From Methanoculleus chikugoensis (GTDB taxonomy: Archaea; Halobacteriota; Methanomicrobia; Methanomicrobiales; Methanoculleaceae): a DNA stretch of 53,842 nt. Under the pieces are notes generated by a model that did not search any database, was not told where the DNA came from, and saw only the letters and a program-made list of their open reading frames with translations. Made by a program: the position numbers and the translations under genes. Numbering within the stretch: position 1 is the stretch's first letter; every line of letters starts with the position of its first letter. Shown here piece by piece: positions 1 through 53,842 of the stretch. Location of the stretch: positions 1-53,842 of the forward strand of contig NZ_FMID01000021.1 in NCBI RefSeq assembly GCF_900095385.1, read 5' to 3'.

Positions 1-90
1 GTTTCTCCAAGCTGCCCCCATGCCGGTGTGGTGCTCTGCGCGATCATCCGGTCCGGGATGGTTGCTGAACCACATGCCCCTCCGTCACGG

Positions 91-100
91 GCTTTTTTTG
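91..100 (+). terminator. T-tract, probable terminator of an upstream gene
   Basis: A run of seven T (93-99) follows a small GC-rich stretch. Archaeal termination commonly occurs at such oligo-T tracts. It lies just ahead of the thiC start, so it probably ends a gene lying left of the window. I see no TPP-riboswitch consensus in bases 1-124. Confidence 0.4.
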
Positions 101-124
101 GTCTGAAATCAAACGGATGGAGGG

Positions 125-1363
125 ATGAAGACTCAGATCGAAGAGGCCCGGGAGGGGACCATCACCCCCCGGATGGAAGCGGTCGCAGCGGCCGAAGGGA
201 TCGAGGCCGAAGACCTCCGCTACTCCGTCGCCGCCGGCGAAGCCGTTATTATGATTCGAGGATCATGCTCGGTCGGCATCGGCCGCGGGCTGCGGACAAA
301 GGTCAACGTCAACCTCGGGACCTCGACCTCCCGGGTTCGCCCCGAAGAGGAGGTCGAGAAGGCCCGGATCGCCGGGCTGCACGGCGCGGACACCATCACC
401 GACCTCTCCACCGGGGGCGATATCACGGCGATCCGGCGGGCGATCTCTGCCGCCACCACCCTCCCGATCACCACGGTGCCGGTCTACCAGGCCGCCGCCG
501 AGATCGGCGTCGAGAGCATGACCGCAGCGGATATCCTTGCCACCATACGGCGTCAGGCAGAGGAGGGTGTCTCCTCGTTCGTCCTCCACGCCGTCAGCAG
601 GGAGATGATCGACGCCGCCTGGGACGGGGAGCGGATTATGGGCGTTGTCTCGAAGGGAGGGTCGATCACTGCCGCCTACATGCTCACCCACGACGCCGAG
701 AACCCTTTCGTCGAACACTTCGATGAGATCCTCGCCATCCTCCGGGAGCACGATATCGTCCTCTCCCTGGGCAACACGATGCGGAGCGGGTGCATCCACG
801 ACGAGATGGACGAGGCCCAGAAGGGCGAGATGCGCTGGAACGCACGGCTTGCCGCCTACGCCCATGAACACGGCGTCCAGACGATCGTCGAGGGGCTCGG
901 CGGCCATGTCAGGGCCGACCGGATCCCCGTCTACCTCCGGCGCTACCGGGAGCACTCTCCCGCACCGCTGTTTGTCGCCGGCCCCCTCCCCACCGATACC
1001 GCCGTCGGCTACGACCATATCGCCGGGTGCGTCGGCGCAAGCATCGCAAGCGGCGCAGGCGCCGATTACCTCTGCTACCTCACCCCGGCCGAACACCTCG
1101 GCCTCCCGACCCCCGACCAGGTCAGGGAGGGGCTCATCGCCTTCAAGATCGCCGCCCACATCGGCGACTCGATCAAGTACGGCATGGACGACGAGGACCT
1201 CGCCCTCGCCCGTTCCCGCTCCCACCTCGATTGGGACGGGCAGGTCGCCCATGCCATCGATCCGGAGACCGCACGGGCTCTCGCCCCCGAACCAGGGCCG
1301 TGCACGATGTGCGGGGACTTCTGTGCGGTCGCCCTGATGAAGCGGCTCAGGGAGGAGAGGTGA
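125..1363 (+). CDS. thiC: Phosphomethylpyrimidine synthase ThiC
   Basis: ThiC converts 5-aminoimidazole ribotide to 4-amino-5-hydroxymethyl-2-methylpyrimidine phosphate, the pyrimidine half of thiamine, using a [4Fe-4S] cluster and S-adenosylmethionine in the cytosol. The 412-residue protein is collinear with the archaeal short form, starting MKTQIEEAREG and carrying the VNVNLGTS segment. The cluster cysteines sit at the extreme C-terminus (C393, C396, C400). Their spacing is CX2CX3C, one residue shorter than the CX2CX4C of well-studied bacterial ThiC. The ATG at 125 is preceded by GGAGGG, although very close; the ATG at 117 hits a stop at once. Family assignment is firm; strict thiamine function is inferred. 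Confidence 0.93.
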   Translation: MKTQIEEAREGTITPRMEAVAAAEGIEAEDLRYSVAAGEAVIMIRGSCSVGIGRGLRTKVNVNLGTSTSRVRPEEEVEKARIAGLHGADTITDLSTGGDITAIRRAISAATTLPITTVPVYQAAAEIGVESMTAADILATIRRQAEEGVSSFVLHAVSREMIDAAWDGERIMGVVSKGGSITAAYMLTHDAENPFVEHFDEILAILREHDIVLSLGNTMRSGCIHDEMDEAQKGEMRWNARLAAYAHEHGVQTIVEGLGGHVRADRIPVYLRRYREHSPAPLFVAGPLPTDTAVGYDHIAGCVGASIASGAGADYLCYLTPAEHLGLPTPDQVREGLIAFKIAAHIGDSIKYGMDDEDLALARSRSHLDWDGQVAHAIDPETARALAPEPGPCTMCGDFCAVALMKRLREER

Positions 1364-1375
1364 GGGTGGGGGCAT

Positions 1376-1737
1376 TTTCTCCCCCTCTCCCTGAACGATC
1401 GCTCTGAGTTATAGGATATTCGGGCCGAGGGAGGCAAAATTTAGACGAGCAGGATTTCGTCGCGCCTACTGCATCGATTCTCAATTACCGGCACTTTCAC
1501 CGGAGGAGATCATCGATCGTGTTTCGCACCAACCGGGAGCTTGCGTCCCCGGGCACGGATTTTCCCGGATATCCCCATGCACCGTCCCTCCCCCGGAGGG
1601 GGCGGGGGCTTTGAGGCGGAACGTCGGGTACCCGCCTGCGGGGAGGGAGAAAACCCCCTCCCCGGTTCCCTCCCCCCGGGGCGATACCCACCTCACCCAG
1701 GGTTTATGTGGTGGCAGGTGTCTCTTCCCTCCGGTGT
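1376..1737. other. Intergenic stretch between thiC and a small ORF
   Basis: About 360 bases without a credible gene. It is GC-rich and contains a KpnI-like palindrome GGGTACCC near 1626 and the hairpin repeat annotated separately (1583-1685). Open frames on the minus strand here read through repetitive SPRGEG-like text and are not believable genes. A weak TATA-like GTTTATG sits near 1702-1708. Confidence 0.5.
1583..1685. repeat. GC-rich extragenic hairpin element (REP-like candidate)
   Basis: The arms GGGGAGGG (1640-1647) and CCCTCCCC (1656-1663) form a perfect 8-bp stem with an 8-nt loop. They are flanked by further G/C-run inverted segments such as CCCTCCCCCGGAGGGGGCGG near 1585-1606. On the minus strand the element would read as SPRGEGTGEG, a text typical of translated dispersed extragenic repeats in GC-rich genomes. 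Only one copy is visible in this window, so its dispersed nature is inferred. Confidence 0.4.
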
Positions 1738-1998
1738 ATGATGATGAACATCTCCCGGCTGAAGTACAGGGTCGAGGTCCTCGGCGACCACGACGAGATC
1801 AAGCGCTACGGGCCGTTCAACGAGCAGAAAGCACGGGAATTCTTCGAGGTCGAGGAGAGCCTCGGCGGGACAGCCCGGATTACACGGCTGGAGAAAGGGA
1901 TCCGGGAGATGTGGAAGGTTATCGCTGAGTGCGGGAACTGGGGCGACCACGAGAGAGGGCCTCATGAAGAGAAAAGAGTGGAGTTACAGGTGCAGTGA
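1738..1998 (+). CDS. Small conserved-looking hypothetical protein
   Basis: An 86-residue (or 84-residue) soluble, charged protein. Three consecutive ATG codons (1738, 1741, 1744) make the start ambiguous. The core NISRLKYRVEVLGDHDEIKRYG suggests a beta-strand followed by an acidic/basic helix, and a second helix carries GTARITRLEKGIREMWKV. No catalytic motif or metal site is visible. It converges on the sulfite-reductase-like gene with a 28-base gap. I do not recognise the family. Codon use (GC-rich third positions) supports real coding. Confidence 0.6.
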   Translation: MMMNISRLKYRVEVLGDHDEIKRYGPFNEQKAREFFEVEESLGGTARITRLEKGIREMWKVIAECGNWGDHERGPHEEKRVELQVQ

Positions 1999-2026
1999 TA
2001 GGCCTTCACCCGGGTATCTCGCTGCC

Positions 2027-2878
2027 TCACCTCCGCGGCCTCATCCCGGCGGCCGAGAAGACCTCCTCCACCCCTACCCGCTCCATCATCTCGCCGAGCC
2101 GTTCGCCCAGCAGTGCGTTCTCCCTGAAGTAATCGAGCAACTTCGTGATGGTATCAAGGATCTCTTCTTCAGCGACCAGCCCGTCGGCCTCGGTGCCGAC
2201 GCGGAGCACCCTGCCCGACCTCCCGCCGAGGAAGAGGCGCAGTCCCTCCGAAGCAACACCGACCGCACCTTGTGGACAGACTGCAACACAGTCGCCGCAC
2301 CCGATGCAGGTCTCCCCCGAGAAGAGGACCTTGCCGCCCACGACCCGGACGGCTCCCTCCCGGCAGACCTTCTCGCACGCCCCGCAGCCTTCGCACTCAT
2401 CGGCAAAGAGGGGGTACCGTCTCCCCGCTATCCCGATATCGTTGAGCTGAACCCTTGTGCAGTTGTTCGGGCACCCTGCAACGGAGATCTTCAGTTTCCG
2501 GGGGAGGTCGCATCCCCCGTATCGCTCCTCGATCGCCCGGGCGAGCCCCTGGGTGTCGTAACACCCGTGCCTGCAGACAGTGCCCTTGCAGGCGACGACC
2601 GACCGGAGGGTCGCCCCGGTGCTCCCGGGCTCTATCCCGGCCTCCCGGAGCCGTTCTGCAACCTCCCCCGCGTCCCGCCGGTCGATGCCGGGGAGTTCCA
2701 CGTTGAGCCGGGCCGTCATCCCGACCGTACCGTCCCCGAACTCCTTTGCGATCCGGGATACCGCCGCCATCTGCGGCGCGGTCATCACGCCGGCGAGGAC
2801 CTTCCCCCGGACGGCGATCTTTCCCTTCTCCCGGAGGCGGATGACCCCCGGATTCCGGGTCTTCTTTATGTCGGTCAT
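2027..2878 (-). CDS. Small siroheme sulfite/nitrite-reductase-like protein with 2[4Fe-4S] ferredoxin domain
   Basis: This 283-residue protein resembles the small single-polypeptide dissimilatory-sulfite-reductase-like proteins of methanogens. Residues 1-70 form the nitrite/sulfite-reductase ferredoxin-like half (GKVLAGVMTAPQM, then MTARLNVELPG). Siroheme/[4Fe-4S] cysteines are C97, C102 and the CPNNC at 136-140; C106 is extra. A ferredoxin module follows with two classic clusters, C162/165/168/172 and C191/194/197/201. The frame extends far upstream, but ATG 2878 gives the usual N-terminus. The true substrate (sulfite, nitrite, or a role in sulfur assimilation or siroheme chemistry) cannot be read from sequence. 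No electron-transfer partner lies beside it. Confidence 0.85.
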   Translation of the reverse strand: MTDIKKTRNPGVIRLREKGKIAVRGKVLAGVMTAPQMAAVSRIAKEFGDGTVGMTARLNVELPGIDRRDAGEVAERLREAGIEPGSTGATLRSVVACKGTVCRHGCYDTQGLARAIEERYGGCDLPRKLKISVAGCPNNCTRVQLNDIGIAGRRYPLFADECEGCGACEKVCREGAVRVVGGKVLFSGETCIGCGDCVAVCPQGAVGVASEGLRLFLGGRSGRVLRVGTEADGLVAEEEILDTITKLLDYFRENALLGERLGEMMERVGVEEVFSAAGMRPRR

Positions 2879-2940
2879 ATTCCGGCTGAGTGGTATGGCG
2901 GGATTCCAGGTTAAATCATCCCTGCGGGAGACGCAAACCG

Positions 2941-2947
2941 CATATAC
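2941..2947 (+). promoter_or_regulatory. TATA box for the DUF2298 gene
   Basis: CATATAC lies 22-28 bp ahead of the GTG at 2969, the distance expected for a TATA box feeding a leaderless transcript. This supports the GTG start. Confidence 0.45.
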
Positions 2948-2968
2948 CCGGGACCCCGATAGCGGGGC

Positions 2969-4984
2969 GTGAACCTCATCCTGCAGGCGTGCGACGTCCT
3001 CCTCTGGGCAGGGCTCCTCAAAGGACTGCAGATGGCTCTCTGGCCCCGGCTCCGCCCGGCACTCGGGGACTACGCCTACCCGGCGGCCTACCCCGCCTCC
3101 CTCCTCCTCTTCGCCCTCGCGACCTGGTACTGCGGCCTCTTCCGCGTCCCGGTCGCTCTCGCTCTCCTCGTCTTCCTTGTCCTCGGGGTATGGGGCATCC
3201 GGCGGGGCGACTACCGGATCCGCGAGATCCGGGGGCTCCTCTCCTGGGACGCGGTCTTTCTCGTCGGGTTCCTCTTCGCGCTCGCCGTCAGGTTCACGAA
3301 TCCAGTCATCGGCTACTTCAGCGAACAGTACATGAACCACGCCTTCATCGCGAGCATCATCCGCGAACCCGTCGTGCCGCCGCTCGATCCCTGGTTTGCA
3401 GGCGGGCACCTCACCGTCTACTACTACCTCGGCCACTGGCTGATGGGTTCGCTCGCCATCGTCACCGGCACACCCTCAGAGGTGGCCTTCAACCTTGTCC
3501 CGGGGACGGTCTACGGGACGGCGTTTGTCATGCTCTACGCCCTCGGCCACCTCATCCTTCCCCGGTGGCGGTGGCTCCCCCTCGCGGTCCTCCTCCTCGT
3601 CCCTCCCTCAGTCGTCTGGTTCCTCGCCACGGGCGCCGGGATCTATTCGGCCTTCCAGGAGACCAACTGGATCATCCCCGGCGGTCGCGTCGAGTTCCCG
3701 GTCTTCTCCCTCTTCCTCGGGAACGTCCACGCCTTCGAGATAGCGGTCTTCAACCAGGTCTTCCTCATCTTCCTCCTCGGGTTTATCTGGTGCCGGTGGC
3801 GCAGGCTCGACGCGCGGGGGCGGTTCGGCCTCACCCTCCTTCTCGGCCTCTCCGTCGGCTCGATGCCGCTCCTCTCCTCCTGGGACGCCCTCGTCCACGC
3901 CCCCGCCGTCGCGCTCTTCCTCCTCGTGCTCCTCCTCTCCGACCGCGACCGCTCCACGTTTGCCGCCGCCGTGGCGGTCCCTATCGTCGCCTTCTCCGCC
4001 TACCTCCCCTACTACCTTGACCTCGAGCCCGCGGGCGTGGGCGGGATCGGGTGGGGCCTCCCTCCCACCGATCCGCTTGCCTTCCTCGCGGTCTGGGGCG
4101 GGTTCTTGGCGATCGTCTACGCCGCCGTTGCCCCCGGTATCCGGCGGGTTCCGGTGGCGCTCGCTGTAGCCGTCCCTCCCCTCGCCGCGGGCTACACCGC
4201 ACTCGCTGTCCTCCTGGTGCCGCTCGCCTACCTCCTTCTCCGGCGGGAGCGATCGTTTGCCGACCTCCTCTGCATCGCTGGGCTCCTGGTGCTCGCTCTC
4301 TCCGAGGTCTTCTACCTCCAGGAGATGCTCGGGGGCGACTACAGCCGGTTCAACACCGTCTTCAAGTTCTACTTCGACGCCTGGATCCTGCTCGGCACCG
4401 GGGCACTCCTCCTCGCCGGAGGATGGCTTGCCGGGCGCCGATCGGTCCTCCCGGAAGCGGCACGGAAAGGCGCTGCCGTCGTTGTAGCCGTCGCTCTCGT
4501 CGCCGCCCCGGTCGCCCTCAACATCGATATCGGCCGGGGGCTCCTCGGGATCGACTACCCCCCTGCGGGCTACCACACCCTGGACGGCTTCGCCTACCTC
4601 GAGGCCACGCGGCCGGGGGAGGCCGCGGCGATCGACTATCTCCGGACGCTCGACGGCGATCACCTGATCGTCGAGGCGGAGAACGGCGATTACGGCTACT
4701 ACTCGAGGATCTCGTCCTTTACCGGCATCCCGACGATCCTCGGGCAGATCGGCCACGAACTGACCTGGCGGGGGAACGGAGCGTGGTACACCGGTCGCCC
4801 GGCGGAGATCCGGGCGATCTACGAGGATCCCGAACGGACTCTTGCGCTGATGGAGAAGTACAACGCGACCCTCCTCTACGTCGGCGAGCCCGAGCGCGAG
4901 CGCTACGACGTCCGGCTGCCGGACCGGGGGCTCCGTCTCGTCTACGACGAGGGCGGGGTCCGGATCTACGAATGGATCGGGTAA
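2969..4984 (+). CDS. DUF2298 polytopic membrane protein (glycosyltransferase-39-like)
   Basis: A 671-residue integral membrane protein with a dozen or more hydrophobic segments. It matches the archaeal and chloroflexal DUF2298 family, whose layout resembles GT-C dolichyl-phosphate-mannose-type glycosyltransferases. Family hallmarks seen are FTNPVIGYFSEQYMNHAF, then PPLDPWFAGG followed by YYYLGH near residues 130-160, and the later GGDYSRFNTVFKFYFDAW block. The last ~100 residues form a soluble domain ending in EWIG. The acidic residue of PPLDPW is a plausible catalytic position by analogy with GT-C enzymes. Function in surface glycan or lipid glycosylation is inference only. The start is GTG, placed by the TATA spacing. 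Confidence 0.8.
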   Translation: MNLILQACDVLLWAGLLKGLQMALWPRLRPALGDYAYPAAYPASLLLFALATWYCGLFRVPVALALLVFLVLGVWGIRRGDYRIREIRGLLSWDAVFLVGFLFALAVRFTNPVIGYFSEQYMNHAFIASIIREPVVPPLDPWFAGGHLTVYYYLGHWLMGSLAIVTGTPSEVAFNLVPGTVYGTAFVMLYALGHLILPRWRWLPLAVLLLVPPSVVWFLATGAGIYSAFQETNWIIPGGRVEFPVFSLFLGNVHAFEIAVFNQVFLIFLLGFIWCRWRRLDARGRFGLTLLLGLSVGSMPLLSSWDALVHAPAVALFLLVLLLSDRDRSTFAAAVAVPIVAFSAYLPYYLDLEPAGVGGIGWGLPPTDPLAFLAVWGGFLAIVYAAVAPGIRRVPVALAVAVPPLAAGYTALAVLLVPLAYLLLRRERSFADLLCIAGLLVLALSEVFYLQEMLGGDYSRFNTVFKFYFDAWILLGTGALLLAGGWLAGRRSVLPEAARKGAAVVVAVALVAAPVALNIDIGRGLLGIDYPPAGYHTLDGFAYLEATRPGEAAAIDYLRTLDGDHLIVEAENGDYGYYSRISSFTGIPTILGQIGHELTWRGNGAWYTGRPAEIRAIYEDPERTLALMEKYNATLLYVGEPERERYDVRLPDRGLRLVYDEGGVRIYEWIG

Positions 4985-5063
4985 CCTTTATGCCTCCCGG
5001 CTCCCTGGTGGGGCTCATGGCACGAACAACCGTAATCACGGCGTCCGTCGCGGGGGTGCGGGC

Positions 5064-5381
5064 GTGACCCCGGAAGCGGCCCGCGCCGCGGAGAGGGCGA
5101 CGGTCGCGATCGCGGCCGAGAACTTCGGCTTCAGTACGGAGGCGATCACGGTCCCGGCGGGAGCGGAGGTGACGATCGAGTTCGACAACCGGGATGACGG
5201 GGTTCCGCACAACGTCGCGGTCTACACGGACTCTTCGGCGGCTGAGGCGATCTTCGTCGGCGAGATCGTTACCGGCCCGACCCGGACGACCTACATCTTC
5301 ACGGCGCCCGAGACCCCGGGGAACTACTTCTTCCGGTGCGACGTCCATCCCTCGATGCACGGGGCGTTCATCGTGGCGTAG
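5064..5381 (+). CDS. Cupredoxin-like (plastocyanin/amicyanin-type) copper protein
   Basis: A 105-residue single cupredoxin domain. The type I copper ligands are all present: H49 in VPHN, then C92, H95 and M98 in CDVHPSM. Such proteins are normally exported electron carriers or copper-binding domains. This reading begins at GTG 5064 directly in the mature domain and has no signal peptide. Just upstream, an ATG at 5017 opens a 16-codon peptide in another frame (MARTTVITASVAGVRA) that stops at 5067, where an export signal would be expected. It follows the DUF2298 gene by 79 bases. Either the export signal is lost or frameshifted, or the protein is cytosolic. Confidence 0.8.
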   Translation: MTPEAARAAERATVAIAAENFGFSTEAITVPAGAEVTIEFDNRDDGVPHNVAVYTDSSAAEAIFVGEIVTGPTRTTYIFTAPETPGNYFFRCDVHPSMHGAFIVA

Positions 5382-5402
5382 GGAGGGACCACCCTCCTTC
5401 GC

Positions 5403-6275
5403 TTAATTTTTCTGCCCGGTCTTTGTCTTGATACGCAGGTCGTAGTTCCTCTGTATGCTGTATGCTATCGCGAAGAGTGCCGGGACGACGACTGCACACA
5501 TCACTGCATCGTGGAGATACCAGGGCAGGCCCAGTCTCCCGATGATCACGGCTGCCACCGCGAATGCGGGCATATGGAAGAGGTACACCCCGTATGCGGC
5601 ATACGAGACCACCACAATCCCTGCTCCCCGACCCCGGAACCCCGCTCCAAACCGGGAGCATGTGACGCCCGACCGCGCCGCGACGATGCCCGCAACGAAG
5701 AAGAAGTAGTACTGGAGGAGGCGGACATCGACTATGTTGAGGGTGAGGTGCAGGGCCGCAAGGAGAGCAAAGATACCCCCGGAGATGAGGATTGTGCCTA
5801 TCGTTGTCCTCGAAAACATGATGATCGCCGGGTAGAGGAGGTAGAGCAGAACGATAAACCCGATAAACCAGAGCGTGAAGACCGGGTCTGTGAATGCCGG
5901 TGCGAGCAAGACCTGCAGGCAGAATGCGTTGATCAGCCACTCGATGAGGGAGAGATCTAGCGGAGGGAAGAACCTGAGGACCTGGAAGCAGATGAAGAAC
6001 GTTGCCAGCGCGACGACGTAGAGCGGGTAGACCCGAAGCACCCGCTTTCTGTAGAACCTGATGATCTCTTCCCGGGTTCTGATGACACTGTTGTTTGCGT
6101 AGATCGTGTAGCCGGACACAAACGTGAACCCGGCAAGCGCCAGGGATGAGAGGAGCGCGATCAAGCCATGGTGGCCGGTGAAGGGATGGTACACGAGGTA
6201 GTTGTAGAGATGGATGAAGACGATGAGCAGGATTGCACCAGCCTTAACGCCGTCCAGAACAATTATCCGGTTCAT
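5403..6275 (-). CDS. Acyltransferase family 3 membrane protein
   Basis: A 290-residue polytopic membrane protein with about nine or ten hydrophobic helices. The N-terminus LDGVKAGAILLIVFIHLYNY is the hallmark first helix of acyltransferase-3 enzymes, with the conserved histidine (FIH). The FVSGYTIYANN and FYRKRVLRVYPLY segments also match. These enzymes move acyl groups (often acetyl) onto sugars or lipids at the membrane. It is shorter than the typical ~340 residues. AT content is higher than in neighbouring genes, which may signal later acquisition. The substrate cannot be predicted. Confidence 0.8.
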   Translation of the reverse strand: MNRIIVLDGVKAGAILLIVFIHLYNYLVYHPFTGHHGLIALLSSLALAGFTFVSGYTIYANNSVIRTREEIIRFYRKRVLRVYPLYVVALATFFICFQVLRFFPPLDLSLIEWLINAFCLQVLLAPAFTDPVFTLWFIGFIVLLYLLYPAIIMFSRTTIGTILISGGIFALLAALHLTLNIVDVRLLQYYFFFVAGIVAARSGVTCSRFGAGFRGRGAGIVVVSYAAYGVYLFHMPAFAVAAVIIGRLGLPWYLHDAVMCAVVVPALFAIAYSIQRNYDLRIKTKTGQKN

Positions 6276-6330
6276 GAGCTCCTCCTGATGAAGAGATAAC
6301 CGGTAAGAGGATGAGTTTTTCGATTCAGGG

Positions 6331-7236
6331 TTAGAGAGCGGCGCCCGCGATGATCGCCATGGCGTAAACGATCACCGTTGCATGCATGAGCGGGAGCGCC
6401 CGCATCGCCGCCTCCGGGCTCTTCCCTCTATGGGCGATGTAATTCGCCGCTCCGAGGAGGACGAGTCCCGCGGCGAACCCGGCGAGCGTTACCGGTCCGA
6501 GCGCGAGGCCGAAGACGACCGCCATCGCGGCATGGACGGCCGAGAAGCCGAGAACCCAGGTGGTTGCGCCCTTCATCCCGTAGAGGACCGGAATTGTCGC
6601 CATTCCCCGGGCGCGGTCGTTTGCGATATCGGCTATGTCGTTGGCCCCGAGGTGCGCAAGCGTCCAGGGGTAGAAGAAGAGGAAGAAGAGGAGAGCGGTC
6701 GCGTCCGGGTTCCCGTACACCAGATAGCCGGCGACGGGGAAGAGGGCGAAGTCCGTCCGCCCGACCATCTGGGCGAGGGGGATGGTCTGGTTGCGCTTCT
6801 TCGTCTGGTAGAAGTACTCGACCAGGTAAGAGTAGCCCATGATCCCGAGGACGTAGAGGTTGTGCGGCGAAGGCAGAGTCACGGCGAGCGCGGCCGCGAG
6901 GCCGGCGAGGACGAGAAAGACGGCGAGTGCCGCTCTCGGGGAGAGTTTTCCCGCCGGGATCGGCCGCTCGCCGAACGGCCGCCAGTAGCGGGTGAGCGAG
7001 CCGTCAACATCTCTCCTGTCATACTCCCGGTCGATGTAGTCGTTCAGGACGAGCCCGGCCGTAAACCCGAAGAGCCCGATCAGCGCCGCCCGGCCGACGA
7101 GTACCCACGAGAACCCGCCGTAGGTCTCAAACGCGAGCGCCAGCCCCGAGCAGAAGAGCAGGGGCCAGACGAAGAAGAAGTGGGCCCGGGTCAGGTCCGC
7201 GAGCGCCGCGAGGGTCTCTCTCATGATCGATGTCAT
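6331..7236 (-). CDS. UbiA-family prenyltransferase
   Basis: A 301-residue polytopic prenyltransferase that moves an isoprenoid chain onto an aromatic or polar head group in the membrane. Both Mg-diphosphate motifs are present: NDYIDREYD at 65-73 and a second one, NDIADIAND, at 199-207. I start at ATG 7236 (MTSIMRETLA). GGAG lies 3 nt ahead of it and 15 nt ahead of ATG 7224, so 7224 remains possible. The open frame runs further upstream without protein-like text. Its substrate is unknown. It is unlike the second UbiA gene at 10444 in sequence, so they are probably not duplicates. Confidence 0.85.
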   Translation of the reverse strand: MTSIMRETLAALADLTRAHFFFVWPLLFCSGLALAFETYGGFSWVLVGRAALIGLFGFTAGLVLNDYIDREYDRRDVDGSLTRYWRPFGERPIPAGKLSPRAALAVFLVLAGLAAALAVTLPSPHNLYVLGIMGYSYLVEYFYQTKKRNQTIPLAQMVGRTDFALFPVAGYLVYGNPDATALLFFLFFYPWTLAHLGANDIADIANDRARGMATIPVLYGMKGATTWVLGFSAVHAAMAVVFGLALGPVTLAGFAAGLVLLGAANYIAHRGKSPEAAMRALPLMHATVIVYAMAIIAGAAL

Positions 7237-7401
7237 GAACTCCACGTTTTGGTTTAAAAAGCGTTGCAGGTCCTGCCCGGGATATGCCCGCGGACCCCCC
7301 GGTCCATGCTTCTTTCCGGAGATTTGTACAGATCCGAACTCATTTCGGGTGAAGATCATCTCTCCCGAACACCTTACCGGATATACCGGGAAGAGGTGGT
7401 C

Positions 7402-7485
7402 ATGAAGATGAAAGACAGGCACGAGAAGTTGCAGGGTTTTTCTCTCCGGATAAAACGGCGGAACTTCTGTTCAGGGGTGTTTTGA
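7402..7485 (+). CDS. Putative 27-residue basic peptide
   Basis: A short open frame, MKMKDRHEKLQGFSLRIKRR then NFCSGVF. A good ribosome-binding sequence (GAGGTGGT at 7393-7400) sits ahead of the first two ATGs (7402, 7408). Its TGA is followed after one base by the ATG of the next small ORF. No family is recognised. The ribosome site and the close junction are the only support. Confidence 0.25.
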   Translation: MKMKDRHEKLQGFSLRIKRRNFCSGVF

Positions 7486-7486
7486 G

Positions 7487-7600
7487 ATGAGCAGCGGCGC
7501 TTCGATCCGCGGTGTCCGGGACCCGGAGGCGGTCCGGGAGTTCGTCCGGCGCCTCTCCGGCCCGGACCCGGAACGGAGGAAGGAACCACGGTCCGGGTAG
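7487..7600 (+). CDS. Putative 37-residue charged peptide
   Basis: Open frame MSSGASIRGVRDPEAVREFV... ending KEPRSG. Third positions are strongly G/C, as in real genes of this genome, and the middle (DPEAVREFVRRL) would form an amphipathic helix. It starts one base after the stop of the preceding ORF. It could be a true small protein or a relic of a longer gene. No homologue is recognised. Confidence 0.3.
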   Translation: MSSGASIRGVRDPEAVREFVRRLSGPDPERRKEPRSG

Positions 7601-7760
7601 CCCGGGCCGAACCTGCCTCCGGAGGGTTTTGGATTTAGCGATGATCCGAACAGTTCTCTCGTTTTCAGGACAAAACCGAAGAGAATGCGGGGAGAGTACA
7701 TACCTCCCGAACGACACACAGGATATGTGGCGGCGGAGTCCGCCGGGAGACAAAAAAGGG

Positions 7761-7955
7761 ATGAAGCCGGAGAAAGCAGCCCCGCGGGGGGGCGGAGAAC
7801 CCGGCGGGCTTCTTGCCGTGATCGCGCGGTTCGAGACGGGTGACGGCTGCCCGGCACTCTCCGGCCCGGAGTTCCTCCGGATCGTTCCTCCCTCCGGGGA
7901 AACCTATCCGGCATCGAACCATGCAGCCCGAAATCCTGGAGGTGATCCGGTGTAG
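7761..7955 (+). CDS. Weak candidate 64-residue ORF
   Basis: MKPEKAAPRGGGEPGGLLAV onward has G/C-biased third positions and a plausible strand-helix segment (LLAVIARFETGDG). It then decays into proline-rich text. AAAAAAGGG precedes the ATG. No family is recognised, and it may be a decayed gene fragment. Confidence 0.2.
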   Translation: MKPEKAAPRGGGEPGGLLAVIARFETGDGCPALSGPEFLRIVPPSGETYPASNHAARNPGGDPV

Positions 7956-8098
7956 CCGTTCGCTGAAATCGGCATTCTCCCGGGTTTTCACGCGGGTCAG
8001 GGGATGAAATCCTCATGGTAGAGCCTCACTCTGTACAACGTACCAGATCCAACCATCATCATCCGATAAACGACTCTTTTTCGAATTCCCGTGAGACT

Positions 8099-8139
8099 GA
8101 GACATACTACAGGGTGAATGGGACCCTGTTATATGTCTC
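8099..8139. repeat. 41-bp imperfect palindrome (17-bp arms, 7-nt spacer)
   Basis: The left arm GAGACATACTACAGGGT (8099-8115) pairs with the right arm ACCCTGTTATATGTCTC (8123-8139), with mismatches at only two adjacent positions. The spacer is GAATGGG. No T-run follows, so it is not a simple terminator. It lies in noncoding DNA about 170 bp ahead of the FeoA-domain gene. It could be an RNA stem-loop, a regulator site or a mobile-element relic. Confidence 0.7.
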
Positions 8140-8192
8140 GTCGAGCGCATCGGATTCCCACGAAGGAACGTGTGCCGCTGCTCGTCATGGAA

Positions 8193-8266
8193 CCGGCTGT
8201 CTTTCGGCTCTTCCTCGTTTTCCGAAATCTCTTCGGAGAACTCCTGTTTTTCCGAAGAGTCTTCGG
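8193..8266. promoter_or_regulatory. Phased palindromes, candidate operator of the iron regulator
   Basis: A perfect 15-bp dyad CCGAAGAGTCTTCGG (8252-8266) is preceded exactly 30 bp upstream by a degenerate copy, CCGAAATCTCTTCGG (8222-8236). A further half-copy ends in TTTCGG (8193-8207). The 30-bp period places the sites on one DNA face. The array ends 43 bp ahead of the FeoA-domain start, and a DtxR-type regulator is encoded downstream. A DtxR-type operator is therefore a reasonable inference. Confidence 0.45.
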
Positions 8267-8309
8267 CTCTGGTTGATTACGGCCGAACTGAATACCCGTT
8301 TTACGAGAG

Positions 8310-8528
8310 ATGCAACCGGCTGACCCGGCCCCGAACGAACGCGCCCGGGTTGTTGGGGTCGAAGGCGGGCAGTGTCGCTTCCGGCACCTCGCGCTGGAAG
8401 GGCTTGCCGGAGGATGCATCGTTACCGGACTCTCCGGCCGATTCGATCCGGTCGTCGTCCGGATTAGCGATGAGACGCACGTCCTCGGCCGGGGGACGGC
8501 GCAGAAAATTCAGGTACGTGCGGTGTAA
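8310..8528 (+). CDS. FeoA-domain protein
   Basis: A 72-residue SH3-like protein. ARVVGVEGGQCRFRHLALEG, then GGCIVTGLSGRFDPVVVRIS and a C-terminal LGRGTAQKIQV, matches the FeoA core (glycine-containing RL.E.GL..G turn, then the DPVVVRV..., LGR..A.KI strand pattern). FeoA assists the FeoB ferrous-iron permease at the cytosolic membrane face. No feoB is present in the window. The gene lies 390 bases ahead of a DtxR-type regulator and directly after the phased palindromes. The match is by eye, and function without FeoB is unclear. Confidence 0.6.
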   Translation: MQPADPAPNERARVVGVEGGQCRFRHLALEGLAGGCIVTGLSGRFDPVVVRISDETHVLGRGTAQKIQVRAV

Positions 8529-8557
8529 TTTCGTGAAAAGATTGTCGGAACGGGAGT

Positions 8558-8677
8558 ATGGTGAATCCGGATTGGTCTGGGAGATTTGCTCCGCCCTACT
8601 CGCCGGCATTCCTTCTCCTGCCGTTTACGCCGGTGCTCGTCTACATCCTCGTCATCAGGAGATCCGACGAGGCATAA
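8558..8677 (+). CDS. Putative 39-residue single-span membrane peptide
   Basis: The frame MVNPDWSGRFAPPYSPAFLL continues LPFTPVLVYILVIRRSDEA. It has one hydrophobic helix (about residues 17-33) and a positively charged RR stop, so N-out/C-in topology is expected. CGGGAG lies just ahead of the ATG. Next to a FeoA-like gene it might be a small membrane accessory protein. No family is recognised. Confidence 0.35.
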   Translation: MVNPDWSGRFAPPYSPAFLLLPFTPVLVYILVIRRSDEA

Positions 8678-8678
8678 A

Positions 8679-8882
8679 GTGGGCAGGGTTCTTCTGCCGT
8701 TTGCCGCCCTGGTGTTCTGCCGGGGCGCTCTCGCCCATATGCCCGGCACCGGTGCGGCGCCCGGAGCGGATTCCGGCTACGCCGTCCTTCTGAAAGGCGG
8801 CGGGAATGAGGAGATCCCGGTTTGTGCTCTGATGGTATGCACCGGGAACAGATTACGTTCCACCAAGCTGATGGAATGCTGA
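8679..8882 (+). CDS. Putative small exported peptide
   Basis: This GTG frame begins one base after the preceding stop. It encodes 67 residues with a signal-peptide-like N-terminus (VLLPFAALVFCRGALA, then HMPG) and a glycine-rich remainder. The last third (TGNRLRSTKLMEC) looks noncoding. It may be a real exported peptide, a decayed gene, or chance. Confidence 0.25.
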   Translation: MGRVLLPFAALVFCRGALAHMPGTGAAPGADSGYAVLLKGGGNEEIPVCALMVCTGNRLRSTKLMEC

Positions 8883-8918
8883 TACGGGTTCATCCCGAAA
8901 AGATCATATCGTTGCCGT

Positions 8919-9389
8919 ATGAAACATATGTGTCGTATGAGACGCCGGGGATGTGCAGGAAACCTCAGCAGGAGGGCCGAGGATTACCTCGAGGCCATCC
9001 TCAACGTCACGCTGGAGAAAGGGTACGCCCGCACCAAGGACGTGGCGTGCGAGCTGGAGATCAGCCCGTCGACAGTCGTGGAGATGTTCCAGAAACTTGA
9101 CGGTATGGGCCTTGTCGAGTACCGGCGCTACGAAGGAGTGGTGCTCTCGCCTTCGGGGCGCGAGGTTGCCGAGGCCGTCAAATTCCGTCACGATACCTTG
9201 AAGGAGTTCCTGATGGCCATCAACGTCCCGGAGAAGATTGCCGATTCCGACGCCTGCTCTATGGAGCACGAACTCCATCCCTCGACGATCCAGCAGATCC
9301 GGTTGTTGCTGGAAGCACTTCAACTGGATCCCGGGATCTCTGAGCGTATCCGGCGGAATACGCCCAGACAGGAGGAGCAGTCCGCGTGA
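8919..9389 (+). CDS. DtxR/MntR-family metal-dependent repressor
   Basis: A 156-residue regulator with a winged-helix domain (SRRAEDYLEAIL, then VACELEISPSTVVEMFQKLDGMGLV) followed by the metal-binding dimerisation domain. Probable metal ligands in DtxR terms are H91, C113, E116 and H117 (DACSMEH). The cysteine resembles iron-type DtxR/IdeR rather than manganese-type MntR. There is no SH3 C-terminal domain, so it is the short form. ATG 8919 is used; ATGs at 8928, 8931 and 8940 are alternatives, and a TATA-like CATATCG near 8906 favours 8931 or 8940. The following DUF1294 gene overlaps it by 4 bases, so both are co-transcribed. Confidence 0.88.
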   Translation: MKHMCRMRRRGCAGNLSRRAEDYLEAILNVTLEKGYARTKDVACELEISPSTVVEMFQKLDGMGLVEYRRYEGVVLSPSGREVAEAVKFRHDTLKEFLMAINVPEKIADSDACSMEHELHPSTIQQIRLLLEALQLDPGISERIRRNTPRQEEQSA

Positions 9390-9658
9390 CTCCTGTTCTC
9401 GCCGCGATAGCGGTTTACCTCCTTATAAACGCCGTTGCATTCTTTGCATACTACCGCGACAAACGGTCGGCAAAACGCTCGGCGTGGAGGACGCCGGAGA
9501 AGACGCTCCTCGTCATCGCGCTCTTCGGGCCGTTTGGGGCATTCGGCGCGATGCATGCCTTCCGGCACAAGACGCAGAAGCCGCTCTTTCGGCTCGTGCC
9601 TTTCTTCCTCTGCCTGCACCTCGTGCTCGCCGCCGCGCTCATCACGGGTCTCGTGTGA
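9386..9658 (+). CDS. DUF1294 small membrane protein
   Basis: A 90-residue protein with three hydrophobic helices. The conserved DUF1294 core is YYRDKRSAKRSAWRTPEKTL, then FGPFGAFGAMHAFRHKTQK. The GTG start overlaps the TGA of the dtxR-like gene (4-base overlap), indicating translational coupling. Function is unknown. DUF1294 domains often occur fused to cold-shock domains in bacteria, which is not the case here. Confidence 0.85.
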   Translation: MTPVLAAIAVYLLINAVAFFAYYRDKRSAKRSAWRTPEKTLLVIALFGPFGAFGAMHAFRHKTQKPLFRLVPFFLCLHLVLAAALITGLV

Positions 9659-9727
9659 CCCCTCATCAATGAATGAGGGTTTACCTGATGACAAAGGTAT
9701 AATCAATCCGTTGTCTCACCATATCGT

Positions 9728-10387
9728 ATGGCGTACGAGTACGGGCCGCTCTCCCGCCCGCTCAGGGAGACCCTCGCGGCGTTGCAGGACGGGCTCATGC
9801 GCGAGTACCGCCGGGAGTACCTGCCTGCACACCGGCGTTCGGCCCGGCGATCGCGGCGGCTCCGGCGGATACGGGGATGGTGCAGGGCGACCGGCCGCCT
9901 GGCGGAGCAGGCCGCTCGTGTGACGGAGCGCACCCTCCCCCGGATCGAGCAGGAGACCGGGCATGCCTTCCGGAGCCCGGACGGGCTTGCCCGGGTTCTG
10001 ATGGCCCCCTCTACAAAACGGCTCTTTTCGGAGATCCTCGCCGGGTTCCCTGAAGACGTGCTCCCGCTCCGTGCAAACGACCTGGCAATGCTCGGGAAAT
10101 TCGCCGACGACGCCCACGCCCTTGCGCTCATCGGCGACGTCACCCTGCGGCTGAAGGTCCTCTCCGGTGAAGACGCCGGGGCGGCAGGCCTCGCGGCTCT
10201 CTCCGACCGGTGGGGCCTTTTCGAGAGCCGGATCGGTTCCGGGCCCCGCTGCCCTCCGGATGGCGAGAACCTCGAGCAGGAGAAGGAGACCCTTGCCCGG
10301 GCGGTTCTCGGCCTCATCTACGTCGAAGGGGGTACCGATGCGTTGCGGGCGGTGGTGCCGCTCCTTGCCCACGATCGGGACGGATAG
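9728..10387 (+). CDS. RNase III-fold protein lacking catalytic acids
   Basis: A 219-residue protein. Its first 75 residues form a long basic helix region (RRSARRSRRLRRIRG). Residues ~78-212 resemble the RNase III endonuclease domain: FRSPDGLARVLMAPSTKRLF for helix 1, IGDVTLRLKVL for the LGDAVL signature, and LGLIYVEGG for the final IGAIYLDGG. D137 matches one catalytic acid. The position of the signature glutamate four residues earlier is A133, and the glutamate of FEALIG is R191. Cleavage activity is therefore unlikely, and RNA binding or a structural role is inferred. A TATA-like GGTATAATC at 9695 precedes it. Confidence 0.55.
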   Translation: MAYEYGPLSRPLRETLAALQDGLMREYRREYLPAHRRSARRSRRLRRIRGWCRATGRLAEQAARVTERTLPRIEQETGHAFRSPDGLARVLMAPSTKRLFSEILAGFPEDVLPLRANDLAMLGKFADDAHALALIGDVTLRLKVLSGEDAGAAGLAALSDRWGLFESRIGSGPRCPPDGENLEQEKETLARAVLGLIYVEGGTDALRAVVPLLAHDRDG

Positions 10388-10443
10388 GGATCGGACAAAG
10401 GCTATATACCCGCCCTTCCCATCCCGCGGCGGGAGACTCGTCC

Positions 10444-11367
10444 ATGGATACCCGTGCCCTCCGCGACTTCATCCGGCTCGGCCGGTTCCCCTTCCTCCTC
10501 TCGGGTTTTATCCCGTTCACCGCCGGGGCGCTCCTCGCGTCTCTCCTCGGGGCGCGGTTCACCCCGGCGCAGTTTCTCGTCGGTTACGCGGCGATGGCCG
10601 CGGCGCACCTCTCCGTCCACTACAGCAACGACTACTTCGATACCGACGCCGACCGGTTCGTCGAGACGACCCCGATATCCGGGGGGAGCGGCGTCCTCGC
10701 CGTCAACCCCGGCCTGAAGCCCGCCGCGTTCCGGGCAGCGGTCGTCCTGATGGCGGTCTCGATCCTGATCGGGTACCTCTTCGTGACCGTCTATGACTAC
10801 CCGTTTGTCTTCCTCGTCTTCGGTGTAGCGGGGAACCTGCTCGGCTGGTTCTACACGGCCCCGCCGATTGCGCTTGCCTACCGTAACCTCGGCGAAGTCA
10901 CGAACATGATCACCTTCGGCCTCCTGATGCCGGGGGCGGGCTACTTTGTCGCGATGGGAACGCTGGATGCCGCCTTCTTCGCGTTCGCCGTCCCGCTCTC
11001 CCTCTACGGGCTCGTCTTCATCACGAGCGTTGAGATCCCCGACCGGGAAGGCGACATCGCCGGGGAGAAGCGGACGCTCATCGTCCGAAGAGGCCGGATC
11101 TTCGGTTTTTCGCTCATCGCCCTCGCGGCGTCCCTCGCGACCGCGGCGCTCGCCGTCTTCGCCCTCACCGGCTTCTTCGCACCCGTGGATTTCCGGCCGG
11201 TGGCGCTCTTCTCTCTTATCCCGCTCGGGATTGCTCTGTGGGGCTTCTCGAACCGGTGCACCGAACGAGCACCCGCCCTCCGGTATGCCACCGCGAATAT
11301 CGTGGGCTACTTCCTCTTCCAGGGGCTTGTTGTCCTCTATTTTATCCTCGCGGCCTCTCGTGCCTGA
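10444..11367 (+). CDS. UbiA-family prenyltransferase (MenA-like)
   Basis: A 307-residue polytopic enzyme transferring an isoprenyl chain to a head group. Motif 1 is SNDYFDTDAD (61-70). Motif 2 is EIPDREGD, followed by AGEKRTL. FIRLGRFPFLLSGFIPFTAG matches the N-terminal helix of MenA-like and archaeal homologues. It starts at ATG 10444, 57 bases after the RNase III-like gene. Its 3' end overlaps the convergent LEA-type lipoprotein gene by 31 bases. Substrate is undetermined; menaquinone is not expected in this group of methanogens. Confidence 0.85.
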   Translation: MDTRALRDFIRLGRFPFLLSGFIPFTAGALLASLLGARFTPAQFLVGYAAMAAAHLSVHYSNDYFDTDADRFVETTPISGGSGVLAVNPGLKPAAFRAAVVLMAVSILIGYLFVTVYDYPFVFLVFGVAGNLLGWFYTAPPIALAYRNLGEVTNMITFGLLMPGAGYFVAMGTLDAAFFAFAVPLSLYGLVFITSVEIPDREGDIAGEKRTLIVRRGRIFGFSLIALAASLATAALAVFALTGFFAPVDFRPVALFSLIPLGIALWGFSNRCTERAPALRYATANIVGYFLFQGLVVLYFILAASRA

Positions 11368-11855
11368 CCCGGCCGAACCTCCACCGTCCGGTCGAAGGGG
11401 ACCTCGAAGGTCGTAATGCCGAAGTCGAGGACCCCCGACCCCGTCACCCGGAGCGTGACCTCCCCGTCCGCGAGACCCCGGAGGAGCCCCTGCACCAGCC
11501 GCAGGTTATCGACGGTCACCGGGATGGAGACTGCCGTCTCGGCGTTGGGCTGGATCGCAAACCCTCCCCGCTCCCCGTGTGCGAGGAAGACCCATCGTCC
11601 GCCGTCGATAAAGTAGACATCGAACGAGACCCGGGTTAGGGTGGCACCGATGGGGTTGGGGTTGTCGATGATGAAGTGGGGCAAGAGATCGGTGCTCCCC
11701 GGGGTGATGTTCTCTATCCCGACCCCGCTGAGGGTGATGGTCGGCTCCTGGAGCGCGGGAGCCATACAACCGGCGCTGCAGAGCAGGACGGCGATAAGGA
11801 GGGTGACGGCGGTGCGCCGTATCCCCCCTGCCGGGATAGAGGTCTGCCGCGACAT
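11337..11855 (-). CDS. LEA14/WHy-domain lipoprotein
   Basis: A 172-residue protein. An N-terminal signal with lipobox LLCSAGC (C30) predicts a membrane-anchored lipoprotein. The rest is a single late-embryogenesis-abundant type 2 beta-sandwich, with the IDNPNPIGATLTRVSFDVYF motif and a second strand set near AVSIPVTVDNLRLV. Archaeal members are common and of unknown role, possibly stress or envelope related. Eleven bases upstream ends the DUF2341 gene on the same strand, suggesting one transcript for two surface proteins. Confidence 0.85.
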   Translation of the reverse strand: MSRQTSIPAGGIRRTAVTLLIAVLLCSAGCMAPALQEPTITLSGVGIENITPGSTDLLPHFIIDNPNPIGATLTRVSFDVYFIDGGRWVFLAHGERGGFAIQPNAETAVSIPVTVDNLRLVQGLLRGLADGEVTLRVTGSGVLDFGITTFEVPFDRTVEVRPGQAREAARIK

Positions 11856-11867
11856 CCCGTTCCCCCT

Positions 11868-12887
11868 CTATGAACCGTCCCCGTAGGAGAGCACCGGCTC
11901 GACGGGAACGTACTTCCTGACGACGACGTTGTCGGCATAGAAGTGGTGCGGGTCGCCGGAGTACCACGCGGACGACCCGATCAGTGCAAGGTCGTCAAAG
12001 ATCACATCCTCCGGCACCGGTGAGCCGTCGGCAAACCGCAGGGGTGCGCTCCCCAGGTACTCGCCGTCCATCCATGCGTGCTCGGTGGCGTTCGGCGTAT
12101 CCAGGACAACCCTGATGTGGTACCAGGTATTGTTCTCCGCCCTTCTATCGGCGGAGAAGTTCCGGTGGTCGCCGTCGTAGTGCTGCACCGACCCGTTCCT
12201 GAGGTGGAGGGCGTAGAGCCGGTCGGTCCCGTTCCAGGCCTGGATGTAGCCCGAGCCGCACCACTTCCCGAACTCACTGACCCTGAAGTCCCCCTCGATG
12301 ACGATCGGGCCCGCGGAGATATTTGCGGTACAGACCCTTCTGTCGTTGAACTCCGGGAGATCCGGTCTGGTGACGTTGATATCCCCGGCATATGCGCCGC
12401 TGCGGACGACGTCGGACTGAACGAGGGCGCTCGAACCGCAGGACGACCACCGCGAGAGGTCGCCGCGCTCGTAGTCCTCGAAGAAGAGGAAGACCGCGTC
12501 GGGGTCGCCGGCGTCCCGGGCCTCGGGGTTGCCGTAGAGCATCGTGACCGCCGTCGCGTTCGCCGGGAGGGCGAGCCAGACGCGGGCGTGGGAGCCGGCG
12601 GCCGTGTTCTCGATCCAGTAGGGGAGAGGAGTCCCGTTCGTGTCTGTAAACCGGATATCGGCGAAGTCCGGCCGCATCCCGGGGAGGTATGTGGCGTTGA
12701 ACGAGACCGCAAGCCCGTCGATGGTGGAGGGGTTCTCGACCGAGACCATCTGGCGGTGGGTGAAGACCCCGGCGGTATCGCCGCCCAACCAGTAGTGTGC
12801 GGTCACGTCGGCGTGCGGGATCTCCGCAGCCGCCCCGGCGATGAGCAGTGCGACAATCCCTCCAAGAACGATCCAGGTAGCGTGCAT
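11868..12887 (-). CDS. Exported DUF2341 / LamG-like protein
   Basis: A 339-residue protein. A signal peptide (WIVLGGIVALLIAGAAA) is followed by a DUF2341 domain: FADIRFTDTNGTPLPYWIEN, VWLALP, MLYGNPEARDAGD, VFLFFEDY. The C-terminal concanavalin-like sandwich has IEGDFRVSEFGKW, NNTWYHIRVVLDT and DDLALIGSS. Such modules bind or present carbohydrate at the archaeal surface and often sit in larger adhesins. This one is short and stands alone. The frame is open far upstream; ATG 12887 is chosen because the signal peptide begins there. Confidence 0.82.
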   Translation of the reverse strand: MHATWIVLGGIVALLIAGAAAEIPHADVTAHYWLGGDTAGVFTHRQMVSVENPSTIDGLAVSFNATYLPGMRPDFADIRFTDTNGTPLPYWIENTAAGSHARVWLALPANATAVTMLYGNPEARDAGDPDAVFLFFEDYERGDLSRWSSCGSSALVQSDVVRSGAYAGDINVTRPDLPEFNDRRVCTANISAGPIVIEGDFRVSEFGKWCGSGYIQAWNGTDRLYALHLRNGSVQHYDGDHRNFSADRRAENNTWYHIRVVLDTPNATEHAWMDGEYLGSAPLRFADGSPVPEDVIFDDLALIGSSAWYSGDPHHFYADNVVVRKYVPVEPVLSYGDGS

Positions 12888-12980
12888 GGTGATCCGCCCC
12901 CGTGGGAACCCCCTCCTATATCCATCTAGCGGCCGCCGCACCCCAATACTGATGCTTCGTGGAGGCGACCGATCAGTACC

Positions 12981-14213
12981 GTGAACGAGACCATCGCGAT
13001 CATCGGGGGAGGGCCCGCCGGGCTCTTCTGCGCCCTGCAGGCGGCGGAAGAGGGACGAGACGTCGTCGTCTTCGAGAAGAAGCCCGCGCCGGGCAAAAAA
13101 CTCCTCGTTGCCGGGTCGGGGCAGTGCAACATCACCCACGACGGGGAGATCACCGACTTCCTCTCCCGTTACGGCGACCACGGCACGTTCCTCCGGCCCG
13201 CGCTCATGAACTTCACCAACCGGGACCTCGCCCGGTTCTTCGCCGACCGGGGCCTTCGCATGGAGACCGAGCCCGGGGGGAAGGTCTTCCCGGCGACCCG
13301 GAAGTCCGCCGACGTCCTCGCCATCCTCCTCGCGGAGTGCGCCGCCCGCGGGGTGGAGTTACGGTGCAGCGACCCCGTCGTGGCCGTCGAGCGCGATGAT
13401 GACGGGTTCCTGCTCACGACGAAGACGGGTACCGTCCGGGCCGCCACCCTTGTCATCGCCACCGGCGGAGCCTCCTACCCCGCCACCGGCTCGACCGGGG
13501 ACGGCTACGCCTTCGCCCGGGCCCTCGGGCAGCCGGTAACAGAGGTTGCCCCGGCGCTTGCCCCGGTCTACGTCGAGGACTACCCGTTCGCCGATCTCGC
13601 CGGGATCTCCTTTGAGCACCTCACCCTCTCCGTCTACCGCGATGGAAAGCGCGCCCGCCAGCACACCGGCGACCTCCTCTTCACCCACACCGCGCTCTCG
13701 GGCCCGGGGATCCTCGACCTCTCCCGCGCTGTCCTCCCCGGCGACGTGCTCCGGGTCACGTTCCTTTCCGGGGCGACCTCAGAGGAGGTGCGAAAGCGCC
13801 TCGCCGATGCGGTCGCAGCGGGCGGGGCCCGGCAGGTGAAGACCGTCCTCTGCGGTCTTGCCCTCCCGGAACGGTTCGTCCGGCGACTCCTCGACCTCGC
13901 CGGGGTTCCGGCGGATGAAACCTGCGCCCACCTCGGAAAGAAGGCCCGGAACGCGCTCGCCGCATCGCTCGCGGAGTTCCCGTTCCGGGTGGCGAGGCTC
14001 GGCGGGTTCAACGAAGCGATGGCGACGCGGGGCGGAGTCGCCCTCTCCGGGATAAACCAGAAGACGATGGCATCGAAGATCGTCCCGAACTTCTACTGCA
14101 TCGGCGAGGTGCTCGATATCGACGGCGACACCGGCGGCTACAACCTCCAGGCCGCGTTTTCCACTGCAGCCCTCGCCGCACGGCATATCGCCGGCGGTAA
14201 CGCCTCCCGGTGA
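12981..14213 (+). CDS. HI0933/YhiN-family FAD-dependent oxidoreductase
   Basis: A 410-residue flavoprotein. Rossmann FAD-binding motif IAIIGGGPAGL is at the N-terminus, followed by LLVAGSGQCNITH, LVIATGGASYPATGSTGDGY, and C-terminal FNEAMATRGGV... then GEVLDIDGDTGGYNLQ. All are signatures of the BaiN/YhiN-like family. Reactions are poorly known; some relatives reduce aromatic or bile-acid intermediates. The start is GTG 12981. It stands alone between divergent and convergent neighbours. Confidence 0.9.
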   Translation: MNETIAIIGGGPAGLFCALQAAEEGRDVVVFEKKPAPGKKLLVAGSGQCNITHDGEITDFLSRYGDHGTFLRPALMNFTNRDLARFFADRGLRMETEPGGKVFPATRKSADVLAILLAECAARGVELRCSDPVVAVERDDDGFLLTTKTGTVRAATLVIATGGASYPATGSTGDGYAFARALGQPVTEVAPALAPVYVEDYPFADLAGISFEHLTLSVYRDGKRARQHTGDLLFTHTALSGPGILDLSRAVLPGDVLRVTFLSGATSEEVRKRLADAVAAGGARQVKTVLCGLALPERFVRRLLDLAGVPADETCAHLGKKARNALAASLAEFPFRVARLGGFNEAMATRGGVALSGINQKTMASKIVPNFYCIGEVLDIDGDTGGYNLQAAFSTAALAARHIAGGNASR

Positions 14214-14345
14214 CCGCAACGACCCCGGTTCTCCCGATCCTGCATCCCGAGATCCATCTCTCGCGTGATGCGCGTTCTAACCTCTTCTCCCGGTCGTAAC
14301 CCGGCAAATCCCATATCCGCCATATATATCCCCGCAAGAAAAATA

Positions 14346-14370
14346 GAAGTCCTGATATATCTAGGACTTC
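14346..14370. promoter_or_regulatory. 25-bp dyad over an AT-rich promoter core
   Basis: GAAGTCCT (14346-14353) and AGGACTTC (14363-14370) are perfect inverted arms around GATATATCT, which itself holds the palindrome GATATATC. The centre could be the TATA box of the transglutaminase-like gene 35-40 bp downstream. A protein bound to the arms would then block or assist TBP. Confidence 0.45.
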
Positions 14371-14394
14371 ATTAAAATATATTGGGAAAATAAC

Positions 14395-14943
14395 GTGGTT
14401 TGGGGTATTCTTAACGCGATTTTCCTTCTCTCCCTCCTCATCCCTCAGGGACACCTGATCTATGACGGCGGAGGAGGGGATAGCGGGTTTGGCACAGTCG
14501 GAGAAGCAGGGGCGAATGGGATCGCCCTCCTCTCCGAACCCCCTCCGGGAGATACCGGGGACGCGCTCATCGACCAGGTGAGCCGGACGACGTTCGCCTG
14601 CGTCGACGGCGCCCCGCGCCTCTTCCCGGCGGGCATCAACGCGACCCTTGCCCACGGGGTGGGCGACTGCACCGATCTCGCGCTCCTCCGGGCGGAAGTC
14701 CTCCGGCGGAACGGCGTTGCCGCCCGTCCTGTCCACGGCATCATGATCTGGGATACGGAGGCGTTCCGGACAAACGCCCTCCACGTCGAGATCCTCGGGA
14801 AGGGCATCGCCGTCCACGACTGGGTCGAACTCGGGGACGGCCGGACGATGGGCGCTTACGAAGGAGATCCAGCTGTCAGGTGCGTAAAGATCGGCGAAGG
14901 GGTCTGTTTCCAACCTGTCTTCGAGTCGCTTGGTTACCTCTAG
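14395..14943 (+). CDS. Transglutaminase-like superfamily protein, membrane-anchored or exported
   Basis: A 182-residue protein. The N-terminus (ILNAIFLLSLLIPQGHLI) is one hydrophobic segment, either anchor or signal. The transglutaminase/protease core follows with the probable triad C92 (GVGDCTDLA), H130 (LHVEI) and D142 (VHDWVEL). The arrangement matches microbial transglutaminase-like cysteine proteases. GTG 14395 is the earliest start compatible with the promoter dyad. Substrate and side of the membrane are uncertain; the catalytic part is probably external. Confidence 0.75.
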   Translation: MVWGILNAIFLLSLLIPQGHLIYDGGGGDSGFGTVGEAGANGIALLSEPPPGDTGDALIDQVSRTTFACVDGAPRLFPAGINATLAHGVGDCTDLALLRAEVLRRNGVAARPVHGIMIWDTEAFRTNALHVEILGKGIAVHDWVELGDGRTMGAYEGDPAVRCVKIGEGVCFQPVFESLGYL

Positions 14944-14977
14944 GAACGTTCAATACCGGGTGCGTCATACGCACGGT

Positions 14978-15253
14978 ATGAGCTTACTCACGGGACTCCT
15001 GGCTCTGATCCTGGTGATCATCCTTGCGTTCGTCCTCTACAAGGTCGTGAAAAGCGTCACCACCCTCATCATCAACGCCGTCGTGGGCGTGATCCTGCTC
15101 TGGCTCATCAACCTCCTCGGCCTGATGAACCTCGTCGGCCGGCCGGATATCCCGATCAACATCATCACCGTCCTGATCTGCGCAATCGGCGGGGTATTCG
15201 GCGTCCTCATCACGGTGGTGCTGCACCTCCTCGGGATACCGCTGACGCTGTAA
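14978..15253 (+). CDS. BofA-family small membrane protein
   Basis: A 91-residue protein of two to three hydrophobic helices. It matches the archaeal pro-sigmaK-processing-inhibitor BofA family: VVKSVTTLIINAVVGVILLW, then NIITVLICAIGGVFGVLIT and a C-terminal LHLLGIPL. In bacilli BofA inhibits an intramembrane protease; archaea have no sigmaK, so the role here is unknown. ATG 14978 is chosen over the longer frame because the family starts at the hydrophobic helix. It lies 34 bases after the transglutaminase-like gene. Confidence 0.82.
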   Translation: MSLLTGLLALILVIILAFVLYKVVKSVTTLIINAVVGVILLWLINLLGLMNLVGRPDIPINIITVLICAIGGVFGVLITVVLHLLGIPLTL

Positions 15254-15260
15254 GAAGCAC

Positions 15261-15746
15261 CTACACGGCCGGGACGGCAATCGGTGCGATCGTCCGGGCG
15301 AACTCCTCGATCGTCGGGCCGAACCGCCCGGCATCGACATCGCTCTCGACCGTCACGGCCGAGGAGACGAACCGCATCCTCTTCGCCTCAAGGCTTCTTC
15401 TCACGATCTCGACGGCGCTCTCCGCCCCGGAACCGCCCATCTCCACGAGCACCGAGAAGGGTTTTCCCGCGGCGCCCGTGACCTTCGAGAGATACTCGTT
15501 GACGTAGGGCGGAACCTTCCGCGACCAGACCGGGGTTGCGACGACCAGGAAATCGACGTCGGCAAGATCCGTCTTCACCGGGCGGATCTCCGCCCGCATC
15601 CCGAACATCGCCATCATGCCTTTCCGAAACATCCCCGTCTCCGTAACCGGCTCTATCCTCGCAAGCCGGCCCCCGACCTTTTCTGCAAGCGCCTTCGCCA
15701 CCTTCTCCGTATGCCCCTCGCCGGAGTAGTATACGATGAGGATCAT
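15261..15746 (-). CDS. Flavodoxin-family protein
   Basis: A 161-residue FMN-binding flavodoxin fold. The phosphate loop is IVYYSGEGHTEKVA. DVDFLVVATPVWSRKVPPYV supplies the isoalloxazine-flanking loop, and FSVLVEMGGSGAES the third FMN loop. It likely carries electrons or acts as a small flavin reductase in the cytosol. GGAGG is seven bases ahead of ATG 15746 but abuts ATG 15752, so the former is chosen. It is convergent with the bofA-like gene and divergent from a 59-residue ORF. Confidence 0.88.
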   Translation of the reverse strand: MILIVYYSGEGHTEKVAKALAEKVGGRLARIEPVTETGMFRKGMMAMFGMRAEIRPVKTDLADVDFLVVATPVWSRKVPPYVNEYLSKVTGAAGKPFSVLVEMGGSGAESAVEIVRRSLEAKRMRFVSSAVTVESDVDAGRFGPTIEEFARTIAPIAVPAV

Positions 15747-15837
15747 CACCATCCCTCCGCGGGGGGATAGTGCACTCATCGCATATAGAGCAGCAGGACG
15801 CGGAACCATCATAACCCTCCGGCGGTAAGATCTGGGC

Positions 15838-16017
15838 ATGCAGGAATATGGCCCCGGTATCGTCGGCGAAGTCCGGTTTTCCCGCCGGGACGGCGGCTAC
15901 TACGTAGAACTCTACGACCGGGAAGGAACTCCCGTCGGAAAGACCGGGCTCTGGGTGACGGAGGCAAAAGCAAAAGAAGCAGCCCGGAGGCTCGCCGCGA
16001 ACCTCGGCGGGGGGTGA
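15838..16017 (+). CDS. 59-residue hypothetical protein
   Basis: The frame MQEYGPGIVGEVRFSRRDGG continues through YYVELYDREGTPVGKTGLWV to a helical C-terminus. It reads as a three-stranded sheet followed by a helix (EAKAKEAARRLAANL) with strong G/C third-position bias. It ends three bases before the convergent ketopantoate-reductase stop. It is clearly gene-like but of unrecognised family. Confidence 0.65.
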   Translation: MQEYGPGIVGEVRFSRRDGGYYVELYDREGTPVGKTGLWVTEAKAKEAARRLAANLGGG

Positions 16018-16020
16018 GCG

Positions 16021-16965
16021 TCACCGGCCGTCCGGGTGCGCCTCGGCGTAGCGGACGAGGCCGGCGATGCATTGGTTGTGGGGCGTCGCGATCCCGTGGC
16101 GTTCCCCGAGAGTTGCGACATATCCGTTGAGGAGATCGATCTCCGTCCGCCGGCCCAGCCGGAGGTCGTGGTACATCGAGGGGTAGACGGCGGCGAAGTC
16201 GGGCACCTGCACGCGGAAGAGGTACGCGAGGTAGTCGTCGGCGGTCGCCCAGGGGAGCCGCACCCCTTCGGCACCCGCGACGGCGAAGGTCTCGCGGACG
16301 AGGCCGTCGACGATCCCGCGGATCTCCTCGTCGGCGGCCACCCCGACCGGGGCGCGGAGAAGGGCGCAGATCGGGTTCACCGCGATGTTGAGGAGGGCTT
16401 TCGCCCACTTGCCGGCGCGGATATCGGGTTCGGCCTCGACTGCGATCCCGGCGGAGCGGACGATCCCGATCAGCTGTCTGAGGTTCTCCCCATCGCCGCC
16501 GGACCAGAGCCCGAGCCGCATCGGAGCGCTCTCGCTCAAGACCCGGACGTGGCCGGGCCCGGGGATCGAGAAGTTCGTCGTCACGGTCCCGCCGATGACG
16601 GTATCGGTGTACTCCGCGATGATATCCTCGTTCCCGATCCCGTTCTGGAGGCTTGCCGTCGGCCTGCCCCGGATCGCCCCGGCGTACTCCCGGGAGATCG
16701 TCCGGGTGGCGGTGCCCTTCGCGGTGACGATGACGAAGTCGACCCCGACCGTGACCTCGTCCGGCCCCGTGACCGGTATAATCCCCCCGACGGTACCGTT
16801 TCCCCAGATCCCCTCCATCACGAGGCCCCGCTCCCGGATCGCGTCGGCGTGCACCGGCCGGCAGGCCGCGTAGACCGTTGCGACCGCGGCAAGTCTTCCG
16901 GCGAGCGAGAGGCCGACCGCCCCCGCGCCGAGGATCAGGATAACCGGGCGTTGCAGCGACTCCAT
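16021..16965 (-). CDS. panE: Ketopantoate reductase (PanE/ApbA family)
   Basis: A 314-residue NADPH-dependent enzyme reducing 2-dehydropantoate to pantoate for coenzyme A. The Rossmann motif LGAGAVG is at residues 12-18. VTAKGTATR and ASLQNGIGNEDII match the substrate/cofactor loop. The helical C-domain has KWAKALLNIAVNPICALLR, holding the expected lysine and NPI asparagine. The terminal AVYPSMYHDLRLGRRTEID with GIATPHNQ motif is typical. Archaea use this enzyme for CoA; the remaining CoA genes are not nearby. Confidence 0.9.
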   Translation of the reverse strand: MESLQRPVILILGAGAVGLSLAGRLAAVATVYAACRPVHADAIRERGLVMEGIWGNGTVGGIIPVTGPDEVTVGVDFVIVTAKGTATRTISREYAGAIRGRPTASLQNGIGNEDIIAEYTDTVIGGTVTTNFSIPGPGHVRVLSESAPMRLGLWSGGDGENLRQLIGIVRSAGIAVEAEPDIRAGKWAKALLNIAVNPICALLRAPVGVAADEEIRGIVDGLVRETFAVAGAEGVRLPWATADDYLAYLFRVQVPDFAAVYPSMYHDLRLGRRTEIDLLNGYVATLGERHGIATPHNQCIAGLVRYAEAHPDGR

Positions 16966-17073
16966 CGTTCCCGTAACTGCTGTTGGATCTAAAAGACGAT
17001 AACGGTGTACGTTGCAACCCCGGCAACCGGATGGCGAACGCTTTTCGTCCCGGGCGCCGAGCTACCGTACCGG

Positions 17074-17904
17074 ATGAAGCACGTCACGAAGGCAGACGGC
17101 GGGCGGCAGCCGTTTGACCCACAGAAGGTGCAGCGGACGCTCCGGAAGATGGGCGTCGGCGCGGAGGACGCCGAACGGATCGCCGACGAAATCGAGGAGT
17201 CGGTGCCGGACGGGGTGAGGACCGCCGCGGTTCTCCGGATGATCCGCGCCCGGGCAAAGGCCGTCCGCCCTGCCGTCAGCCACCGGACGAACCTCCGGAG
17301 AGCGCTCGGCCTTCTGCGCTCGAAACCGGACTTCGAGGAGTTCGTGCGGGTTCTCCTCCGTGAGCACGGCTATCGGGTCGAGACCGGATGCGTGCTCGCC
17401 GGCCGGTGCGGGGAGCACGAGGTGGACGCCGTCGCAGAGAAGGACGGCACCACCATCTTTGTCGAGGTGAAGCACCACGTGAGCCACCACCGGGTGACCG
17501 GGCTCGACGAAGGCCGGATCGCCCGGGCTATCATCGAGGACCTCCAGGACGGGTTCCGGTCGGGACGGTGCGTCGTTGCGATCGACGGCGCCCTGATCGT
17601 CTGCAACACCAAACTCTCGGAGCACGCGAAGCGCTACGCCACCTGCCGGGGGATCGGGCATATCGGGTGGGACTACCCGGAGGAGCGGAACCTCCGGACG
17701 ATGATCGAGGAGACGCAGTCCTACCCGATCACGATCGTCGCCGGGGTGAGCCGGTCGGTCTCCACCAGGCTCGCCGCCGCTGGGGTCGTCACGGCAAAGC
17801 AGATCGCCTACGGCGACGCTACGACCATCGCCCACGACGCGGAGATCCCTCTCAAGGAGGTGCTGCTGATCGCCGGGCGGGCTCGTGCCATCCTTGAGGT
17901 GTGA
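17074..17904 (+). CDS. ATP-cone / Mrr-like nuclease / HhH fusion protein
   Basis: A 276-residue, three-part protein. Residues 1-60 form an ATP-cone nucleotide sensor (VTKADGGRQPFDPQKVQRTL, then AVLRMIRARAK). Residues ~85-200 form a restriction-endonuclease-like domain with the PD-(D/E)xK triad D118, E131 and K133 (EHEVDAVA, IFVEVKHH). Residues ~217-275 form a helix-hairpin-helix-like tail (ITIVAGVSRSVSTRLAAAGV). ATG 17074 is taken; the frame extends 23 codons upstream without protein-like sequence. No methyltransferase is adjacent, so it is not an ordinary restriction system. Nucleotide-gated DNA cleavage or repair is inferred. Confidence 0.8.
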   Translation: MKHVTKADGGRQPFDPQKVQRTLRKMGVGAEDAERIADEIEESVPDGVRTAAVLRMIRARAKAVRPAVSHRTNLRRALGLLRSKPDFEEFVRVLLREHGYRVETGCVLAGRCGEHEVDAVAEKDGTTIFVEVKHHVSHHRVTGLDEGRIARAIIEDLQDGFRSGRCVVAIDGALIVCNTKLSEHAKRYATCRGIGHIGWDYPEERNLRTMIEETQSYPITIVAGVSRSVSTRLAAAGVVTAKQIAYGDATTIAHDAEIPLKEVLLIAGRARAILEV

Positions 17905-17905
17905 A

Positions 17906-18820
17906 TCAGGCTATCGCCCGGAGTTGCTCCTCGGTCGGGTTGATCAGGACAATCTCGGGCTGGCAGTTGAATCGGAGTTCCACTCCCGCAAGAGTCGAGG
18001 TGCAGACCCCGCGGGAGACGTAGGTGGGCGTCCTCCCGTCGCCGCCGAAAAGACCGGCGAGTTCGACAACACCGAGATCGTTGAGCTGCTTGACGACCGG
18101 GAAGAGGAACTGGCCGCCGTGGGTGTGGCCGGAGAGGATGAGGTCGGCGTCCCAGTCCGCCCGGCACGAGGGTTCGTGGATGAGGTAGAGGGTGCACGCA
18201 TCCGTCGCCGGCACCCCGGGCGGGTCAGCCATCCCGGCCCACCCGTCGTCGATCCCGACGATGACGATCTCCTCTTCTCCTACGGGAACGCGGACATAGT
18301 CGTTCCTGAGGACGTGCACCCCGTTCTCTTCAAGCGTCGCGGCAAGTTCGTCGGCAAACGCGGTGTCGGCGGAACCGTCGTTCAGGGCCGAGACATCGTA
18401 GGCGCCGGCGGCGACCACGGCCGACGTCGAGGTGGCGAACAGCCTCTCGATGCCCGTCGGCCCGTCGATCCCCACCCGGTAGTCGTGGTTCCCGAGCACG
18501 GCGTAGGCCGGGGCGTCGAGCGACCTCCATACCTCCTGGGCTGTGAAGTCTTCCTCATCGCCGGTGGCGAAGTCGCCGCCGATCAGGACGAGCGAGGGGT
18601 TTAAGCGGTTGATCTCATCGATCACCTCCTGGACGTGATCGATGTTGGACTCCTTGACGTGGGGATCGGTGATATAGACGATGCCTTCAGGTGCGCCGTC
18701 GATCTCAAGAACGGTCACCTCGACGGCCCGTGCTTCCCAGGCCATGTAGCCTGTCATGGAAGGAAGCAGAATGAGCATGAATATTGCCATATGCCGTGCG
18801 CTGGGTGCCTTCAAATTCAC
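17906..18820 (-). CDS. Calcineurin-like metallophosphoesterase, membrane-anchored
   Basis: A 304-residue protein with one N-terminal hydrophobic segment (AIFMLILLPSMTGYMAW) and a complete binuclear metal site: D52/H54 (YITDPH), D83 (GGDF), N111/H112 (GNHDY), the later LIHEP histidine and GHTHGG. This is the YkuE-type arrangement, in which the phosphoesterase acts on lipid or other phosphate esters at the outer membrane face. Substrate is unknown. An AT-rich TATA-like element (TTTTAAATATAAATA, 18836-18850) lies upstream on the minus strand. Confidence 0.88.
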   Translation of the reverse strand: MNLKAPSARHMAIFMLILLPSMTGYMAWEARAVEVTVLEIDGAPEGIVYITDPHVKESNIDHVQEVIDEINRLNPSLVLIGGDFATGDEEDFTAQEVWRSLDAPAYAVLGNHDYRVGIDGPTGIERLFATSTSAVVAAGAYDVSALNDGSADTAFADELAATLEENGVHVLRNDYVRVPVGEEEIVIVGIDDGWAGMADPPGVPATDACTLYLIHEPSCRADWDADLILSGHTHGGQFLFPVVKQLNDLGVVELAGLFGGDGRTPTYVSRGVCTSTLAGVELRFNCQPEIVLINPTEEQLRAIA

Positions 18821-18878
18821 TGCATTTTATTCGATCTTTTAAATATAAATATGATCCGCAGGATCGGATCCGGACGGG

Positions 18879-19544
18879 TCAGCGGGTGCGGGCCGGATCG
18901 ATCGGATCGCCCATGATCTCGGGGGGTTCCGCACCGGGGGACGGTTCGGCGAAGAACCGGTCAAATCGATCTTCTTCGCCCCTCGCGAGGACGATAGCGG
19001 CGCCGGCGGCGACGATCGCTCCCCCGACCAGATCGACGACGAGATCCCACATGGTATCGGTGTTGCCGAACTGGAGGCTCGTGCCGAAGACCTGGTCGAC
19101 CGCAAACTCGTAGATCTCCCAGACGGTCCCTGCCGCGAGCGTCGACATCAGGATAAAGAGGATAACGGCCGGACCCGTCAACCGGACCTCCCCCCGGCGT
19201 TCGGCAAGGAGTGCGAGAAATAAGGCGATAAGGCCGACGGTGACCGATGCGACGAGGTGAGCCAGTTTGTCGTAGTAGGGCGCGAAGGTGACGTAGTACT
19301 CCGCGACGTGCCCCATGACGTGGATATACAAGGAGACGGCGACGAGGAGGTTGATCTCCCAGGGAAGGCAGAGGCGCAGGTTCCTCGTCATGAGGGACGG
19401 TGCCGTCGTCAGGAGAAACGCGACGGTTGCCGAGAGCCCGAGGAAGTACTCTCCCGCCAGGATGCATGAGGCTGCGGCGAGGAGGATGAGTCCCTGGATG
19501 GTGTAGGCGAGGTAGATCCCGCGCGGAGGGTTCGGGCATACCAT
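18879..19544 (-). CDS. DUF2238 (YjdF-like) membrane protein
   Basis: A 221-residue protein with about six hydrophobic helices. The DUF2238 signature is present: YYDKLAHLVASVTVG, GTVWEIYEFAVDQVFGT, NTDTMWDLVVDLVGG. Function is unknown. A charged tail follows the last helix. The frame begins at 19580, but a TATA box (ATGTATATC, 19571-19579 minus strand) overlaps that first codon and sits 28-34 bp ahead of ATG 19544, so the shorter leaderless start is preferred. Confidence 0.85.
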   Translation of the reverse strand: MVCPNPPRGIYLAYTIQGLILLAAASCILAGEYFLGLSATVAFLLTTAPSLMTRNLRLCLPWEINLLVAVSLYIHVMGHVAEYYVTFAPYYDKLAHLVASVTVGLIALFLALLAERRGEVRLTGPAVILFILMSTLAAGTVWEIYEFAVDQVFGTSLQFGNTDTMWDLVVDLVGGAIVAAGAAIVLARGEEDRFDRFFAEPSPGAEPPEIMGDPIDPARTR

Positions 19545-19570
19545 GCGGACGCCGGATGGATACTCCCGGC

Positions 19571-19579
19571 AGATATACA
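19571..19579 (-). promoter_or_regulatory. TATA box for DUF2238 gene
   Basis: On the minus strand TGTATATC lies 28-34 bp ahead of ATG 19544. It overlaps the longer possible start at 19580, which is why that start is rejected. Confidence 0.4.
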
Positions 19580-19689
19580 TAACCGTCCCGGCGGCAATCT
19601 CCGGAGGTTCCGCCCGGGCGCCGCCGCATCCAACCGGAGCGGGGCAGCCGCCCGTTGCGCGTGCGGGAGAATATTTGATTACCTAGCAG

Positions 19690-20070
19690 TTGTATAAATT
19701 GGACACACAAAGACCGGACACTCAGGAAGATGGGGTTGATGAACTGACAGATCCTACGAAGCGCAAACCCGGATCCGATGGAGGAGAGTCGGGCGATGAG
19801 GTCATCCGCGTGCGCCTGCCGAACAAGAGGAACCGGGAGATGTTCGGGAGCGCCGAACTGATGCTGGGCGCAAACCATATCAAGATCCGCTGCTTCGACG
19901 GGGTGACGCGCACCGGGCGGATCAAGGGCAAGATCAAGAAGAAGGTCTGGATCCGGGAAGGAGACGTTCTGGTGGTCGTCCCCTGGAGTTTCCAGGACGA
20001 GAAGTGCGATATCATCTACCGCTACACGAGACCCCAGGTGGAATGGCTCCGGAAGAACCGGTACCTCTGA
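19690..20070 (+). CDS. eif1A: Archaeal translation initiation factor aIF-1A
   Basis: An OB-fold factor that binds the small ribosomal subunit and promotes initiator tRNA placement. The diagnostic core is EVIRVRLPNKRNREMFGSAE, then LGANHIKIRCFDGVTRTGRI and WIREGDVLVVVPWSFQDEK. The 126-residue reading has an unusually long acidic, disordered N-terminus (~35 residues), and no ATG precedes the core in frame. Starts must be TTG 19690 or TTG 19699. An AT-rich GAATATTTG at 19668-19676 would place a leaderless transcript at 19699. A T-tract at 20084-20088 probably ends the transcript. Confidence 0.93.
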   Translation: MYKLDTQRPDTQEDGVDELTDPTKRKPGSDGGESGDEVIRVRLPNKRNREMFGSAELMLGANHIKIRCFDGVTRTGRIKGKIKKKVWIREGDVLVVVPWSFQDEKCDIIYRYTRPQVEWLRKNRYL

Positions 20071-20082
20071 TATCTTTACAAC

Positions 20083-20089
20083 GTTTTTC
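20083..20089 (+). terminator. T-tract terminator after aIF-1A
   Basis: GTTTTTC follows the aIF-1A stop by about 13 bases, on the plus strand, in otherwise GC-rich DNA. Confidence 0.4.
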
Positions 20090-20150
20090 TCATACGGCAG
20101 AAGCAGGACGAAGAGCGGGCAGGTGCCTTTTCCTGTGTGGGTGGTGGATT

Positions 20151-20156
20151 AAAAAA
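20151..20156 (-). terminator. T-tract terminator of the pilin-like operon
   Basis: Six A on the plus strand give TTTTTT on the minus strand a few bases beyond the last stop codon (20159) of the pilin-like operon. Confidence 0.45.
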
Positions 20157-20158
20157 GG

Positions 20159-20917
20159 TTAGATGTCGTGGATTCTGATCCTGTACTCTTTGATGACGAG
20201 GTTATTGACATTCTCCCGTTTGTATCTGTTGTCCGCGGTCTTCTGCATCCCGACCGAACTGCCGGTCAGGTAGTTCTCCCATGCGACCGAGTAGTTACCC
20301 GACGAACCGCTCGTATACTCCACCGTCACATTATCTCCAGGCGCAACCGGTATCGATTGCGTATCCGAACCCTCCAGGCTCATTCTCACCGTCGCCATCC
20401 CGGACTTCGCCATCAACGTGTCGGTGGTGATGTTCATGATGTAGATGACGAACGTATCCGTGGCGTTGTCGTAGAACCACCGCGGCTCGGCAAGCATCGC
20501 CGACCCTGTCGCCCCATCCTGGCGTATCATCACCGCGCCGTTCTCCAGGGTGGTCACCCCGGTGCCCCGGTCGGACCGGTAGGTCAGTGCGCCTACGGTG
20601 TAGTTCTTCTGGAACGCAGGAGTGCCGTTCGTGACGTTGATGAAGCAGCCGTACTCGGTGGCGTTGATCACCTCGAACGTCCCGCCGCTCACCTGCAGCG
20701 ATGTCTCCTTGTAGGGCACATTCTTGAAGCAGAGGCTCTTCATGTCGTTCTGGATGACGATCATCGCCCGCTCCATGTTCTTCACGTCGGTGTTGCTCTG
20801 CTCCTTGACGAGCACCGGGTAGCCGTAGAGCGTGACGAGCCCGATGCCGCTGATGACGATCCCGAGGATCAGGACGAACCCGACCGCCTCCGATACCGCC
20901 TTCTCATTCATCTTCAC
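20159..20917 (-). CDS. Type IV pilin-like protein (DUF7289-like)
   Basis: A 252-residue protein, last gene of a six-gene operon. The N-terminus MKMNEKAVSEAVGFVLILGI resembles archaeal class III (prepilin) signals: a short charged leader, glutamate a few residues into the hydrophobic helix, then a single span. The external part is beta-rich with several N-glycosylation sequons (NVTNGT, NYTVG, NATDT, NITTD, NYSVA). It most resembles the haloarchaeal DUF7289 pilin-like family. It starts 13 bases after the preceding gene. A pilus subunit or pseudopilin role is inferred. Confidence 0.7.
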   Translation of the reverse strand: MKMNEKAVSEAVGFVLILGIVISGIGLVTLYGYPVLVKEQSNTDVKNMERAMIVIQNDMKSLCFKNVPYKETSLQVSGGTFEVINATEYGCFINVTNGTPAFQKNYTVGALTYRSDRGTGVTTLENGAVMIRQDGATGSAMLAEPRWFYDNATDTFVIYIMNITTDTLMAKSGMATVRMSLEGSDTQSIPVAPGDNVTVEYTSGSSGNYSVAWENYLTGSSVGMQKTADNRYKRENVNNLVIKEYRIRIHDI

Positions 20918-20929
20918 GGTTATCTCCTC

Positions 20930-21376
20930 CTAAACCCCGCTTGAGTCATAGTGGATCATGTTCCATCCCGCGCCGGTGGTGTTGCCGGTCACACCCCTCG
21001 TCGCTCCGATGCCGGCGATGGCGATCTTGCTCTGAATGCCGCCGCCCTGCACCTGGATCACCTGGCTTGCGCCCGTCATGCCTGCACTCACGAAGTAGTC
21101 CGCCCCGGCCACGTCGTCGGGGATGTCGAACTTCGTCGCTACCGTCCCGTTGCCGGGCGCAATCACGTAGAGGTCGACGATCCGGGTGCTGACCCCGTTC
21201 CCGATATCCACGAAGGCGTGATAGCGGAGGTTGTTTGCCGGCCCCTCCATGAAGACGGTGTTGACGGTGAAGATCATGACGACCATCAGGAGGAGGAGCA
21301 CGCCGCTGACGATGACGTACTCCATCAGCCGCGAGACGCCCTCCTCGTTCGGCGGCTCAGTAATACACGTTCTCAT
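20930..21376 (-). CDS. Pilin-like single-span protein (DUF7266-like)
   Basis: A 148-residue protein. The leader TEPPNEEGVSRLMEYVIVSG is followed by one hydrophobic helix (VLLLLMVVMIFTVNTVF) and an external domain, AFVDIGNGVSTRIVDLYVIA, typical of DUF7266-like archaeal pilin-like proteins. The start overlaps the end of the upstream gene by 20 bases, so translation is coupled. Whether a prepilin peptidase processes it cannot be decided from sequence; the charged leader before the helix is compatible. Confidence 0.65.
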   Translation of the reverse strand: MRTCITEPPNEEGVSRLMEYVIVSGVLLLLMVVMIFTVNTVFMEGPANNLRYHAFVDIGNGVSTRIVDLYVIAPGNGTVATKFDIPDDVAGADYFVSAGMTGASQVIQVQGGGIQSKIAIAGIGATRGVTGNTTGAGWNMIHYDSSGV

Positions 21377-21740
21377 TGTACTCCGTCACCCCGTTGTAGT
21401 AGTGGATGGTTACCGGGTGCAGGTAGTGGCCGGAGACCTCCACCTGCGATTCAACCGAGAAGTTGACCACGGCATTCTTTCTCTCAAGCGATATCGCGAC
21501 GATGTCCTGGCGAACCGCCCCGGTGGTGAGGTTGTTGGCCCCGCCGAATGTATCGACGTAGTCGAACACCGCCTCCCGCAGATCCCGGATGTCGTTCTTC
21601 GGGAACTCGAGCACCCCTTCCGCGGTCGTCTGCCCGACGAGCACCGACTGATTGATGATCAGCGCGAGGAAGAAGAGCCCCACGGCGACGAGAAGCCCCA
21701 TCAGGACGATCCACTGGCCGTCTTCGTTCATGCACGCCAT
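21357..21740 (-). CDS. Pilin-like single-span protein (DUF7261-like)
   Basis: A 127-residue protein. MACMNEDGQWIVLMGLLVAV begins with a short acidic leader and one hydrophobic helix. A small external domain follows, with FPKNDIRDLREAVFDYVDTF and a C-terminal beta hairpin ending ENVYY. GGAGGT six bases ahead of ATG 21740 fixes the start. It overlaps the preceding gene by 13 bases. Resemblance is to the DUF7261-like proteins found with other pilin-like genes in haloarchaea (family recall, not tested). Confidence 0.65.
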   Translation of the reverse strand: MACMNEDGQWIVLMGLLVAVGLFFLALIINQSVLVGQTTAEGVLEFPKNDIRDLREAVFDYVDTFGGANNLTTGAVRQDIVAISLERKNAVVNFSVESQVEVSGHYLHPVTIHYYNGVTEYNENVYY

Positions 21741-22237
21741 AACAGCACCTCCACGAGGACGGCCTGGGAGCGATTTTCGATGCTTACCCCTGGTAAAACC
21801 GCAGGTCTCTCTGAGAGTTGGACCCACCGCGTCACCCGCACGGCGGATTCCCTCCCCGTCCAGGTGTTGTCGGCTCCAACAAACTGGTACTCTCCAACGC
21901 TGTCGCCGGAACGGTAGGTGACGCTTGCGCTCATGTGCAGGTCATCGGTATCGCCTGCCGTCATGTTGCAGTAGTCCAAGAATGCGGCCCTGAAGCCGTC
22001 GGAGTTATTATCGGCGATGAATCTCTCCAGATCGCTCTTATCGTCATCTTTGGCGTTGGGCGTATCCATCATCGCGAGGACGTCGCTCCCGAGCTGCTCG
22101 AGTTGCATGTCCGGGATGTGCGTATCGCCGGGGGTGTAGATGCTCGTCGTGCTGATGACGATGTACGCGGTGAGGAGCATGATGAGCCCGGCCGCGACAC
22201 CCTCCATCGTGTAGAGCTGACCTCCATCGTTCACCAT
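21728..22237 (-). CDS. Pilin-like single-span protein (DUF7288-like)
   Basis: A 169-residue protein. MVNDGGQLYTMEGVAAGLIM, then LLTAYIVIST, has the leader-plus-helix layout with a glutamate at the start of the hydrophobic stretch. The external domain carries IPDMQLEQLGSDVLAMMDT and ends in a strand EVLLWRA. It overlaps the upstream gene by 7 bases and the downstream gene by 13. The shared N-terminal plan (xDxGQ, then hydrophobic helix) across the operon suggests these proteins pack into one filament or complex. Confidence 0.65.
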   Translation of the reverse strand: MVNDGGQLYTMEGVAAGLIMLLTAYIVISTTSIYTPGDTHIPDMQLEQLGSDVLAMMDTPNAKDDDKSDLERFIADNNSDGFRAAFLDYCNMTAGDTDDLHMSASVTYRSGDSVGEYQFVGADNTWTGRESAVRVTRWVQLSERPAVLPGVSIENRSQAVLVEVLLWRA

Positions 22238-23259
22238 ATCGCCACCTCCAGGACAGCGGGCTTCAGGGGGGGGCAGGTGACGTTATCGTAGTCATACAGG
22301 TACGTGCCGTTCATGAATGTTCTCTGTGGCACGCCGTCGTCGAAGGTGAACCGGATATCCAGGATGCTGTTCTGGTCCAGGGTGAAGATCGAGGTGGCCG
22401 CCGGTTTCAGCACCAGGGAGATGTTGTCGGAGACGTTGGTCCCCGGCACGAGATCGTTTTGAGTCCGATCGAGGAAGAGGGTGTAGAGGTCAGGATCCAT
22501 TGTGTTATAGGAGAATGGGATCTTGGTGAACCGCGGCATCGGCGTCGTCGGATCCATCTTCCAGAACGTCACGTCCTTGAGCGTCGCATTCGTGGCCGCT
22601 GCGGTCCCGTTCAGATACCTGCCGAATTCGGTGATCGTGATGTTCACCGGCTCGGTTCTCGGGTCGATCCGGTAGGCCGGGCCTCGTTCCGGGTCCAGCA
22701 GCTGGCTGAAGTTCAGCCGGACGGTGAAGACCCGTGGTTTCGAAGCGTCGAGCGCGGTCTCGTTGAAACTGCTGTTGTAACTGATATTCGCCACCCCCGG
22801 CTCCTTGATCTTCACCGCCCGGCGGATGTAGCCGTGGCCGGAAGGTGGAGTGCCGCCGGTTGCATTATTGTACGTCCAGTCCTCGCTCCGGAGCGAAAAG
22901 TTGTACGAGTAGGGGACATCGCCGAAGATCGCCTTGCTGCGGTAGTCGTCCTCGGTGAAGAAGGTGTAGTTGAAGAAGGCGTTAACCTTCGTCGAGAGGA
23001 GGATGTTCGGCGTATCCTTCGAGACTGCGAGCCCCATCCGATCGATCTCGTCCTTATACGCCTCGGTCTTCATCTCCCACGGCGGGTAGACCGGCCAGCC
23101 GGGATCCTCGGCGAGGATCACCCCTGTCCTGTAGGCGACCGCGTCGTAGTCGATGCCGCTGCTCTCGAGACCCGCAAGCAGCCCCGGAACCATGCTCACC
23201 ACCATGATCAGGGCGAGCATGAAGATCGTGAACCCCGCGAGGAAGTCAAGCGACATCAC
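22231..23259 (-). CDS. Large pilin-like protein (DUF7287-like)
   Basis: A 342-residue protein, the largest in the operon. A GTG-ATG start (23259/23256) gives a very short leader, then SLDFLAGFTIFMLALIMVVS, the single hydrophobic helix. The external part is long, beta-rich and holds many N-glycosylation sequons (NYTFF, NFSLR, NATGG, NISYN, NITIT, NGTAA). It may be the tip or adhesive subunit. It begins 17 bases after the lipoprotein stop. Family assignment is by N-terminal resemblance only. Confidence 0.65.
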   Translation of the reverse strand: MMSLDFLAGFTIFMLALIMVVSMVPGLLAGLESSGIDYDAVAYRTGVILAEDPGWPVYPPWEMKTEAYKDEIDRMGLAVSKDTPNILLSTKVNAFFNYTFFTEDDYRSKAIFGDVPYSYNFSLRSEDWTYNNATGGTPPSGHGYIRRAVKIKEPGVANISYNSSFNETALDASKPRVFTVRLNFSQLLDPERGPAYRIDPRTEPVNITITEFGRYLNGTAAATNATLKDVTFWKMDPTTPMPRFTKIPFSYNTMDPDLYTLFLDRTQNDLVPGTNVSDNISLVLKPAATSIFTLDQNSILDIRFTFDDGVPQRTFMNGTYLYDYDNVTCPPLKPAVLEVAIW

Positions 23260-23276
23260 GCCGTCGTCGGTCGTCC

Positions 23277-23840
23277 TTATACGATCACCTCCCCGGTATC
23301 CGCCCGGAACGCGAGGCTCTCCATCCCCGCGTCCGAACGGATGTTGATGGTGTAGACCCCCTCCGCGAGCACGATATCGACCGTGCTCGCATCGAGGCGC
23401 ACCATTGCCGGCCGGATCACGTCTCCCTGCGCCGCGAGGAGGTCCTCCGGGGAGAGGATCCCGGTCATATTCACCTCGTCATCGGGCAGGGGAGCAGGAA
23501 GCGAGGTCTCTCTCCAGCCCGTGATACCGGAGGTCAGCCAGCGCACCTCTTCGCCGTCCTTAAGGCCGATGGCCCAGGCGGCTGCCCGGCCGTCGAGGGT
23601 AACGCGGTTCCCGAGCACCTGGTGCATCGAGGTGCCGGTGATGTTCAGGCCGCCTTCGACACTGAGGATATCGAGTTCCGCGAGAGCTTCGGTGAGGGTA
23701 TAGCCCTCCGGCTCCGGCAGATCGATGGGTGTGATGCCGCCGCTCGACTGCGGCGGCGAGGATGTGTCGAGACAGCCACACGCGGTGCAGAGGATACAGG
23801 CTGCGGCAAGCAGGGCTAGAACTCCCCCGGGAACTCTCAT
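23277..23840 (-). CDS. Lipoprotein, first gene of the pilin-like operon
   Basis: A 187-residue exported protein. The signal ends in a cysteine cluster (LCTACGCLD) with several possible lipid-attachment cysteines. A proline-rich linker (SSPPQSSGGITPIDLPEPEG) leads to a small alpha/beta domain with a C-terminal beta set (STVDIVLAEGVYTINI). Leading the pilin-like operon, it may anchor or scaffold the filament at the membrane. The promoter TATA lies 27-35 bp upstream. No named family is recognised. Confidence 0.7.
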   Translation of the reverse strand: MRVPGGVLALLAAACILCTACGCLDTSSPPQSSGGITPIDLPEPEGYTLTEALAELDILSVEGGLNITGTSMHQVLGNRVTLDGRAAAWAIGLKDGEEVRWLTSGITGWRETSLPAPLPDDEVNMTGILSPEDLLAAQGDVIRPAMVRLDASTVDIVLAEGVYTINIRSDAGMESLAFRADTGEVIV

Positions 23841-23866
23841 GTAAAGCAGTCATTATACCCGAGGGC

Positions 23867-23875
23867 ATATAAATA
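23867..23875 (-). promoter_or_regulatory. TATA box of the pilin-like operon
   Basis: TATTTATAT on the minus strand lies 27-35 bp ahead of the lipoprotein ATG (23840), so the operon mRNA is leaderless or nearly so. It is the only strong promoter element visible for the six genes. Confidence 0.55.
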
Positions 23876-24041
23876 ACTACCACTCTTGTACTTTCAATGA
23901 TTTGCCCATGAATCGAGATATTGGAAACGTGCAGACGGCCTAATGCAAAATTATTTCATCCTCCACATCGATCCGTCCGACGGGGCGGTTCCACCCGTAT
24001 ATCACCGGCGATCCGGGCCGCGGGCTCCGGCGCGCCATCGT

Positions 24042-24050
24042 AACATATAT
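24042..24050 (+). promoter_or_regulatory. TATA box for fmdE-like gene
   Basis: AACATATAT lies about 40 bp ahead of ATG 24089, implying a short leader. The rest of the 23841-24088 spacer holds no ORF. Confidence 0.4.
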
Positions 24051-24088
24051 CCGAAAGTTCATAACAACATCTCAGGCAGGGTAAACAT

Positions 24089-24730
24089 ATGTGTAGCACC
24101 ATCCCCCCCGGTACGCCGGGAGAAGCACATGGCCGGTTCGCCGAAGCGGCCGCCTTCCACGGCCACATCTGCCCCGGTCTCGCGACGGGCTATCGGGCGG
24201 CAGAGGTCGCCCTCGCACGGCTCCGTTCCGGGCGGTCGGAGGACGAGGAACTCGTCACCATCGCCGAAACCGATGCCTGCGGCGTCGATGCCATCCAGGT
24301 TCTCACCGGCTGCACCGCCGGAAAAGGAAACCTCCTCTTCAAGGATCACGGTAAGCACGCATTTACGTTCATCAACCGTAAAACCGGGGCCGCAATCCGC
24401 GTGGTCTCGAACCCGTCGTTCAACGTCGACTCGCTCGACCCCGACCTTGCGCCGCTCAGGGCGCGGGTGATGCAGGGGCTGGCGACCGATGCGGAGCACA
24501 CCGAGTTTCACAAGCGGACGGAGAAGATCGTCGAGGCCATCATGAAGGCGCCCGCCGAGCACCTCTTCATCATCCACGAGGTCGATGTCGAGATCCCCGA
24601 ACGGGCCCGGATCTTTTCGTCGGTAGCGTGCGCAAAATGTGGTGAGATGACCGCCGAGTCCCGCGTCAGGGTCGAAGACGGGAAGTTCGTCTGCTACGCC
24701 TGCTCGCGGGAGTATTCCCGGCACCTCTGA
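24089..24730 (+). CDS. FmdE-family protein
   Basis: A 213-residue FmdE/FwdE-type protein. The N-terminal motif AAFHGHICPGLATGYR supplies H24, H26 and C28 for a metal site, and TDACGVDAIQVLTGCTAGKG a second cysteine pair. The C-terminal zinc ribbon has ACAKCGE and CYACS. Family members are named after formylmethanofuran dehydrogenase but are not core subunits; a role in molybdopterin or metal handling is suspected. It stands alone here with its own promoter, convergent with hisG. A T-tract at 24753-24757 inside the hisG end may terminate it. Confidence 0.9.
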   Translation: MCSTIPPGTPGEAHGRFAEAAAFHGHICPGLATGYRAAEVALARLRSGRSEDEELVTIAETDACGVDAIQVLTGCTAGKGNLLFKDHGKHAFTFINRKTGAAIRVVSNPSFNVDSLDPDLAPLRARVMQGLATDAEHTEFHKRTEKIVEAIMKAPAEHLFIIHEVDVEIPERARIFSSVACAKCGEMTAESRVRVEDGKFVCYACSREYSRHL

Positions 24731-24741
24731 GGGCCCACCCC

Positions 24742-25614
24742 TCACCGCACTATTTTTGTTATCGGGATCTCGAGGATGTCTTCGGCGCCCGCGGCCTTGA
24801 GCGGCGGGATGAGGCAGTTCACAAGCCCTTTCTGCACCACCGTCTGGATGCTGAAGTAGTCGATGCCGTGCAGCCTGCCGACGGTGGGCTTCTTCATCGC
24901 GGGGAGGACCTCGATGACGCGGTCGAGCACGGCCGAGGGCACGTTCATCGTCAGGAGCACCTGGTGGCGCGCCTCGATCACTCCGAGGAGGAGAGTCGTG
25001 ATCTCGTCGATCTCCCGGCGCTTCTCCGGGTCGAGGAGTGAGTCGCGGTTCGCGAGGAGCGCCGTGTGCGACTCCATGATCTGCCCGACGATCTTGAGCC
25101 CGTTCTTCTTGAGCGTGCTCCCCGTCTCCGTGAGGTCGACGACGACGTCCATCAGGTCGGGGACCTTCGCCTCGGAGGCCCCGTAGGAGGGAAAGAGCCT
25201 GACCGGAACCCCGAGATCCGCGAAGAACCGTTCCGTGATCCGCGGGTACTCGGTCGTCACCCGGCTCTCCGGGCGGATGGCGGCGACGTCCTCTATCGGT
25301 TCGTCGCGGTGGACCGCGACCACGATCTTGACGTTCCCGTCGCCGGTCTTGCTGTAGGAGAGGTTTGCGACCTCGACGACATCGGCCCCGCTCTCCTGCA
25401 CCCAGTCGAGCCCCGATATCCCGAGATCGAAGTAGCCCATCTGGACGTAGAGCGGGATCTCCTGCGGCCGGAGGATCTTCACCTTCCCGATCCGGGGATC
25501 GTTGATCCGGGGATTGTAGTCGCGGTCGGTCCGCCTGACCTCGAGGTCCGCCTCCTTGAAGAGCTGGAGCGTCTGCGCCTCAAGGCTCCCCTTCGGGAGC
25601 GCAATCGTGATCAT
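24742..25614 (-). CDS. hisG: ATP phosphoribosyltransferase, long form
   Basis: First enzyme of histidine synthesis, condensing ATP with PRPP. The 290-residue length and ACT-like C-terminal domain (EARHQVLLTMNVPS, ... GRLHGIDYFSIQTVV) mark the HisG-long type, feedback-inhibited by histidine. Catalytic-domain features include ITIALPKGSL, DLGISGLDWVQESG and the PRPP loop DVVVDLTETGSTLKKNGLK. It is a single gene with no other his genes nearby, usual for methanogens. Confidence 0.95.
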   Translation of the reverse strand: MITIALPKGSLEAQTLQLFKEADLEVRRTDRDYNPRINDPRIGKVKILRPQEIPLYVQMGYFDLGISGLDWVQESGADVVEVANLSYSKTGDGNVKIVVAVHRDEPIEDVAAIRPESRVTTEYPRITERFFADLGVPVRLFPSYGASEAKVPDLMDVVVDLTETGSTLKKNGLKIVGQIMESHTALLANRDSLLDPEKRREIDEITTLLLGVIEARHQVLLTMNVPSAVLDRVIEVLPAMKKPTVGRLHGIDYFSIQTVVQKGLVNCLIPPLKAAGAEDILEIPITKIVR

Positions 25615-25661
25615 AAGAGGTGATCGGGCAAAAAAGAGTTAAAGGTGGTGATATGGTTCTC

Positions 25662-26924
25662 TCAATCAATGGTGTGGACGACAAGCCCCGAGAGGAGTTT
25701 CGGCTCGAACCAGGTGGACTTCGGGGGCATGACACCGTCCGCGTCGGCGATCGCGAGCACCGTCTCGACCGGCACCGGCTGCATCGCTACCGCGAAGGCG
25801 TATTTGCCGGAGTCCACGAGTTTTTCAAGGGCCGAGAGCGGTTTCGCCCCGCCCATGTAGTGGAGCCGGGGATCGCCCCGGGGATCCGAGATCCCGAGCA
25901 TCCCTTCGAGGACGTCTTTCTGGAGGACCGAGACGTCGAGCGACCCGATCAGGTCGCCGGGGTCAGCGACCGGCCGGGAGACCTCGTACCAGGTTCCCTC
26001 GATGTAGAGGTGCATGACGTGGAGAGGAGCGCTCCCGGCCGCGAGCGGCTGGATCTGGTAGCCCGCAGCGTCGATCTTCCCGTAGGGGCGGACGGTCCAG
26101 CCCGCTTTCGGGAGTGCTTCGAGGAACCGCCCGGGCGTGTAGTCCCCGAGGTCGGTGACAAGCCTGCTGTAGCCGTGGATGCGGACGCGGTCGTGGGCGA
26201 AGAAGACCACCATGAACTTCCCGGCCTCTTCGGTGAACCTGCCTTCGCTGCGTCGCCTCTCCGCCACGTTCACCGCCGATTTGGCGCGGTGGTGCCCGTC
26301 CGCGATGTAGGTCTCCGGCACCGCCGCAAAGAGCCCCTCAAGGCGGGCGAGAGCGGCCTCGTCGGCGATCCGGTAGACCTCGTGGAGCACGCCCGATGCG
26401 GTCGTGGTGCTCCCGTCGGGCTCTCTGCCGTCGATGAGGGAGCGGACGTGTGAGAAGATCTCCCCCGGGTCGCGGTAAAGCAGGAAGACAAGCCCGGTGT
26501 TTGCGCCGACCACATCGATGTGCCGGGTCCGGTCTTCCTCCTTGTCGTACCGGGTGAGTTCGTGCCGCCGGATCGTCCGGTTCTCGTAATCCTCCGTCCC
26601 CACGCAACAGACCAGCCCGACGAACTCCTCGCCGTCCTGGACCGCCCGGTAGACGTACATCCCGGGTTCCGGGTCACGCTGCATCAGGCCGTCCGCGAGC
26701 ATCCCGTCGAAGACCTCCCGCGACCGCCGGTAAACCCGGTCGTCGTTCGGGGGTATTTCGGGGAGCTCGGCATCCGGCCGGCTGACCCGCAGGAAGCTTA
26801 AGGGATTCTTCTCGATGCATTCCCGGGCCTCTTCTGCCGTCACCACGTCGTAGGGCACGGAAGGGATCTTTTCGGAGTACCGCCGCCCCGGACGGACCGC
26901 CGCGAAACGATAGATCTGAACCAT
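25662..26924 (-). CDS. DUF1015 family protein
   Basis: A 420-residue soluble protein of normal length for DUF1015. Signatures are IPSVPYDVVTAEEAR near the N-terminus, NPLSFLRVSRPD, YIADGHHRAKSA in the centre and C-terminal HYMGGAKPLSAL. The GHHR motif suggests nucleotide or phosphate chemistry. The biochemical reaction is not established by anything here. ATG 26924 has a GGTGG ribosome site five bases upstream; GTG 26936 is the alternative. It is divergent from rimI. Confidence 0.85.
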   Translation of the reverse strand: MVQIYRFAAVRPGRRYSEKIPSVPYDVVTAEEARECIEKNPLSFLRVSRPDAELPEIPPNDDRVYRRSREVFDGMLADGLMQRDPEPGMYVYRAVQDGEEFVGLVCCVGTEDYENRTIRRHELTRYDKEEDRTRHIDVVGANTGLVFLLYRDPGEIFSHVRSLIDGREPDGSTTTASGVLHEVYRIADEAALARLEGLFAAVPETYIADGHHRAKSAVNVAERRRSEGRFTEEAGKFMVVFFAHDRVRIHGYSRLVTDLGDYTPGRFLEALPKAGWTVRPYGKIDAAGYQIQPLAAGSAPLHVMHLYIEGTWYEVSRPVADPGDLIGSLDVSVLQKDVLEGMLGISDPRGDPRLHYMGGAKPLSALEKLVDSGKYAFAVAMQPVPVETVLAIADADGVMPPKSTWFEPKLLSGLVVHTID

Positions 26925-27008
26925 AAATACCACCACTCGTATGTGCCTACTATTTTGTTTCCTGAGACTATATTAGATAGGGCACTCCAGGAGGGAGAGG
27001 CCGAAACT

Positions 27009-27473
27009 ATGATGCCGCTCCAACTCATTATTCGCCGGGCACAGCCCGCAGACATTCCGCAGATAGTCGCCGTCGAGAAAGCAGCCTTCACCGACCCCTG
27101 GGACGAGAGGACGCTCCAGGAATCCCTGGCCTACTACCCGGAGACGTTCTTCGTGGCAAAAAACAACGGTGACGTGGCCGGCTTCGTCGCCGGGGGCGTT
27201 GAAGACACCGGGGAAGAAGTGTACGGACATATCATGAACCTCGCCGTCTCCCCCGGATACCGGCGCCAGGGGATCGGCCAGCACCTCATCCGTCGCCTAG
27301 AGCAGGAGTATGTTGTTTTAGGCGCGAGCGCCGTTCAGCTCGAGGTTCGGGTGACGAACACCGGGGCGCAGGAGTTCTACCGCCGCCTCGGTTACCGGGA
27401 GGTCTTCCAGGTCGCCGCATACTACGCGAACGAGGAAGATGCTCTGGTTATGATGAAGTGGTTCCGGTTTTAG
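27009..27473 (+). CDS. rimI: GNAT N-acetyltransferase, RimI-like
   Basis: A 154-residue acetyltransferase. Motifs in order are IIRRAQPADIPQIVAVEKAAF, then PWDERTLQESL, the acetyl-CoA loop VSPGYRRQGIGQHLI and LEVRVTNTGAQEFYRRLGY. The pattern is that of ribosomal-protein or N-terminal acetyltransferases (RimI/ArdI-like). ATG 27009 follows a strong GGAGGGAGAGG with 8-base spacing; the longer frame to 26943 crosses the promoter (ACTATATTAG, 26967-26976). Confidence 0.9.
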   Translation: MMPLQLIIRRAQPADIPQIVAVEKAAFTDPWDERTLQESLAYYPETFFVAKNNGDVAGFVAGGVEDTGEEVYGHIMNLAVSPGYRRQGIGQHLIRRLEQEYVVLGASAVQLEVRVTNTGAQEFYRRLGYREVFQVAAYYANEEDALVMMKWFRF

Positions 27474-27515
27474 GGCGCGATGGGCCGGAGCAGTCCCCCG
27501 CGCTCCAGGTGGCCG

Positions 27516-27845
27516 CTACTCACTGATCCCGGAGAGGATCTGACGTTTCAGTTCCGGCAGATCGTGCTCGACCACATTCCAGACTGCATCGCGGTCGATG
27601 CCAAAATAGTGGTGAACAAGGACATTCCTCATCCCGATGATATCCGACCATGGGATTTCTGGATTTTCGGCCCTGAACTCTGAAGAGATTCCCCTTACGG
27701 TTTCCCCGATGATCTGAAGGTGGTGAATCACCCATACCTGTGCCATTTCGTCATCGTAGAAGTACTTGCGTCCTCTGGAAGATATCCTCTCAATCCGTTC
27801 GATGGCCTCGATAACATCCAGCAGCCGTTCACGATCGTCTCTCAT
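27516..27845 (-). CDS. hepT: HepT-like HEPN toxin (DUF86)
   Basis: A 109-residue all-helical HEPN protein. The catalytic Rx4HxY motif is intact: R73, H78, Y80 (RNVLVHHY). HEPN toxins of this class cut RNA, or are held inactive when the partner MNT enzyme adds AMP to the tyrosine. The gene overlaps the antitoxin by 4 bases downstream of it, the usual order. Spread by horizontal transfer is common in archaea. Confidence 0.9.
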
Positions 27846-28144
27846 AAAGGCCGGGCTTCCTGTAAGACCCTTGATCGAATACGCTCCCGGAGTCCCGCTT
27901 CCGTCACCACGTCAACCTGGCGCCCGAGCAGGAGCGAGAGGTCCACCGCAAGGCCGCCCACGTCAAGGAGACTCCGGTCGGGATCGAGGTCGATCAGAAT
28001 ATCGATATCGCTGTCTTCCCGGGCTTCGTTCCGTGCCACGGATCCGAATACCCGCACGTTCTTTGCTCCCCTCCGGTGCGCGAGAGATAGGATCTCATCC
28101 CGCTTCTGGGCGAGAAGGGTGTAGATGTCGGCTCCCGGGTTCAT
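27842..28144 (-). CDS. mntA: MntA-like nucleotidyltransferase antitoxin
   Basis: A 100-residue minimal nucleotidyltransferase. The motif [19 protein letters not shown] gives G34-S35 and the metal-binding D46 and D48 at the expected spacing. It neutralises the HEPN toxin by AMPylation in studied pairs. It is the first gene of the two-gene unit, with ATGA overlap to hepT. An A/T-rich segment (CACAATAAATG, ~28168-28178) upstream may be its promoter. Confidence 0.9.
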
Positions 28145-28214
28145 CTCAAGTAGTTACGACGATCTCGCACAATAAATGTTATCACGACCCCCGCGCCACG
28201 GCGGCGCCGGGGAG

Positions 28215-29423
28215 TTACCCCCGCCCGTGTTCCCGGTGGGCCCGGGCGAGGTGCTGGGCCGCGAGGGCGCCGAGGAGGGAGAGTTCGCCGGCGAGCACCC
28301 CGGCGGCGACGATCTCCGCAAACGCTTTTGCGTGGGTTCCCGGCGGGTCGCCGCCCCCTGCGACGCCGAGCATCGCGAGGCACTCGTGCTGGGTATCGAT
28401 CCCCGTCCCGCCGCCGACCGTTCCGACGGGGAGGGACGGGAGGGTGACCGAGACGTAGACCCCGCCGTCCACCCGGTCGACGGTGGTGATAGCGGTGCTC
28501 CCCTCGACGACGTGGGCGGGGTCCTGGCCGCAGGCGATGAACGTGGCGGCGACGACGTTTGCCGCGTGGGCGTTGAACCCGAACGAGGCCGCCCGTGCTG
28601 AACCCACCAGGTTTTTGCGGTAGTTGACCTCAACGAGCGTCTCTGCATCGGTTTTCAGGAGATCGGCGACCATCGCGTCGGTGAGCCGCACGCCCGCGAC
28701 TACGGTCTTCCCCCGGCCCCGGACCAGGTTGATCGCAGCCGGCTTCTTGTCGGTGCACATGTTCCCGGACGTGGCGACGAGGCGGGCCCCGGTCTCCCGC
28801 TCGATGAGCTCGCCGACCTTCTGGCCCGCGATCGTCACCATGTTCATACCCATGGCGTCTTTTGTGTCGAACTCAAGCCGGACGAAGACGCTCGTCCCCG
28901 CGACGTAGGTGACGGCTTCACGGAACTCGCCGTGCTTCGTGGTGCTCTCTGCAACCTCGCGGATCTCCGCGACATGGCTCTCGACCCAGGCCGCCACATC
29001 GCGGGCGTGAGGGACGTCGCGGGCGGCGAAGACCGGCGCCCGGGTCATCCCGTCCCGCATGACCCGCACGTCCGCGCCTCCCGCCCGCGTGACGAGGGAG
29101 CAGCCGCGGTTCACCGACGCGACGAGCGCCCCTTCGGTCGTCGCGAGCGGGAGGTAGTAGGACCCGTCGGCGTACTCGCCTTTCACCCGGATCGGTCCCG
29201 CGACACCGAGCGGTACCTGGACGGCGCCGATCATGTTCTCGATGTTGCGCTTCACGACCCGGTCGATATCGATCGTGAACGACCCGACCTTCGGGAGGGC
29301 GGTGCCGGTCTCGCCCTCGACGAACGCCCGGCGCACCCGGACGGCCTCCTCGGGGGGGAGCTCCTTCTCGAGAGCGTAGAGTTTGAGAGACCCGTCTTTC
29401 AGCCTCTCGATATACTCATCCAT
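28215..29423 (-). CDS. hmgA: HMG-CoA reductase, class I
   Basis: Reduces HMG-CoA to mevalonate with two NADPH, the committed step to archaeal membrane lipids. The 402-residue soluble form lacks membrane helices. Key sites are ENMIGAVQVPLGVAGP, the catalytic E97 in TTEGAL, DAMGMNM, CTDKKPAAIN with the lysine, GTVGGGTGI, and the C-terminal GTHAKAFAEIV histidine. It is divergent from trm5 with only 35 bases between start codons, so two promoters share that space. The upstream enzymes are encoded in the 30.5-33.2 kb operon. Confidence 0.96.
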   Translation of the reverse strand: MDEYIERLKDGSLKLYALEKELPPEEAVRVRRAFVEGETGTALPKVGSFTIDIDRVVKRNIENMIGAVQVPLGVAGPIRVKGEYADGSYYLPLATTEGALVASVNRGCSLVTRAGGADVRVMRDGMTRAPVFAARDVPHARDVAAWVESHVAEIREVAESTTKHGEFREAVTYVAGTSVFVRLEFDTKDAMGMNMVTIAGQKVGELIERETGARLVATSGNMCTDKKPAAINLVRGRGKTVVAGVRLTDAMVADLLKTDAETLVEVNYRKNLVGSARAASFGFNAHAANVVAATFIACGQDPAHVVEGSTAITTVDRVDGGVYVSVTLPSLPVGTVGGGTGIDTQHECLAMLGVAGGGDPPGTHAKAFAEIVAAGVLAGELSLLGALAAQHLARAHREHGRG

Positions 29424-29458
29424 GAATAAGTATGAGAGTTCATATCTAAAGATGGCTG

Positions 29459-30391
29459 GTGGTCGATGTGGGAGAAGAACAGTGGTGCCTTGCGGTGCCG
29501 AGACGAGAGGCTGAAGGGACGCGGCGCCGGCTGCTCGAGGAGGGTCTCCTCGACCGGCGGTTCCGCCCGCGACCGGAGGGCGACGCGATCCTCTTCCCGG
29601 TGACGGAGGAGGTTCCGGGCGCCCTCCGGTGCGAGTTCGAGGGGGTGCCGGAGCGTATCGACCTCCCCCGCCACGAACTCGTGGGAGGGATTGCGATCAT
29701 GCAGGAGAACGATCCGGAGGGCGCGGAGCGGCTTCTCGCATCCCGGCCCTCCCTTCATTCCGTCCTCTTTCCGGAGACCGCTGTCGAGGGAGAGTACCGC
29801 ACCCGGCGTTTCTCCGTCCTCGCCGGCGCCCCCACCACCCGCACCCGGGTGACGGAGTACGGCCACTCCTTCGACGTCGATCTCGCCCACGCCTACTTCT
29901 CCGCCCGGCTCTCGACCGAGCGGCAGCGGGTTCTCGGGGCGATGGAGGAGGGGGAGCGGGTCCTCGACATGTTCGCCGGTGTCGGGCCGTTCGCGATCAC
30001 CCTCGCCGGGAAGGCGGGGCTCGTCGTCGCGGCCGACCTCAACCCCGCCGCGGTTCACCTCCTGGTCGAGAACATCGCGCTCAACCGCACCGGAAACGTC
30101 ATCCCGGTGCTCGCAGACGCCGCCCACCTCCCCCGGCTTGGGTTTCCTCCCTTCGACCGGATCGTCATGAACCTCCCCCTCGCCGCGCCGGAGTTCCTCC
30201 CGGCGGCGGCCGCCCTCTGCCGGGACGGCGGGACGATCCACCTCTACGCACTCGAGGAGGAGGAGGGCGAGTATCTCCCCCAGATCCGCGAGGTTACCCG
30301 GGGAGAGGTCGCCGAGCGGCAGGTCAGGACCTACTCGCCGGGGAAGTGGCACGCGGTGTATGATATCACCGTGGAGAAAGGGGCAGAGTGA
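29459..30391 (+). CDS. trm5: tRNA (guanine37-N1)-methyltransferase Trm5
   Basis: Methylates G37 next to the anticodon, preventing frameshifting. Residues ~130 onward form the SAM-binding Rossmann domain: RVLDMFAGVGPFAI, VVAADLNPAAVHLLVENIALN and IVMNLPLAAPEF, the NLP motif of Trm5. The N-terminal part (ERIDLPRHELVGGIAIMQEN) is the family linker domain. It lacks the extra D1 domain of the larger type. The start is GTG 29459 or 29468; TATA (CATATCTA, 29440-29447) at 21-28 bp favours 29468. Confidence 0.9.
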   Translation: MVDVGEEQWCLAVPRREAEGTRRRLLEEGLLDRRFRPRPEGDAILFPVTEEVPGALRCEFEGVPERIDLPRHELVGGIAIMQENDPEGAERLLASRPSLHSVLFPETAVEGEYRTRRFSVLAGAPTTRTRVTEYGHSFDVDLAHAYFSARLSTERQRVLGAMEEGERVLDMFAGVGPFAITLAGKAGLVVAADLNPAAVHLLVENIALNRTGNVIPVLADAAHLPRLGFPPFDRIVMNLPLAAPEFLPAAAALCRDGGTIHLYALEEEEGEYLPQIREVTRGEVAERQVRTYSPGKWHAVYDITVEKGAE

Positions 30392-30497
30392 TCAAGGTAG
30401 GGGAGTGCCTCCCCCACGGTCTGCCATACCGGTTCTTTCCTCTCTCATCCCGGGTGTCGGGGTTCACAAAAGAAAAATAGGAATATAGAGCGTGTTC

Positions 30498-30541
30498 GGG
30501 TCCTTCGCTGCGCGAGAGACCCTGTCACCCCAAAAAGGGTG
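30498..30541 (-). terminator. Hairpins and T-tract after the DUF35 gene
   Basis: On the minus strand, CCACCCTTTTTGGGGTG (30526-30541 region) forms a small hairpin with a T5 tract just after the DUF35 stop. A second dyad GGGTC...GACCC (30498-30522) lies beyond. Together they probably end the HMG-CoA operon. The rest of 30392-30544 holds no gene. Confidence 0.4.
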
Positions 30542-30544
30542 GAC

Positions 30545-30937
30545 TTATTCTGCCGGCACGAACTTCGTGCCGTAGTGGATGGTGCCGCTCTCGCCGTCCG
30601 CCGCTATCCGGCGGAAGACACTCTTCACCCGCATCCCGATCTTCGCCTCCTCAGGCGAACAGGCGACCTGGGTGGTGAGCCTCGGCCCCTCGTCGAGCTC
30701 GACGACCGCGAGGACGTAGGGGGTGGTATGCTCGAACTGATCGCTTGCCGACCGGATCACCGTGTAGGTGACGATCGTTCCTTCGCCGGTGAACTGGTGA
30801 TCGACGATCTTGCCACTCCGCCGGCAGTCGGGGCAGAGCGACCGGGGCGGGAAGAAGTGCCGCCCGCAGGTGGTGCACTGCGTCCCGACGAGGTTGTAGC
30901 GCTGCGGGATCTTTCTCCAGAACCGTGAAACCGACAT
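30545..30937 (-). CDS. DUF35 OB-fold acyl-CoA scaffold protein
   Basis: A 130-residue protein. Residues ~12-41 form a zinc ribbon (CTTCG, then CPDC), followed by an OB fold (GTIVTYTVI, PYVLAVVELDEGP). In methanogens this DUF35 protein bridges thiolase and HMG-CoA synthase and helps pass acetoacetyl-CoA between them; that is established for a Methanothermococcus complex. It follows the thiolase gene by two bases, as expected for a stoichiometric complex. Confidence 0.92.
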   Translation of the reverse strand: MSVSRFWRKIPQRYNLVGTQCTTCGRHFFPPRSLCPDCRRSGKIVDHQFTGEGTIVTYTVIRSASDQFEHTTPYVLAVVELDEGPRLTTQVACSPEEAKIGMRVKSVFRRIAADGESGTIHYGTKFVPAE

Positions 30938-30939
30938 GG

Positions 30940-32100
30940 TTAGGCCCCCAGAATGTGCACGACGACCGTCGCGCCGGTACCGCCGACGTTATGCGCCATA
31001 CCGATCTCCGCGTCCACCTGCCGACCAGTGGCCTCGCCGCGGAGCTGGCTGACGATCTCGTAGATCTGCTTGATCCCGGTCGCACCGACCGGGTGGCCGC
31101 AGGCCTTCAGGCCGCCGCTCGTGTTCACCGGGATATCCCCGTTGAGGGCTGTCGCCCCGTCCGCGGTGAGCCTTCCCGCTTCGCCCTTCTTGCAGAACCC
31201 GAGGTCCTCGATTGCGCAGATCTCCGCGATCGTGAAGCAGTCGTGGACCTCCACCATATCGATATCCTTGTGGGTCAGCCCCGCCTGCGCAAACGCCCGC
31301 CTGCCTGCGGCGACCGAAGCGTCCAGGGTCGAGATGTCCCGCCGGTCGTGGAGCGAGATGGTGTCGCTCGCCTGGGCACTTGCAAGCACCCGCACCGGCG
31401 AGTCGGTGAACTCACGGGCGCGGTCGAGCGGCACCACCACGACCGCCGCCGCACCGTCGGTGATCGGCGAGCAGTCGAAGAGCCGCAGGGGGTCGGCGAC
31501 CAGAGAGGAGTTCAACACCGTGTCGACCGTGATACGGTTCTGGAACTGTGCGATCGGGTTCCTTGCGCCGTTCTCGTGGTTCTTGACCGCGACCTGTGCA
31601 AGCTGCTCGCGTGTGAGGGGGTAGCGGTGCATGTAGTCGTTTGCAATCATCGCGTAGAGCCCGGGGAAGGTCGCCCCGGCGAACCCTTCCCACTCGCGGT
31701 CCGCGGCGCTCGCGAGCATGTCCACGCTCGCCCCGGTCCCGACGTCGGTCATCTTCTCGACGCCCGCCGCGACCACGACATCCTCCATGCCGCTCGCGAC
31801 CGCGATGACTGCCTGGCGGAAGGCAAGCCCGCCGGAGGCGCAGGCCGCCTCCACACGGGTCGAGGGGACGTGGTTGGTCGCAAGACCGGCGTAGTCCGCA
31901 ATCAGGGCGCCGATGTGCTCCTGCTCGACGAACCGGCCGGCACTCATATTCCCGACGTAGAGAGCGTCGATCTTCTCGCCGGTGACACCGGCATCCTCGA
32001 GCGCCAGCGCCCCCGCCTTCACGAAGAGGTCGCGGAACGAGGTTCCCCAGCGCTCCCCGAACTCCGTGCACCCGACTCCGATTACTGCTACGTCTCTCAT
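30940..32100 (-). CDS. Acetyl-CoA C-acetyltransferase (archaeal thiolase)
   Basis: Condenses two acetyl-CoA into acetoacetyl-CoA. The 386-residue enzyme has the nucleophile in [17 protein letters not shown], the histidine-bearing [11 protein letters not shown], and [13 protein letters not shown] with the general base. It is the archaeal/SCP2-like thiolase type. It overlaps HMG-CoA synthase by 4 bases and is followed by DUF35, forming the channelled complex for mevalonate synthesis. Confidence 0.95.
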
Positions 32101-33149
32101 TTCTGCATCACGATCTTTCCTTTGTGTTTGGCATACAGTGCATAGTCGAGGTAGGTCGGATTTGCGAGGAGTTTCTCCACGCTCGGCGCCGCCGCCCGGT
32201 CGAACCCTGCGGACTCGATAGCGTCGGTCACCGTGATGTCGAAGGCGTCGCTCCCGGCCCCGGACCCGAACGAGGTGACGAAGATCCGGTCGCCCGGTTT
32301 TGCCGTATCGAGCGTAGCCGCAAGCCCGATCATCGACGCACCCGAGTAGGTGTTCCCGAGCCGCGGGACGACGAGGCCGGGCCGGATCTGCTCATCCGTG
32401 AACCCGAGCATCTTCGCCACCCGCTGCGGGAACTTCGCGTTGGGCTGGTGGAAGACGGCGTAATCGTAGTCTTTCGGGCTTGTCTTCATCGCATCGAGCA
32501 TCAGCCGCGCCGCACCCTGGACATGCTTGAAGTAGCCGGGATCGCCGGTGAACCGCCCGCCGTGACGAGGGTAGTTCTGCCCTTCGCGCCGCCAGAAGTC
32601 GGGCGTGTCGGTGGTGAACGAACAGGTGTGGTTGATCTCGGCGATGACATCCTCATTGCCGATGACGAACGCAGCCCCGCCGGCCGCCGCCGTGTACTCA
32701 AGCGCATCGCCGGGAGCGCCCTGCGCCACGTCCGCACCGATGGCGATCCCGAGCGGGATCATCCCGCTCTTGACCATGCCCATGCAGGTCTGGATACCTG
32801 CCGTTCCCGCCTTGCACGCGAACTCGTAGTCGGCGGCGGTCATGTTCGGGGTCGCCCCGATCGCCTCGCCGACCGTACAGGCCGTGGGCTTGACCGCGTA
32901 GGGGTGCGACTCGCTCCCCACGTAGATGGCGCCGATGGCGTCGGTGTCGACGGCTCTCCGCCGGAGGGCGGCGCGTGCCGCCTCAACGGCGATCGTTGCG
33001 GTATCCTCATCGAGATCGGGGACGGACTTCTCAAAGACTCCGAGCCCTCTCATGACGTCGTTTGCATTGCCGCCCCAGACCCGCGCGATCTCCGGGACTT
33101 TGATCCGGTATCGCGGGATGTAGACGCCGTACGAATAAATGCCTACCAT
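32097..33149 (-). CDS. Hydroxymethylglutaryl-CoA synthase
   Basis: Adds acetyl-CoA to acetoacetyl-CoA giving HMG-CoA. The 350-residue archaeal form contains [13 protein letters not shown], the catalytic glutamate in DEDTATIA, nucleophile in [12 protein letters not shown], the histidine in FHQPNAKF, and C-terminal [15 protein letters not shown]. It overlaps the XRE regulator by 7 bases upstream and thiolase by 4 bases downstream, so all four genes form one transcription unit. Confidence 0.96.
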
Positions 33150-33853
33150 AACTTTCCTCGCAGTGAACTGATGATCGTCTCGATATCCACCTCGGTGCAG
33201 AGTACCGTGATCCGGTCGCGCTCCGCGAGACCCGGGATCAACGGATGCACCTCGTCCGGGCTGATCCCCTGCAGCACCACACAGCGCGGTTTAAAGGGCG
33301 TGACCCGGATTGCCACCATGGGAGACTTCCCGGTCGAGACCTCGGTGAAGATGAGGGCACGCTCCGTGCTCCAGCCGTAGATGCGGTTGAACTCGCTCGA
33401 AGAGAGCTGAAGGATCGCATTGAGGCTGTTCACCACCGTGTAGCCGTAAACCGTCTGGTCCATCGAACCGCAGAGCGTCGTGGCGCCGATGACTTCGGCG
33501 AAGTCGGAGAGGGCCACGGGAGACGCGTACTCGTGGATGTCGTAGATGACGTCTTCGTCGAACTCACTGTACAGAATTTTTGCAAATTTGTTGATGTAAC
33601 GACCGCCGTTGTCCTCGTCGATCGAGAGGATCGTGTCGACGATCTTGCCGACGATGGCGGTCCCCGGACTCTTTCGCCGTCCGCTTTCGTAGTCACTGAT
33701 AACTGAGGGAGAGACCTCAAGACGCTCGGCAAGCAATCCCTGGGGGATGTTGAAACTCTGCCGCCACTTCTTCAAGGCCTGACCCGGTGAGTCCGAGAGT
33801 GTGATCTCTCCTGCCATCTTCTCGGCAAGCTGATGCCGCACCCCGGATTTCAT
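33143..33853 (-). CDS. XRE-family transcriptional regulator of the HMG-CoA operon
   Basis: A 236-residue protein. Residues ~24-85 hold a helix-turn-helix ([20 protein letters not shown], then [19 protein letters not shown]). The remainder (~100-236) is an alpha/beta sensor domain that could bind a metabolite. As first gene of the operon, overlapping HMG-CoA synthase, it probably regulates its own transcription in response to lipid-precursor status. The ligand is unknown. Its TATA (TAATTATTTA, 33879-33888) gives a leaderless start. Confidence 0.88.
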
Positions 33854-33878
33854 AGAGCTAATGTCAGCATCCCCGACT

Positions 33879-33888
33879 TAAATAATTA
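33879..33888 (-). promoter_or_regulatory. TATA box of the HMG-CoA operon
   Basis: TAATTATTTA on the minus strand lies 26-35 bp ahead of ATG 33853. A weak direct self-repression site may overlap, but I see no clear dyad. Confidence 0.45.
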
Positions 33889-33947
33889 GCGTATCCCACT
33901 TCGTGAAATGTCGAAGTCAGGTGGGTGCGGGATCGTTGCGCAACTCG

Positions 33948-33953
33948 TATATA
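33948..33953 (+). promoter_or_regulatory. TATA box of the ribK-ribB operon
   Basis: TATATA lies 24-29 bp ahead of ATG 33977, which identifies 33977 as a leaderless start and rules out the longer frame from 33908. Confidence 0.5.
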
Positions 33954-33976
33954 GTATGCATCTCAATTCTGATACA

Positions 33977-34645
33977 ATGGTTGAAGCGGAAGATCTGCAG
34001 TCCTTGAAGACGATTGCCCTGCTCGGCGGGTGTCGGGGCCCGATATGGCTCTCGTCGCAGTCGCTCGGAAACGAACTGGGTATCAGCCCCCAGACCGCCT
34101 CACGACGGCTGATCGCGCTTGAGCGGCAGCAGTTCGTCGTCCGAACGATGAAGCCCGACGGCCAGTACGTCGCCGTCACCCGCGAGGGCGAGCAGGCGCT
34201 GAAGCGGGAGTACGCGGATTACGTCCGGATCTTCAACCCGGATCAGAGGCGGTACACCCTGACCGGAACCGTGATCAGCGGGCTGGGGGAGGGCCGCTAC
34301 TACATGAGCATCCCGCATTACAAGGAGCAGTTCGGCGGTTGTCTCGGGTTCGAACCCTTCCCCGGAACCCTGAACATCCGGCTCGATGCGGCGAGCATCG
34401 TGGTCCGTAACCAGCTCGATCACGCCGGATGGATCGAGATCCCCGGGTTTACTGCCGATGAGCGGACGTTCGGCGGCGCCAGGGTGATCCCCTGCCGGAT
34501 CAGGGGGCAGAGATGCGCGATCGTCGAGCCCTCCCGCACCCACTACCCGGAAGATACCATCGAGGTCATCGCCGGGTGCGAACTCCGCAAAGCCCTGAAC
34601 CTGAACGATAACGATACGATTGAGGTGGAGATTACCCATGATTGA
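33977..34645 (+). CDS. ribK: CTP-dependent riboflavin kinase with N-terminal HTH
   Basis: A 222-residue archaeal riboflavin kinase that uses CTP to make FMN. Residues 1-85 are a winged-helix domain (GNELGISPQTASRRLIALER). The C-terminal cradle-loop barrel has TVISGLGEGRYYMSIPHYKE, then GFEPFPGTLNIRLD and FGGARVIPCRIRGQRCA, the substrate and nucleotide sites. The HTH suggests feedback on its own operon. ATG 33977 is chosen from TATA spacing. It overlaps ribB by 8 bases. Confidence 0.95.
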   Translation: MVEAEDLQSLKTIALLGGCRGPIWLSSQSLGNELGISPQTASRRLIALERQQFVVRTMKPDGQYVAVTREGEQALKREYADYVRIFNPDQRRYTLTGTVISGLGEGRYYMSIPHYKEQFGGCLGFEPFPGTLNIRLDAASIVVRNQLDHAGWIEIPGFTADERTFGGARVIPCRIRGQRCAIVEPSRTHYPEDTIEVIAGCELRKALNLNDNDTIEVEITHD

Positions 34646-35315
34646 TGCAGCCATACAGGCCCTCGCGAGGGGCGAATTTGTCCTGTTATACGACTTTGAC
34701 AACCGCGAGCGCGAGACGGATTTCGCGATCCGGTCGGACGCCGTCACGCCCGCCCACATCCGGCAGATGCGCAAAGACGGCGGCGGGCTGATCTGCACGG
34801 CGGTCCACCCCGTGGCTGCGAAGAGGCTCGGCCTCCCGTTTGCGCACGAAGTCCTGCGGGCCTGCAGCCTCGTCGAGAGGGACGGGGAGGTTCCGTACGA
34901 CCCGAAGAATCACTCCTCGTTCTCCCTCTGGGTGAACCACCGCGAGACCTATACCGGGGTGACGGACCGTGACCGGGCGCTGACGGTCACCGCCATCGCG
35001 GACGAGGTGAGAAAGTCGCTCAACGGCGGCGGGCACGACTTTGCGGCGCACTTCCGGACGCCGGGGCACATGGCGCTTCTCCGGGCCGCCGACCGGCTCC
35101 TCGACGAGCGGCGGGGGCAGACCGAGCTCTCGATCGCGCTTGCCGGCATGGCCGATATCACCCCGGCGGTCACGATCTGCGAGATGCTGGACGACGAGAC
35201 GGGGTTCGCCCTCTCGAAGGAGGGTGCGATGGAGTATGCGAGGAAGCACGGGCTCGTCTTTGTCGAGGGGAAGGACGTTCTGGACCGGTGGGAGTCCCTG
35301 AAGCAGCAGGAGTAA
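34638..35315 (+). CDS. ribB: 3,4-dihydroxy-2-butanone-4-phosphate synthase
   Basis: Makes the four-carbon precursor of riboflavin from ribulose 5-phosphate. The 225-residue stand-alone RibB has LLYDFDNRERETDFAI for the acidic Mg site, GGGLICTAV, and later RTPGHMALLRA. A ribosome site GGTGGAG sits 7 bases ahead of ATG 34638, inside the end of ribK. Co-transcription with ribK links two steps of flavin synthesis. Confidence 0.94.
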   Translation: MIDAAIQALARGEFVLLYDFDNRERETDFAIRSDAVTPAHIRQMRKDGGGLICTAVHPVAAKRLGLPFAHEVLRACSLVERDGEVPYDPKNHSSFSLWVNHRETYTGVTDRDRALTVTAIADEVRKSLNGGGHDFAAHFRTPGHMALLRAADRLLDERRGQTELSIALAGMADITPAVTICEMLDDETGFALSKEGAMEYARKHGLVFVEGKDVLDRWESLKQQE

Positions 35316-35451
35316 TATTCACCTTTTTTCGAGCCTGCACCATCTGCCGCTTGAAAAGTATTCCCCGGGACATTTTAGCACATTGCCCCGAATGTGCCCG
35401 GGCTCTCCGGTTATGTTGCAGAACGGCATGGCGCGTGTGTTTTCAAAAAAA

Positions 35452-35458
35452 ATATATA
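35452..35458 (+). promoter_or_regulatory. TATA box for the recombinase-like gene
   Basis: ATATATA lies 24-30 bp ahead of ATG 35482, supporting that start and a leaderless mRNA. Confidence 0.5.
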
Positions 35459-35481
35459 CGATTATACGGCATCATAATCGG

Positions 35482-36120
35482 ATGAAAAGAGATGCTGTGG
35501 CATATTTGAATACGAGAAAGAAGGGGGATTTCGCAGCACAAAAGGAGGAAGTAGAGGATTTTTGCAAATACCGGTTTCAGATTGTTGAAATCTTCCACGA
35601 CCACCGGGCAAACGCAACCCCCCCGGAGAAGCGGAAGGGCTTTGCGGCGATGCTGGAGTATTGCAGCGCCAATAATTGTCCCGAGATCATCATCTACGAC
35701 CTTGCGGGCCTCGCGAGGGATCCGGACGCCGGGCTTGCCGCGCTCAAGACCTTAAACGAGCAGTACACCGTCTACTGCGTGAACAACGATTTCTTCGGGT
35801 TTCGAGACGAACCGGAACAGAGAAGAGCGGCGATCGGTAACTTCATCGAGTACATGGAGCAGTACCGCGAGAGTGCCCGGAAAACCGCCCCGGCCGTCTC
35901 GAAGAAGACGAAGAAAGATAACGGGCGCCCCATCGGGAGGCCGAGGGCGCTCAACGAGGGGCAGGTCGAGGCTCTCCTCACGGTGCGGCAGGCCGGGACG
36001 AGCATCAGCCAGATCTGTCGGATGTTCGACGTCAGCAGGAGCACGGTCAGCAAGATCCTCGCTGACTACCCCGAACTGAAGGGGGAGTGGAAGGGCGCCC
36101 GGCAGGAGCCGGAGGAGTGA
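35482..36120 (+). CDS. Serine-recombinase-like DNA-binding protein without catalytic serine
   Basis: A 212-residue protein. Residues 1-130 follow the resolvase catalytic fold (DAVAYLNTRKKGDFAAQKEE, then EIIIYDLAGLARDPDAGLA), and residues ~148-195 form a Hin-type tail: GRPIGRP minor-groove hook, then a helix-turn-helix (GTSISQICRMFDVSRSTVSK). The usual Y-x-R-x-S is here Y8-L-N10-T-R12, so nucleophile and its arginine are gone. DRLxR has become A-G-L-A-R79. Strand exchange is not expected, and a DNA-binding regulator is inferred. It does not look like a transposon remnant because no inverted repeats or TnpB flank it. Confidence 0.8.
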   Translation: MKRDAVAYLNTRKKGDFAAQKEEVEDFCKYRFQIVEIFHDHRANATPPEKRKGFAAMLEYCSANNCPEIIIYDLAGLARDPDAGLAALKTLNEQYTVYCVNNDFFGFRDEPEQRRAAIGNFIEYMEQYRESARKTAPAVSKKTKKDNGRPIGRPRALNEGQVEALLTVRQAGTSISQICRMFDVSRSTVSKILADYPELKGEWKGARQEPEE

Positions 36121-36288
36121 CGCGGCACCGTCTGTTCACATCCCATCTTCGCCTTTCCAAACGTTCGTCTCTCCTCAGTCTCTTTCCGTGAGCCTATGCT
36201 GCTGCCCTGTCACGTCTCTTTACATCAGGCCGGTTTGGGAGTATCTGCCCTTACGAGCGAAGCGTCACATTGCCGGGACCGTGTCCGC

Positions 36289-36296
36289 AAAAAAAA
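36289..36296 (-). terminator. T-tract terminator of the RPA operon
   Basis: Eight A on the plus strand give T8 on the minus strand, 20 bases past the stop of the RPA-associated gene. The remaining spacer 36121-36316 shows no gene. Confidence 0.5.
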
Positions 36297-36316
36297 GAGT
36301 TTCGGAGGTAGAGTCT

Positions 36317-36883
36317 CTACAGCTGCACCTGAGTGAGAGCGTCGTAGACGATCTTACGGTAGAGATCCGGCTGCGTCCCGTACTCCTCCTGGGCCTTCTT
36401 CGAGTCGTCGGTGGTGCCGAACGCGTCGAGCCGGTCCAGGGTCTCGCGGGCGGTATCGAGCACCCAGAGGTCGCGGGTCTCGCGGTCCACGACCGCGATC
36501 GACTCCACGCGGACCGAGACCAGGCAGTTCCCTTCCGGAGTCGTGTAGAGGTTCGGTTTCCCGACGACGGCGACGAACGCGGGCGGCTCGATCCGGGCAA
36601 GCTGCTGCATCGCCTCGGGCTGGTAGGAGCCCGCCATGATGAAGAAGGTGCCCGTCGGGTCGACCACTCTTCCCCGGTAGAAGATGTTCTGGTCGCCCTG
36701 CCGCTGCTTCTCCGTGAGCGTCCCGACGACGAAGATCCGGTTGCTCCGGATCCCGCTCGGGAGGATGACGTAGGTCGGGCTCTTCTCGTCGTCGCCGTCC
36801 TTGAACTGGTAGCGGGTCTCGCGGAGCTCGGATGCGAAGACCCTCCGTGCCGGTTCGCGCTCGAACGTGCTCTGGGGTTTCAT
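36317..36883 (-). CDS. RPA-associated protein (COG3390-type OB fold)
   Basis: A 188-residue protein that follows the large RPA gene with a 4-base overlap. It has an OB fold (SNRIFVVGTLTEKQRQGDQN, FYRGRVVDPTGTFFIMAGSY) and a C-terminal helical tail (EEYGTQPDLYRKIVYDALTQ). Euryarchaea encode such partners next to RPA, and they form the small subunit of the single-strand-binding complex. The role in replication and repair is inferred from the family. Confidence 0.85.
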   Translation of the reverse strand: MKPQSTFEREPARRVFASELRETRYQFKDGDDEKSPTYVILPSGIRSNRIFVVGTLTEKQRQGDQNIFYRGRVVDPTGTFFIMAGSYQPEAMQQLARIEPPAFVAVVGKPNLYTTPEGNCLVSVRVESIAVVDRETRDLWVLDTARETLDRLDAFGTTDDSKKAQEEYGTQPDLYRKIVYDALTQVQL

Positions 36884-38106
36884 GCAGGCTCACCCCCGGC
36901 GCGGTTCAGGAGTGCAGCCAGTTCCGCGGGCTCAAACGCGATCGGGGTGCAGGAGTTGACGAGCAGCCTGCCGCCGAATTCGCTCCCGCTGCAGGTGTAG
37001 TAGCGCCCGAGCACCGTATTCCGCATCCGGTAGAAGATCTCGTCCATGCCGAGCGGGTTCGTCTCGGCGATAGAAACGGCCTCTTCAAGGGTGATCCCGG
37101 TGAGGGCCTCGACGACCTCGCGCTGCATCAGAACGTTTTTAGCGCGTATCCCGTCGTCCAGGACCGCTTTTATGCGGAGGTCGTAGCGGAACTCGGGCTG
37201 GATCTCGTGCACCGGGCAGTAGTTCTGCCGGGAGAGCGTCCGGTTGCAGCCCTCGACCGGGCAGCGCTTGATCAGGCCCGAGCCCGGGGCGATGTGGACG
37301 AGAGCCCCCCGGATCTCGGTCTCGGTTCGCCCGACCTCGATATCGCCCTCGTCGGCGATGTACATCGCGGTGTTCAGGGCGAGGGAGAGCCTCCCGTTGT
37401 ACTCGTCGACGGTGGCGTAGAAGATGTTATAGACGGTATCAAGGTCTAACTTATCCTTTCCCTCTTCCTTCCAGATGACGAACTTGATGGTGCCGGTCTC
37501 GTCACCGAGGAGCCCCGTCTGGAGCATCCGGTCGTGCGAGGCGTCCCAGTCCTGGATGAACTTGGCCCGCACGCTCCCGACACCGGGTTTCAACTCGGTG
37601 ATCGGCGTGATCGAGGGGAGGAGCGGGGTATCTTCCTCCACCCGGGAGATCGTGGTGCCCGAGTGGATCTTCAGGTTCGGCGCGCCCTTGTACTCGTCGA
37701 CGACCGCGGACTCGAGCCGGTACCAGTGGCCGTACTCCATCGCGGGGGCGTTCGCCCGGGCCCAGGTCACAAAACGGATGGCGCCGCTCGAGTCGGCGAT
37801 GATCCCGGTCTGTGCGATCGAGGGTGAGACGGGCGGGGTCAGGGCAACGATCTTCCCCTCGATCGTGACCCACTCGCCGGGGACGATCTCGTGTATCGGG
37901 CGGAGCTCAGTGGAGGAGCTTCCGATACCGGTGACGTTGTACTCGCGGGCGAGATCACCTGTCACCGTTCGTTCGGCCTCGTCGACGTTGACGCCGAACT
38001 CCTCGACGAGACGGCGGAGGCGTGATTCGATCTTCTGCTGATCGGGCTGTGCGCCTTTTGCTTCAAGTTTCCGGGAGATTCTCTCTGTTACCTCTGATAG
38101 GTTCAT
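36880..38106 (-). CDS. rpa: Replication protein A (single-stranded DNA-binding)
   Basis: A 408-residue RPA41-like subunit. Three OB-type regions are visible: EWVTIEGKIVAL..., SVRAKFIQDWDAS... and a DYNGRLSLAL-like one, each with the IADSSGAIRFVTW or GDETGTIKFVIW strand. A zinc finger follows (CPVEGC, then CPVHE). The N-terminal helix region (EVTERISRKLEAKGAQPDQQ) mediates interaction. ATG 38106 has GGAG 8-11 bases upstream. It is in an operon with its small partner. Confidence 0.93.
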   Translation of the reverse strand: MNLSEVTERISRKLEAKGAQPDQQKIESRLRRLVEEFGVNVDEAERTVTGDLAREYNVTGIGSSSTELRPIHEIVPGEWVTIEGKIVALTPPVSPSIAQTGIIADSSGAIRFVTWARANAPAMEYGHWYRLESAVVDEYKGAPNLKIHSGTTISRVEEDTPLLPSITPITELKPGVGSVRAKFIQDWDASHDRMLQTGLLGDETGTIKFVIWKEEGKDKLDLDTVYNIFYATVDEYNGRLSLALNTAMYIADEGDIEVGRTETEIRGALVHIAPGSGLIKRCPVEGCNRTLSRQNYCPVHEIQPEFRYDLRIKAVLDDGIRAKNVLMQREVVEALTGITLEEAVSIAETNPLGMDEIFYRMRNTVLGRYYTCSGSEFGGRLLVNSCTPIAFEPAELAALLNRAGGEPA

Positions 38107-38359
38107 ACTTACATCTCCAGTCTGTACTTCACTCTTGAGGGTATTAAGACTCGGCCCGCGATGTGAAAGTAATCGGGAAGCACGCGCCAGGGCGCCTCCT
38201 GATGCAGCCGTTCCGGGAAAGGGGGCGTTCAGAGCAATACCCCTTGTATCCGGATACCGTCCTTCCCCCTTGCCGTTCGGGAAGACGGGGTTTGCGGGCA
38301 CTGTGGGGTTGTCGGCACCTGTGGGCAGGTCGCAGGAGGCCGAGCCGGACACTTGAATG

Positions 38360-38367
38360 TATAAATA
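38360..38367 (+). promoter_or_regulatory. TATA box for the DUF1858 gene
   Basis: TATAAATA lies 24-31 bp ahead of ATG 38391, a textbook archaeal promoter for a leaderless transcript. Confidence 0.6.
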
Positions 38368-38390
38368 GGGGCAAGGACAACATCAGCTGC

Positions 38391-38585
38391 ATGGCATTGA
38401 CTGCGAACAGTACAATCGCGGAACTCCTTCGGGAGAAGCCCGAATCGGCACAGGTACTCTTCCGGTTCGGCATGGGTTGCCTTGGCTGCGCCATCGCAAA
38501 CAACGAGACGATCCGGGAAGCCGCCCAGGCGCACGGCATCCCCCTCGAAGAGATGCTCTCCGCTCTCGGCGTCGCCGAAGCGTAA
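38391..38585 (+). CDS. DUF1858 redox-disulfide protein
   Basis: A 64-residue protein of the DUF1858 family, found alone or with hybrid-cluster proteins. The redox cysteines are C30 and C33 (GMGCLGCAIA), followed by the ETIREAAQAHGI helix. It may act as a small thiol carrier in anaerobes. It is convergent with cbiZ, four bases between stops. Confidence 0.88.
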   Translation: MALTANSTIAELLREKPESAQVLFRFGMGCLGCAIANNETIREAAQAHGIPLEEMLSALGVAEA

Positions 38586-38589
38586 CCGA

Positions 38590-39474
38590 TTATAATCGTT
38601 CCCGGAGACGCTTGAGTTCGGCGAGAGCGGCCTCCGGGTTTCTTTTCATGTAATCTGCGATCTGTGGGACGTGCAGGAGCGTACAGTCGGCGCACCCCCA
38701 GATCCTGCCGCCGTTCGAACTATCGACCCATTCGCCGAGTTCTTCATCCGCACAGGGGTAGCAGGGGCAGTAGCAGTAGTCGCACCGCTGTCCCGGAAAG
38801 TGGCAGGGGTAGTAGGGGCAGTTCTCCATCTGCCACTCCACCCAGTGCTCCCCGCCGTAGCGGCTGTAGATGAAGAACGACGGCTCGCTCCGTTGGATCT
38901 TCCCCTGCTGCCGCGCGAGGGCCTCCGGGAGCCCGCGGAGAACCGCCGCGTGAACCCTGCTGCCGACCCCGGTCAGGGTTCCGGCGTAGGTGTATACACG
39001 GGGAGCATCGCGCTCGCAGGCGACGACGACCGCGTCCGTCGTGGTTCCCGGGAAGTCGTAGCCGAGGTCGTGGAGCGCCTGGGCCTTCGCCCCCGTCACG
39101 GTGACGATCGTCTCAAGGAGCGCCGAATCAACCATCCCCTCCCGGCTGTGGATGATGATGTTGATGGTGTGCGGGGCGGTAGGGGGCGCCGTCGGGTTGG
39201 TCACCCCGGCGGTGATGAAGACCGTGACGAAGTCGTACTGGAGCACGCAGAGGTGATGCATCCGAACAGCGGTCATGAGGCCGAAGTAGTCCCGGAAGAC
39301 GCCGTGCCGGGCGGCGAGAAGTTCCAGGTGGCGCCCCGGCTCGTCCTCGAAGTCGTGCGGCACCGTGTGGTTCAGGATCGTCGTGACGTCGGCGATACCG
39401 CCGTGAACCCCGGTGCTCGCCGCCCTGAATCGGCCGCGAAGAAAAAGAGTGTCGTCCCTGACGAAATATCTCAT
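38590..39474 (-). CDS. cbiZ: Adenosylcobinamide amidohydrolase CbiZ with cysteine-rich C-terminal domain
   Basis: CbiZ cuts the amide of adenosylcobinamide to salvage corrinoids into cobyric acid. Residues 1-~195 are the CbiZ domain (FRAASTGVHGGIADVTTILN, FITAGVTNPT, INIIIHSREGMVDSAL, GTTTDAVVVACE). The last ~90 residues are a cysteine-rich module with nine cysteines (CPYYPCHFPGQRC, CYCPCYPC, CADC) resembling the cysteine-rich small domain often fused in archaea; it probably binds metal. ATG 39474 overlaps the previous gene by 4 bases. The longer frame upstream is not protein-like. Confidence 0.9.
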   Translation of the reverse strand: MRYFVRDDTLFLRGRFRAASTGVHGGIADVTTILNHTVPHDFEDEPGRHLELLAARHGVFRDYFGLMTAVRMHHLCVLQYDFVTVFITAGVTNPTAPPTAPHTINIIIHSREGMVDSALLETIVTVTGAKAQALHDLGYDFPGTTTDAVVVACERDAPRVYTYAGTLTGVGSRVHAAVLRGLPEALARQQGKIQRSEPSFFIYSRYGGEHWVEWQMENCPYYPCHFPGQRCDYCYCPCYPCADEELGEWVDSSNGGRIWGCADCTLLHVPQIADYMKRNPEAALAELKRLRERL

Positions 39475-39833
39475 ACGACGGAGTAATGGACCCGGTCTTT
39501 CAGTTCCTGCTGCTTGCCCGCGTTCCAGCCCGCAACGTCCTGGAGGTAACCGGTGACCCTGCTGATCTGGACGACGTCGTGGCTCCCGCACTCGGGACAG
39601 ACGGCCTTGCCGCAGAGCGGGCAGTACTCGATGCTCTCGACGATGGAGTGGTGGCAGTCGCAGTGGTCGAGCGGACACATGATCTCAAGCGACGTCTCGC
39701 CGCAGTGAGGGCAGGGGTTCTCGTCCACGACGAAGTGGCAGGTGTGGCACTTGTACCGCCGCTCTCCCGCAGGGATTTCATCGAGGCTCTGGTATTTCTC
39801 TGCCAGTTTACGTTGTTCGGGACTCCAGTTCAT
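39471..39833 (-). CDS. Zinc-ribbon protein resembling the C-terminus of anaerobic ribonucleotide reductase
   Basis: A 120-residue protein. Residues 1-60 hold two cysteine pairs (C29/C32, C41/C44) and C53/C58/C60. Residues 71-82 hold CPLCGKAVCPEC, followed by SRVTGYLQDVAGWNAGKQQE, then LKDRVHY. This last part matches the end of class III NrdD: four-cysteine zinc site, then the R-V-x-G-Y-L segment whose glycine (here G95) carries the radical in true NrdD. The catalytic barrel is absent. Its promoter (39854-39862) is 22-29 bp upstream. It overlaps cbiZ by ATGA. Function unknown; a spare radical domain is one possibility. Confidence 0.7.
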   Translation of the reverse strand: MNWSPEQRKLAEKYQSLDEIPAGERRYKCHTCHFVVDENPCPHCGETSLEIMCPLDHCDCHHSIVESIEYCPLCGKAVCPECGSHDVVQISRVTGYLQDVAGWNAGKQQELKDRVHYSVV

Positions 39834-39853
39834 GATACCAGTATCTGCGGGAG

Positions 39854-39862
39854 AATATATAT
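39854..39862 (-). promoter_or_regulatory. TATA box of the nrdD-C-like/cbiZ operon
   Basis: ATATATATT on the minus strand lies 22-29 bp ahead of ATG 39833, separating this unit from the upstream dys-pyrF genes. Confidence 0.55.
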
Positions 39863-39950
39863 CACTTTAGATGCGGGATAGGCCGCATCCGCCTCAGATC
39901 ACTCATAGGGTTCGTCATCTCCCCTGACGGGGATCGGAACGGAGAACTCA

Positions 39951-40586
39951 TCACCGGCGGATGCGGGAGAAGCGTTCGGCTTCGGCGCCCGGGTTCTCCG
40001 CCTCGTAGATGCTCCTTCCCACGATGACCCCGTCGACCAGCCGGGCCACCGTGTCGAGGTCGCCGCCCTGCGCCCCCACGCCCGGCGAGTAGATCGCCTT
40101 GCTGCCGACGATCTCCCGGAGCCGGGATATCCGGTCCGGGCGGGTTGCCGGGGCGATGATGCCGTCGGCCCGGCAGGAGACGGCGAGCTCCGCGAGGTGT
40201 TCGGCCACGCCGCCGTGGAAGAACTCGGTCGCCCCGGGATGGCTCATCTCGGCGACGATGTAGGCCGCTCCGCTGTGGCTGTGCGCCACCTCGACGCAGG
40301 TCCTTGCGGCATCGGCTCCCACGAACCCGTGGGCGATCACGGCGTCGAACCCGGCGGCAAAGACCGCTTCGCAGATGAGGCGGTTGGTGTTCGGGATGTC
40401 CGCGACCTTGAAGTCGGCGATGAGCGGGAGGGCGAGATCGGCGAGATCTTCGACGATAGAGAGACCGGCCGCGAGGACGAGCGGGTAGCCGACCTTGATC
40501 GCGTCGATATAGGGCGCACACGACTCCGCGATGCTCACCGCCCGTTCCCGGTCGAGGACGTCGAGGGAGAGGATGAGTTCGGTCAT
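39951..40586 (-). CDS. pyrF: Orotidine 5'-phosphate decarboxylase
   Basis: Last step of UMP synthesis. The 211-residue barrel has the catalytic array D58-F-K60-V-A-D63 (ADFKVADIPNT), substrate-binding LSLDV and IDAIKVGYP near the N-terminus, and the phosphate loop SPGVGAQGGD then GVIVGRSIYEAENP. It starts with an ATGA overlap to the deoxyhypusine synthase stop. Confidence 0.95.
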   Translation of the reverse strand: MTELILSLDVLDRERAVSIAESCAPYIDAIKVGYPLVLAAGLSIVEDLADLALPLIADFKVADIPNTNRLICEAVFAAGFDAVIAHGFVGADAARTCVEVAHSHSGAAYIVAEMSHPGATEFFHGGVAEHLAELAVSCRADGIIAPATRPDRISRLREIVGSKAIYSPGVGAQGGDLDTVARLVDGVIVGRSIYEAENPGAEAERFSRIRR

Positions 40587-41518
40587 CGTTCCAGCCTCTC
40601 CAGGGTTGCCGCGACGAGGAGCGGCAGGTTGATCGTCGCATCGCCGTAGACCGTCGCGGCGGTGGCCTCCCCGGTGAGTTTGCCCCACGACCGGGCCTCG
40701 TCGAGCGTCGCCCCCGAGAGGCCGCCGAGGTCCGGCCGGTCGCCGGTGAGCTGCACCGCGTAGTCGAACCCGCTTTCGGTCATCAGTTTACTCTGCAGGA
40801 TGTAGTTCTTCGGGACACCGCCGCCGACGAGGATCGTGCCGGCCCGCTCGGCCTCGAAGCACCGGTCGAGCAGCCCGGACATGTCGGCAAACGCGCTGAC
40901 CGTGACCTTGTGTGTCTGGGAGAAGAGCCAGTACTGCAGCCCGATCATCGAGTCCTGGATGGCCGGGCAGTAGACCGGCACCCCGACCTTTGCCGCCGCG
41001 GAGAGGATCCCGGTATCGAGCCTGCTTCCTATCCGGCCGAGGAGATCGGAGATCGAGACCGTCGAGCCTTCCGGGATGGAGGAGTAGACGTCCTGCAGGA
41101 ACTCCTCGAACCGGATGAACGCCTCGTTCGGGAGGAAGATGTCGTAGATCCGGTTGACCCCCTCCTCGCAGAGTTCGGTATCGGAGACTTGAGCGGTCCC
41201 GTGGTAGTGGTGGCACCCGATCGCCTCGATGACGTCGTGGGTGAGGTTCGCCCCCGTCGAGACGAGCACGTCGATATGTCCTCTCTCGATAAGGTCGGCG
41301 ACGATGCCTCCCATGCCGCCGGGCACCATGGCGCCCGAGAGGCCGAAGAACTTCAGTGCTTTCTCGTCGCGAAGCATCCGTTCATAGATGTTGACCGCCT
41401 GCCACAGCGATCCCCCGTTGTAGGCTCCGGCTTTCCCGAGTTCGTCGACGAGTTCGCCGACCGTCATCCCGGGGTGCACCCGTGCCTGCTGAACCGCTTC
41501 CCCGTACTTGAAGGTCAT
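40583..41518 (-). CDS. dys: Deoxyhypusine synthase
   Basis: Transfers the aminobutyl group of spermidine to a lysine of aIF-5A. The 311-residue enzyme contains FFGLSGAMVPGGMGG, VSTGANLTHDV, CPAIQDSMIGLQYW and GGGVPKNYILQ with the catalytic lysine. It forms an operon with pyrF. ATG 41518 is chosen; ATG 41557 (adding PITSYGNWCNSI) is also plausible because neither has a clear ribosome site. Confidence 0.93.
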   Translation of the reverse strand: MTFKYGEAVQQARVHPGMTVGELVDELGKAGAYNGGSLWQAVNIYERMLRDEKALKFFGLSGAMVPGGMGGIVADLIERGHIDVLVSTGANLTHDVIEAIGCHHYHGTAQVSDTELCEEGVNRIYDIFLPNEAFIRFEEFLQDVYSSIPEGSTVSISDLLGRIGSRLDTGILSAAAKVGVPVYCPAIQDSMIGLQYWLFSQTHKVTVSAFADMSGLLDRCFEAERAGTILVGGGVPKNYILQSKLMTESGFDYAVQLTGDRPDLGGLSGATLDEARSWGKLTGEATAATVYGDATINLPLLVAATLERLER

Positions 41519-41557
41519 GATACTGTTACACCAGTTTCCGTACGAGGTTATTGGCAT

Positions 41558-42039
41558 TCATGCAAGATAATGGATCGTCTTTTCCCGGGGTCGCCGGGAA
41601 GTGTCCGTCGACTGAAAACTATGTTCTGCTAAAAATAGCAATGTCGCGGGGGCCCGGTGACCGGGTCCCCGCTGCCAGACAGGGGATGACTGGTTATTCG
41701 ACACGGGATGATCCCACTTGTCCCACCGTGTCGGGGTCCGGTATGTCCGGACCATCTCTCGAGAGAGCGGACTTTCGGGCCGGAAACGGAAAGGTGTCCA
41801 GAGGGTTACCTTCGTCTTCGTTCCGTGCATACTCGGCCGCGAACTCGTATAGCCTGCCGCAGAACTCCGCCCGTCAGGGGTGGCACCGATGCGGGCGGAC
41901 CGGTCCGGGCGGACCGGTCCGGGCAGGCATACTTTCGCCGCAGATAGTCGGCACGGGATCACCAGGGACTAGTTAACTCCCAAACGTTATATATCTTTTT
42001 TTGTAAACTTCATTCGATTGACGCGATGGACGACGGATC
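41558..42039. other. Gene-poor intergenic stretch with phased palindromes
   Basis: About 480 bases between dys and tiaS with no credible ORF. It contains a direct repeat of a palindrome, GGACCGGTCC at 41897-41906 and 41911-41920 (period 14). GTTATATATC (41986-41995) runs into T7 (41996-42002), which could be a TATA box or a terminator. The stretch may encode an RNA or be regulatory. Confidence 0.5.
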
Positions 42040-43293
42040 TCACTCCCGGCCGGATTGAAGCACGATCTCTTCCCACACCGGGACGCCGCGAACCAGCGGC
42101 CGCGCGAGGTGCCGGCGGGCGGTGGGGGGCACCTCGTACCACCCGGGCTCGATCTGCCGCTCGATTCGCTCGGTCTCGGCATCAAGGCTGCGCTCGCCGC
42201 AGACCCTGCACTTGTAGCCTTTGCCGGTTCCGGCGCTCGTCATCCGTTTTTTGCAGGCGGGACAGACCGGCGGGCGGATCCGGGCTGCGTCGGCGAGACG
42301 GGCGACGCCGAGTTTCTCGAGGTTGAGGCTCCCCCCCTTGTAACTCCCGGCCGCGGCCACCACGTCGCCCGGGACGAGCGCTCTCACGACGCCCCGGAAC
42401 CCCTTGGTCGGTTCGTAGGCCATACAGCGGAGGTCGACGCCGCAGTCCTCGAGGAGAAACGAGACGTGGCCGCCGGGCCCGGTGGCCGCGATCTGTGCGA
42501 CCGTGCCCCGCACCAGGTACGACCGTCCCTCCCGGAGCGTTGCGATCGAGCCCGGGATCAGGTGAGCATCGGTTCCCTGGTTGGTGGCGTAGACCTGCTC
42601 GCAGGCGGGCTCCTCCGAGCGCACATATGCACGCGCCTCCTTCACCCATGCCGGGCTCTCCCCCCGGATGCCGAAGAGGACGGGGTCGGGGGTATGGGGC
42701 ACCCCGACCACCACGCCGTTCTCCCGGTCGACTGTGTCCCAGGTATGGGGGTAGGTCTCCTCCTCGGCGCGAAAGAGGCTCGCCGCATCCACCTGCCGCG
42801 GCGTTCCCCATGCCGGGCGCTTCCGGTAGGCGAGGAGCTCGTAGGTCAGGTCAAGAAAATCGCTTGCTATTGCCGCCGTTGCGCCGATGAGCCCGCGCCG
42901 GTTCTTGTAACCCCGGTAGAGCGCCCCTGCCGCTTCGAGCACCGCGACGGCCTCGTCAACGGTGCAGTAGTCCCGGAGCGCCGCGTAGTAGAACTCCGGC
43001 GGCGGCCGGACGCTCGCCACCACCACGCCGGGGTTGGTCTTTTCGTCGTCGAACTCCGCGAGTTCTTCGACGCACGCGGTGGCGAGTGCGAAGGCCGTCT
43101 CCGGATCGCCGGCCGCCTCGATGGCGATTGCCGCATTCCCCCGGGTCTTGTGGATGACGTTCGGGTTCAGCCTGACCAGGCGGGCACCGACGATGCGCAG
43201 CCCCTTCCGCGCGAGCCGTTGCACCAGGACCGCGCCGAGGTAGGTGGTACACATCCCGGCAGGCGAGTCCGTATCGTCGATCCCGATCCACAT
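42040..43293 (-). CDS. tiaS: tRNA(Ile2) 2-agmatinylcytidine synthetase
   Basis: TiaS conjugates agmatine to C34 of tRNA-Ile2 so it reads AUA. The 417-residue protein has the N-terminal DDTD motif (MWIGIDDTDSPAGMCTTYLG), the THUMP-like/FLD central region (PWGTPRQVD, ENGVVVGVPHTPDPVLFGIR), an OB-type domain (GRSYLVRGTVAQIAATGP), and a C-terminal zinc ribbon (CPACKKR, then CRVCGE). An archaea-specific, essential tRNA enzyme. It is divergent from the COG1395 regulator across 47 bases holding TATA-like elements for both. Confidence 0.95.
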   Translation of the reverse strand: MWIGIDDTDSPAGMCTTYLGAVLVQRLARKGLRIVGARLVRLNPNVIHKTRGNAAIAIEAAGDPETAFALATACVEELAEFDDEKTNPGVVVASVRPPPEFYYAALRDYCTVDEAVAVLEAAGALYRGYKNRRGLIGATAAIASDFLDLTYELLAYRKRPAWGTPRQVDAASLFRAEEETYPHTWDTVDRENGVVVGVPHTPDPVLFGIRGESPAWVKEARAYVRSEEPACEQVYATNQGTDAHLIPGSIATLREGRSYLVRGTVAQIAATGPGGHVSFLLEDCGVDLRCMAYEPTKGFRGVVRALVPGDVVAAAGSYKGGSLNLEKLGVARLADAARIRPPVCPACKKRMTSAGTGKGYKCRVCGERSLDAETERIERQIEPGWYEVPPTARRHLARPLVRGVPVWEEIVLQSGRE

Positions 43294-43340
43294 AACCCTC
43301 TAGTTTATATCGTCTCCGACTATATCGATTCTTACGGGTT

Positions 43341-44255
43341 ATGTCGCAGGATCGCCTCCCCCAGATGGTCATCAGCATCATGCTCCTTGCAAACTTCGAT
43401 GTCTCGGAGCGATGCAACATCCGTCCGCGGAGTTTCGACCTTATCGCGAAGAGAGGCGATAACCTCGTCATCATCAAAGTCGCCTCGCATATCGACAGCG
43501 TGAGCGCCGATATCGCCTGGGATCTCAACCTGATTGCCCGGCACCTGGAGGCCACCCCCCTCATCGTCGGGGAGCGGGCACGCGATACGGATCTCGAACG
43601 CGGCGTCGTCTACATCCGCTACGGGCTCTTTGCCCTCAGCCCCGAGACCCTCTACGACTACTTTGTGGAAGGGCTCTCGCCGATGGTCTACGCCTCCCCC
43701 GGCGGCCTCTACGTGAAGATCAAAGGCGACCTCCTCCGCGAGGTGCGGGAGCGCTCCCGGATGTCGCTTGGAGACCTCGCGTCGCACCTCGGGGTCTCCC
43801 GGCGGACGATCAGCAAGTACGAGGGCGGGATGGGCACCACGCTCGACGTCGCCATCAGGCTCGAGGAACTCTTCAACGCCCCGCTCGTCGAGACGATCGA
43901 GCTCCTCGGTTACCGCACCCCCGAGCCCGAGAAGCCCGCCGAATCCACGCCCGGCGACGTTCTTGTCGACCTCGAACGCATGGGGATGGAGATCCACGCG
44001 ATGCGGCAGGCTCCGTTCCAGGCGCTGGCGCTCTTTGATGAGCACACGATCCTGACGGCCTACGGCACGTCCCAGAAGGTCGTGAAGCGCGCTTCCCTGA
44101 TCGGCAACATCTCGCAGATCACGAAGACGTTTGCAATGTGCGTCGTCACGGATTACAAAAAGCAGAAAAAGATCGGCAAAACGCTTCTTATCGGAGAAGA
44201 ACATCTCCACACCCTCGAAGACGGCTCGGAACTCATAGATATGATAAATGAGTGA
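43341..44255 (+). CDS. Archaeal HTH transcriptional regulator (COG1395)
   Basis: A 304-residue protein with an N-terminal PD-(D/E)xK-like/regulatory domain (CNIRPRSFDLIAKRGDNLVI, IIKVASHIDS) and a central XRE-type helix-turn-helix (~residues 134-175: MSLGDLASHLGVSRRTISKY). The C-terminal domain (~220-304) resembles a second sensor part. It belongs to the conserved archaeal putative regulators often near the KEOPS or tiaS genes. Targets unknown. It ends 57 bases before the thermosome start. Confidence 0.85.
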   Translation: MSQDRLPQMVISIMLLANFDVSERCNIRPRSFDLIAKRGDNLVIIKVASHIDSVSADIAWDLNLIARHLEATPLIVGERARDTDLERGVVYIRYGLFALSPETLYDYFVEGLSPMVYASPGGLYVKIKGDLLREVRERSRMSLGDLASHLGVSRRTISKYEGGMGTTLDVAIRLEELFNAPLVETIELLGYRTPEPEKPAESTPGDVLVDLERMGMEIHAMRQAPFQALALFDEHTILTAYGTSQKVVKRASLIGNISQITKTFAMCVVTDYKKQKKIGKTLLIGEEHLHTLEDGSELIDMINE

Positions 44256-44260
44256 ATAAA

Positions 44261-44268
44261 TTTATATA
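44261..44268 (+). promoter_or_regulatory. TATA box of the thermosome gene
   Basis: TTTATATA lies 45-52 bp ahead of ATG 44313. The resulting leader of about 15-20 bases can hold the GGTGAT ribosome site at 44303-44308. Confidence 0.55.
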
Positions 44269-44312
44269 GAACCACAAACCTACCTTTCTATCGCTTAACA
44301 ACGGTGATACCT

Positions 44313-45977
44313 ATGTCAAGTCTTGGAGGACAACCAATCCTGATTCTGAAAGAGGGTAGCCAGCGTACCCGCGGTCGTGACGCACAGTCGGGCAACATCG
44401 CAGCCGCAAAGGCCGTGGCAAGCGCCGTACGGACAACGCTCGGACCCAAGGGCATGGACAAGATGCTCGTCGATACCATCGGCGACGTCGTCATCACGAA
44501 CGACGGTGTGACCATCTTGAAAGAGATGGATATCGAGCACCCCGCCGCGAAGATGATGGTCGAGATCGCCAAGACCCAGGACGACGAGGTCGGCGACGGC
44601 ACCACGACCGCCGTGGTGATCGCAGGCGAGCTCCTGAAGCGGGCCGAGGACCTCCTCGACCAGGACGTGCACCCCACGGTCATCGCTCACGGCTACCGGA
44701 TGGCCGCTGACAGGGCGCAGACCATCCTCGACGAGATCGCCGTCGACGTCAAGCCCGACGACATGGCGATGCTCAGGAAGATTGCCGACACCGCCATGAC
44801 CGGCAAGGGCGCCGAGGCCGCAAAGGAGAAGCTCACCGAGCTCGTCGTCAGGGCAATCACGATGGTCGCCGATGCCGACGGAACCGTCGACACCGAGTTC
44901 GTGAAGGTCGAGAAGAAGGTCGGCGGGTCCATCGAGGAGTCCGAGATCGTCGAGGGCATGATCATCGACAAGGAGCGTGTGCACCCCGCCATGCCCCGCG
45001 CCGTCAAGGACGCGAAGATCCTGCTCCTGAACGCTGCCGTCGAGTTCAAGAAGACCGAGGTCGACGCCGAGATCAGCATAACGAGCCCCGACCAGCTCCA
45101 GATGTTCCTCGATGAAGAGGAGCGGATGATCAAGGGTATCGTCGACAAGGTCGTTGCGAGCGGCGCAAACGTCCTCTTCTGCCAGAAGGGCATCGACGAC
45201 ATCGCCCAGCACTACCTCGCCAAGGCCGGCATCTTCGCCGTCCGCCGTGTCAAGAAGAGCGACATGGAGAAACTCGCACGCGCTACCGGTGCGGCAGTCG
45301 TCAGCTCCATCGACGCCATCGCCCCCGAAGAACTCGGCAAGGCGGGCAGCGTCGAGGAGAAGAAGGTCTCCGGCGAAGAGATGATCTTCGTCACCGGGTG
45401 CGAGAACCCGAAGGCCGTCTCGATCATCATCCGTGGCGGCACCGAGCACGTCGTCGCCGAACTCGACCGCGCCATCGAGGATGCTCTCCGGGTCGTCAGC
45501 GTTGCCGTCGAGGACAGGAAGTTCGTCGCCGGCGGCGGTGCGCCCGAGATCGAGCTCTCGCTCCGGCTCCGCGAGTACGCCGCAACCGTCGGCGGACGCG
45601 CCCAGCTCGCTATCGAAGCGTTTGCAAACGCCCTCGAGATCATCCCGAGGACGCTTGCCGAGAACGCGGGCCTCGACCCGATCGACATGCTCGTTGCGCT
45701 GCGCGCATCCCACGAGAAGGGCGGCGCGAGCGGGAAGTACATGGGACTTGACGTCTTCAACGCCGCCTCCGGCGATATGCTCAAGGGCGGTGTCGTCGAG
45801 CCCCTCCGGGTGAAGACCCAGGCCATCGCAAGCGCTGCCGAAGCCGCCGTCATGATCCTCCGGATCGACGACGTCATTGCCTCATCCAAGTCCGGCGGTC
45901 CCTCTCCTGAGGAGATGGCTGCCATGGGCGGCGGCATGGGTGGCGGCATGGGCGGCATGGGCATGCCCCCGATGTAA
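44313..45977 (+). CDS. thsA: Thermosome subunit (group II chaperonin)
   Basis: ATP-driven protein-folding ring subunit, 554 residues. Equatorial-domain sites are [26 protein letters not shown] and [14 protein letters not shown]. The intermediate and apical domains show [12 protein letters not shown]-like and [15 protein letters not shown] segments. The C-terminal GGMGGG...GMPPM tail points into the cavity. ATG 44313 is preferred over GTG 44304 because GGTGAT lies ahead of it. A T5 tract (46033-46037) probably ends the transcript. Confidence 0.97.
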
Positions 45978-46282
45978 GATCACCGTACCGTCCTGCGATA
46001 CGTCCGGGGCCGCTATCCGGCTCCGTCATCTCTTTTTCGCGCCGGTTCTCCACCGTCAGGGGTGGATTCGCAGTTGTTCGGCCGACCGTCACGCGGCACC
46101 CCCGAATGGACGGTTATAGAGTGGGCATGTACTGTTCTCTCCGGTGCCCAACGGCAAAATAATCTTCCCAAACATCCTGTTTTGCGTCAAAATCGTTTAT
46201 GATAAATAGTTGCAGATATACCTCTCCGTAAGAGAGTGATCCTGCCCCGCAGGTATCGCATGAGGAGCGGAGTGCGTATGTA
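45978..46282. other. Spacer between thermosome and sensor kinases
   Basis: About 305 bases. It holds a T5 terminator (46033-46037) for the thermosome and an AT-rich promoter-like GTTTATGATAAATA (46195-46208). A leader of some 50 bases with GAGGAGCGG ahead of the kinase start at 46283 follows. No ORF is convincing. Confidence 0.5.
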
Positions 46283-48172
46283 ATGAAGGCGAAGAGTCCC
46301 GTCCGGCCGTCGCTTCCGCTCATGGCCTACCTTCTGCTTGCGATTCTCCTCGCGACGGTTCCTGCCGTCTGCCTGCTCTCCGTCGTCGACTCGGCGGCGG
46401 TCAGGCAGGAACTGGAGGCGAATGCCGAAGCGTCCCGGAACCAGACCGAGTCCGCCATCGTCCTTGCGGTGAACCTGGTGAATGCCGGGTTGAAACTCTT
46501 TGATAAGACGTTGGACCACGAGATGGAGGAGGCGTTCATCCCGGTTCTGGCCGAGTACGAGCGGGCGGGAAGGGATCCGGAAGAGATGGATCTCGACCGG
46601 GTCAGGGAGCGCCTCGGGGACGGGATGGACGTCTATATCATCAACGAATCCGGCGTCATCGAGTACACATCCTATCCTCCGGATCTTGGACTTGATTTCA
46701 GGCAAATCCCCGACTTCTACGACCGGGTAACGGAGATCCGTCTCGGGGATTCGTTTGCTGCCGACAGGGCCGTCTACGGGATCGCGTCCGGGGAACTCCG
46801 GAAGTACGCCTACATGCCTTCTCCGGATCACCGCTACCTCTTCGAACTCGGTCTTGCGGGATCCGAGTTTCAGGAGTACCGCACGGCGCTGAAGTACCGG
46901 GAGGCCGTCCGGAATCTTGTGGACAAAAACCCGGACGTTGTCGAGATCCGGATCTTCGACAGCCTGGGGGAGATGATCGTCGGCGAGGCGCATCCCGACG
47001 ACGACCGGCGGCTGGAGATGGTCAGCAGGGCTTACCGGGAGAAGGCCGTGGTTGAGGCGGAGAATGCCACTGCAGGTGAACTGGTGCGCTACGTCTTCGT
47101 CGATATGGCGGACGCCGATTACGCATCGGACATGAGCCTGGTCGTCGAACTGACCTATACCACGCAGAGGGCGGAGGCCGAACTCGCCGGAATCTTCAAC
47201 CGGCATGCGAGCGTCCTGCTCATCGCGTTCTTCTGTATCGGCTCTCTCTCAGCCCTCGCCGCGCACCATCTGACGCGGCCGATACGCATCCTCGTCGAGG
47301 ACGTCGATGCCGTCGCCCGCGGCGATCTGGAGCGTCCCATACGAGTGAGCGGAGGCGAGGAGTTCATGCATCTCGCAGAGAGCGTACGGCGTGTGGTCGG
47401 ATCTCTGAAGGGGACCATCCAGATGATCCGGGAGTCGGAGGAGGCGATCGTCCGGCACAGCCGTCTCCTCGAAGAACAGGTTCGGGAACGGACGGCCGCC
47501 CTCGAGGCGTCGAACCGTGCGGCGACCCTCTATCTGGACATCATGGGGCACGACATCAACAACGCGAACAACGTCGCAAACCTCTATGCCGACCTGCTCC
47601 AGGCCGAACTCGAGGGAGGACCCGAGGCCGAGCTGCTCGGGAAAGCGAGAAAGGGGCTTACGAAGAGCATCGAGATCGTCCACGACGTCAACACCATCCA
47701 GCAGGTTCAGGGAGGCGTGCCGTCGCTTCGCCCGATCGATCTCGATGCCGTTATCAGGGCCGAGATCGAGCGCTCTCCCGCCCCGATAACCTATGCCGGC
47801 ACCACGGCCTCCGTCCTCGCCGACGACCTCCTCTCCGAGATCTTCGCGAACCTCATCGGCAACGCGGTGAAGCACGGCGGGCCGTCAGTCGAGATCGCCG
47901 TCCGGGTCGCGGAGCGCGGGGAGGAGGTTGAGGTCTCGGTCGAGGATACCGGGCCGGGCATCCCGGACGCGGTAAAGGCGCGGCTCTTCGAACGGCTGGT
48001 CCGGGGAACCCACAGCACGGCGGGGACGGGGCTCGGGCTCTACATCTGCCGGATGCTCACCGAACGCTACGGCGGGAAGATCCGGGCGGCCGACCGGATG
48101 GCGGGCCGGCCGGAGGAGGGCGCAGCCATCCGGTTCACCCTCCGGAAGGCCGGAGAGGAGGGCGGTTCATGA
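46283..48172 (+). CDS. Sensor histidine kinase 1 (extracytoplasmic sensor + HAMP)
   Basis: A 629-residue membrane kinase. One helix (~10-33), an external sensor (~35-310) with the motif YIINESGVIEYTSYPPD, a second helix (~312-332), HAMP (LTRPIRILVEDVDAVARGDL), a coiled coil and the phosphoacceptor H423 in LDIMGHDINNANN. ATP-binding parts are NLIGNAVKHGG, DTGPGIP and GTGLGLYI. It overlaps kinase 2 by 4 bases. No response regulator is encoded nearby. The input is unknown; the GDS/YDRV motif part may bind a small ligand. Confidence 0.9.
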   Translation: MKAKSPVRPSLPLMAYLLLAILLATVPAVCLLSVVDSAAVRQELEANAEASRNQTESAIVLAVNLVNAGLKLFDKTLDHEMEEAFIPVLAEYERAGRDPEEMDLDRVRERLGDGMDVYIINESGVIEYTSYPPDLGLDFRQIPDFYDRVTEIRLGDSFAADRAVYGIASGELRKYAYMPSPDHRYLFELGLAGSEFQEYRTALKYREAVRNLVDKNPDVVEIRIFDSLGEMIVGEAHPDDDRRLEMVSRAYREKAVVEAENATAGELVRYVFVDMADADYASDMSLVVELTYTTQRAEAELAGIFNRHASVLLIAFFCIGSLSALAAHHLTRPIRILVEDVDAVARGDLERPIRVSGGEEFMHLAESVRRVVGSLKGTIQMIRESEEAIVRHSRLLEEQVRERTAALEASNRAATLYLDIMGHDINNANNVANLYADLLQAELEGGPEAELLGKARKGLTKSIEIVHDVNTIQQVQGGVPSLRPIDLDAVIRAEIERSPAPITYAGTTASVLADDLLSEIFANLIGNAVKHGGPSVEIAVRVAERGEEVEVSVEDTGPGIPDAVKARLFERLVRGTHSTAGTGLGLYICRMLTERYGGKIRAADRMAGRPEEGAAIRFTLRKAGEEGGS

Positions 48173-50055
48173 CGGCGGCCGGGGGGAGGAGTCCGCGCCG
48201 GTTCGGCACGCACCTGATGCTCGTCATGATCCTGATCACGCTCCCGGTGATCGGGCTGATCTCGGCCCTGGACTACCGGCAGGTCGCGGAGAGCCTGATC
48301 GCTGAGGAGGATCGGTTCCGGGAGCAGACGGAGCGGGGCGTCATTCAGTCGATATGCCTGGTGGACGCGGGTCTGACCCTCTTCGACTGCACGCTTGATG
48401 GGCAGATGGAGGAGGCATTCATCCCGGTTCTGGCCGAATACAGGCGGGCGGGAGGGGATCCGGGAGAGATGGATCTCGCCCGTGTTAAAGCGCAGCTCGG
48501 GGATGAGGTGGACGTCTATATCATCAACGAATCCGGCGTCATCGAGTATACGACTTATCCGCCCGATGCCGGTCTCGATTTCAAGTCCATTCCTTACTTC
48601 TACGACCGGATAACGGAGATCCGGCTCGGCGACACGTTCACGGCCGACCGGGTCGTGGCGGAGCCGGCGAGCGGGCGGTTGCGGAAGTACGCCTACATGC
48701 CCTCTCCGGATCGCCGCTACCTCTTCGAGCTCGGACTCGTCTGCAGTCCCGTCGGGATGGACCGGTTCGAGCCGAAATACCAGGCGATCCGGGAAGACCT
48801 GATGCGGTTGAACCCCGCGCTCGAAGAGATCCGGATCTTTGACTGTTACGGGAGATCCGTCAACGCGACCGATTCGGAGAGCCCGGTCGATCCCACCGTC
48901 GTCGATATCGTTGCCCGGGGGGTCTATGAGGAGAAACAGGACCGGACAATAGCCGATCCGGGAGCAGGGCGGATCGTCCGGTACCTCTTCGTCGACCTCT
49001 CCGCTGCCGGATCCCCCTCGGACGCGAGTCGGGTCGTCGCGTTAACCTACACTACCGCCCTGCTCGATGCCCGGCTCAGGGGGATCTGCCTCGCCCACGT
49101 TCTCCTCGCGCTCTTCGCAGGCCTTGCCGCCTGCTGCATCGCGGTCCCGGTCTCGCGGCAGGTAACCCGCCCGGTACAGGAGATCGTCGACGACGTCAAC
49201 ACCATTGCCCAGGGCGATCTCGATCACCGGATCCGGGTATCCGCGGGAACGGAGTTCACCCGTCTTGAAGAGAGCATCAGTGCCATGGTCGACTCGCTCA
49301 AAGAGAATATCCGGCGCCTCCGCGCTTCGGAGGAGACGGCACGGGATTACAGCACCCGGCTTGAGGAGCGGGTCCGGGAGCGGACGGCCGACCTCGAGGA
49401 GTCGAACCGTGCGGCAACCCTCTTCCTGGACATCATGGTCCACGATATCAACAACGCAAACACCGTCGCCATCGGATATACCCGGTTCCTCGTCGACGTG
49501 CTCGAGGGAGAACGGCGGGAGATGGCCGAGAAGATGCTCTCCCGGCTCGAACGGAGTTCCGCGATCATCGGATCCGTCGCCACCCACCGGGAGGCCCTGG
49601 AGAGCGAGAACGCGCTGAAACGGGTGGATCTCGACCGGGTGATCCGCGCGGAGATAGCGAACCACCCCACGTCCCGGATCCGGTATGAGGGGCGCTCGAT
49701 TGGCGTCCTCGCCGACGACCTCCTCTCCGAGGTCTTCGCGAACCTCATCGGCAACGCGGTGAAGTTCGGGGATCCGGCGGCCGAGATCGCCGTCATGGTC
49801 GAAGACCGCGGGGAGGAGGTGCTGGTCTCGGTCGAGGACACCGGGCCGGGCATCCCCGATGAGAAGAAGCAACGCCTCTTCACCCGTTTCGGCGGCGGGG
49901 ACAGCGCAATGAGCGGCCTGGGTCTCGGCCTCTACATCTGCCGGATGCTCATCGAACACTACGGCGGGAAGATCCGGGCGGACGACCGGGTGGAGGACCG
50001 GCCGGAGGAGGGGGCGGCCATCCGCTTTTCGCTCAGAAAGGCGCCGGGAGAGTAG
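48169..50055 (+). CDS. Sensor histidine kinase 2 (paralogue)
   Basis: A 628-residue paralogue of the preceding kinase with the same order: helix, external sensor (DVYIINESGVIEYTTYPPDA), helix, HAMP (VTRPVQEIVDDVNTIAQGDL), phosphoacceptor H425 in LDIMVHDINNANT, then NLIGNAVKFG and GLGLGLYI. It begins inside the end of kinase 1 (ATGA overlap), so both are made from one mRNA. The external domain differs more than the kinase part, suggesting different inputs with shared output. Confidence 0.9.
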   Translation: MTAAGGRSPRRFGTHLMLVMILITLPVIGLISALDYRQVAESLIAEEDRFREQTERGVIQSICLVDAGLTLFDCTLDGQMEEAFIPVLAEYRRAGGDPGEMDLARVKAQLGDEVDVYIINESGVIEYTTYPPDAGLDFKSIPYFYDRITEIRLGDTFTADRVVAEPASGRLRKYAYMPSPDRRYLFELGLVCSPVGMDRFEPKYQAIREDLMRLNPALEEIRIFDCYGRSVNATDSESPVDPTVVDIVARGVYEEKQDRTIADPGAGRIVRYLFVDLSAAGSPSDASRVVALTYTTALLDARLRGICLAHVLLALFAGLAACCIAVPVSRQVTRPVQEIVDDVNTIAQGDLDHRIRVSAGTEFTRLEESISAMVDSLKENIRRLRASEETARDYSTRLEERVRERTADLEESNRAATLFLDIMVHDINNANTVAIGYTRFLVDVLEGERREMAEKMLSRLERSSAIIGSVATHREALESENALKRVDLDRVIRAEIANHPTSRIRYEGRSIGVLADDLLSEVFANLIGNAVKFGDPAAEIAVMVEDRGEEVLVSVEDTGPGIPDEKKQRLFTRFGGGDSAMSGLGLGLYICRMLIEHYGGKIRADDRVEDRPEEGAAIRFSLRKAPGE

Positions 50056-50171
50056 CGCCGGCTCGCCTCCTCATCTCCTCCGTCGGGAAGTCCTGCCCCG
50101 ATCGCGAAAGGTTTAGTGGAGGGGATGCCCACTGGTTATCATTCTGGTGTGATCCCGATCAGTTGAGACCC

Positions 50172-52052
50172 ATGAAGAGCGACCGCATACCCGACCCGGA
50201 AGACTGGCCGTTTGTCTATCTCCTTATCGCAACCATCCTCCTCATCGTCATCACCACCATCGGCCTCCTCGCGGTCCACGACTACATACTGGCGGAAGAG
50301 AGGATGGCCTCGGATCTTGAGACCCTGCAGGACGTCACCGAGAAGAGCGTCAGAGAATCGATCGTGGATGTGGATACCGGCCTCAAACTCTTCGACGACT
50401 CCCTCAACGAGAGGATGCGGGACGGGTTTTCGCTCTTCCTCCGGGAGTACGAACGTGCGGAGGGGGATCCGTCGAGGATGGATCTCTCTGCTCTTAAAGA
50501 ACGGCTCGGGGGCAGGATAGACCTGTACGTCATCAACGAGAGCGGCGTCATCGAGTACACGACCTATTCCCCCGATCAGGGCCTCGATTTCAGGAATGTC
50601 CCGGGTTTTTATGATGAGATCACCCGGATGCGTCTTGAGGGCGAGTTCTCTCCCGATCGCGTGGTCTACGAGCCTGCAACCGGGCAGGTCCGAAAGTACG
50701 CCTATATGCCCACCCCGGATCACCGGTATCTCCTCGAGATCGGTCTCGTCCCGGATGCGTTTGTGATCGAGCGGAACCGGTTGCGCTCACAGGAGAGCAT
50801 GCAGGAGTTCGTTGCCATGAACCCGTACCTCGATTCGATCCGCGTCTACGATATCTTCGGCAACCCCGTCGGGATGGCCGACGGCCCCACCGATGCCCGA
50901 ACGCGGGAGTTCGTCACCGGGACGGTCATTCCCGGCCGAACCGATCACGAGGTGCAGGATGCAGAGCGCGGAAAGCGGATCCGGTACCTCTTCATCGACC
51001 TCAAAGACCCCGATTATCCGTCCGATCCAAGCGTCGTCGTCGAGCTGACGTACGACACGGGGCTCGTGCAGAACCAGCTCGATCGGATGCTCGTCGAGCG
51101 CGCTGCCGCTGCATCTCTTGCCATCGCCCTCTGCAGCGCGGTCATCTTTCTTGCGGCCCGTCGTCTCACGCGTCCCATCGAGGAGATCATCGACGACGTC
51201 GATATCATCGCGCAGGGGGATCTCGACCACACCGTCCGGGTCTCGGCGACCCGGGAGGTCGTGCGGCTCGAGCGGAGCATCAACACGATGGTCGCGAGCC
51301 TTAAATCGGGCATACAGAATCTCCGGAAGTCGGAAGAGACGATACGGGAGTACAGCGAGCACCTGGAGGAACAGGTCGAGGCGCGCACGGCGGAGTTGAA
51401 GAAGTCGACGGAGAAGGCAAATCTCTACCTGGATATCATGACGCACGATATCAGGAACGCCACGAATACCGCGAGCCTGTATGCGGATCTCCTCATGGAT
51501 GAACTCGAGGGGGAGCAGCGGAGTTACACCGGGAAACTGCGGAAGAGTCTCAGAAAGAACATCGAGATCATCCGGAACGTCAACACCATCCGGCAGATCC
51601 AGGAGGAGGCCGTCGTCCTCCGGCCGGTCGCTCTCGACCCCGTCATCCGGGCGGAGATCGAGCATTACCCGGACGTCTCGATCACCTATGCCGGCACCAC
51701 GGCTACCGTCCTCGCCGACGACCTCCTCCCGGAGGTGTTTACAAATCTCATCGGCAACGCGGAGAAGTTTACCGGCCCGGGAGGGCAGATCGCCATCCGG
51801 GTCGAGGAGCGCGGGAAGGAGGTTGAGGTCTCGGTCGAGGACGACGGCCCGGGGATCCCCGATGAGAAGAAGCCATACCTCTTTACCCGTTTCAGCGGCG
51901 GAGACGGTGAGAAGGGCGGCCGTGGCCTCGGGCTCTACATCTGCCGGATGCTTATTGAGCGCTACGGCGGGAAGATATGGGCGGACGACCGGGTGGCGGG
52001 CCGGCCGGAGGAGGGCGCAGCCATCCGGCTCATCCTCCGGAAGGCTGCCTGA
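50172..52052 (+). CDS. Sensor histidine kinase 3 (paralogue)
   Basis: A 626-residue paralogue. The sensor carries DLYVINESGVIEYTTYSPDQ, HAMP LTRPIEEIIDDVDIIAQGDL, phosphoacceptor H425 in LDIMTHDIRNATN, N-box NLIGNAEKFTGPG (AEK where the others have AVK), DDGPGIP and GRGLGLYI. It starts 116 bases after kinase 2, so a separate promoter is possible; AAAGGTTTAG near 50106 is weakly TATA-like. TTG 50163 is an alternative start, but ATG 50172 is preferred. Confidence 0.9.
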   Translation: MKSDRIPDPEDWPFVYLLIATILLIVITTIGLLAVHDYILAEERMASDLETLQDVTEKSVRESIVDVDTGLKLFDDSLNERMRDGFSLFLREYERAEGDPSRMDLSALKERLGGRIDLYVINESGVIEYTTYSPDQGLDFRNVPGFYDEITRMRLEGEFSPDRVVYEPATGQVRKYAYMPTPDHRYLLEIGLVPDAFVIERNRLRSQESMQEFVAMNPYLDSIRVYDIFGNPVGMADGPTDARTREFVTGTVIPGRTDHEVQDAERGKRIRYLFIDLKDPDYPSDPSVVVELTYDTGLVQNQLDRMLVERAAAASLAIALCSAVIFLAARRLTRPIEEIIDDVDIIAQGDLDHTVRVSATREVVRLERSINTMVASLKSGIQNLRKSEETIREYSEHLEEQVEARTAELKKSTEKANLYLDIMTHDIRNATNTASLYADLLMDELEGEQRSYTGKLRKSLRKNIEIIRNVNTIRQIQEEAVVLRPVALDPVIRAEIEHYPDVSITYAGTTATVLADDLLPEVFTNLIGNAEKFTGPGGQIAIRVEERGKEVEVSVEDDGPGIPDEKKPYLFTRFSGGDGEKGGRGLGLYICRMLIERYGGKIWADDRVAGRPEEGAAIRLILRKAA

Positions 52053-52054
52053 TC

Positions 52055-52249
52055 CTACCCGACGATCTCCTGCACCCGCCCGACCTGGCCGTCCCGGAGC
52101 CGGACCTTGATCCCGTGGGGGTGAAACGACGAGTTCGTCAGGATCTCGGCGACGACGCCTCGGGTGCGCTTGCCGGTCTTCTGGTCGCGCTTGAGCACGA
52201 CATCCACCGTCATCCCGGGTTTGATGGCGGCCCTGTTCTGTCCGTTCAT
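52055..52249 (-). CDS. ywbE: YwbE-family protein
   Basis: A 64-residue protein with the YwbE (DUF2196) core: IKPGMTVDVVLKRDQKTGKR, then TRGVVAEILTNSSFHPHGIK and VRLRDGQVGRVQEI. It is a small OB/KOW-like beta barrel of unknown function. It follows lysS on the same strand after 19 bases, so co-transcription is likely. It converges on kinase 3 with a 2-base gap. Confidence 0.9.
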   Translation of the reverse strand: MNGQNRAAIKPGMTVDVVLKRDQKTGKRTRGVVAEILTNSSFHPHGIKVRLRDGQVGRVQEIVG

Positions 52250-52268
52250 GACAAAAGGTTGTGGGGGG

Positions 52269-53795
52269 TCACTCTTCCCCGCCGTTCTCTTCCGCTCCGT
52301 CCCCGTTCTGCCCCGGGACGATAGTCTTCATCTGCGGGAAGAGGAGCACTTCCTTGATCGAGTCCTTGCCGGTGAGGAGCATCACCAGCCGGTCGATCCC
52401 GATGCCGACGCCGCCCGTCGGGGGCATCCCGTAGCCGAGCGCGTTGATGAAGTCGTAGTCGATCATCTGCGCTTCGAGATCGCCCCTCCGGCGTTTCGCG
52501 TCCTGCAGTTCGAGCCGGGCCTTCTGGTCGAGGGGATCGTTCAACTCCGAGAAGCCGTTCGCCATCTCCATCCCGGCGATGAAGAGTTCGAACCGCTCCG
52601 TCATCCCTTCCTTCGAGCGGTGCTTCTTTGCAAGCGGCGAGTTCTCGATTGGGAAGTCGTAGATGAACGTCGGCTGGATGAGGTGCTTCTCGCCGAAGTG
52701 CTCGAAGAAGAGGACCAGGTACTCGCCCCGGGTCACGGCGCTCTCGCAGCCCTCGACGCAGTGGGTAAGACCGAACGCGCGGAGTTCTTCGAGGCTCATG
52801 GCCCCGACATCAATCCCGGCGTACTCGCGGACCGCCTCCTCCATCGTGAGGCGGCGCCAGGGCCGGGAGAAGTCCAGGTCGTGCCCGGCAAACGAGCAGG
52901 TGGTCGTCCCGAGCACCTTCTCCGCAAGGAACGAGAAGATCTCCTCGGTGAGGTCCATCATGTCGTTGTAGTCGCGGTAGGCCTCGTAGATCTCCACCAT
53001 CGAGAACTCCGGGTTGTGGTTGGTGTCGATGTCCTCGTTCCGGAAGTTCTTCGCGAGTTCAAAGACTTTATCGAACCCGCCGACGACGAGGCGCTTGAGG
53101 TAGAGTTCCGGCGCGATCCGGAGGTAGAGTTTCTGGTCGAGGGCGTTGTGGTGGGTCGTGAACGGCCGGGCGTTCGCACCACCGTAGATCGGCTGCAGGG
53201 TGGGCGTCTCGAACTCCAGGTAGTCCCGCTCGAAGAGGAACTGCCGGATGAGCGATAGGATCCTGCTCCGCGTCCGGAAGGTCTCGCGGCTCTCCTCGTT
53301 CATGATCAGGTCGAGGTAGCGCTGCCGGTAACGGGTCTCGACGTTCTTGAGCCCGTGGAACTTTTCGGGAAGCGGGCAGACCGATTTTGTGAGGAGTTCG
53401 AACCGGTCGACCCAGACGGTGATCTCGCCCATCTTCGTCCGGAAAACGTGGCCGACGACGCCGATGATATCCCCGGCGTCGATGTACTGGCGGAAGAGGT
53501 CGAACTGCTCTTCGCCGAGATCGTTCTTTCGCAGATAGACCTGGATCCTGCCGGTCGAGTCGCCGATATCGGCGAAGATCGTCTTGCCGTGCTGGCGGAC
53601 GACGTAGACGCGGCCGGCGGTGCTGACCTCCTCCTCGCTCTTATCGTGCTCGATTGCGGAGAACCGCTCCTTGATCTCCAGAACGGTATCCCTGCGGTCG
53701 AAGGTATAGGGGTAGACCGTCACCCCGCGTTCGCGCAGTTCCTGTATCTTGTCGATCTTTGCCGTGTCAAAACAGGTGTGATCTATATCGCTCAT
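52269..53795 (-). CDS. lysS: Lysyl-tRNA synthetase, class II
   Basis: Charges tRNA-Lys. The 508-residue enzyme has the N-terminal OB anticodon-binding domain (GRVYVVRQHGKTIFADIGDS) and class II motifs: TRYRQRYLDLIMN (motif 1 region), FRNEDIDTNHNPEF (motif 2) and GVGIGIDRLVMLLT (motif 3). Many methanogens use a class I LysRS instead, so the class II form is noteworthy. The N-terminus starts MSDIDHTC. The window ends 47 bases upstream of its start. Confidence 0.96.
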   Translation of the reverse strand: MSDIDHTCFDTAKIDKIQELRERGVTVYPYTFDRRDTVLEIKERFSAIEHDKSEEEVSTAGRVYVVRQHGKTIFADIGDSTGRIQVYLRKNDLGEEQFDLFRQYIDAGDIIGVVGHVFRTKMGEITVWVDRFELLTKSVCPLPEKFHGLKNVETRYRQRYLDLIMNEESRETFRTRSRILSLIRQFLFERDYLEFETPTLQPIYGGANARPFTTHHNALDQKLYLRIAPELYLKRLVVGGFDKVFELAKNFRNEDIDTNHNPEFSMVEIYEAYRDYNDMMDLTEEIFSFLAEKVLGTTTCSFAGHDLDFSRPWRRLTMEEAVREYAGIDVGAMSLEELRAFGLTHCVEGCESAVTRGEYLVLFFEHFGEKHLIQPTFIYDFPIENSPLAKKHRSKEGMTERFELFIAGMEMANGFSELNDPLDQKARLELQDAKRRRGDLEAQMIDYDFINALGYGMPPTGGVGIGIDRLVMLLTGKDSIKEVLLFPQMKTIVPGQNGDGAEENGGEE

Positions 53796-53842
53796 TGTAC
53801 AAATCGCTCCATTCGTCCTGCAGCCCGGAACCCGGCCGGAAT

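Follow-up and report, generated by a model that had tools for sequence, protein, structure and literature searches.

Organisation of the six-gene operon

The window, a stretch of 53,842 nucleotides of Methanoculleus chikugoensis DNA, carries on the minus strand six co-directional genes (23840-20159), each abutting or overlapping the next and led by a lipoprotein gene, in agreement with the preliminary description. A TATA box (TTATTTATATG; 23866..23876, minus strand), which is near-invariant in 14 Methanoculleus-type loci, lies about 31 nt upstream of the first start codon, and the operon mRNA is probably near-leaderless. The first gene (23277..23840, minus strand) encodes the lipoprotein of 187 amino acids, whose lipid-attachment Cys at residue 23 is conserved and whose gene is kept throughout the Methanomicrobiales. 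The lipoprotein matched no Pfam family, and its profile gave zero matches among the proteins sampled from other lineages.

The five genes that follow, all on the minus strand, encode prepilin-like proteins: DUF7287 (22231..23280), DUF7288 (21728..22237; 169 aa), a DUF7261-like prepilin (21357..21740; 127 aa), a DUF7266-like prepilin (20930..21376, with the start corrected to 21376; 148 aa) and DUF7289 (20159..20917; 252 aa), the last with the class III signal peptide EKA/VSEAVGF. DUF7289, DUF7288 and DUF7287 score 87.6, 41.0 and 30.8 bits, respectively, all above the Pfam cut-offs of 27. DUF7261 (15.8 bits against a cut-off of 27) and DUF7266 (18.6 against 27.6) stay below theirs and were assigned by synteny and iterated profiles built here, with 43-77% identity to the syntenic homologues and, for DUF7266, with support from the alignment. 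The five family names given in the preliminary description are thus retained, two of them in spite of sub-threshold scores. The Pfam profile of PilA-type pilins (Pilin_N) matched none of the cassette genes, and the five DUF names were found in no paper of the literature searched.

For DUF7287 the AUA codon at 23280 is the probable start, which gives the leader RTTDDG, since the genus conserves a Shine-Dalgarno sequence, a leader in frame and indels of whole codons ahead of the GTG/ATG, and since a relative (L071) carries ATG where the AUA stands. The protein measures 349 aa from the AUA and 342 aa from the GTG at 23259. The AUA (23278-23280, minus strand) overlaps the UAA stop of the lipoprotein gene and is kept in most Methanoculleus-type loci.

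The DUF7287 and DUF7288 genes overlap by exactly 7 nt in 48 of 51 loci, and those of DUF7288 and DUF7261 by 13 nt in 55 of 56. In comparison with three relatives, dN/dS lies at 0.15-0.52 for all six genes, DUF7266 being the best conserved cassette member; such values in every gene, taken with the near-invariant TATA box, indicate one functional operon.

Two other features of the window were recognised by eye, an ORF (17005-17904, plus strand) resembling an ATP-cone domain fused to an Mrr-like nuclease domain and two small overlapping genes (27516-28144, minus strand) resembling a HEPN/nucleotidyltransferase toxin-antitoxin pair.

Distribution of the cassette and its relation to PilB4 loci

DUF7288 was detected above the cut-off in 91 of the 120 Methanomicrobiales genomes and in 190 of the 295 genomes of the phylum, 194 of the 295 having a match to it. 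Gene neighbourhoods within the order were examined at 13 further and 71 named loci (Methanoculleus, Methanoregula, Methanocalculus, Methanofollis, Methanolinea and others), some of them incomplete owing to contig ends or gene-calling misses. Most follow the order lipoprotein-7287-7288-7261-7266-7289, and none of the 71 named loci shows a match to an ATPase, TadC or peptidase gene. Outside the Methanomicrobiales the five pilin genes occur in unchanged order, while the lipoprotein gene is absent from the cassette loci sampled. The five-pilin core set in fixed order is thus common to haloarchaea (f13, f17, f21, f23, f29), Methanosarcina-like (f8), Archaeoglobus-like (f9) and Methanomicrobiales genomes, the lineage labels of the families, including a Methanocella-like one (f14), having been inferred from the size, base content and gene content of the genomes. 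The recurring gene order, together with the dN/dS values, the conserved TATA box and the conserved overlaps, shows that the arrangement is not due to chance. In one genome (G101; L034:4781-14277) two five-pilin cassettes stand in tandem, each adjoining the gene of a very large surface protein.

The statement in the preliminary description that haloarchaeal sets of this kind usually have a secretion ATPase and TadC nearby was borne out by five haloarchaeal loci (L038, L045, L046, L047, L049), in which PilB and TadC directly precede the pilins, four of them (L038, L046, L047, L049) having these pilin families in unchanged order. Two loci of other lineages, L057 and L062, also have a PilB/TadC pair adjoining the cassette. 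It is already known that euryarchaeal type IV pilus systems may have multi-pilin sets of their own, as at the PilB4 locus, and that pilins may be encoded apart from the ATPase and TadC genes (Makarova et al. 2016, PMC4858521). The PilB4 locus of Haloferax volcanii (PMC4858521, Fig. 4B) likewise combines a multi-pilin set with clade-2 PilB/TadC, and in the haloarchaeal loci sampled here these families, in unchanged order, come right after TadC and a PilB of large size (up to 1359 aa). The Methanomicrobiales differ from the PilB4 locus in having the motor genes at another place in the genome and a lipoprotein gene at the head of the operon. The cassette is therefore a variant of described pilus systems and not a new class of filament; the hint at an undescribed kind of filament in the preliminary description is not supported, multi-pilin sets and separate motors being on record and the set itself being widespread in the phylum.

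Candidate motors encoded elsewhere in the genome

A motor within the window or nearby was rejected, as no match to PF00437 was found on its contig (C13) and no motor match in the 71 loci. The PF00437 matches of the genome are confined to contigs C37, C41, C47 and C68, in keeping with the earlier view that no assembly ATPase is close by and that the motor lies elsewhere or is shared. The search for VirB11/TadC genes suggested in that description returned four pairs of a T2SSE ATPase (PilB/FlaI) and FlaJ/TadC, and one A24 prepilin peptidase was found, so that peptidase, PilB ATPase and TadC platform are all present in the genome. C68 is the archaellum locus. On C41 an ATPase with two separate TadC genes adjoins the sole A24 peptidase found, and the peptidase adjoins this motor in both G000 and G034. 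The C37 motor has two pilin genes directly downstream and two PilA-type pilin genes upstream (L018:4397-5665, 10411-11693) and therefore probably serves a pilin set of its own. The C47 motor stands alone, with no pilins (L020:3586-8934); its neighbours are two KaiC/FlaH-like ATPase genes and an A-type ATP synthase operon.

TadC types were classified across the same 120 genomes and compared with the presence of the cassette, 98 good genomes being counted. The C41 type occurs in all 78 good cassette-bearing genomes, 16 of which have C41 alone, with neither C47 nor C37. C47 was rejected as the sole motor, being present in 55 of the 78 and missing from 23, and C37 was rejected because it is found in only 35 (missing from 43) and has its own pilins. 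Three genera (g18, g26, g30) lack both the cassette and C41, two further genera lack the cassette only, and no genus has the cassette without C41. By genus, the association of the cassette with C41 gives a Fisher p of about 0.0025, the count by genus being the sole correction for phylogeny and the co-losses sitting in three genera. The ATPases of this kind in G034, a finished genome in a single contig from the same genus, are limited to FlaI, C41 and one of PINc type. Five good genomes keep C41 in the absence of the cassette, hence C41 is not dedicated to it. By co-occurrence and elimination, C41 is the best-supported candidate for the cassette motor, with a genomic profile that would also allow FlaI, and this assignment offers a testable motor proposal for the Methanomicrobiales.

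The choice of C41 as the best BLAST match to haloarchaeal PilB4 was not upheld, as haloarchaeal PilB4 branches apart in a quick tree that carried long-branch warnings. In the same quick tree C41 groups with the Methanosarcina-like (f8) motors and the pilin-linked motor of L057 with C47, C41 being separate from the pilin-linked ATPases of haloarchaea. This splitting of the pilin-linked motors indicates that motors have been exchanged over evolution. It also lends some substance to the alternative that the cassette has no fixed motor and is assembled by whichever clade-2 PilB/TadC the cell has (C41, C47 or C37), the pilin-linked ATPases falling on different branches (the haloarchaeal PilB4 type, and a C47-like type in L057 by the quick tree and in L062 by BLAST only) and ATPase/TadC modules having been argued to swap pilin sets (Makarova et al., PMC4858521). 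An interchangeable motor is nevertheless unlikely in view of the constancy of C41 and the frequent absence of C47 and C37 among the cassette genomes, and of two good genomes, G069 and G117, in which C47 is present while C41 and the cassette are both absent.

The adhesion pili of Haloferax volcanii (PilA/PilB3) provide a further comparison. There, too, PilB/PilC are encoded apart from the pilins, and the C41 ATPase has a weak PilB3_C match above the cut-off and a PilB3_N match below it; the cassette genes differ in not being PilA-type by Pfam.

Leaders, structure models and the probable role at the pilus tip

Among the five leaders of the window, only that of DUF7289 (EKA/VSEAVG) has a basic residue ahead of the cleavage site; in the other four a G precedes the hydrophobic helix, and position -2 is occupied by D, E or G where K/R would be expected. 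Most homologues outside the Methanomicrobiales carry K/R before the site, and the residues just past the predicted cleavage site are near-invariant and family-specific. The prepilin-peptidase sites, whose testing the preliminary description proposed, give a mixed picture, with support from DUF7289 and from most homologues outside the order and not from the other four leaders of the window, and processing of the cassette leaders by the peptidase is likely, though not secure, as judged from the sequences.

The AlphaFold model of DUF7289 (pLDDT 91) has a helix of 60 residues (5-64) followed by strands forming a beta domain, and that of DUF7287 (pLDDT 90) has helices at 3-29 and 37-50, followed mostly by strands in a beta-sandwich; in both models a long N-terminal helix is joined to a beta-rich domain, as in archaeal type IV pilins. 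Sequence searches of the PDB with the DUF7289 and DUF7287 profiles gave no significant match. In structure searches the DUF7289 model had no match above Z 2.5, residues 150-310 of DUF7287 reached Z up to 5.8 against beta-sandwich domains, and no GspH/I/J/K-type minor pilin (e.g. GspK) was among the matches listed for either model; a Z of 5.8 is in the range of common arrangements and therefore no functional claim is attached to it. The weak class III signals in four of the five window proteins would be accounted for if these proteins were simply held at the surface by ordinary signal anchors, neither processed by the peptidase nor forming a filament. Such an explanation is very improbable, as it fits poorly with the near-invariant residues past the cleavage site, the basic residues in most homologues outside the order, the PilB/TadC genes adjoining the haloarchaeal sets and the long N-terminal helix and beta domain of the DUF7289 model.

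DUF7261 (QWIVLMG) has no acidic residue near +5, and its first eight positions are without one across the Methanomicrobiales. Archaeal pilins often lack that acidic residue, for which reason its absence, while fitting a capping subunit, is suggestive only. The capping pilin subunit is expected to be without it (PMC10191384).

In relatives, adhesion modules are grafted on differing members of the set: VWA and PKD on DUF7266 (L057, L060), VWA on DUF7266 (L058) or on DUF7261 (L055), Ig on DUF7261 (L041), and PKD, DUF2341 and LamG on DUF7287 (L103). In the Archaeoglobus-like genomes DUF7266 with VWA/PKD reaches 790-960 aa, and in other genomes DUF7261 reaches 758-907 aa. DUF2341 is a domain of PilY-type tip adhesins (Makarova et al. 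2016, PMC4858521), and adhesive domains are known to be grafted on pilins, with a minor-pilin tip complex starting assembly (PMC10191384). The grafting on differing members favours a tip or priming complex over shaft subunits. A probably haloarchaeal protein of 2267 aa (L043:1024-7827), with a DUF7289-profile match and CARDB repeats, was also observed adjoining a cassette.

Bacterial minor-pilin tips (PilHIJK/GspHIJK; PilABC of Streptococcus sanguinis) similarly consist of several distinct single-copy pilins, some of them bearing grafted adhesion modules (VWA, lectin-like), which for the cassette are seen in relatives. They differ in having three or four subunits against five, the searches made here gave no relation to them in sequence or fold, and in the cassette the member that bears the graft varies from lineage to lineage.

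A self-contained short filament or pseudopilus, with DUF7266 or DUF7261 as the bulk subunit, the other four pilins as minor subunits and C41 acting in trans, would have parallels in the Com and T2SS pseudopilus systems, also with five pilins, one major and four minor (PMC10191384, Table 1), and in the PilB4 system, which has its own predicted major pilin (Makarova et al., PMC4858521); DUF7266, best conserved and small, would be a suitable candidate. We consider this arrangement rather doubtful, since the cassette pilins are single-copy, where archaeal major pilins usually come as tandem duplicates, since DUF7266 and DUF7261 at the lengths given above are unlikely shaft subunits, and since other, PilA-type pilins exist in the genome.

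The explanation that we favour, with moderate confidence, is that the cassette encodes, on its own, minor pilins (tip/priming) of a euryarchaeal type IV pilus and depends in trans on the C41 motor. The A24 peptidase on C41 would trim the five leaders, and the trimmed subunits would come together within the membrane as a complex that initiates the pilus and caps it, with the large ectodomains (that of DUF7287 in the Methanomicrobiales) exposed at the tip. Extrusion would be driven by the C41-type PilB ATPase and its two TadC proteins, the bulk of the filament would be made of PilA-type (Pilin_N) pilins encoded elsewhere, and the lipoprotein may be an order-specific, membrane-anchored assembly helper. 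New with respect to the described systems are the fixed stand-alone form that the cassette has across an entire order, the lipoprotein that accompanies it, the assignment of C41 as its motor, the disappearance of basic residues from the leaders and the shifting of adhesion modules from one subunit to another.

Surface or cell adhesion is the likely role, and DNA uptake is a possible one. The latter is considered because natural transformation of Methanoculleus thermophilus, a species of the same genus, needs a type IV-like pilus, as cited in PMC10133366 from Fonseca et al. 2020. The more specific proposal, distinctly improbable in our estimate, is that the transformation pilus of Methanoculleus and its relatives has the cassette as its DNA-binding tip complex, with C41 in trans, and that phylum-wide the cassette is a common chassis for adhesion modules at differing subunits. 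The five pilins are candidate tip proteins for archaeal adhesion and natural transformation.

Pilins of the PilA type (Pilin_N) were seen elsewhere in the genome near the loci examined. A second ATPase-less pilin cluster, on contig C32 of the same genome (L022:6688-9669), comprises DUF7289 and two Pilin_N pilins, one of which carries two PKD domains.
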